Shown here piece after piece: positions 1-24,327 of a stretch of DNA of 24,327 nt. A program made the position numbers and the translations under genes. The notes below the pieces were generated by a model. That model saw nothing but the letters and a program-made list of their open reading frames with translations, made no database searches and was not told the DNA's origin. How positions within the stretch are numbered: the first letter of the stretch is position 1; each line of letters starts with the position of its first letter. Origin of the DNA: a virus; IMG/VR virus record IMGVR_UViG_3300009154_000274, positions 1 through 24,327 of that record; one strand, given 5' to 3'.

Positions 1-215
1 GTGTTAACGCACCCGCAGGTGGATCAGCACCAGCAACTCAAGTAGAGGATACTCCTGCTCCGGCGGCCAAAGCAACACCGACTCCTGTGAGTAGTTTTGA
101 TGATGAAGATGATACTCCTGTAGCTAGTGCTCCTGTATCTACTTCAGCACCAGCGGCAACATCTGATAAAGCACAAGACATCCTTGCGATGATTCGTGCT
201 CGTCAAAAAGCCTAA
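1..215 (+). CDS. C-terminal end of a probable gp32-like ssDNA-binding protein (partial)
   Basis: Only the last 70 codons are present, in the frame whose codons start at position 3, ending at TAA 213-215. The visible part is a low-complexity Ala/Pro/Thr linker with an acidic patch (SFDDEDD), followed by a short helix-like tail (DKAQDILAMIRARQKA). A flexible acidic C-terminal tail next to uvsX fits the ssDNA-binding protein gp32 of T4-like phages, whose acidic tail recruits replication and recombination partners. The DNA-binding core lies outside the window, so the call rests on context and composition only. Any phage protein with a disordered tail could look like this. Confidence 0.4.
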   Translation, partial: VNAPAGGSAPATQVEDTPAPAAKATPTPVSSFDDEDDTPVASAPVSTSAPAATSDKAQDILAMIRARQKA

Positions 216-228
216 GCATTAAGCCAAA

Positions 229-262
229 ATAATAGCATAAGAGGCAACTTTTATGCTATTAT
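229..262 (+). promoter_or_regulatory. 12-bp inverted repeat overlapping the likely uvsX extended -10 promoter
   Basis: ATAATAGCATAA (229-240) and TTATGCTATTAT (251-262) are perfect reverse complements around a 10-nt loop. The right arm contains TGC-TATTAT (254-262), an extended -10 element, with no good -35 at 17 bp. A start site near 269 would leave a leader of about 20 nt with AAAGGA before the uvsX ATG. There is no T-tract after the stem, so it is a poor terminator for the upstream gene. It may be an mRNA 3' end stabiliser, an operator, or both. The -10 region closely resembles that of uvsW (GTATGCTATAAT). Confidence 0.5.
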
Positions 263-288
263 ATCTACTATAACTCAAAGGAATAATA

Positions 289-1347
289 ATGGCAAAGCCA
301 TACGACTTCAGTAAATTCCGTAAGGACATTACAAAATCTATTGACGGAATGTCAATTGGATTCAACGATCCAACAGATTGGGTTAGTACAGGCAACTTTG
401 CTTTGAACTATCTTATCTCTGGAGATTTTAATAAAGGTATTCCGCTAGGCAAAGTAACAGTATTTGCTGGCGAATCTGGCGCAGGTAAGTCATACATCTG
501 CTCTGGAAATATTGTTAAGAACGCACAAGACCAGGGTATTTTTGTTGTATTAATTGATACAGAAAATGCTCTTGATGAATTATGGTTACACAACCTTGGC
601 GTCGACACAAGCGAAAGTAAATTGCTCAAACTCAACATGGCTATGATTGACGATGTAGCAAAAACTATTTCAACATTTATGCAGGACTACAAATCACTAC
701 CCGACGGTGAGCGTCCAAAAGTATTGTTTGTAGTTGACTCCTTGGGTATGTTATTAACGCCAACTGATGTCAATCAGTTTGAAGCTGGCGATATGAAAGG
801 TGACATGGGCCGTAAACCTAAGGCACTTACAGCACTAGTTCGAAACTCAGTAAACTTTTTTGGTAGTTATAATGTTGGCATGGTATGTACTAACCATACC
901 TACGCTAGTCAAGATATGTTTGACCCCGACGATAAAATCTCTGGCGGTCAAGGTTTTATTTATGCGTCAAGTATTGTTGTTGCTATGAAAAAAATGAAAC
1001 TCAAAGAAGACGAGGATGGCAACAAGATTAGTGATGTTATGGGTATTCGTGCTGGTTGTAAAGTTATGAAAACCCGTTATGCTAAACCGTTTGAAGGAAT
1101 GCAGATTAAGATTCCGTATGAAACAGGTATGAATCCGTATAGTGGTATGGTAGACTTAGCTGAAAAGCGTGGCTTACTTAAAAAAGAAGGCAACAGTTTG
1201 GCATTTGTCAGTAGCGATGGCGAAGTTATCAAACAATTCCGTAAAAAATGGGAAGCCAATGAAGATGGTTGTCTTGATAAAATTATGCTAGACTTCGGAA
1301 AACAGCAAGAAACAGTAAGTACTGATGACACACCAACGGAGGAATAA
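289..1347 (+). CDS. uvsX: UvsX, RecA-like recombinase
   Basis: This is the phage strand-exchange recombinase, which coats ssDNA with the help of UvsY and drives recombination-dependent replication and repair. The 352-aa length is close to the T4 family (about 390). Walker A is GESGAGKS at residues 61-68. The RecA-type LIDTENALD segment puts the catalytic Glu at 92. Walker B is VLFVVDS ending near residue 151. The GGQGF and KTRYAKPFEG segments further on fit the DNA-binding loop and core regions of the family. The start ATG at 289 has AAAGGA 7 nt upstream. It heads an operon: the next gene starts 2 nt after the stop and its ribosome site (GGAGG) lies inside the uvsX 3' end. Upstream is the probable gp32 gene. 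Confidence 0.95.
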   Translation: MAKPYDFSKFRKDITKSIDGMSIGFNDPTDWVSTGNFALNYLISGDFNKGIPLGKVTVFAGESGAGKSYICSGNIVKNAQDQGIFVVLIDTENALDELWLHNLGVDTSESKLLKLNMAMIDDVAKTISTFMQDYKSLPDGERPKVLFVVDSLGMLLTPTDVNQFEAGDMKGDMGRKPKALTALVRNSVNFFGSYNVGMVCTNHTYASQDMFDPDDKISGGQGFIYASSIVVAMKKMKLKEDEDGNKISDVMGIRAGCKVMKTRYAKPFEGMQIKIPYETGMNPYSGMVDLAEKRGLLKKEGNSLAFVSSDGEVIKQFRKKWEANEDGCLDKIMLDFGKQQETVSTDDTPTEE

Positions 1348-1349
1348 GA

Positions 1350-1607
1350 ATGTCAGTAGATTTAGCAAGAGAAATTTATAACGAACTAAAGCGTTTTGTA
1401 AACACAGTAGACAAAGACGAAGCTGCTGAAACACTGGTAGCAGTTTTAATCGACAACGACATCGATGCTGATGATATCAAAGACACTTTTAAGACCGAAA
1501 CAGAAGTTAAACGGGCACTTACAAGCTACCTAAAAGATCATCAAGATGACGAAGAGGAAGACGACGAAGAAGACTTTGAATACGATGACGAGGAAGACGA
1601 CTATTAA
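1350..1607 (+). CDS. Acidic 85-aa protein between uvsX and uvsY
   Basis: Unrecognised small protein. The N-terminal 60 residues look like a compact helical domain (repeated short helices with DEAAETLVAVLIDND). The last 20 residues are almost entirely Asp/Glu with a few Tyr/Phe. It starts 2 nt after uvsX with GGAGG 8 nt upstream, and its TAA overlaps the uvsY ATG by one base, so the three genes are translated together. The position suggests a role with the recombination presynaptic complex. The poly-acidic tail could mimic DNA or compete with the gp32 tail, which is inference. The gene is likely real because of its coupling and strong ribosome site. Confidence 0.8.
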   Translation: MSVDLAREIYNELKRFVNTVDKDEAAETLVAVLIDNDIDADDIKDTFKTETEVKRALTSYLKDHQDDEEEDDEEDFEYDDEEDDY

Positions 1608-2059
1608 TGTGGTATAGCCGTGTAACAGCCGACTTGAGTGCAATCCCAGATTTTATTGCACACTACGAAACTGAACTCGAACATGCTAAAATGGAATGCC
1701 GAGTAGGTGGTATGGTTGAAAAGAACATTACCAACTTACCTGGTATTACCGAACATAGATTTAATCAACTTCAAGAAATTGAAGCTGTTTTAAATTATCT
1801 TAACATTCAACTTAGAAAAATTCGTCGTAAACATTTTCAAAAATATCTCGAAGGATATGCTCGTGCTTTAACTAGTCGTGATGCGGAAAAATATGTTGAT
1901 GGAGAAGATGAAGTTATTGATTTTGAAACATTAATCAATGAAGTGGCCTTATTACGCAATCGCTACTTAGGTATTATGAAAGCAATGGAATCTAAAAACT
2001 TTATGCTAGGGCATATTGTTAGACTTAGAGCCGCCGGAATGGAAGATATACAGGTATAA
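1607..2059 (+). CDS. uvsY: UvsY, recombination mediator
   Basis: UvsY helps UvsX load onto gp32-covered ssDNA. The protein is 150 aa, near the T4 length (137). It is mostly helical and charged, with the segments LPGITEHRFNQLQEIEAVLNY, RKIRRKHFQKYLE and ALTSRDAEKYVDGEDEV, which I recognise from UvsY of aquatic T4-like phages. The basic RKIRRKHFQK helix is a good candidate for the DNA-binding surface. Its ATG (1607) overlaps the stop of the acidic gene, and a methyltransferase gene follows after one base. The uvsX-uvsY linkage supports the call. Confidence 0.9.
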   Translation: MWYSRVTADLSAIPDFIAHYETELEHAKMECRVGGMVEKNITNLPGITEHRFNQLQEIEAVLNYLNIQLRKIRRKHFQKYLEGYARALTSRDAEKYVDGEDEVIDFETLINEVALLRNRYLGIMKAMESKNFMLGHIVRLRAAGMEDIQV

Positions 2060-2060
2060 C

Positions 2061-2813
2061 ATGTTTAAAAACGCAGACGAATCGCATCAACATAGTTTAC
2101 AAATTCTTAATCAGTTAGGAAACTATGAAGATTTTATGTTATCAATTAAAAATCTTGCCGATATAGGATGTGGATCTGGTAAAGATTTAGAATGGTGGGC
2201 CACCCGTACAGCTAGTGATGATCGAGCTACCCCACTTAATATCTCGTGTCAAGGTATAGATATTATGGATAGTTTAGCAGTGGCTAAAAAATATCCTAAT
2301 ATTACATACCAACGAGCAGACTTTGAAACTACACTGCATACGCCTCCGGATAAATTTGATGTACTTTGGTGTCATGATACTTTTCAATATGCCGTTAATC
2401 CAATTCAAACATTAATTAATTGGAGAACTATCACTAGCAATGGTGCTATGTTAGCCTTAGCTGTTCCGCAAACTACTAATGTACGTCACAAAGATTTAGA
2501 TTTTAGTCAGAAAGATGGCTGCTATTATCACCATACTATAGTCAGTCTTATTCATATGTTGGCCTTAACAGGGTGGGATTGTCGTGCTGGATTCTTTAAA
2601 GTAGATCCAATTGATAACTGGATTTATGCTGTAGTATATAAAAGCAATCAAGAGCCTAGAGATCTTAAAACTACTCGCTGGTATGATTTGGCTGACGCAA
2701 AATTATTGCCTGATTCTGCCGAAAAATCAGTTATGGCCCGGGGCTTTTTACACCAACGAGATTTAGTATTGCCCTGGTTGGATAAGAGTTTACAGTGGCT
2801 CGGAGCCCAATGA
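2061..2813 (+). CDS. Class I SAM-dependent methyltransferase
   Basis: A 250-aa Rossmann-type methyltransferase. Motif I is LADIGCGSGKD at residues 32-42. The acidic strand-2 motif is GIDIMD (65-70), and a post-motif segment reads VLWCHDTFQY (101-110). This arrangement is typical of small-molecule or protein/RNA methyltransferases. There is no DPPY/NPPY motif of DNA adenine or N4-cytosine enzymes and no PC motif of m5C enzymes. The substrate is unknown. I chose the ATG at 2061, one base after the uvsY stop; an upstream in-frame start at 2016 would lie 44 nt inside uvsY. It is the last gene before a terminator at 2834, so it belongs to the uvsX operon. Confidence 0.85.
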   Translation: MFKNADESHQHSLQILNQLGNYEDFMLSIKNLADIGCGSGKDLEWWATRTASDDRATPLNISCQGIDIMDSLAVAKKYPNITYQRADFETTLHTPPDKFDVLWCHDTFQYAVNPIQTLINWRTITSNGAMLALAVPQTTNVRHKDLDFSQKDGCYYHHTIVSLIHMLALTGWDCRAGFFKVDPIDNWIYAVVYKSNQEPRDLKTTRWYDLADAKLLPDSAEKSVMARGFLHQRDLVLPWLDKSLQWLGAQ

Positions 2814-2833
2814 TAAGTTAGTACTCACTTACA

Positions 2834-2860
2834 AACCCCTAAACACAGGGGTTTTATTTT
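2834..2860 (+). terminator. Rho-independent terminator of the uvsX operon
   Basis: AACCCCT (2834-2840) pairs with AGGGGTT (2847-2853) around a 6-nt loop and is followed by TTTATTTT. It lies 20 bp after the methyltransferase stop and just before a new promoter. Confidence 0.85.
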
Positions 2861-2862
2861 GG

Positions 2863-2891
2863 TTGACAACAAATTTATATTTTGCTATACT
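2863..2891 (+). promoter_or_regulatory. Sigma70-type promoter for the 56-aa gene
   Basis: TTGACA (2863-2868), a 17-bp spacer and TATACT (2886-2891) with TGC just before it (extended -10). The predicted start near 2898 leaves a leader of about 22 nt to the ATG at 2920. Confidence 0.85.
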
Positions 2892-2919
2892 CGTATTATA
2901 GTAACAAAAATAATTAAAC

Positions 2920-3090
2920 ATGAACGAAATTTATAACGTAACTTATTCAGCGTATCACCCAGGTAGTACTGAAGTGATTAGTGAAGGCACTATGCCAATT
3001 CATGCTACTTCATTTTATCTAGCCGAACAAACTGTTAAGGTTATGTTTTCGGGCGCAGAAGTTATTATTCGCTATACAAATAAACAGTAG
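2920..3090 (+). CDS. Small 56-aa protein, own promoter
   Basis: A short ORF reading MNEIYNVTYSAYHPGSTEV... and ending ...IIRYTNKQ at TAG 3088-3090. It has no cysteine, signal peptide or membrane segment. The alternation of hydrophobic and polar residues suggests a small beta-rich fold. It sits alone between a terminator with a strong promoter upstream and a second strong promoter that begins directly after its stop codon. That placement is the main evidence that it is a gene. The ribosome site is weak (no clear GGAG), so translation may be modest. Function not recognised; its position and promoter suggest an early host-takeover protein. Confidence 0.65.
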   Translation: MNEIYNVTYSAYHPGSTEVISEGTMPIHATSFYLAEQTVKVMFSGAEVIIRYTNKQ

Positions 3091-3119
3091 TTGACAATTA
3101 AATCGTTATACCATATAAT
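3091..3119 (+). promoter_or_regulatory. Consensus sigma70 promoter for the AAA+ ATPase gene
   Basis: TTGACA (3091-3096), 17 bp, TATAAT (3114-3119): an exact match to both boxes at the ideal spacing. The -35 box begins directly after the TAG stop of the 56-aa gene. A leader of about 28 nt carries AAGGAG before the ATG at 3154. Confidence 0.9.
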
Positions 3120-3153
3120 AGTATTATTAACAATATAGTTAAGGAGCTAAAAG

Positions 3154-4179
3154 ATGTCTACAATTTTAATTAAAAATGGTGTATATCGTAATCAACCTGT
3201 AAACAATGTTTCATTTACATTAGTTAAAGGTTATCAAACTGGAGCCAAAGGAGGCTATGTGACTGTAAAATCTGAAGGCTTTTTTGGTGAAGAATACGAC
3301 GATGTTCGTATTAAAGTAAGTTCAATTGAAGACTTAGAGTTTGTAACTGAATCTGTTCCTGTTGGTGAATTTGTTGCGCCAATTGTAACCAAACCTGCTA
3401 CAGAATCGGATGATGAAGTTATGGATCGTATTGAACAACGATTTGAAATTTTACATCAAATGACTCGTGCTACAATTTCAGGAGATGTCCGAGCTATGAT
3501 TGTAGTTGGCCCTCCAGGAGTAGGTAAGTCATACGGTGTAGAATTTGAACTTGAGAAGTCAGGATTATTTGACAAAATCTCAGGTAAAAAAATTAAGTAT
3601 GAAGTAGTCAAAGGGGCGATGACTCCAATTGGTTTATACTGTACTTTATATCGCCACAGTGACGCTAACAACGTTTTGGTATTTGACGATTGTGACTCTG
3701 TGTTCCAAGATGAATTGGCGCTAAACATTCTTAAAGCCGCATTGGACTCTGGCAAGAAGCGTAAAATTCACTGGAATTCAGATAGTGCTATGTTGCGCCG
3801 CGAGGGTGTTCCAGATATGTTTGACTTCAAAGGTGGTTGTATTTTTATTACCAACTTAAAGTTTGACAATCTTAAATCTAAGAAAATGCAGGACCATTTA
3901 GAAGCATTACAAAGTCGTTGTCACTTTTTGGACTTGACATTGAATACAATGCGTGACAAGTTTTTGCGTATTAAACAAATTTTCCGCCAAGGTCAGTTGT
4001 TTAAGGATTATGATTTTAGTCCAGAGCAAGGTGAAGAAATCCTAGCATTTATGGATACCAATAAAGATAAATTGCGTGAAATGTCCTTGCGTATGGCTCT
4101 TAAATTGGCAGACTTAACCAAAGTATCGCAAGAAAATTGGAAGGCTTTGGCGGCTAGTACTTGTATGAAGAATAGCTAA
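3154..4179 (+). CDS. AAA+ ATPase of unknown role
   Basis: A 341-aa protein. Residues 1-75 form a separate N-terminal domain rich in Gly/Val (KGYQTGAKGGYVTV), possibly an OB- or SH3-like adaptor. The AAA+ core follows: Walker A GPPGVGKS (119-126), Walker B LVFDDCD (175-181), sensor-1 Asn in FITNL (about 234) and a candidate arginine finger in QSRCHF (about 255). It lacks the sequence features expected of clamp-loader gp44 and is not a DnaB- or RecA-type protein. ATP-driven remodelling of a protein or nucleic-acid partner is the safe statement. It is a single-gene unit between a consensus promoter and double terminators, with AAGGAG 9 nt before the ATG. Confidence 0.85.
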   Translation: MSTILIKNGVYRNQPVNNVSFTLVKGYQTGAKGGYVTVKSEGFFGEEYDDVRIKVSSIEDLEFVTESVPVGEFVAPIVTKPATESDDEVMDRIEQRFEILHQMTRATISGDVRAMIVVGPPGVGKSYGVEFELEKSGLFDKISGKKIKYEVVKGAMTPIGLYCTLYRHSDANNVLVFDDCDSVFQDELALNILKAALDSGKKRKIHWNSDSAMLRREGVPDMFDFKGGCIFITNLKFDNLKSKKMQDHLEALQSRCHFLDLTLNTMRDKFLRIKQIFRQGQLFKDYDFSPEQGEEILAFMDTNKDKLREMSLRMALKLADLTKVSQENWKALAASTCMKNS

Positions 4180-4225
4180 AAATTTTACTTACTTTATAAC
4201 TCAAGGTAAGTACAAGGTAGCTCCT

Positions 4226-4250
4226 GGGCTAGGAAACTAGCCCGTTTTAT
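4226..4250 (+). terminator. Terminator 1 after the AAA+ gene (GAAA tetraloop)
   Basis: GGGCTAG (4226-4232), loop GAAA, CTAGCCC (4237-4243), then GTTTTAT. Its 3' tail is also the left arm of an alternative hairpin (4242-4250 with 4260-4268). Confidence 0.75.
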
Positions 4251-4281
4251 CAGGCACCCATAAAACGGTGCCTGTTTTTTT
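4251..4281 (+). terminator. Terminator 2, strong T-tract
   Basis: CAGGCACC (4251-4258) pairs with GGTGCCTG (4267-4274) around 8 nt, followed by seven T (4275-4281). It isolates uvsW from upstream transcription. Confidence 0.85.
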
Positions 4282-4288
4282 GCTCTTT

Positions 4289-4309
4289 GCATACTAAGTA
4301 TGCTATAAT
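4289..4309 (+). promoter_or_regulatory. uvsW extended -10 promoter with palindromic operator-like site
   Basis: TGC-TATAAT (4301-4309) is a perfect extended -10 box. Directly upstream and overlapping its TGC is the dyad GCATACT-A-AGTATGC (4289-4303). No TTGACA-like box is found 17 bp upstream. The predicted start near 4316 is only about 2 nt before the ATG at 4318, so the mRNA would be essentially leaderless. Confidence 0.65.
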
Positions 4310-4317
4310 AAGTGATA

Positions 4318-5775
4318 ATGCGAACAGCTATAATAACAATCCGTGATGAGGTTAATATCAAAATAGAAGGTCTGGAATTGGATGCCAGACGGAAACTAGT
4401 AAACACATTTAAGTATGATGTGCCTGGTGCTAGATATTTGCCCGCAGTTAGACTGGGACGATGGGACGGCAAAGTTTCCTATTTTCAATTGGGTGGGTCA
4501 ACTTATGTAAACTTACTTCCTGAAATTATTCCTATACTGGATAGTTATAACTATGATATTGAGCTCAATGATCTTCGTGATTATTCTACTAATTTTGATT
4601 TTGAACGAGTAACCGAAGAAACCTTTAGTCATATTAATTGGGGCAAAGATCATCCTATGGAGGGCCAGCCAATTAAATTGCGCGACTATCAAGTTGAAAT
4701 TATCAATAACTTTTTAGAAAATCCGCAAAGCATACAGGAAATCGCCACAGGCGCAGGTAAAACAATTATGACCGCGGCACTAAGTCAACGATGCGAAGCT
4801 CACGGCAGGACCATTGTAATTGTACCTAATAAAAGTTTAGTAACACAAACAGAAAAAGATTATCGTGGCTTAGGTTTAGATGTTGGAGTTTACTTTGGAG
4901 ATAGAAAAGAGTGGGGCAAGAAACATACTATTTGTACTTGGCAATCTCTAAACATACTTCTTAAAAATACTAAAAATGGAGCAGATGTTACAATACATGA
5001 CTTTATCGAAGATGTGGTTTGTATTATGGTCGACGAAGTACATATGGCCAAAGCTGATGCTTTAAAAACATTACTCACAGGAGTAATGAGTCGAATTCCT
5101 ATTCGCTGGGGTCTAACTGGAACTGTGCCTAAAGAGCCATATGAGTTTCAGGCATTGAAGTGTAGTTTAGGCCCGGTTATCAATCAACTATCAGCCAGTG
5201 AACTTCAAGATCGCGGAGTACTAGCACAATGTCATGTTAATATTGTACAATTAATTGACCATGCTGAGTTTTCTAATTATCAATCTGAACTTAAATTTTT
5301 ACTAGAAGAACCCGATAGACTTGATACCATAGCACAATTAGTTGACAAAGTTAATGCCACAGGCAATACATTGGTATTAGTGGATCGTGTAGCAGCAGGA
5401 CACGCTATTGTAGAAAGACTAGGAGACAAAGCAGTATTTGTCAGCGGAGCAACTAAAGGAACTAAACGAGATGAAGAATACGCAGAAGTGGCAACAGCTA
5501 CTGGAAAAGTTATTGTTGCTACTTATGGTGTCGCTGCTGTGGGGATTAACATACCTCGTATTTTCAATCTTGTTCTTGTGGAGCCAGGCAAAAGTTTCGT
5601 CCGTGTCATACAAAGTATTGGTCGTGGCATCAGGAAAGCTGAGGATAAAGACTTCGTCCAAATCTGGGACGTGACTAGCACTTGTAAATTTGCCAAAAGA
5701 CACCTAACCAAACGCAAACAGTTCTACAAAGAAGCAAACTACCCATTTACTCAAGAAAAATTAGAGTGGAAATAG
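4318..5775 (+). CDS. uvsW: UvsW, SF2 RNA/DNA helicase
   Basis: UvsW unwinds R-loops and branched DNA and, in T4, turns origin-dependent into recombination-dependent replication. The protein is 485 aa (T4 503). The N-terminal 110 residues match the UvsW DNA-binding domain. The helicase core has RDYQ (122-125), Walker A ATGAGKT (143-149), DEVH (239-242), GLTGT (265-269) and motif VI QSIGRGIRK (432-440). I chose the ATG at 4318; a GTG two codons earlier (4312) is possible but lies at or before the predicted transcription start. No ribosome site is visible, consistent with a leaderless message. Confidence 0.95.
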   Translation: MRTAIITIRDEVNIKIEGLELDARRKLVNTFKYDVPGARYLPAVRLGRWDGKVSYFQLGGSTYVNLLPEIIPILDSYNYDIELNDLRDYSTNFDFERVTEETFSHINWGKDHPMEGQPIKLRDYQVEIINNFLENPQSIQEIATGAGKTIMTAALSQRCEAHGRTIVIVPNKSLVTQTEKDYRGLGLDVGVYFGDRKEWGKKHTICTWQSLNILLKNTKNGADVTIHDFIEDVVCIMVDEVHMAKADALKTLLTGVMSRIPIRWGLTGTVPKEPYEFQALKCSLGPVINQLSASELQDRGVLAQCHVNIVQLIDHAEFSNYQSELKFLLEEPDRLDTIAQLVDKVNATGNTLVLVDRVAAGHAIVERLGDKAVFVSGATKGTKRDEEYAEVATATGKVIVATYGVAAVGINIPRIFNLVLVEPGKSFVRVIQSIGRGIRKAEDKDFVQIWDVTSTCKFAKRHLTKRKQFYKEANYPFTQEKLEWK

Positions 5776-5803
5776 TTGACAAACCCAAATATGATGTTAC
5801 AAT
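5776..5803 (+). promoter_or_regulatory. Sigma70 promoter for the 5810 operon, leaderless spacing
   Basis: TTGACA (5776-5781), 16-bp spacer, TACAAT (5798-5803). The -35 box follows the uvsW TAG stop directly. The predicted start coincides with the ATG at 5810. Confidence 0.75.
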
Positions 5804-5809
5804 AATACT

Positions 5810-6310
5810 ATGCGAATATTAACTTTAGACAACGAACCATACGACTTAGATCATCTTCCCGAAGAAATAGATGATATGCGATTTAGTATTTTAGATAACT
5901 CCAATCCACAAGATCCAGATTATCACTACATTCCATTAATCTTTTTAGAAAGTTTTAATGCTCCTGCGTTAGTGTTAAAAATTGGTGAACATAAAGTTCG
6001 TATGCCTGTTGATTGGCAACTATTAATCGGTGAACCAGACTTTGGTGACTTAGAAGTTATACCATTATCAGCACTTAATGATCGCGGGTTTAAAGCATTT
6101 CAGTTTAATCCAATCACAAGTTTTAGACCAAGTTTTCTTGATGTAGAAATTTTAGATGTGTATCAGGATGTAGCGTGGTATGCCCCTAAACTTAAAAACG
6201 GACAGATGTTATGTGTTCCTTTAAGTGACGGCAAAGAACCGGAATGTGTATATTTTGTCAAAGATATCAGTCGTACTTGCGAAGTAGTAGATTATAATAA
6301 GGCATTTTAA
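5810..6310 (+). CDS. Conserved phage protein of 166 aa, unknown function
   Basis: No known domain is recognised. The sequence is rich in Asp, Pro and aromatic residues, with segments such as MPVDWQLLIGEPDFGDLEV, LNDRGFKAFQFNP and SFRPSFLDVEILDVYQDV. These look like a well-packed beta-rich fold, and I believe they resemble a protein found near replication genes in aquatic T4-like phages (memory, not checked). There are no membrane segments. It is the first gene of a five-gene coupled operon that includes a clamp-loader-like subunit, so a replication-related accessory role is plausible. There is no ribosome site; the promoter is placed so that translation probably starts at the very 5' end of the mRNA. 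Confidence 0.85.
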   Translation: MRILTLDNEPYDLDHLPEEIDDMRFSILDNSNPQDPDYHYIPLIFLESFNAPALVLKIGEHKVRMPVDWQLLIGEPDFGDLEVIPLSALNDRGFKAFQFNPITSFRPSFLDVEILDVYQDVAWYAPKLKNGQMLCVPLSDGKEPECVYFVKDISRTCEVVDYNKAF

Positions 6311-6313
6311 TTC

Positions 6314-6760
6314 ATGGACAAATTAAGCATCAGCAACGAAATGACACAGTTTGATCGTAAGAATCGAGACTTTTACGACAGCTTGACTGACGAAGAGCGT
6401 AAAAAGTTTTCTACATTTCTAATGATTAGATATGGTAGTAGTGTAAGTGGTGGCAGAGATTTACAGGAATTTTATCTTATTTCTGCTAACGAAAGACTTA
6501 ATAAGAATTTCTTCTCCTTACACAAGCATCCTAAACTACAATGGCTAATGGCAACAACTGTAAGTCCTGGTATGGGAACATTTAGGCATAATTGGATAGC
6601 AACAAAGAAAAAAGAACCCAGCTCAAGTAGTATTAAAAAACAAATAGCGGAATGGTACCCACAATTAAAAAACGATGAAGTAGAGCTAATGGCAAGAATT
6701 AATACTAAAAAAGAGATAGACGCACATATGAAACAATTAGGACAGGAGAGTAAAAAATGA
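6314..6760 (+). CDS. 62: Clamp-loader small-subunit-like protein (gp62-like)
   Basis: A 148-aa helical, basic protein. The middle (about residues 55-100) follows the pattern of gp62 of aquatic T4-like phages: a segment ending in LISANERLNKNF, a short FSLHKHPKLQW stretch, then a loop with basic residues before another helix, and a C-terminal KKQIAEWYP...ARINTKKEIDAHMKQLG tail. In T4, gp62 joins four gp44 ATPases to load the sliding clamp gp45. Neither gp44 nor gp45 is in this window. The gene follows the 5810 gene by 3 nt and overlaps the next by 4 nt (ATGA). Identity is based on pattern similarity only. Confidence 0.55.
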   Translation: MDKLSISNEMTQFDRKNRDFYDSLTDEERKKFSTFLMIRYGSSVSGGRDLQEFYLISANERLNKNFFSLHKHPKLQWLMATTVSPGMGTFRHNWIATKKKEPSSSSIKKQIAEWYPQLKNDEVELMARINTKKEIDAHMKQLGQESKK

Positions 6761-6993
6761 TTTGGTTTTTTTCAAAACAATCTAACCCAGCAGAGCCAGA
6801 TTTCAATCAAGTAGAATATATTGATACAGACGGCACAGTATATAGATATAAGCCGGTAAAACATATTACAGCCAACGAAGTCGCTAGGCTTTTACCGTTG
6901 TTTTTAAATCCCAATACTACAGCAGCAGATTCAATTGCTTACATTAAAAAAGAAAATTTAGAACGAAACTTTGTTATTAACCCAGAAGAATGA
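6757..6993 (+). CDS. Small conserved-looking 78-aa protein
   Basis: Unrecognised. It begins with a short hydrophobic MIWFFSK, too short for a membrane span, followed by a polar domain with VEYIDTDGTVYRYKPVKHI and a helical part (TANEVARLLPLFLNPNTTAADSIAYIKKENLERNF). It overlaps its upstream and downstream neighbours by 4 nt each (ATGA junctions), so it is translated with the gp62-like and zinc-finger genes. AGGAGAG lies 9-15 nt before the ATG. An accessory role in the replication operon is inferred from coupling. Confidence 0.75.
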   Translation: MIWFFSKQSNPAEPDFNQVEYIDTDGTVYRYKPVKHITANEVARLLPLFLNPNTTAADSIAYIKKENLERNFVINPEE

Positions 6994-7664
6994 GTTATAC
7001 TTGCCAGTATTGTAAGAAGAATTTTATCAAAGAATCTTCTTTGACTGTGCATTCTTGCGAGCCTAGGCGGCGTAGACAAGAAAAAGATGAAGCTGGAGTT
7101 AGATTAGGATTTAATTCTTATATAAAATTTTACGAATTAACCCAAGGATCAGCTAAGTTAAAAACCTATGATGATTTTTGTGAAAGTCCTTACTACAAAG
7201 CCTTTGTAAAATTTGGCAGATATTGTGTAAACACAAAAGTTATTAATCCGGCTCGCTTTACAGAATGGGTACTAAAGCAAAATAAAAAATTAGACTACTG
7301 GTGTAGTGATAAACTCTATGAAGAATATTTATTATTCTATCTTAAAGTAGAACGAATGGAAGATGCGTTGGCCCGTGGTATAGAACACGCACTAACATGG
7401 GCCGAAGAAAAGGAAGCGCCGTCGCAAGATTATCTGCGTTATGGTAATCACAATGTTATAACAAGTTCTATAGTCAACGGCCGTATTAGTCCGTGGATAT
7501 TATATAATTGTGAATCGGGGCAGAGATTTTTATCTGAAATGAGTACAGAACATCAAGCAATGGTGTGGACATATATAGATCCTGATGTATGGACAAAAAA
7601 ATTAAAAGACGATCCAGCTAATCGTATTGAAGCACAAGAATTATTACAAAAGGCAGGATGGTAA
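6990..7664 (+). CDS. Zinc-finger protein, 224 aa, replication operon
   Basis: The N-terminus holds a C2HC-type finger: C5, C8, H21, C23 (SYTCQYCKK...LTVHSC), followed by a very basic PRRRRQEK stretch, both suited to nucleic-acid binding. The rest is a roughly 190-residue helical domain with many aromatic residues (YYKAFVKFGRYCVN, ARFTEWVLKQNKKLDYW, GRISPWILYNCESGQRFL). I cannot assign it to a characterised family. It is coupled by a 4-nt overlap upstream, and its TAA overlaps the ATG of the DnaE-like gene. The pair may act together, for example the finger targeting DNA for the DnaE-like protein; this is inference. Confidence 0.8.
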   Translation: MSYTCQYCKKNFIKESSLTVHSCEPRRRRQEKDEAGVRLGFNSYIKFYELTQGSAKLKTYDDFCESPYYKAFVKFGRYCVNTKVINPARFTEWVLKQNKKLDYWCSDKLYEEYLLFYLKVERMEDALARGIEHALTWAEEKEAPSQDYLRYGNHNVITSSIVNGRISPWILYNCESGQRFLSEMSTEHQAMVWTYIDPDVWTKKLKDDPANRIEAQELLQKAGW

Positions 7665-8251
7665 TGTCAGCAGATATTGATATCGATTTGGCCGATAGAG
7701 AACAAGTATTAAAACTTATTCAGGCTATACCCGCACGACAATTACATCAAGGGCAAGTTCGCAAGCATAATTCGGGTGTTTATGTTACTGACATTCCTTA
7801 TGATCCAATTAACCAATGTGCGGCTATTACATACGAAGAAGCAGAACAACGCAATTATTTTAAAATTGATTTATTAAATATGTCAGTTTATCAACTAATT
7901 AAAAATCCAGAACATTATGAAGAAATATTAAAGAAAGAGCCACCTTGGAAAAGACTGTGGACTGATATTGAGTGGACTAAACAACTAGCCCATATAGGTA
8001 ACTATACTGATTTATTAATAAAAATGAAGCCCGATTCAATTCCAAGGATGGCGGCCTTTATTGCTATTATTAGACCAGGCAAAGCGCATTTACAAAATTG
8101 TACTTGGGAAACTGTATTTGAATCTGTATGGGATGGCAACGACACTAAGGGGTTTATTTTTAAACATTCGCATTCAATAAGTTATGCGGCTTTAGTAGCC
8201 TTGCATATGAATTTATTGGACGAAATCAGTCCATTCGCCGAACTAAAGTAA
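7664..8251 (+). CDS. Condensed DnaE-like (DNA polymerase III alpha palm) protein
   Basis: A 195-aa protein retaining several signature blocks of bacterial DnaE in the right order. ADIDIDLADREQVLKLI (3-19) matches the PDFDVDF block with catalytic Asp 401/403 of E. coli. KHNSGVYV (34-41) matches KHAGGVVI. FKIDLLNMSVYQLI (66-79) matches the block around Asp 555. LLIKMKPDSIPRMAAFIAIIRPGK (117-140) matches IKRLQPD...RPGP. GFIFKHSHSISYAALVAL (163-180) matches GFNKSHSAAYALVS. The PHP, TFGT, YQEQ and RRAMGKK (fingers) parts and the C-terminal half are missing, so polymerase activity is doubtful. The ATG at 7664 overlaps the upstream TAA; an in-frame ATG at 7658 is an alternative. Its end overlaps the convergent minus-strand gene by 26 bp. 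Confidence 0.75.
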   Translation: MSADIDIDLADREQVLKLIQAIPARQLHQGQVRKHNSGVYVTDIPYDPINQCAAITYEEAEQRNYFKIDLLNMSVYQLIKNPEHYEEILKKEPPWKRLWTDIEWTKQLAHIGNYTDLLIKMKPDSIPRMAAFIAIIRPGKAHLQNCTWETVFESVWDGNDTKGFIFKHSHSISYAALVALHMNLLDEISPFAELK

Positions 8252-8603
8252 TACTCTTACGCTTGGATTTTTTTCGGGCCATTTCTGCTAAACTACAAAC
8301 TGGGCCGTGTAAAACTTCGAGGTCTTTGTTAATAAAAGTACGCAAATAAATTCTAAATGGGTCCCAATCTTGTTTTAAAAAGATATTAATAGGGATGGAT
8401 CTGTTACTTTCCCACCACCAAGTATTGGCTAATTCTAAGAATAGTTTTTTTGCTTCTAAATCAGTTATACTTCCGAAGTCATAGATAGTAGTAATGACAT
8501 CATCGCGATTTTGTATAATCCCTACATATTCTTGGGAGGCATAGACACACAGCGTTATAAACGGGTATTTGTCGGTTAATTTTGTGAAGATTTCTGCGTT
8601 CAT
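8226..8603 (-). CDS. Conserved phage protein of 125 aa on the minus strand
   Basis: This is the only minus-strand gene in the window. The product has a compact alpha/beta look: YPFITLCVYASQEYVGIIQNRDDVITTIYDFGSI, then a helix and TWWWESNRSIPINIFLKQDW, ending in a basic tail (ARKKSKRKSITLVRRMD). I recall similar proteins in aquatic T4-like phages, but cannot name a function. The tail could bind nucleic acid. Its ATG is at 8603-8601, and an upstream minus-strand CATAAATA (8627-8634) looks like a late promoter. The 3' end runs 26 bp into the convergent DnaE-like gene. Confidence 0.8.
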   Translation of the reverse strand: MNAEIFTKLTDKYPFITLCVYASQEYVGIIQNRDDVITTIYDFGSITDLEAKKLFLELANTWWWESNRSIPINIFLKQDWDPFRIYLRTFINKDLEVLHGPVCSLAEMARKKSKRKSITLVRRMD

Positions 8604-8626
8604 CTATTAATAGTTATCATTTGGAA

Positions 8627-8634
8627 TATTTATG
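8627..8634 (-). promoter_or_regulatory. Late-type promoter (CATAAATA) for the minus-strand gene
   Basis: Read on the minus strand this is CATAAATA, matching the T4-type late element (T/N)ATAAATA. It lies about 23 nt upstream of the ATG at 8603. Confidence 0.5.
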
Positions 8635-8650
8635 GTTTAAAAATATCTCG

Positions 8651-8658
8651 TTAAATAT
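8651..8658 (+). promoter_or_regulatory. Late-type motif TTAAATAT before the 8674 virion gene
   Basis: TTAAATAT, followed closely by a second copy GTAAATAT (8661-8668). It is divergent from the minus-strand late motif at 8627, and the ATG follows at 8674. Confidence 0.4.
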
Positions 8659-8673
8659 CGGTAAATATTGTGT

Positions 8674-9822
8674 ATGTATTCAACCACCGCTTACCTTTAT
8701 CAGCAACGAACACAGGTACTCTTGATAGATTCAAGCGGGCAATTCTTCACAGCAAGGTACGACCCAGTGTACGCTAAACGACTAACCCTAAATTTAGGAG
8801 TAGATAATGTCCTCCTGTTTTCCTTTGTCAATCAGGACGAAAAGCCCGTTAATGTAAACGGTAGCACCTTTACATTCCGGATCACAAACACAGCAGGAAC
8901 CGTGCTATTATTACAAGCACCTATGACGATTCTTAACGCAGCAACCGGCCAAGTTAAAGTTTCCATTCCTGCGGAAGATACCTTAGAATTAATTGCTCAG
9001 CCGGCAAGTTATTCTATCAGCGTACAAAGTGGTATATTAAATCAAGCAGTATTTACTAATGCCCAGGCTGGTGCCCGTGCCCCGATTGATTTGGTAAATT
9101 CAGTATTTCCACGATTTGTACCAAGTGTTCCACTTACAATTCCTACTACCAGCCTAAGCTCACAGACAAGTTTTGACGGAGCAGGATACGAACAATATCC
9201 GGGGTGGGCTGGTAACTGGTATTACGGGGGTAATGGTAGTTGGTATAATAACAACTATCAAAATACAGAATTCTATTCAAGTTTTATTGAGCCAAAAAAT
9301 TATATCACAACAATTCAAATGGATTTGATTGGATACACTGGAACAATTAAGGCTCAGTTCGCTCAAAACTACGAAAGTATTTGGTACAACATTACAGAAT
9401 CAACAACCTACTACAACGAAACAAGAACAATTTATATGAATGTAGCTGGTTGGTACCCATTGTTAAGACTATGTTTTAACAACAGTCTTTTCTCCACTCC
9501 AAATCCCCCAGGTGTGCCTGCGTCTGCTTATGCGGTATGTAACGAAGGAGTGCTTACTGATGTCGTTATACAAAATGGCGGATACGGTTATTTGGCTCCG
9601 CCACAAGTTGATATTGTAGGCAACGGTGCTGGCGCCAGAGTTACTTCTGTAATCGATGTTAACGGAACTGTCACTGGTTTTAATATTATTAATGGCGGAT
9701 CTGGATATTGGCCAATACCTTCGGGCGGTGTTAATCCAGCAGCTTATCCGGTCCCACCAGCCCAGCAAGGCGCTTTCCCGATCATTTCAACTGGCTATAT
9801 TACCAATATACTCTACCGTTAA
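8674..9822 (+). CDS. Virion structural protein with BppU-like N-terminus and GGxGY repeats
   Basis: A 382-aa probable tail, baseplate or neck protein. It begins with the YLYQQRTQVLLID pattern I associate with T4-like aquatic phage virion proteins. Residues of about 40-130 form a beta-sandwich like the N-terminal domain of baseplate upper proteins (NVLLFSFVNQDEKPVNVNGSTFTFRI...GQVKVSIPAEDT). The middle is a Tyr/Asn/Gly-rich beta domain. The C-terminal part has a repeat unit bounded by NGGYGYLAPPQVDIVGNGAGA and INGGSGYWPIP, common in phage fibre proteins. I chose ATG 8674; the TTG two codons earlier overlaps the promoter-like motif. There is no clear ribosome site. It stands alone between the minus-strand gene and the primase promoter. 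Confidence 0.8.
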   Translation: MYSTTAYLYQQRTQVLLIDSSGQFFTARYDPVYAKRLTLNLGVDNVLLFSFVNQDEKPVNVNGSTFTFRITNTAGTVLLLQAPMTILNAATGQVKVSIPAEDTLELIAQPASYSISVQSGILNQAVFTNAQAGARAPIDLVNSVFPRFVPSVPLTIPTTSLSSQTSFDGAGYEQYPGWAGNWYYGGNGSWYNNNYQNTEFYSSFIEPKNYITTIQMDLIGYTGTIKAQFAQNYESIWYNITESTTYYNETRTIYMNVAGWYPLLRLCFNNSLFSTPNPPGVPASAYAVCNEGVLTDVVIQNGGYGYLAPPQVDIVGNGAGARVTSVIDVNGTVTGFNIINGGSGYWPIPSGGVNPAAYPVPPAQQGAFPIISTGYITNILYR

Positions 9823-9825
9823 TTG

Positions 9826-9854
9826 TTGATTTTAGTGTTTTAATCTGCTATAAT
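9826..9854 (+). promoter_or_regulatory. Extended -10 sigma70 promoter for primase, leaderless spacing
   Basis: TTGATT (9826-9831), 17 bp, TGC-TATAAT (9846-9854). The predicted start at about 9861 coincides with the primase ATG. Confidence 0.8.
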
Positions 9855-9860
9855 TGTAGC

Positions 9861-10841
9861 ATGATTGATGTGATTTCTTTTCTTCCTAGTAAACGAAAAC
9901 ATACTAGCTCGGGCTGGATATCATTTAACGCACCTTGTTGTATTCATAGAGGCAATACTCAAGACAAACGACAGCGCGGCGGACTCAAACCTAACGCTGA
10001 AAACGGTTGGAGTTATCATTGTTTTAATTGTGGTTATACTGCTAGTTTTATTTTAGGTCGTAGCTTATCATTCAAAGCTCGAACACTATTAAAGTGGTTG
10101 GGTGTAGATCAGCAGAGTATTGAACAAATTAATATCGAAAGTCTACGACATCGAACTATGAATGGTTTGATAGAAAATCAAAAAACTAAGATTAAAGCAG
10201 TCGAATTTGAAGAGCGAGATTTGCCAGCTGATTTGGAACTTATAAACCTTGACAATCCTGACCATTTCCCGTATATTGAATACTTAGAAGGTAGATGTAT
10301 TGATTGTGTGAGCTATCCATATATGGTAAGTCCGCAAGCTGAGGGAAGATCAAGCAAACGCATTGTAATACCATTTACACACAAAGGTGTAATAGTAGGA
10401 AATACTTCTAGATTTATCGATGGCAGACAACCTAAATTTATATCAGACACACAACAAGGTTATGTATTTGGAGTCGATTTACAGAAAGATAGTTGGGAAC
10501 ATCTAATCGTAGTAGAAGGAGTATTTGACGCACTTGCTATTAATGGCCTGGCGGTATTACATAATGATATTAACGATACACAAGTCCAGGTAATTAAAAG
10601 TTTAGGAAAGAATATAACAGTGGTGCCAGACCAGGACCAAGCTGGAATAGCATTAGTAAATAAGGCAATAGAATTAGGATGGGGTGTTAGTATCCCCGAA
10701 TGGCCTGGCGGTGTCAAAGACGTAAATGATGCTGTAATTCGTATGGGCAAGGTTGCAACTTTACTAACTATATTAAATGCCAGAGAAACTAACAAATACA
10801 AAATTGAAATAAAAAGGAAGCAACTTGTTAAAAGATTATAG
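9861..10841 (+). CDS. 61: DNA primase, gp61-like
   Basis: The primase makes RNA primers for lagging-strand synthesis with the gp41 helicase. The protein is 326 aa (T4 342). The N-terminal zinc site is C26-x2-H29 and C54-x2-C57 (CCIH ... HCFNC). The TOPRIM domain has E219 in LIVVEGVFDALAI and the acidic PDQDQAG (256-262), followed by KDVNDA (286-291) typical of primases. The gene overlaps the helicase gene by 17 nt. Apart from the promoter, no ribosome site precedes the ATG, consistent with a leaderless mRNA. Confidence 0.95.
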   Translation: MIDVISFLPSKRKHTSSGWISFNAPCCIHRGNTQDKRQRGGLKPNAENGWSYHCFNCGYTASFILGRSLSFKARTLLKWLGVDQQSIEQINIESLRHRTMNGLIENQKTKIKAVEFEERDLPADLELINLDNPDHFPYIEYLEGRCIDCVSYPYMVSPQAEGRSSKRIVIPFTHKGVIVGNTSRFIDGRQPKFISDTQQGYVFGVDLQKDSWEHLIVVEGVFDALAINGLAVLHNDINDTQVQVIKSLGKNITVVPDQDQAGIALVNKAIELGWGVSIPEWPGGVKDVNDAVIRMGKVATLLTILNARETNKYKIEIKRKQLVKRL

Positions 10842-12228
10842 TATTGAAGTACAAAAATTATTTTTAGAAATGATGCTCAGCGATGCTGAATCATTTGTTC
10901 GTGTTCAAAATATCTACAACCCAGAAAACTTTGATCGTAGTTTACGAACGACCGCAGATTTTATTAAAACTCACTACGAAGAACACGGTTCACTTCCTGT
11001 ATTAGCGCAGATTAATGCGGCGACAGGATCTAAATTAGAAGCCCTACCAGATTTGCCAGATGGTAATTTAGATTGGTTCATGGAAGAGTTTGAAGGTTTT
11101 ACTAAAAAAGAAGAACTAAGTAGAGCAATTCTCAAGTCATATGATATGCTAGACAAGGGAGAGTTTGCGCCAGTAGAAAAATTAATCAAAGATGCGGTAC
11201 AGATTAGTTTGTTAAAAGACATGGGCACAGATTATTTTGCCGATCCCAGGGGTCGAAATGACAAGTATTTTAATAGTGGTGGGCAAGTAAGTACAGGCTG
11301 GCCAAGTTTAGATAGAATATTATATGGTGGATTCAGTCGCGGAGAACTTAATATTTTTGCTGGGGGCTCGGGCTCGGGAAAATCTTTAGTTATGATGAAT
11401 ATTGCTATTAGCTGGTTGGAACAAGGACTAAGCGGAGCATATATAAGTTTAGAACTTAGTGAAGAACTAGTTGGATTGCGTACTGATGCTATGCTGTCCA
11501 GTATGTCAACTAAAGACATTCGTAAAGATTTAGAAACAGCTGAATTAAAAATTAAAATGTTTGGCAAAAAAGCTGGACAATATCGAGTAAAATCATTGCC
11601 AGCACAAAGTAACATTAATGATGTGCGTTCATATTTAAAAGAAGTACAAGTACAAACAGGAATTAAAGTTGATTTTATTATGGTTGATTATTTAGATTTA
11701 TTAATGCCAGCTAGCGTTAAAGTTAACCCAAATGATCAGTTTATTAAAGACAAGTATGTGGCGGAAGAATTGCGTAACTTAGCGCAAGAATTGGGGATAT
11801 TATTGGTTACCGCATCGCAGTTAAATCGCGGAGCAGTTGAAGAGATTGAATTCGATCATAGTCATATTGCTGGTGGTATTTCTAAGATTAATACCGCAGA
11901 TAATGTATTTGGTATCTTTACAAGTCGTGCTATGAAAGAGCGTGGACGCTATCAATTACAATGTATGAAAACTCGTACAAGTAACGGGACAGGGCAAAAG
12001 GTAGAATTAGACTATAATGTTGAAACCATGCGTATTACTGATTTACCTGAAGATGCTGCTCCTGTAAATTCATTCAAAAAATCTAACATTTACGACAGTA
12101 TAAAAACACAAAGTAAGGTTAGTAGTGGTGAAACTATTGACGCTGGTACGGGTGAAATTGGAAAAATTACGGCAGAAGTACAAAGTAGCAAATTAAAGGC
12201 ATTATTGGGGCAAATTAAACAGAATTAA
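10825..12228 (+). CDS. 41: Replicative DNA helicase, gp41-like (DnaB family)
   Basis: This is the hexameric 5'-3' helicase of the replisome, partner of the upstream primase. The 467-aa length matches T4 gp41 (475). Walker A is AGGSGSGKS (179-187). The Walker B segment is FIMVDYLDLL (near 285). A downstream AEELRNLAQELGILLVTASQLNR block carries the DnaB-type Gln sensor, and the QCMKTRTSNGTG region fits the finger/DNA-loop end. The start is an unusual TTG at 10825, supported by AAAAAGGAAG 4 nt upstream and by N-terminal alignment to gp41 (IEVQKLFLEMMLSD). The first ATG would remove 15 conserved-looking residues. Confidence 0.95.
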   Translation: MLKDYSIEVQKLFLEMMLSDAESFVRVQNIYNPENFDRSLRTTADFIKTHYEEHGSLPVLAQINAATGSKLEALPDLPDGNLDWFMEEFEGFTKKEELSRAILKSYDMLDKGEFAPVEKLIKDAVQISLLKDMGTDYFADPRGRNDKYFNSGGQVSTGWPSLDRILYGGFSRGELNIFAGGSGSGKSLVMMNIAISWLEQGLSGAYISLELSEELVGLRTDAMLSSMSTKDIRKDLETAELKIKMFGKKAGQYRVKSLPAQSNINDVRSYLKEVQVQTGIKVDFIMVDYLDLLMPASVKVNPNDQFIKDKYVAEELRNLAQELGILLVTASQLNRGAVEEIEFDHSHIAGGISKINTADNVFGIFTSRAMKERGRYQLQCMKTRTSNGTGQKVELDYNVETMRITDLPEDAAPVNSFKKSNIYDSIKTQSKVSSGETIDAGTGEIGKITAEVQSSKLKALLGQIKQN

Positions 12229-12252
12229 AAGCCAGACTATAATTTAAATTGT

Positions 12253-12260
12253 AATAAATA
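12253..12260 (+). promoter_or_regulatory. Late promoter motif AATAAATA
   Basis: AATAAATA lies 20 bp before the ATG at 12281 and matches the T4-type late element. A TATAAT (12238-12243) is also present but lacks a good -35. Confidence 0.5.
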
Positions 12261-12280
12261 ATAAAAAGGTTCTGGCAATT

Positions 12281-12529
12281 ATGCAAAAGAAAACCCGCAG
12301 TTTATTAGAAGAATTAGATAGTATGTATATCGAGCGTGATCAGCGTCATGTTATCGAAAATCGTGCCTCTAATATCATTTCTTCAGCTATTCGTTTATTG
12401 GAACAAATTGACGAAAACTATCCACCAGAGCAAGCAGAGAACCTTACCCGTAAATTAATTAATGCGATTAAACTCCGTAATCCAGAAAAATTTACTCGCA
12501 CAGTAAGGAAGACCGATGCAAATTCATGA
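12281..12529 (+). CDS. Small helical 82-aa phage protein
   Basis: Unrecognised function. The whole protein looks helical and charged: it opens with KKTRSLLEELDSMYIERDQRHVIE, continues with an amphipathic helix (NIISSAIRLLEQI) and ends in a basic stretch (NPEKFTRTVRKT). I believe similar proteins occur in other aquatic T4-like phages. It follows a late-type promoter and overlaps the next gene by 14 nt, so it is co-expressed with the late internal-protein candidate. AAAAAGG lies 14 nt before the ATG. Confidence 0.8.
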   Translation: MQKKTRSLLEELDSMYIERDQRHVIENRASNIISSAIRLLEQIDENYPPEQAENLTRKLINAIKLRNPEKFTRTVRKTDANS

Positions 12530-13613
12530 AATAACTAAGCGCCAGCGTATAGACGAAGGTTTATTGGGTGATGTAAAAAATGCTATTACTAGAAAAGCTA
12601 CGGCTGTTTATAAAGATAAAACACAAGCTATTAAAGACAAAGTAGCGGCTGTAAAAAACATTCCAACCCAAGCTAAACAAGACTATCTTGGCGGTGTAAA
12701 AGCTGCTAAAAGATCAGGCGAAGATAATAATCTAATGGCAAGAATGGCTGGTGTTGGTAACATTTTTACCAAAGCAGGCGACCGCTGGCAGGAAAAACAA
12801 TGGGATAAAACACAGGATACAAGAAATAGTCAAGCCGCTGATGCGGCTAAAATCTTGGCTAGAAAAGGTTTTAAAGTTGATACTACAACTCCGGCCGCCA
12901 GAGCACAAACTCCTACTAGAGTTAAACAACAAAAACTTGCTCAACTACAACAGGCATTTGATCAAGAATTTGAACTTATGCCAAATGCGGCTCAAATGCA
13001 TGCTCAGCAACAAGCAGCAAAAGCAGAAAAAGCAGCAAAAGCCTATGCTCCAAAAACACAACAAAATATAGCGGCACAAAATAAACAAATGAGTCCACAG
13101 TCAGGAATTAAAGAAGCACAAGTTGATCCAAATAAACTGGCCACTATGAAAGCAAGGGCGAAAGCTCCTGGTGTTACCCAACCAAACAATGACACAACAA
13201 AAAAAGATATCGCTACTGAATTTCCAGGCTGGATAAGGCAAAAAATACCAGGATTGGATAAAGCCCCGCCTGAAGTTACAACAAAATTAAACGGCATTTT
13301 TTCACAAATGAAAATACAAGCAGGAAAAAATCCTAAAGCAGTTGATCAAGCATTTCAACAATATGCTGATTTAGCATTATCTTCTGTAGCGCCGGCTCAA
13401 GATCAGCAAAGACAGCAAGGGCAACAAGCTCAAGGTGGAGCAGATCCTAGCGCAGGATATGCCCGCAATGGTATTGCCAACTCCATAGGATTAGACTCAT
13501 CGGCTGTTGCTGCTCTCCAACAGCGTATTATACAAAATAAAGAACCACTTAGATCCACAGATACTGGTTCTCCTACTGTAAATAAATTAATACAGGCGCT
13601 GTTAAAGAAATGA
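12516..13613 (+). CDS. Basic Ala/Gln-rich protein, candidate capsid-internal protein
   Basis: A 365-aa low-complexity protein, rich in Ala, Gln and Lys and without cysteine, with long predicted helices (residues 130-200) and a more ordered C-terminal third (TEFPGWIRQKIPGLDKAPPEV...). The N-terminus MQIHEITKRQRIDE|G carries an I-x-E|G site at 12-15 that fits the T4 prohead protease (gp21) rule. The short amphipathic leader resembles the capsid-targeting leaders of T4 internal proteins. A second IKE|A site is at 198-201. These suggest packaging in the head and possible ejection with the DNA. It overlaps its downstream neighbour by 4 nt (ATGA). The sequence family is not recognised; a core/scaffold role is an alternative. 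Confidence 0.75.
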   Translation: MQIHEITKRQRIDEGLLGDVKNAITRKATAVYKDKTQAIKDKVAAVKNIPTQAKQDYLGGVKAAKRSGEDNNLMARMAGVGNIFTKAGDRWQEKQWDKTQDTRNSQAADAAKILARKGFKVDTTTPAARAQTPTRVKQQKLAQLQQAFDQEFELMPNAAQMHAQQQAAKAEKAAKAYAPKTQQNIAAQNKQMSPQSGIKEAQVDPNKLATMKARAKAPGVTQPNNDTTKKDIATEFPGWIRQKIPGLDKAPPEVTTKLNGIFSQMKIQAGKNPKAVDQAFQQYADLALSSVAPAQDQQRQQGQQAQGGADPSAGYARNGIANSIGLDSSAVAALQQRIIQNKEPLRSTDTGSPTVNKLIQALLKK

Positions 13614-15559
13614 GCTTACTTAAAGAAGGCGGCAATGTTTTCAAGAACGATGATAAACAAGCTCTGACCCAAAGAATCAATCAAACTGATGTAGCTATTA
13701 CAGTTGATTGGTTAGAACAATTAACTGACCTCGATTTGCGCGGCGAGATAGATCCTGATACTGGCTATCCAGAACGCTGGTTAGGGAGCTCAGGTAAGAA
13801 ATCTACATCGGGAGATCTTGATTTAGCTGTCAATGCTAACGAAATCACCCAGCAACAATTAGTAGCAGAGCTGACCCAATGGTGTAATAGTCATAAATTA
13901 GATCCAAAAGAATATGTTAAGAACGCAGGCGGCCAAGTACACTTTAAAACGCCAATAGGCGGTAATCCAGACAAAGGCTATGTACAGACAGATTTTATGT
14001 TTATGAAAGATATGGGCGTAGGTCAGTTCTTTTTACAAGCATCACCTAATTCAAAATTTTCAGGTCAAGATAGAGCAGTGGTAGTAAATTCACTAGCTAA
14101 AGCATTTGGTTATAAATTAGACATGCGTCGTGGTATTATCGATCGTGCTAATGAAGAAGTAGTTGAAACGGATCCTGACAAGATCGCTAAATTATTACTC
14201 AGTCCCGGAGCGACAAAGAAAGATCTTACCTCCGTGGAAAACATTGTCCAGGCATTAGAAAAAGACCCTAAAAAAGATGAAAAATTAGCAGATGCTAGAA
14301 CACATTTCCAAAAAGTTGGCGTCCCATTTTTTGAAAATACAAGCACAGAACTTTATACAGAAGTACATTTTTTAGCTCGCTTGCGTGATCGTATTGTTAA
14401 TCAAGGCATGGAAAAATTAATCGAAAATACAGAAGTACAAGGTGGCAAAGCCAAAGGCATCGAACACATCGAAGATTTAGTATTTAGAAAAGGAACCGCA
14501 GGTATTAAGGAAGCACTTGCGGTCATTGAACATCTTAAAGATAACACAAAATCATCTGTTACAGTTAAGTGGGATGGCAAACCTGCGGTAGTGTTTGGGC
14601 GCGAACCTAATGGAACTTTTGTGCTAACCGATGTAGCCGGGTTTGGTGCTGTAGGCTATAATGGTATGTTTACTAGTCCAAAACAAATCACACAACATTT
14701 AGCTAATCGCGATAACGAAGCAAAAGCCCAAGGCAAGTCAGCTAATCGGGTGGCTCAGCTAGCCCCCATATATCAAACATTATGGCCCATGCTTGAAGCC
14801 GCAACTCCGAAAGATTTTAAAGGTTATATCCAGGGCGATTTGTTGTATATTGCAACTCCTCCAGAAGTATCAGGCGCTTTTGTATTCAAACCTAATACAG
14901 TGGAGTATAATATTCCAGCTAGTTCTAAATTAGGCGAAGAAATTGCCGAAAGCCATGTGGGGATCGCTATACACACTTATTATAAAGAACAAGGCGCTGG
15001 TAAAGAACCATTAAGCAAGGTTGATCTAAATACAGTTCCAGGTTTGTTATTAATTGAACCTATAGCCCCGCAAGAAAATGTTAAGCCTACAGATAGTAGT
15101 TTAGTTAAGCAATTGAAGAGTTTGGTAAGCAGTAGCGGAACAGCTATTAATACTCTGTTTAGCCCTGCTGAATTACGCCAATTACAAATTAGTGATTTAC
15201 CAAGACTATGCGTTGACTATATTAATAGTTTAGTCAAAGATGATTCTGTAGCAGACTTTGATCCCAATACATTGTTACCAGGATTTGGCAAATGGTTACA
15301 GTCTAAAGTGACTCCCCGCAAATACAACAACATTGTGGAATACTTACAAAGTCCTCGTAGTAACATGGACGGTATGAGTGCGGCGTTTACAGCCTTTGTA
15401 TTGCTACACAATATCAAGATGGATATGCTACAGCAGCTAGACCGTCAACACCCTGGGCAAGAAGGCTGGGTAATCGCTCACCCAGGTGGAATTACTAAAT
15501 TTGTTAATAGATTTGGCTTTTCCCGGGCAAATGCGGCCCAGAATGCCCCACAATCCTAA
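13610..15559 (+). CDS. Fusion of Pol-beta-type nucleotidyltransferase and ligase-like adenylyltransferase (DUF6267-like)
   Basis: A 649-aa two-enzyme protein. The N-terminal domain (about 30-230) has the Pol-beta nucleotidyltransferase signature: G59-S60, the D69-L-D71 pair in SGDLDLAV, and a third Asp, D128, in YVQTDFMFM. The C-terminal domain (about 285-649) has nucleotidyl-ligase motifs: I K320-W-D-G, III-like YIQGDLLYI (406-414), IV-like EGWVI (618-622) and V-like K630-FVNR. A long insertion separates III and IV. The second half resembles phage DUF6267 proteins, as far as I recall. All key catalytic residues are present, so activity on RNA or DNA ends is plausible. The N-terminus MSLLKE|GG offers an L-x-E|G prohead-protease-like site. 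It is coupled to the upstream candidate internal protein. Confidence 0.75.
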   Translation: MSLLKEGGNVFKNDDKQALTQRINQTDVAITVDWLEQLTDLDLRGEIDPDTGYPERWLGSSGKKSTSGDLDLAVNANEITQQQLVAELTQWCNSHKLDPKEYVKNAGGQVHFKTPIGGNPDKGYVQTDFMFMKDMGVGQFFLQASPNSKFSGQDRAVVVNSLAKAFGYKLDMRRGIIDRANEEVVETDPDKIAKLLLSPGATKKDLTSVENIVQALEKDPKKDEKLADARTHFQKVGVPFFENTSTELYTEVHFLARLRDRIVNQGMEKLIENTEVQGGKAKGIEHIEDLVFRKGTAGIKEALAVIEHLKDNTKSSVTVKWDGKPAVVFGREPNGTFVLTDVAGFGAVGYNGMFTSPKQITQHLANRDNEAKAQGKSANRVAQLAPIYQTLWPMLEAATPKDFKGYIQGDLLYIATPPEVSGAFVFKPNTVEYNIPASSKLGEEIAESHVGIAIHTYYKEQGAGKEPLSKVDLNTVPGLLLIEPIAPQENVKPTDSSLVKQLKSLVSSSGTAINTLFSPAELRQLQISDLPRLCVDYINSLVKDDSVADFDPNTLLPGFGKWLQSKVTPRKYNNIVEYLQSPRSNMDGMSAAFTAFVLLHNIKMDMLQQLDRQHPGQEGWVIAHPGGITKFVNRFGFSRANAAQNAPQS

Positions 15560-15587
15560 TCCAACTCCTTAATTTTTTACCAAAAGA

Positions 15588-15595
15588 CTAAATAC
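15588..15595 (+). promoter_or_regulatory. Late-type motif CTAAATAC before the 15636 gene
   Basis: CTAAATAC is identical to the motif at 21042-21049 before the tailspike gene. A small GGAC/GTCC hairpin (15601-15614) and a strong AAAAGGAG ribosome site follow. Confidence 0.45.
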
Positions 15596-15635
15596 ACGTA
15601 GGACCTTTGAGTCCACATATAAAAGGAGAATTAAA

Positions 15636-16076
15636 ATGGCATCAATTCCATTAGTATCAGGTGGTTCACAACCAGTATTCGCTATTGACACAAACAATGG
15701 CCCACAATTAGCAGCAAACGTAACCTACACACCAGTAGGCACACCAACAAACTTCATGGGCCCAGCTCTTGACTTTTTTGGTATTGACTTAGGTGCTGAT
15801 CCTTCAGCGCAAGCAGGTGTTAACGGCGCAATCCAGTATGTTTTGCAAAATATTCAGCAAACAAGTACTGTAGCAATTTATCAAGTTGCCGCAACTGCTA
15901 ACGTTACAAACATGAGTATTGCTCTGTATCCAGTTGGTGCTTACACCGCGGCTACACTCCAAGCATCTATCCGCACATTGGGTGCTAACGTTGGTGGCAC
16001 AGGTTACGACGCTACTGGCGCAACTGTAACAAATGTTGGTTTCCGTTTGGCTTCTACAGCTACAACAGCAAGCTAA
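15636..16076 (+). CDS. Small probable virion protein, 146 aa
   Basis: A beta-rich, Ala/Thr/Asn/Gly-rich protein with no lysine, no cysteine and very few charged residues (MASIPLVSGGSQPVF ... GATVTNVGFRLASTATTAS). That composition is typical of capsid decoration or tail-tube-like structural proteins. It has its own late-type motif, a strong AAGGAG ribosome site 7 nt before the ATG and its own terminator. This monocistronic arrangement suits a protein made in high copy. The codons look even and C-ending in places (AAC, ACC), unlike the AT-rich neighbours. The family is not recognised. Confidence 0.75.
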   Translation: MASIPLVSGGSQPVFAIDTNNGPQLAANVTYTPVGTPTNFMGPALDFFGIDLGADPSAQAGVNGAIQYVLQNIQQTSTVAIYQVAATANVTNMSIALYPVGAYTAATLQASIRTLGANVGGTGYDATGATVTNVGFRLASTATTAS

Positions 16077-16096
16077 TTTTAAAGTTTACTTTAAAA
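16077..16096 (+). repeat. 9-bp inverted repeat directly after the stop codon
   Basis: TTTTAAAGT (16077-16085), TT, ACTTTAAAA (16088-16096). It lies between the stop codon and the terminator of the 15636 gene. It may protect the 3' end of the mRNA or bind a protein. Confidence 0.5.
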
Positions 16097-16103
16097 TATC
16101 AAG

Positions 16104-16126
16104 AAAGCACCGCAAGGTGCTTTTTT
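16104..16126 (+). terminator. Terminator of the 15636 gene (GCAA tetraloop)
   Basis: AAAGCACC (16104-16111), loop GCAA, GGTGCTTT (16116-16123), continuing into TTTTTT. Confidence 0.9.
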
Positions 16127-16226
16127 GTTGACTGGATTTTCTAAACATAAGTAAACATGCTCGTGTAGCAATCTTGTCCTGCATAGGGCGGGACTTGAAC
16201 GACACTCACATACACAGGAGAAAAAC
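16127..16226 (+). other. 100-bp leader/intergenic region before the 75-aa gene
   Basis: TTGACT (16128-16133) with TAAACA at 18 bp is a weak promoter candidate. A GC-rich hairpin, GTCCTGC / GGCGGGAC-type (16176-16194, 7 bp with one G-T pair), follows. The ribosome site AGGAG is at 16216-16220. The GC content and structure are unlike other spacers in the window. No riboswitch class is recognised. Confidence 0.4.
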
Positions 16227-16454
16227 ATGAGCAAAACACCTTACGAGATCCGTCTCGAACTTCTCAAAATGGCTAACGAGATTCTCGCAACGCCAGTCTT
16301 CCAAACACGCCAAGCATTAAGCGAAGAATACCATTCCAAGCTAAACGATGCTAATCGTGGTACGCTTCCTTATCCAACCATGCCAGACTTTCCGTCCAGC
16401 ACGGATATTGTTAGCAAGGCAGAAGAACTTAAAAAGTTTATAGACCAAGCGTAA
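16227..16454 (+). CDS. Small 75-aa helical protein
   Basis: MSKTPYEIRLELLKMANEIL... is an amphipathic helix, followed by a Pro-rich linker (GTLPYPTMPDFPSSTD) and a second short helix (KAEELKKFIDQA). There is no membrane span or known motif. It has a clear AGGAG ribosome site 6 nt before the ATG, a structured leader and its own GAAA-tetraloop terminator, so it is expressed as a single gene. The Pro-rich linker between two helices suggests a small adaptor or virion accessory protein; I believe similar ORFs exist in aquatic T4-like phages. Confidence 0.8.
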   Translation: MSKTPYEIRLELLKMANEILATPVFQTRQALSEEYHSKLNDANRGTLPYPTMPDFPSSTDIVSKAEELKKFIDQA

Positions 16455-16456
16455 TT

Positions 16457-16481
16457 AAAAAGCCCCGAAAGGGGCTTTTTT
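16457..16481 (+). terminator. Terminator with GAAA tetraloop after the 75-aa gene
   Basis: AAAAAGCCCC (16457-16466), GAAA, GGGGCTTTTT (16471-16480), T. The A/T arms make it possibly bidirectional. Confidence 0.9.
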
Positions 16482-16495
16482 GTTGGGCTGCTGAT

Positions 16496-16516
16496 TATAG
16501 GTTAAATATACCTATA
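16496..16516 (+). promoter_or_regulatory. Inverted repeat framing a TTAAATAT late-type motif
   Basis: TATAGGT (16496-16502) and ACCTATA (16510-16516) are inverted around TAAATAT. The ATG follows at 16519, so a late-type start site here would give an almost leaderless mRNA. Confidence 0.4.
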
Positions 16517-16518
16517 TT

Positions 16519-16773
16519 ATGACAATCAATAAAATTACCGAAGTTACCATATTTGAAAGCCCCGATGGCGGTCGCACAGTTTACGCTCGACACCCTGGGA
16601 GTAGTACAAGAGAATTATATAGTCGCGATCCCAAATTAGTTGAAGAAGAAAATGAATTAAAACAACAAGAGCGTTGGCAATATATTTTAGCGGCTAGAAA
16701 AAACAATTCAGCAATAGACAACCTTTGCGAACAAGCGGAAATTTTATATGAATTGTCCAAAAAGGCATTGTGA
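16519..16773 (+). CDS. Small 84-aa protein
   Basis: The first 40 residues suggest a small beta hairpin unit (VTIFESPDGGRTVYARHPGSS). The rest is a long charged helix (KLVEEENELKQQERWQYILAARKNNSAIDNLCEQAEILYELSKKAL). There is no known motif. It overlaps the following GTG-start gene by 4 nt (GTGA). No ribosome site is visible because the ATG lies right behind the inverted repeat/late motif. I believe similar proteins occur in aquatic T4-like phages; function unknown. Confidence 0.75.
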   Translation: MTINKITEVTIFESPDGGRTVYARHPGSSTRELYSRDPKLVEEENELKQQERWQYILAARKNNSAIDNLCEQAEILYELSKKAL

Positions 16774-17180
16774 AATTTATTTGTAAAACCTTCTTTGATA
16801 TTACAGCCACAGGTGTAACAGGGCATTATAAATCTTCCCGAGTACCATTTCGAGATTTAAATGGTACTAATATCGAAAATGAAATATCATGGAATCGTGC
16901 TAGAAATCAACAGAGAAATTGGGAGACTATAACTCAACTAATAAGTCTACGAACACAAATTTCAGAATTACAAAATCCTAAAAAAGATAAAAATACATGG
17001 AGTTTTGAATTTGAATCTGAGACTCCATATGCGTTTGGCTCCCAAGAGAACCCTACAGAATTGTTATTATCTGACTCAGCAGGTGTTCCAATGCTAGTAG
17101 GATTAGGAAATATTAAAAATTTAGCACCATTATTAGTTGTGTCGGGCACTGATCAAAATATATGGTTTGACATATTATAA
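16770..17180 (+). CDS. Conserved-looking 136-aa phage protein, GTG start
   Basis: Unknown function. The N-terminus looks like a beta domain (FICKTFFDITATGVTGHYKSSRVPF), the middle is helical and basic (WNRARNQQRNWETITQLISLRTQ), and the C-terminus is beta-rich and acidic (TWSFEFESETPYAFGSQENPTELLLSD). The GTG at 16770 overlaps the previous stop as GTGA, with AAAGG 5 nt upstream, so it is coupled to the 84-aa gene. I recall related proteins in aquatic T4-like phages, possibly virion-associated; not verified. Confidence 0.75.
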   Translation: MKFICKTFFDITATGVTGHYKSSRVPFRDLNGTNIENEISWNRARNQQRNWETITQLISLRTQISELQNPKKDKNTWSFEFESETPYAFGSQENPTELLLSDSAGVPMLVGLGNIKNLAPLLVVSGTDQNIWFDIL

Positions 17181-17186
17181 TAAATA
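17179..17186 (+). promoter_or_regulatory. Late promoter motif AATAAATA
   Basis: AATAAATA lies 24 bp before the ATG at 17211. It overlaps the TAA stop of the previous gene. Confidence 0.5.
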
Positions 17187-17210
17187 TATGATACTAAAAT
17201 AGGATAGAAT

Positions 17211-17477
17211 ATGAGCGTCGAAGCCACTGAAATTGAAAAAAAGAGTCTAGAAGCTCATGTGGAGCTCTGCGCCGAACGCTACAATGCGTTGGAAGATAAA
17301 ATGACAGCCATGGGTGAGAACATCTCACATCTTTGTGTCATGGTCCAGGATGTTAAAGCTAGTGTGAGTAAATTAAATGAAAAAAATACAGATAGACTTA
17401 TCAGTTGGGGCATTGGTATTATTGGTTGTTTAGGTGCTTCAACTGTCTACCTTATAACACACTACGTTCTCAAATGA
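17211..17477 (+). CDS. Coiled-coil protein with C-terminal membrane segment (XhlA-like layout)
   Basis: An 88-aa protein. Residues 5-60 are a heptad-like charged helix (EKKSLEAHVELCAERYNALEDKM...VKASVSKLNEKN). Residues 63-83 form one transmembrane segment (LISWGIGIIGCLGASTVYLI) followed by a short tail. The layout is that of XhlA-type holin-associated or small phage membrane proteins, so a lysis or membrane-anchor role is possible; sequence identity is not established. It follows a late promoter motif, with AGGATAG before the ATG. Its stop overlaps the next ATG (ATGA), so the two are coupled. Confidence 0.7.
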   Translation: MSVEATEIEKKSLEAHVELCAERYNALEDKMTAMGENISHLCVMVQDVKASVSKLNEKNTDRLISWGIGIIGCLGASTVYLITHYVLK

Positions 17478-17974
17478 TTGACAATACCCAGGAACTCACC
17501 AAATTATTTCGTAAAGAATTTCCAGATTTATCTGCTAATCTCATATGGAAAAATGATGCCGGCGAATACGAAGTATTTGAACGTTATGTAATATCTCCAG
17601 AAAAACATGGATATCGAGTATATTGTTCAGCTACAGATGTAGGGTTCTTTAGTACTACAAAAACAGCATTAAGCTGGTGTATAGCTGACAAATACACATA
17701 TTATAATTTAGCCCGGGATATACTGACATTAGACAATAAATTAAGCTCATTAGTTTCAGATATATCCACAAGAGCCAACCTAGCAGACCGTAGTAAACAG
17801 CCCTTATTTCGTGAAACTATAGAAACCAAGCTAGAAACCAAGATTATACACAAAAAACAGGTGGAGCAGGAATTAACCAAATGCGTCAATTATGCTAAAT
17901 ACTGTCAACAACGAGGATTTAATAATGAAACTGTTCGAACTGGCCGCACCCAAGCCATCAAAGCAAGCCGCTAA
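17474..17974 (+). CDS. 166-aa protein with C-terminal coiled coil, unknown
   Basis: The N-terminal 75 residues look like a compact alpha/beta domain (LTKLFRKEFPDLSANLIWKNDAGEYEVFERYVI...GYRVYCSATDVGFFSTTKTALSWCI). The remainder is a long helix pair (RDILTLDNKLSSLVSDISTRANL, ETKLETKIIHKKQVEQELTKCVNYAKYCQQRG). I chose ATG 17474, overlapping the stop of the membrane protein gene; an upstream in-frame GTG-type start lies deep inside that gene. The 3' end overlaps the next gene by 50 nt. The overlaps suggest a late gene cluster. Function is not recognised. Confidence 0.75.
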   Translation: MIDNTQELTKLFRKEFPDLSANLIWKNDAGEYEVFERYVISPEKHGYRVYCSATDVGFFSTTKTALSWCIADKYTYYNLARDILTLDNKLSSLVSDISTRANLADRSKQPLFRETIETKLETKIIHKKQVEQELTKCVNYAKYCQQRGFNNETVRTGRTQAIKASR

Positions 17975-18884
17975 GGTATTTGAGAGTTATTTCGGTGACT
18001 CTATTAATGTAGACGTTATGTCCGCAAAACAAGCCCGTATGATGTTAAACAAAGTACGCAAGCTGGTAAACGAACATCGTCAAACATCAGCTTTTCATCA
18101 CAGCGAAAAGAACCCAGCTTATTTGAAGTTGATGATGATGGAAAGAGTATTAACTACTAAAGTTAATGAAACTCCTACTGTGGCTGTTGGTTCAACTGCT
18201 GGCGCTGACCAAAATCAAAAAGATTCCACATCCGGTATGCCTCCAACTAATCCTACTGTAGCTGCCGGCGATGCTGCCAAGAAACAACAACAGCAAGCCC
18301 AAGTCAATACCATTAGTGATCCTAAACTTAAATCTGCTATGCAAAAAGCTACGCAAGGTCAATCACTAAATCCAGCTGATCAACAATTGGTTGCTCAAGC
18401 TGCTCTACAAACAGAAAGCAAACAATTGAGACATAGTTTATATAAGATTCTTCGTGAATCAGAAGTACAACAAGCACAAGTTGTATTAGCCGCACAGGAC
18501 ATGGTAGACAATGTTCAAAAAATGAGCGAAGAAATTTCAAGTATGCAGTTTAAAGATTTGCCAGCACTATGCGATCAAATCAAAAATCAAATTGGTGTTG
18601 ACCAAGCAATGCAGTTCAACACAGATGCGACTGCCGCTCTTGCTGGACTGTTACAGAACCTACAAGGGGCTAGACAACAATTAGACCAAGCTCTTGGTGT
18701 TGTTACTGGTCAAGCTGCTCCTAGTATTCCTGGCCAAGAAGAAATGGATGCTGACCTAGGTGCTGAGATGGGTGCCGATGTTGGTGCTGATTTAGGTGTC
18801 GAGATGGGCGCCGAAGAACTTCCACCAGAAGAACCAGAAGCTCCTGAAATGGGTGGCGCAGGCTTAGGTCGCGCTAAACGCTAA
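17925..18884 (+). CDS. Conserved phage protein, 319 aa, Gln/Ala-rich with acidic tail
   Basis: The N-terminal domain (1-80) is ordered and basic (MKLFELAAPKPSKQ..., AKQARMMLNKVRKLVNEHRQ, HHSEKNPAYLKLMMME). A low-complexity Gln/Ala/Thr linker follows, then a helical middle (LRESEVQQAQVVLAAQDMVDNVQKM, MQFKDLPALCDQIKNQIG). The C-terminus is an acidic Gly repeat (ADLGAEMGADVG type, 276-298). I believe similar proteins are conserved in T4-like cyanophages, perhaps head core or virion-associated; not verified. I chose ATG 17925 with GAGGA 7 nt upstream instead of the earlier in-frame start at 17892. The following gene starts at the next base after the TAA. Confidence 0.8.
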   Translation: MKLFELAAPKPSKQAAKVFESYFGDSINVDVMSAKQARMMLNKVRKLVNEHRQTSAFHHSEKNPAYLKLMMMERVLTTKVNETPTVAVGSTAGADQNQKDSTSGMPPTNPTVAAGDAAKKQQQQAQVNTISDPKLKSAMQKATQGQSLNPADQQLVAQAALQTESKQLRHSLYKILRESEVQQAQVVLAAQDMVDNVQKMSEEISSMQFKDLPALCDQIKNQIGVDQAMQFNTDATAALAGLLQNLQGARQQLDQALGVVTGQAAPSIPGQEEMDADLGAEMGADVGADLGVEMGAEELPPEEPEAPEMGGAGLGRAKR

Positions 18885-19238
18885 ATGTTAATCTTTGAAG
18901 TAGAAAATCCAGAAACCGTCGACTCCGGTAAGCTCATGTCATTGACTCAATTCCTTGCCGGCCGTGCCGGAGACACTGATTCAAAGAAACAAATTTCCAC
19001 ACAGGCATTTATTGATTTAGCACAAAGTCTCGGAGTTAATGTTACTACCGATACATTGGGTGATTTAATTGCCAAAGATCCTCTGAAGAATGTACTACTC
19101 CCATACGAACCAAATTCAGGGGTAGTTAAATTTAAAGGCAATGACGAGCCCGGTGAACAGCCAATGGACACTGATCAAGCAGAAAAAGTAGTAAGTTCAA
19201 ACGCCAAAGCCGCTATGAAACGCGGATTATCTAAATAA
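18885..19238 (+). CDS. 117-aa protein coupled to the 17925 gene
   Basis: The ATG follows the previous TAA without a gap. The product is a small mixed helical domain (LMSLTQFLAGRAGDTDSKKQISTQAFIDLAQSLGV...DTLGDLIAKDPLKNVLLPYEPNSGVVKF) with a polar basic tail. There is no membrane span or motif. The direct stop-start junction suggests equal production with the 319-aa protein and probably a common assembly. The family is not recognised, though I believe it recurs in aquatic T4-like phages. Confidence 0.75.
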   Translation: MLIFEVENPETVDSGKLMSLTQFLAGRAGDTDSKKQISTQAFIDLAQSLGVNVTTDTLGDLIAKDPLKNVLLPYEPNSGVVKFKGNDEPGEQPMDTDQAEKVVSSNAKAAMKRGLSK

Positions 19239-19256
19239 ATCAATGCTATACAGTAG

Positions 19257-19285
19257 TTGACAAACAATTCGAAACTAAGTACAAT
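19257..19285 (+). promoter_or_regulatory. Sigma70 promoter of the exported protein-iscU-iscA operon
   Basis: TTGACA (19257-19262), 17 bp, TACAAT (19280-19285). The 12-mer CAGTAGTTGACA (19251-19262) is identical to that at 3085-3096. The leader carries AAAAGGAG before the ATG at 19315. Confidence 0.85.
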
Positions 19286-19314
19286 TAAGTTAGTATCATA
19301 AAAGGAGAGTCAAA

Positions 19315-19599
19315 ATGAAAAAGATTCTAGTAATAGTATTATTAGCATTATCAACCACTTCGATGGCGCACGGGTATCACGGCGGATATTATTATAATAA
19401 TAATCAGTGGGTAGGCCCTGCGGTAGCTGGAGTAGTAATCGGCGGTTTGGCCGCAAGAGCATATTACACACCTCCTCCAGTTTATGTTCAGCAACCGCAG
19501 GTAATTTACATTCAGCAATCTATTCCTCCTGGATATGTTCAACAACAGATTTTAGATGCTAATTGTAATTGTTATCGTACAGTACTGGTACCACAATAA
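19315..19599 (+). CDS. Exported Tyr/Pro/Gln-rich small protein (94 aa)
   Basis: Residues 1-18 are a Sec signal peptide (KK, a hydrophobic ILVIVLLAL core, likely cut after SMA). Then comes a His/Gly/Tyr/Asn segment (HGYHGGYYYNNNQ), a glycine-zipper-like hydrophobic stretch at 34-47 (GPAVAGVVIGGLAA) that may insert in a membrane, and a Pro/Gln/Tyr-rich tail with C84 and C86 (CNC). It looks like a proteobacterial periplasmic/outer-membrane type protein, not a phage structural protein. It is first in an operon with iscU (1-nt overlap), driven by a strong promoter and an ideal ribosome site. Cell-envelope modification such as superinfection exclusion, or metal binding by the His/CNC parts, are ideas only. 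Confidence 0.8.
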   Translation: MKKILVIVLLALSTTSMAHGYHGGYYYNNNQWVGPAVAGVVIGGLAARAYYTPPPVYVQQPQVIYIQQSIPPGYVQQQILDANCNCYRTVLVPQ

Positions 19600-19973
19600 T
19601 GGCTTACTCAGATAAGGTAATCGATCACTATGAAAATCCAAGAAATGTTGGTAAGATGGATGCCACTGATAGCAGTATCGGCACCGGTGTTGTCGGTGCA
19701 CCTGCTTGCGGTGATGTCATGCGTTTACAAATAAAGGTAGAAGATGGAATTATTACGGACGCCAAGTTCAAAACGTATGGCTGTGGGTCGGCGATCGCTT
19801 CGAGCTCACTTGTCACGGAGTGGGTCAAGGGCAAAACGCTGGAGCAGGCTGGATCAATTAAGAATGCTGAAATTGCAGAGGAACTCTGTCTCCCGCCGGT
19901 TAAGATTCATTGTTCAATCCTTGCGGAAGACGCTATTAAGGCGGCAATAGAAGATTACATAAAAAAACAATGA
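19599..19973 (+). CDS. iscU: IscU, iron-sulfur cluster scaffold protein
   Basis: A 124-aa complete IscU, the scaffold on which [2Fe-2S] clusters are built from IscS sulfur and then handed on by HscA/HscB. All ligands are present: C37 and D39 (GAPACGD), C62 (YGCGSA), H104-C105. The HscA recognition motif LPPVK (98-102) is intact. The sequence is very similar along its length to E. coli IscU. I chose ATG 19599, overlapping the previous TAA by one base and giving the canonical MAYSDKV start; an earlier in-frame start would lie inside the exported-protein gene. The middle of the gene is visibly richer in G+C (about 50% over 19741-19860) than the surrounding phage DNA. It is coupled to iscA by a 4-nt overlap. 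Confidence 0.95.
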   Translation: MAYSDKVIDHYENPRNVGKMDATDSSIGTGVVGAPACGDVMRLQIKVEDGIITDAKFKTYGCGSAIASSSLVTEWVKGKTLEQAGSIKNAEIAEELCLPPVKIHCSILAEDAIKAAIEDYIKKQ

Positions 19974-20290
19974 TTACTGTTACAGATACAGCCGCTAAAA
20001 AAATTAAAACCAATATAGAAAAACGAGGCAAAGGCATTGCCGTCCGTATAGGTGTTAGAACCACCGGATGTTCGGGCCTTGCTTATATAATGGAATATGT
20101 AGACGAGCTTACTATCGATGATATTTTGCTTTCAGATAATGGCGCTGTAATTGTAGTGGATCCAAAATCTTTACCTATGGTAGCTGGTATCACCGTAGAT
20201 TATGTTAGACAAGGTCTTAACGAAGGTTTTGAATTTATCAACCCATTGGAAAAAGACCGTTGCGGATGCGGCGAGTCCTTTCGGATATAA
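19970..20290 (+). CDS. iscA: IscA, A-type iron-sulfur carrier
   Basis: A 106-aa HesB/IscA-fold protein that carries iron or Fe-S clusters to target proteins. The three conserved cysteines are C34 (TGCSGLAY), C98 and C100 (CGCGESF). The length and the KSLPMVAG...DYVRQGLNEGFEF block match the family. It starts within the iscU stop (ATGA), so the two are made together. Its codon use is more AT-rich than iscU, closer to the phage average, which suggests longer residence or a different source. ErpA or SufA are close alternatives; the sequence is nearest to IscA by eye. No IscS, HscB, HscA or Fdx follows, so the host must supply them. Confidence 0.93.
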   Translation: MITVTDTAAKKIKTNIEKRGKGIAVRIGVRTTGCSGLAYIMEYVDELTIDDILLSDNGAVIVVDPKSLPMVAGITVDYVRQGLNEGFEFINPLEKDRCGCGESFRI

Positions 20291-20295
20291 CAAGG

Positions 20296-20324
20296 TTGAC
20301 AACCTCATAGTAGGTTGCTATACT
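20296..20324 (+). promoter_or_regulatory. Sigma70 promoter with internal inverted repeat, leaderless spacing
   Basis: TTGACA (20296-20301), 17 bp, TGC-TATACT (extended -10, to 20324). CAACCT (20300-20305) and AGGTTG (20312-20317) form an inverted repeat in the spacer, a possible repressor site. The predicted start at about 20331 is one base before the ATG at 20332. Confidence 0.8.
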
Positions 20325-20331
20325 AGATACA

Positions 20332-21045
20332 ATGTACAATCCAAAATTTGCGTATCACGAATTATCCCGCACAAGCGAAGAAGGTCGCCGCTTATATCTT
20401 ACTCCAGATGGTAAAAAGGTTCCTAGTGTAACTACAATTCTTAGTGCCACTGAACCAAAAGAGAAAAAAGAAGCACTACAAAACTGGCGCAAGCGAGTTG
20501 GTGTAGACAAAGCTCAAGCAATTACTACAGAAGCCGCTAATCGTGGTACACGCATGCACACGTACCTAGAGCGTTATATTAAAGAAGGCGCCATGCCAGA
20601 TAAAGGCTCAAACCCGTTTGGATGGGCAAGCCACGCTATGGCCGAAACTGTTATCCGAGATGGTCTTAAAAATGTTGATGAATTGTGGGGGGTAGAAATT
20701 CCATTATTTTTTCCTAGTTTATATGCGGGTACCACCGATGGGTGTGGCATTCACATGGGCGACGAAAGTATTATTGATTATAAACAAACTAATAAACCTA
20801 AAAAAGCTGAATGGATTCAAGATTATTATCTTCAGCTGGTAGCATACGCATTAGCGCATAATGAGGTTTACAAAACTAACATTCGCAAAGGCGTAGTGTT
20901 GATGTGTGTTAAACCTGAAACTGACTTAATGGGCAATTTGATTACAGACCCGCAATATCAAGAATTTACACTAGAACCCAGCGATTTTGACTACTGGGAG
21001 CAAGAGTGGTGGAAACGATTGGAGCTCTACTACACGATTAGCTAA
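20332..21045 (+). CDS. PD-(D/E)XK nuclease, RecB-like
   Basis: A 237-aa nuclease. The motif order fits RecB-type exonucleases: RGTRMH (71-76), a Glu in GVEIPL (E122), D136 in AGTTDG, D149-Y-K151 in IIDYKQ, and Q168 with Y172 in YYLQLVAYA. It has only two cysteines, so it is not a Cas4/AddB-type iron-sulfur nuclease despite the neighbouring isc genes. It probably processes DNA ends or degrades host DNA. A strong promoter directly precedes the ATG with no ribosome site, suggesting a leaderless mRNA. A late motif for the next gene overlaps its stop. Confidence 0.85.
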   Translation: MYNPKFAYHELSRTSEEGRRLYLTPDGKKVPSVTTILSATEPKEKKEALQNWRKRVGVDKAQAITTEAANRGTRMHTYLERYIKEGAMPDKGSNPFGWASHAMAETVIRDGLKNVDELWGVEIPLFFPSLYAGTTDGCGIHMGDESIIDYKQTNKPKKAEWIQDYYLQLVAYALAHNEVYKTNIRKGVVLMCVKPETDLMGNLITDPQYQEFTLEPSDFDYWEQEWWKRLELYYTIS

Positions 21046-21070
21046 ATACTGTATAATAAGGAATACAGTA
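21042..21070 (+). promoter_or_regulatory. Late-type motif CTAAATAC plus hairpin holding the ribosome site
   Basis: CTAAATAC (21042-21049) overlaps TATAAT (21052-21057). TACTGTAT (21047-21054) and ATACAGTA (21063-21070) form an 8-bp stem whose loop AATAAGGA (21055-21062) contains the likely Shine-Dalgarno of the tailspike gene at 21072. If transcription starts near 21057-21064, the stem would not be intact in the mRNA. Confidence 0.45.
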
Positions 21071-21071
21071 A

Positions 21072-22658
21072 ATGGCTATTGTCCAAATCTCACAGATTAC
21101 TAACCGCTTAGGTTTAAACACAGATTTACCCCAATTAGCGGGTGCTGAATTAGGCTGGTCCACTGATACTCGTCAGCTTTACATCGGTAACGGTACTTTA
21201 GAGCAAGGCGCTCCTGTTATCGGAAATACTGAAATTTTAACAGAATTTTCAGATATTTTAAATTTGGCAACGGCATATACCTATAAAGGGACGGCTGCAG
21301 GATATACTGTACAAACAGGTCCAGCACCTGGAACTCCAATTACATTAAGTTTACAGAATTGGCTCGATCAGTTTGCTACAGTAAAAGATTTTGGTGCTAA
21401 AGGCGATGGCCTAACCGATGATACTGACGCAATTAATCGTGCGTTAAATCAGTTATATTGCCAACAAAATAATGTGCAAATTCGCCGTTCATTATTTTTT
21501 CCAGCTGGAAAATATATTGTAAGCGATACTATCGATATTCCTCCATATGCTACACTATATGGTGAAGGCCCAGAAAATTCTATTATACAAATGATCGATG
21601 GCGGTGCTGGAACTTGTGTAGCACAAACAGCAGATAGCTTGCAACAAACTGGTGTTAACATAGGTAGTGGCGGAGCAACTCCTCCCACCGACATTAATAT
21701 TATTAACATGGCTTTTCAGAGTTTAGATGATTCAAAAAATATATTTTTAGTTGAATCAGCTACCAATTGCGAATTTCAAGGTGTAAGTTTTATAGGTCCT
21801 GGGACTACTAGTAGTTTAATCAATGACGCTTTAAACACTAGTGGAGTGCTAGTTGGCAGTTCTATGTTAACTACTAATAATATTTTACTCAACGGCTGTA
21901 GATTTAATGGTACCACTTATGGGGTCAGCTCTAACGACCAAATGAAAGGTGTAACCATTGCTAATTCTAATTTTAATATTTTATTCGAAGGGGTAGCATT
22001 AGGCACTGGAATTCTTATTGGCAGTGGCCCAACCGGAACCCGCATTACAAATAATGTATTTGACAACATATACGATGCTGGTATTACTTTTGGGAACATT
22101 AGCCTTAATGCTACTGGTTATAATATTTTCTACGATGTTGGTAATCAGTTCAACGGAGTCGCAAACCCGTACTCGCCAGTAATTATATTTGACGGCAACA
22201 ATAATGCTAGTATTGGTGATATGTTTGAGCGTACAGATGCTTATGCTGAAATTCATCCAAGAGTTGATTTAAACGGGACACAAAGCATTGCTTCTACTAA
22301 CGGTAGTCAATTACAATTAGGCGCTTATACTAGACAATCAGGAATAACCACTACACTATTAGATAACCAATCGTCGGCTCAGACAATCTTTACAGTAAGT
22401 CCTTTGACTTCTCGGGCGTTTGTTGTTAACTATACAATAATTCGTACCGAAGGTTATCGCACTGGTAGTTTAATTGTAACATCCATGGGGACTTCGACTA
22501 CGGTTCAATACATGGATGATTATGTTGAAAGTGAAATTACTGGTATTAATTTGAGTGTGATCCAAATTGCCGAAGGCGATGTTATGTCAATTCAATATAC
22601 TTCAACATCGACAGGCGAGGCGGCCCAGATGCGTTATTCTATTTCTTATCTTAATTAA
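21072..22658 (+). CDS. Tailspike / tail fibre with pectate-lyase-type beta-helix
   Basis: A 528-aa receptor-binding protein candidate. Residues 1-60 resemble the N-terminal attachment module of phage fibres (ISQITNRLGLNTDLPQLAGAELGWSTDTRQLYIGNG). Residues 104-121 carry the VKDFGAKGDGLTDDTDAI signature of pectate-lyase-3/tailspike beta-helices, followed by PAGKYIVSDTI and repeated GxxxxNxxI-type rungs to about residue 390. The C-terminal 120 residues form a separate beta domain that likely supports trimerisation or binds the receptor. The catalytic site for glycan cleavage cannot be judged by eye. It is expressed late and followed by a gene overlapping by 1 nt. Confidence 0.85.
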   Translation: MAIVQISQITNRLGLNTDLPQLAGAELGWSTDTRQLYIGNGTLEQGAPVIGNTEILTEFSDILNLATAYTYKGTAAGYTVQTGPAPGTPITLSLQNWLDQFATVKDFGAKGDGLTDDTDAINRALNQLYCQQNNVQIRRSLFFPAGKYIVSDTIDIPPYATLYGEGPENSIIQMIDGGAGTCVAQTADSLQQTGVNIGSGGATPPTDINIINMAFQSLDDSKNIFLVESATNCEFQGVSFIGPGTTSSLINDALNTSGVLVGSSMLTTNNILLNGCRFNGTTYGVSSNDQMKGVTIANSNFNILFEGVALGTGILIGSGPTGTRITNNVFDNIYDAGITFGNISLNATGYNIFYDVGNQFNGVANPYSPVIIFDGNNNASIGDMFERTDAYAEIHPRVDLNGTQSIASTNGSQLQLGAYTRQSGITTTLLDNQSSAQTIFTVSPLTSRAFVVNYTIIRTEGYRTGSLIVTSMGTSTTVQYMDDYVESEITGINLSVIQIAEGDVMSIQYTSTSTGEAAQMRYSISYLN

Positions 22659-23068
22659 TGTGGCAAAAAAACTTTGTCGATAGGTTAGAAGCCTGGGCAG
22701 AACTACGCACTCAAGCTCAGGAACTATCTTTGGAAGAAGCTCTCCAACTTGTCAATAGTTGGTGGCACCAATCTCCATGGCAACCGTATTACTTACATTG
22801 GGATGATCAGCCAAAATGGCCGGATCCATGGCAACTTTTGAATGATAATGTCTATTGTGATCTTGCTCGCGGGCTCGGAATACTATATACTGTAAGTATG
22901 TTGAACCATAAAGATTTGACATCGTATGAGCTGGTTTTGACTGAGGATGGCCGTAATTTAGTCTTGATTAACAAAGTAAAATATACACTTAATTGGGACG
23001 ATATAGTCTTAGTAAATACTCCACTAGTTGGTAAAGCAAAAAAACGATTTATCAACGCTACCATATAA
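22658..23068 (+). CDS. Conserved phage protein of 136 aa, Trp-rich
   Basis: Contains many tryptophans (MWQKNFVDRLEAWAEL, VNSWWHQSPWQPYYLHWDDQPKWPDPWQLL) and a C-terminal beta part (TSYELVLTEDGRNLVLINKVKYTLNW). I recall very similar proteins in T4-like cyanophages, but no function. It may be a structural or tail-assembly helper because it starts on the last base of the tailspike stop (TAATG). There is no membrane span. The -10 box for nrdA lies in its last codons. Confidence 0.8.
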   Translation: MWQKNFVDRLEAWAELRTQAQELSLEEALQLVNSWWHQSPWQPYYLHWDDQPKWPDPWQLLNDNVYCDLARGLGILYTVSMLNHKDLTSYELVLTEDGRNLVLINKVKYTLNWDDIVLVNTPLVGKAKKRFINATI

Positions 23069-23069
23069 T
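23064..23069 (+). promoter_or_regulatory. Candidate -10 box upstream of nrdA
   Basis: TATAAT within the 13-mer TACCATATAATAG (23059-23071), identical to the -10 region at 3109-3121. No good -35 lies 17 bp upstream, so it may need an activator or be weak. Confidence 0.45.
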
Positions 23070-23109
23070 AGAAGTATAAGTAGTAAACAAATAATAAAAC
23101 GAGAGTTAG

Positions 23110-24327
23110 ATGACGCAAATTACAGTAGTTAAAAGAAGCGGCGCAAAAGAGCCACTACACATTGACAAGTGGCAGGCACAGGTTGCTAAAGTATGTCAAG
23201 GTATTGCTGATGTAAGTCAGTCAATGATTGAAATCAAAGCACAATTACATTTTTATGATGGTATCACAACAAAAGAAATTGACGGAATTACTTTACGAGC
23301 TATTGTAGATCTTATTGATATTGAAAGTAATCCAGACATTGGTCATACTAACTATCAATTTGTGGCAGGCAAACAACGATTAAGCATGTTGCGTAAAGAT
23401 GTATATGGTTCCTACGAACCTCCACATTTATACGAAATTGTAAAAAGGAATGTAGCTACTGGCCTTTATACTCCAGAACTTCTTGAATGGTACACAGAAG
23501 ACGACTGGAACAAGATGAATGATATGCTCGACCACGAGAAAGACGAAGGATACAGTTATGCAGCTATTGAACAACTTATTGAAAAATATTTGGTACGAAA
23601 CCGAGCTACAAAAGAAATTTATGAAACTCCGCAAATTAGATACATTATTGCGGCAGCTACAGTCTTTCATAAAGAAGAGCCGAATAGCGCAAGAATGCGT
23701 TACATTAAAGAATATTATACAGCGGCATCCGATGGTTTGTTTACTCTTGCTACACCTGTCTTGGCTGGGCTTGGCACTCTTACTAAACAGTTTTCTAGTT
23801 GTGTGCTTATCCGCAGTGACGACAATCTGGATAGCATATTTGCTTCTGGAGAGATGATGGCCAAGTATGCCGCTAAAAGAGCCGGCATAGGTTTAGAAAT
23901 AGGTCGGTTACGACCATTAGGCAGTCCTATCCGTGGCGGTGAAGTTATGCATACTGGCATGGTACCTTTCCTTAAAAAATGGTTTGGTGATTTAAGAAGT
24001 TGTTCGCAAGGAGGAATTCGCAATGCTTCTGCTACTGTGTTTTATCCAATTTGGCACTATCAGTTTGACGATCTTATTGTACTCAAGAACAATCAAGGAA
24101 CTGATGAAACCCGTGTAAGATTTATGGACTATGGTGTTGTAATGTCTGCTTTCTTTTGGAGACGTTTTAAGAATAAAGAAAATATTACATTCTTTGATCC
24201 TAATGAGGTACCTGACTTATACGAAGCATTTTATCAAAATACAGAACTATTCGAAGAGCTGTACGTGAAATATGAAAAGCGTAAGGACCTACGTAAAAAA
24301 GTAATGAACGCCGAAGATGTGTTCAAA
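23110..24327 (+). CDS. nrdA: Ribonucleotide reductase class Ia, large subunit (partial, 3' end missing)
   Basis: The first 406 codons of NrdA, which reduces NDPs to dNDPs for phage DNA synthesis together with NrdB; the family is about 750 aa. Residues 1-90 form an ATP-cone regulatory domain (VVKRSGAKEPLHIDKW...). The redox-active Cys corresponds to C231 in FSSCVL. Further family blocks follow: RAGIGLEIGRLRPLGSPIRGG (258-278), SCSQGGIRNASATVFYPIWH and VRFMDYGV. The ATG at 23110 has GAGAG about 5-9 nt upstream. The frame stays open to the last base. It is unbroken, and the close match to E. coli/T4 NrdA supports the class Ia call. Confidence 0.95.
   Translation, partial: MTQITVVKRSGAKEPLHIDKWQAQVAKVCQGIADVSQSMIEIKAQLHFYDGITTKEIDGITLRAIVDLIDIESNPDIGHTNYQFVAGKQRLSMLRKDVYGSYEPPHLYEIVKRNVATGLYTPELLEWYTEDDWNKMNDMLDHEKDEGYSYAAIEQLIEKYLVRNRATKEIYETPQIRYIIAAATVFHKEEPNSARMRYIKEYYTAASDGLFTLATPVLAGLGTLTKQFSSCVLIRSDDNLDSIFASGEMMAKYAAKRAGIGLEIGRLRPLGSPIRGGEVMHTGMVPFLKKWFGDLRSCSQGGIRNASATVFYPIWHYQFDDLIVLKNNQGTDETRVRFMDYGVVMSAFFWRRFKNKENITFFDPNEVPDLYEAFYQNTELFEELYVKYEKRKDLRKKVMNAEDVFK

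Follow-up and report, generated by a model that had tools for sequence, protein, structure and literature searches.

A Pol-beta/Pol X-type nucleotidyltransferase fused to a predicted ligase-type DUF6267 domain in the late operon of T4-related phages

The fusion gene and its operon

The window, i.e. the whole analysed stretch of 24,327 nucleotides from an IMG/VR virus record, represents part of the genome of a T4-related phage, in which UvsX, UvsY, a UvsW-type helicase, a gp61-type primase and a gp41-type helicase were recognised using PHROGs. On the plus strand we found a single intact open reading frame of 649 codons with an ATG start and no internal stop, which encodes a Pol-beta/Pol X-type nucleotidyltransferase domain followed by a DUF6267 domain (Table 1). 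PHROGs placed the protein in phrog_455, a family of unknown function, and a search of defence-system and NCBIfam models returned no match. Elsewhere in the window a NifU-like Fe-S cluster assembly protein is encoded at 19569-19973 (phrog_8429, E 1e-42).

The fusion gene is the third gene of an operon with overlapping reading frames, behind a gene for an 82-aa protein and one for a 365-aa protein. A homologue of the 82-aa gene was present close upstream in approximately 120 loci. Of 93 distinct sequences upstream of the 82-aa gene, 65 contain the heptamer ATAAATA, compared to 5.3 expected by shuffling, and it mostly lies 26-29 nt ahead of this gene. Upstream of gp41 the motif was absent from all 30 sequences. 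The earlier note had placed the gene in a late block; the conserved promoter motif at the operon head agrees with this placement and is indicative of late expression of the fusion gene. A second plus-strand copy of AATAAATA is located at 17179-17186, just upstream of a gene at 17211, and is probably another late promoter. Homologues of the 365-aa protein have the N-terminus MQIHEITKxQxxxEG in common, and the protein has the appearance of an internal head protein that is processed.

Table 1. Features of the fusion gene and its operon in the window. The arrow marks the predicted cut; residue numbers refer to the fusion protein.
Feature	Position	Strand	Evidence
AATAAATA, T4-type late promoter motif at operon head	12253..12260	+	ATAAATA conserved upstream of 82-aa gene
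82-aa first operon gene, PHROG 'virion structural protein'	12281..12529	+	phrog_11854, E 9e-17
365-aa low-complexity protein, overlaps both neighbours	12516..13613	+	stop overlaps ATG at 13610
CDS, Pol-beta/Pol X-type nucleotidyltransferase + DUF6267 ligase-type nucleotidyltransferase (predicted)	13610..15559	+	ORF, Pfam, conservation, AlphaFold, Foldseek
Leader MSLLKE, predicted prohead-protease cut after E6 (LxE↓GG)	13610..13627	+	homologue leader pattern; residues 1-5 disordered in model
Pol-beta/Pol X-like nucleotidyltransferase domain, residues 7-243	13628..14338	+	pLDDT mostly >90; Foldseek
D69-L-D71, metal-binding DxD	13814..13822	+	conserved in 70-homologue alignment and stand-alone Atu_ph07 homologue
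Third carboxylate D128	13991-13993	+	conserved in 70-homologue alignment and stand-alone Atu_ph07 homologue
Interdomain linker, residues 244-283	14339..14458	+	flexible at 244-249 and 266-278, pLDDT <50
DUF6267 domain, residues 284-641, predicted ligase-type nucleotidyltransferase	14459..15532	+	PF19782, E 1.5e-35; C-only model; Foldseek to ligases
Motif I K320-W-D-G, predicted adenylated lysine	14567..14578	+	K, D, G invariant in fused homologues, cyanophage members and 71-domain alignment
Motif III-like G409-D-L-L	14834..14845	+	D410, L411 invariant in 70-homologue alignment; strand 405-413 in model
All-helical insert, residues 496-613, between motifs III and IV	15095..15448	+	secondary structure of models
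Motif IV E618-G-W-V-I and motif V K630	15461..15499	+	invariant in 71-domain alignment, at least 90% in 70-homologue alignment

Two nucleotidyltransferase domains in one polypeptide

To assess conservation we used an alignment of 70 diverse full-length fused proteins with 32-88% identity to the window protein. The residues S67, D71, K320, D322, G323 and D410 were invariant, and D69, D128, E618, G619 and K630 were conserved at 90% or above. Relatives that carry only one of the two halves keep the named residues as well, i.e. the jumbo phage Atu_ph07 for the N-terminal half and cyanophages for the C-terminal half. All key residues listed in the earlier note (GS59-60, SGDLD 67-71, D128, K320-W-D-G, E618-G-W-V-I and K630) are present, and these motifs are invariant or nearly so among the 70 homologues. 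This bears on the idea that the protein is a part of the head with enzymatic sites that have become relics, as the late operon shared with a PHROG structural protein might suggest. Since both domains retain every catalytic residue while many homologues are only ~32-60% identical, we consider this idea the least probable of all those discussed here.

AlphaFold predictions based on the 70-row alignment provided a mean pLDDT of 90.3 and two confident domains, with residues 1-5 being disordered. When the DUF6267 domain was modelled alone, a pLDDT of 95.3 and a pTM of 0.91 were obtained.

The N-terminal half contains the Pol-beta/Pol X motif set, consisting of G59-S60, SGDLD at 67-71 (D69-x-D71) and D128. 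The pattern GSxGxxxxSGDxD together with D128 is kept as far as the stand-alone N-domain protein of Atu_ph07. A Foldseek search of the PDB returned the polymerases lambda, beta and mu as well as TdT (probability ~1.0, best E 2.1e-3), and the model of the N-terminal half has the Pol-beta fold that defines the Pol-beta/Pol X superfamily. Pfam assigned no domain to this half. Membership in the RlaP family (PF10127) was considered and rejected, as the N-terminal half has no Pfam match and PF10127 matches none of the fused-protein records.

The C-terminal half matches PF19782 with 123.7 bits, well above the curated Pfam cut-off of 27. It carries the covalent nucleotidyltransferase motifs I, III, IV and V in their order (KWDG, GDL, EGxV and K), with a spacing that is stretched by the helical insert. 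Among 71 aligned DUF6267 domains, which include stand-alone and HIGH-fused members, K-x-D-G, D-L, H, E-G and K-x3-R are invariant, and the cyanophage members likewise keep the C-domain motifs. Foldseek comparison of the C domain alone with the PDB listed the adenylyltransferase domain of a fungal tRNA ligase first, followed by an archaeal DNA ligase, DNA ligase IV and archaeal RNA ligases, such that the leading matches are nearly all ATP-dependent ligases. For the full-length model the fungal adenylyltransferase domain and DNA ligase IV were again listed for the C-terminal half. The scores were modest (best E 4.3e-3, none below 1e-3, TM-scores of ~0.2), which may be explained by the helical insert just before motif IV, and the ligase assignment therefore rests on motifs and fold together.

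The best match, the adenylyltransferase domain of the fungal tRNA ligase Trl1, has no detectable sequence similarity to the C-terminal half. In Trl1 this domain is paired with a kinase and a phosphodiesterase and not with a Pol-beta domain. Sequence comparison of DUF6267 with ligases by phmmer and profile searches of the PDB found nothing, and hhalign comparison with the gp30-type ligases of the same phages and with the Atu_ph07 RNA ligases gave no match. The phage ATP-dependent DNA ligase family (PF01068) was rejected for the C-terminal half, since it is absent from the Pfam matches of this half and a separate PF01068 gene occurs in 11 of 12 related records. From the motifs and the modelled fold, DUF6267 likely belongs to the covalent nucleotidyltransferase superfamily, which comprises ligases and capping enzymes, and we do not assign it to any known DNA or RNA ligase family. 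A literature search found no paper describing DUF6267, and there is no database description either.

Overall, the earlier proposal of two nucleotidyltransferases in one polypeptide finds support in motifs, conservation and fold. Structure prediction, which had been suggested as a check on each half, provided two confident domains, of which the first resembles Pol X polymerases and the second, at modest scores, ligases.

Fused and split relatives and their partner genes

Using the fused protein as query we collected 181 loci, some of which share a contig. At 151 of them both halves lie in one open reading frame. At two loci (L107 and L108) the halves are encoded by adjacent genes. As both nest inside the fused clade, these separate genes look like the result of fission. 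The alternative that the halves would turn up in related genomes as two unrelated proteins did not hold, as the separated genes stay side by side and within the fused clade. One contig (L015:73-1996) has a frame break between the halves, either natural or from an assembly error. Among 84,980 bacterial and archaeal genomes no relative was found, and within the collections searched the fusion is restricted to viruses.

An unfused pair is seen in Atu_ph07 (L025:4043-5840), where the stand-alone N-domain homologue comes directly after a gene for a small ligase-like protein (EKLDGS, RNA_ligase E 0.002). The N-domain homologue thus adjoins a ligase-like gene with a weak RNA_ligase match in this phage, while in the window it is fused to DUF6267. 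Foldseek matched the DUF6267 model to an entry of 324 aa from Atu_ph07 that is annotated as 'RNA ligase' and, judged by its length, is the small ligase-like protein.

The DUF6267 proteins of marine cyanophages (T4-GC71) have the same C domain and motifs and are likewise found downstream of gp41. They differ from the window protein in that they have no Pol-beta domain and are instead located beside, or fused to, a HIGH cytidylyltransferase-like protein. Adjacency to a HIGH-type nucleotidyltransferase was found in cyanophages and in the group of L098 and L101, and fusion to it in S-PM2, L099, L102 and L106. DUF6267 is therefore repeatedly teamed with a second nucleotidyltransferase, considering its fusion to the Pol-beta domain and its HIGH-type neighbours and fusion partners. 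Two of these loci contain further genes. At L098:6083-8944 the neighbour of DUF6267 is a 953-aa protein with HIGH nucleotidyltransferase, DUF5661 and NT5C-type phosphatase domains, for which a KptA/Tpt1-like match was weak and below threshold. At L099:2806-6514 two Pol-beta-like genes, read by eye from SGDIDIMI and YGDIDLQM, precede the DUF6267-HIGH fusion; neither has a Pfam match.

Both folds of the fusion protein transfer nucleoside monophosphates, so that one or both domains could modify host macromolecules after injection, by AMPylation or nucleotidylation of proteins or by capping of RNA. Polyvalent proteins that phages inject include Pol-beta nucleotidyltransferases proposed to act on proteins (PMC5512222), and the association of DUF6267 with a HIGH-type enzyme in other phages would fit such a role. 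A protein-AMPylation motif was not identified in the protein, and the pairing of a nucleotidyltransferase with a ligase-type domain corresponds to the known end-repair logic of RlaP (PMC7824862). We thus regard host modification as unlikely; the AMPylation of host molecules raised in the earlier note gained no specific support.

Predicted packaging and candidate substrate

The fused proteins begin with a short leader, in which the last residue (P1) is E in all 70 non-redundant homologues and P3 is L or I in 69 of the 70. P2 and P4 are free and the other leader positions vary. The T4 prohead protease gp21 recognises (L/I)xE. The leader end, (L/I)xE↓GG, matches this site pattern and is a predicted cleavage site. 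The same motif precedes the first domain in other DUF6267 architectures (KVLTE↓G, MIRE↓G, FLTE↓A, MLTE↓A and YITE↓D). At the S-SM1 locus (L182:7932-10056) DUF6267 (T4-GC71) adjoins the HIGH protein T4-GC190, whose leader reads MKKFSAFLNE↓A. From this pair the HIGH partner was found in purified S-SM1 virions by mass spectrometry and is the only one named as detected, the DUF6267 protein not being named (PMC3037559).

A similar route is known from T4, whose internal head proteins and Alt lose N-terminal propeptides of 10-20 aa to cleavage by gp21 and are then injected together with the DNA (PMC5694885, PMC7411985). The leader considered here is usually 4-9 aa long, compared to 10-20 aa for the T4 capsid-targeting sequence, which counts against packaging. 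The T4 internal head proteins are not known to include a nucleotidyltransferase-ligase. Also against packaging counts that (L/I)xE is not enriched genome-wide in a 152-kb relative (11 occurrences, 7.2 expected). Peptidase_S77 was not found in this 152-kb fragment; it is present in two larger DUF6267 records. A classical capsid-targeting-like leader (MKNFKDYLAE↓S) was seen on a 205-aa protein encoded on the minus strand at L202:10566-11180 (G001 70566-71180). The operon promoter together with the leader peptide suggests that the fusion protein is packed into the head and injected. The earlier idea of delivery with the DNA has thus gained support from the late promoter, the prohead-protease-type leader and the virion-detected cassette partner in S-SM1, packaging itself being what we infer from them.

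What the enzyme would act on was considered using the 12 IMG/VR records of the wider group, comprising 11 with the Pol fusion and one with a HIGH fusion (G011). A separate PF01068 DNA ligase is encoded in 11 of them, T4 Rnl1 in one (G011) and RlaP in none. With a DNA ligase so common and the RNA-repair proteins rare or missing, RNA sealing is the more open role in this group, and the normal DNA ligase of the kin slightly favours RNA ends over DNA ends as substrate. The RNA reading is weakened by the lack of tRNA genes in the 152-kb relative and by the fact that most fused-phage records contain no clear polynucleotide kinase. Also against it counts that the fold matches of the N-terminal half are DNA polymerases and not RNA ones.

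These matches, almost all being Pol beta, lambda, mu or TdT, would suit a gap-filling and sealing enzyme that repairs the entering phage DNA at gaps or ends, for which injection with the DNA would be convenient. A precedent is PgVPolX, the product of gene 401 of Phaeocystis globosa virus, a viral Pol X-ligase fusion of 1093 aa with demonstrated gap-filling and nick-sealing activity that serves in base excision repair (PMC5537341). In PgVPolX the ligase half can be recognised as an NAD+-dependent DNA ligase, and virion packaging is not mentioned for the protein, whereas the fusion protein has DUF6267 in this place, with helices inserted ahead of motif IV. With a DNA ligase already encoded in nearly all records of the group and a tRNA ligase as best fold match of the C-terminal half, repair of DNA is the less likely role, but a serious competitor of the RNA reading.

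A further possibility is that these phages use DUF6267 as their replicative DNA ligase, the N-terminal domain being an accessory. Such a role is suggested by six Kyanoviridae records (W02-W07), all with DUF6267 and none with PF01068, from a subgroup described as having no known DNA ligase (PMC7824862). For the group of the window it was rejected, as the PF01068 ligase co-occurs in 11 of the 12 records, and the gene lies in a late operon. As a general explanation we consider it very improbable.

For RNA, the closest parallel is RlaP with Rnl1 or Rnl2, where, by prediction, a Pol-beta nucleotidyltransferase replaces missing nucleotides and an RNA ligase then joins the ends (PMC7824862). These are separate proteins of other families. 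The RNA repair put forward in the earlier note is plausible, but is not separated from repair of DNA ends.

We give about even chances to the fusion protein being a virion-borne enzyme with two active sites that mends nucleic-acid ends, most likely of broken RNA. The computation shows the fusion, the conserved motifs, the two folds and the promoter and leader motifs, while catalysis, substrate, packaging and injection are deduced from these. It would be synthesised late from the ATAAATA promoter alongside the head proteins. The prohead protease would then cut off the short leader ending in (L/I)xE, and the protein would be packed in the head. With the DNA it would enter the next host and act before phage genes are expressed. 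The Pol-beta/Pol X-type domain would extend a 3' end by one or a few nucleotides, while DUF6267 would transfer AMP onto K320 and from there to a 5'-phosphate, such that the break is sealed. The most likely substrate would be broken RNA, e.g. tRNA cut by host defence nucleases.

More tentatively, DUF6267 could be a new ligase family that acts as a virion-borne, injected end-repair machine of T4-related phages, being fused to a Pol X-type domain here and joined to HIGH proteins in marine cyanophages, where it might supply the missing ligase. DUF6267 occurs in hundreds of marine cyanophage records, and the family thereby receives an enzymatic function that can be tested and becomes a candidate for the DNA ligase that T4-like cyanophages are reported to lack. 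A further implication is that an enzyme for nucleic-acid repair may be injected ready-made by phages, which would blunt host nucleases before the phage genes are read.
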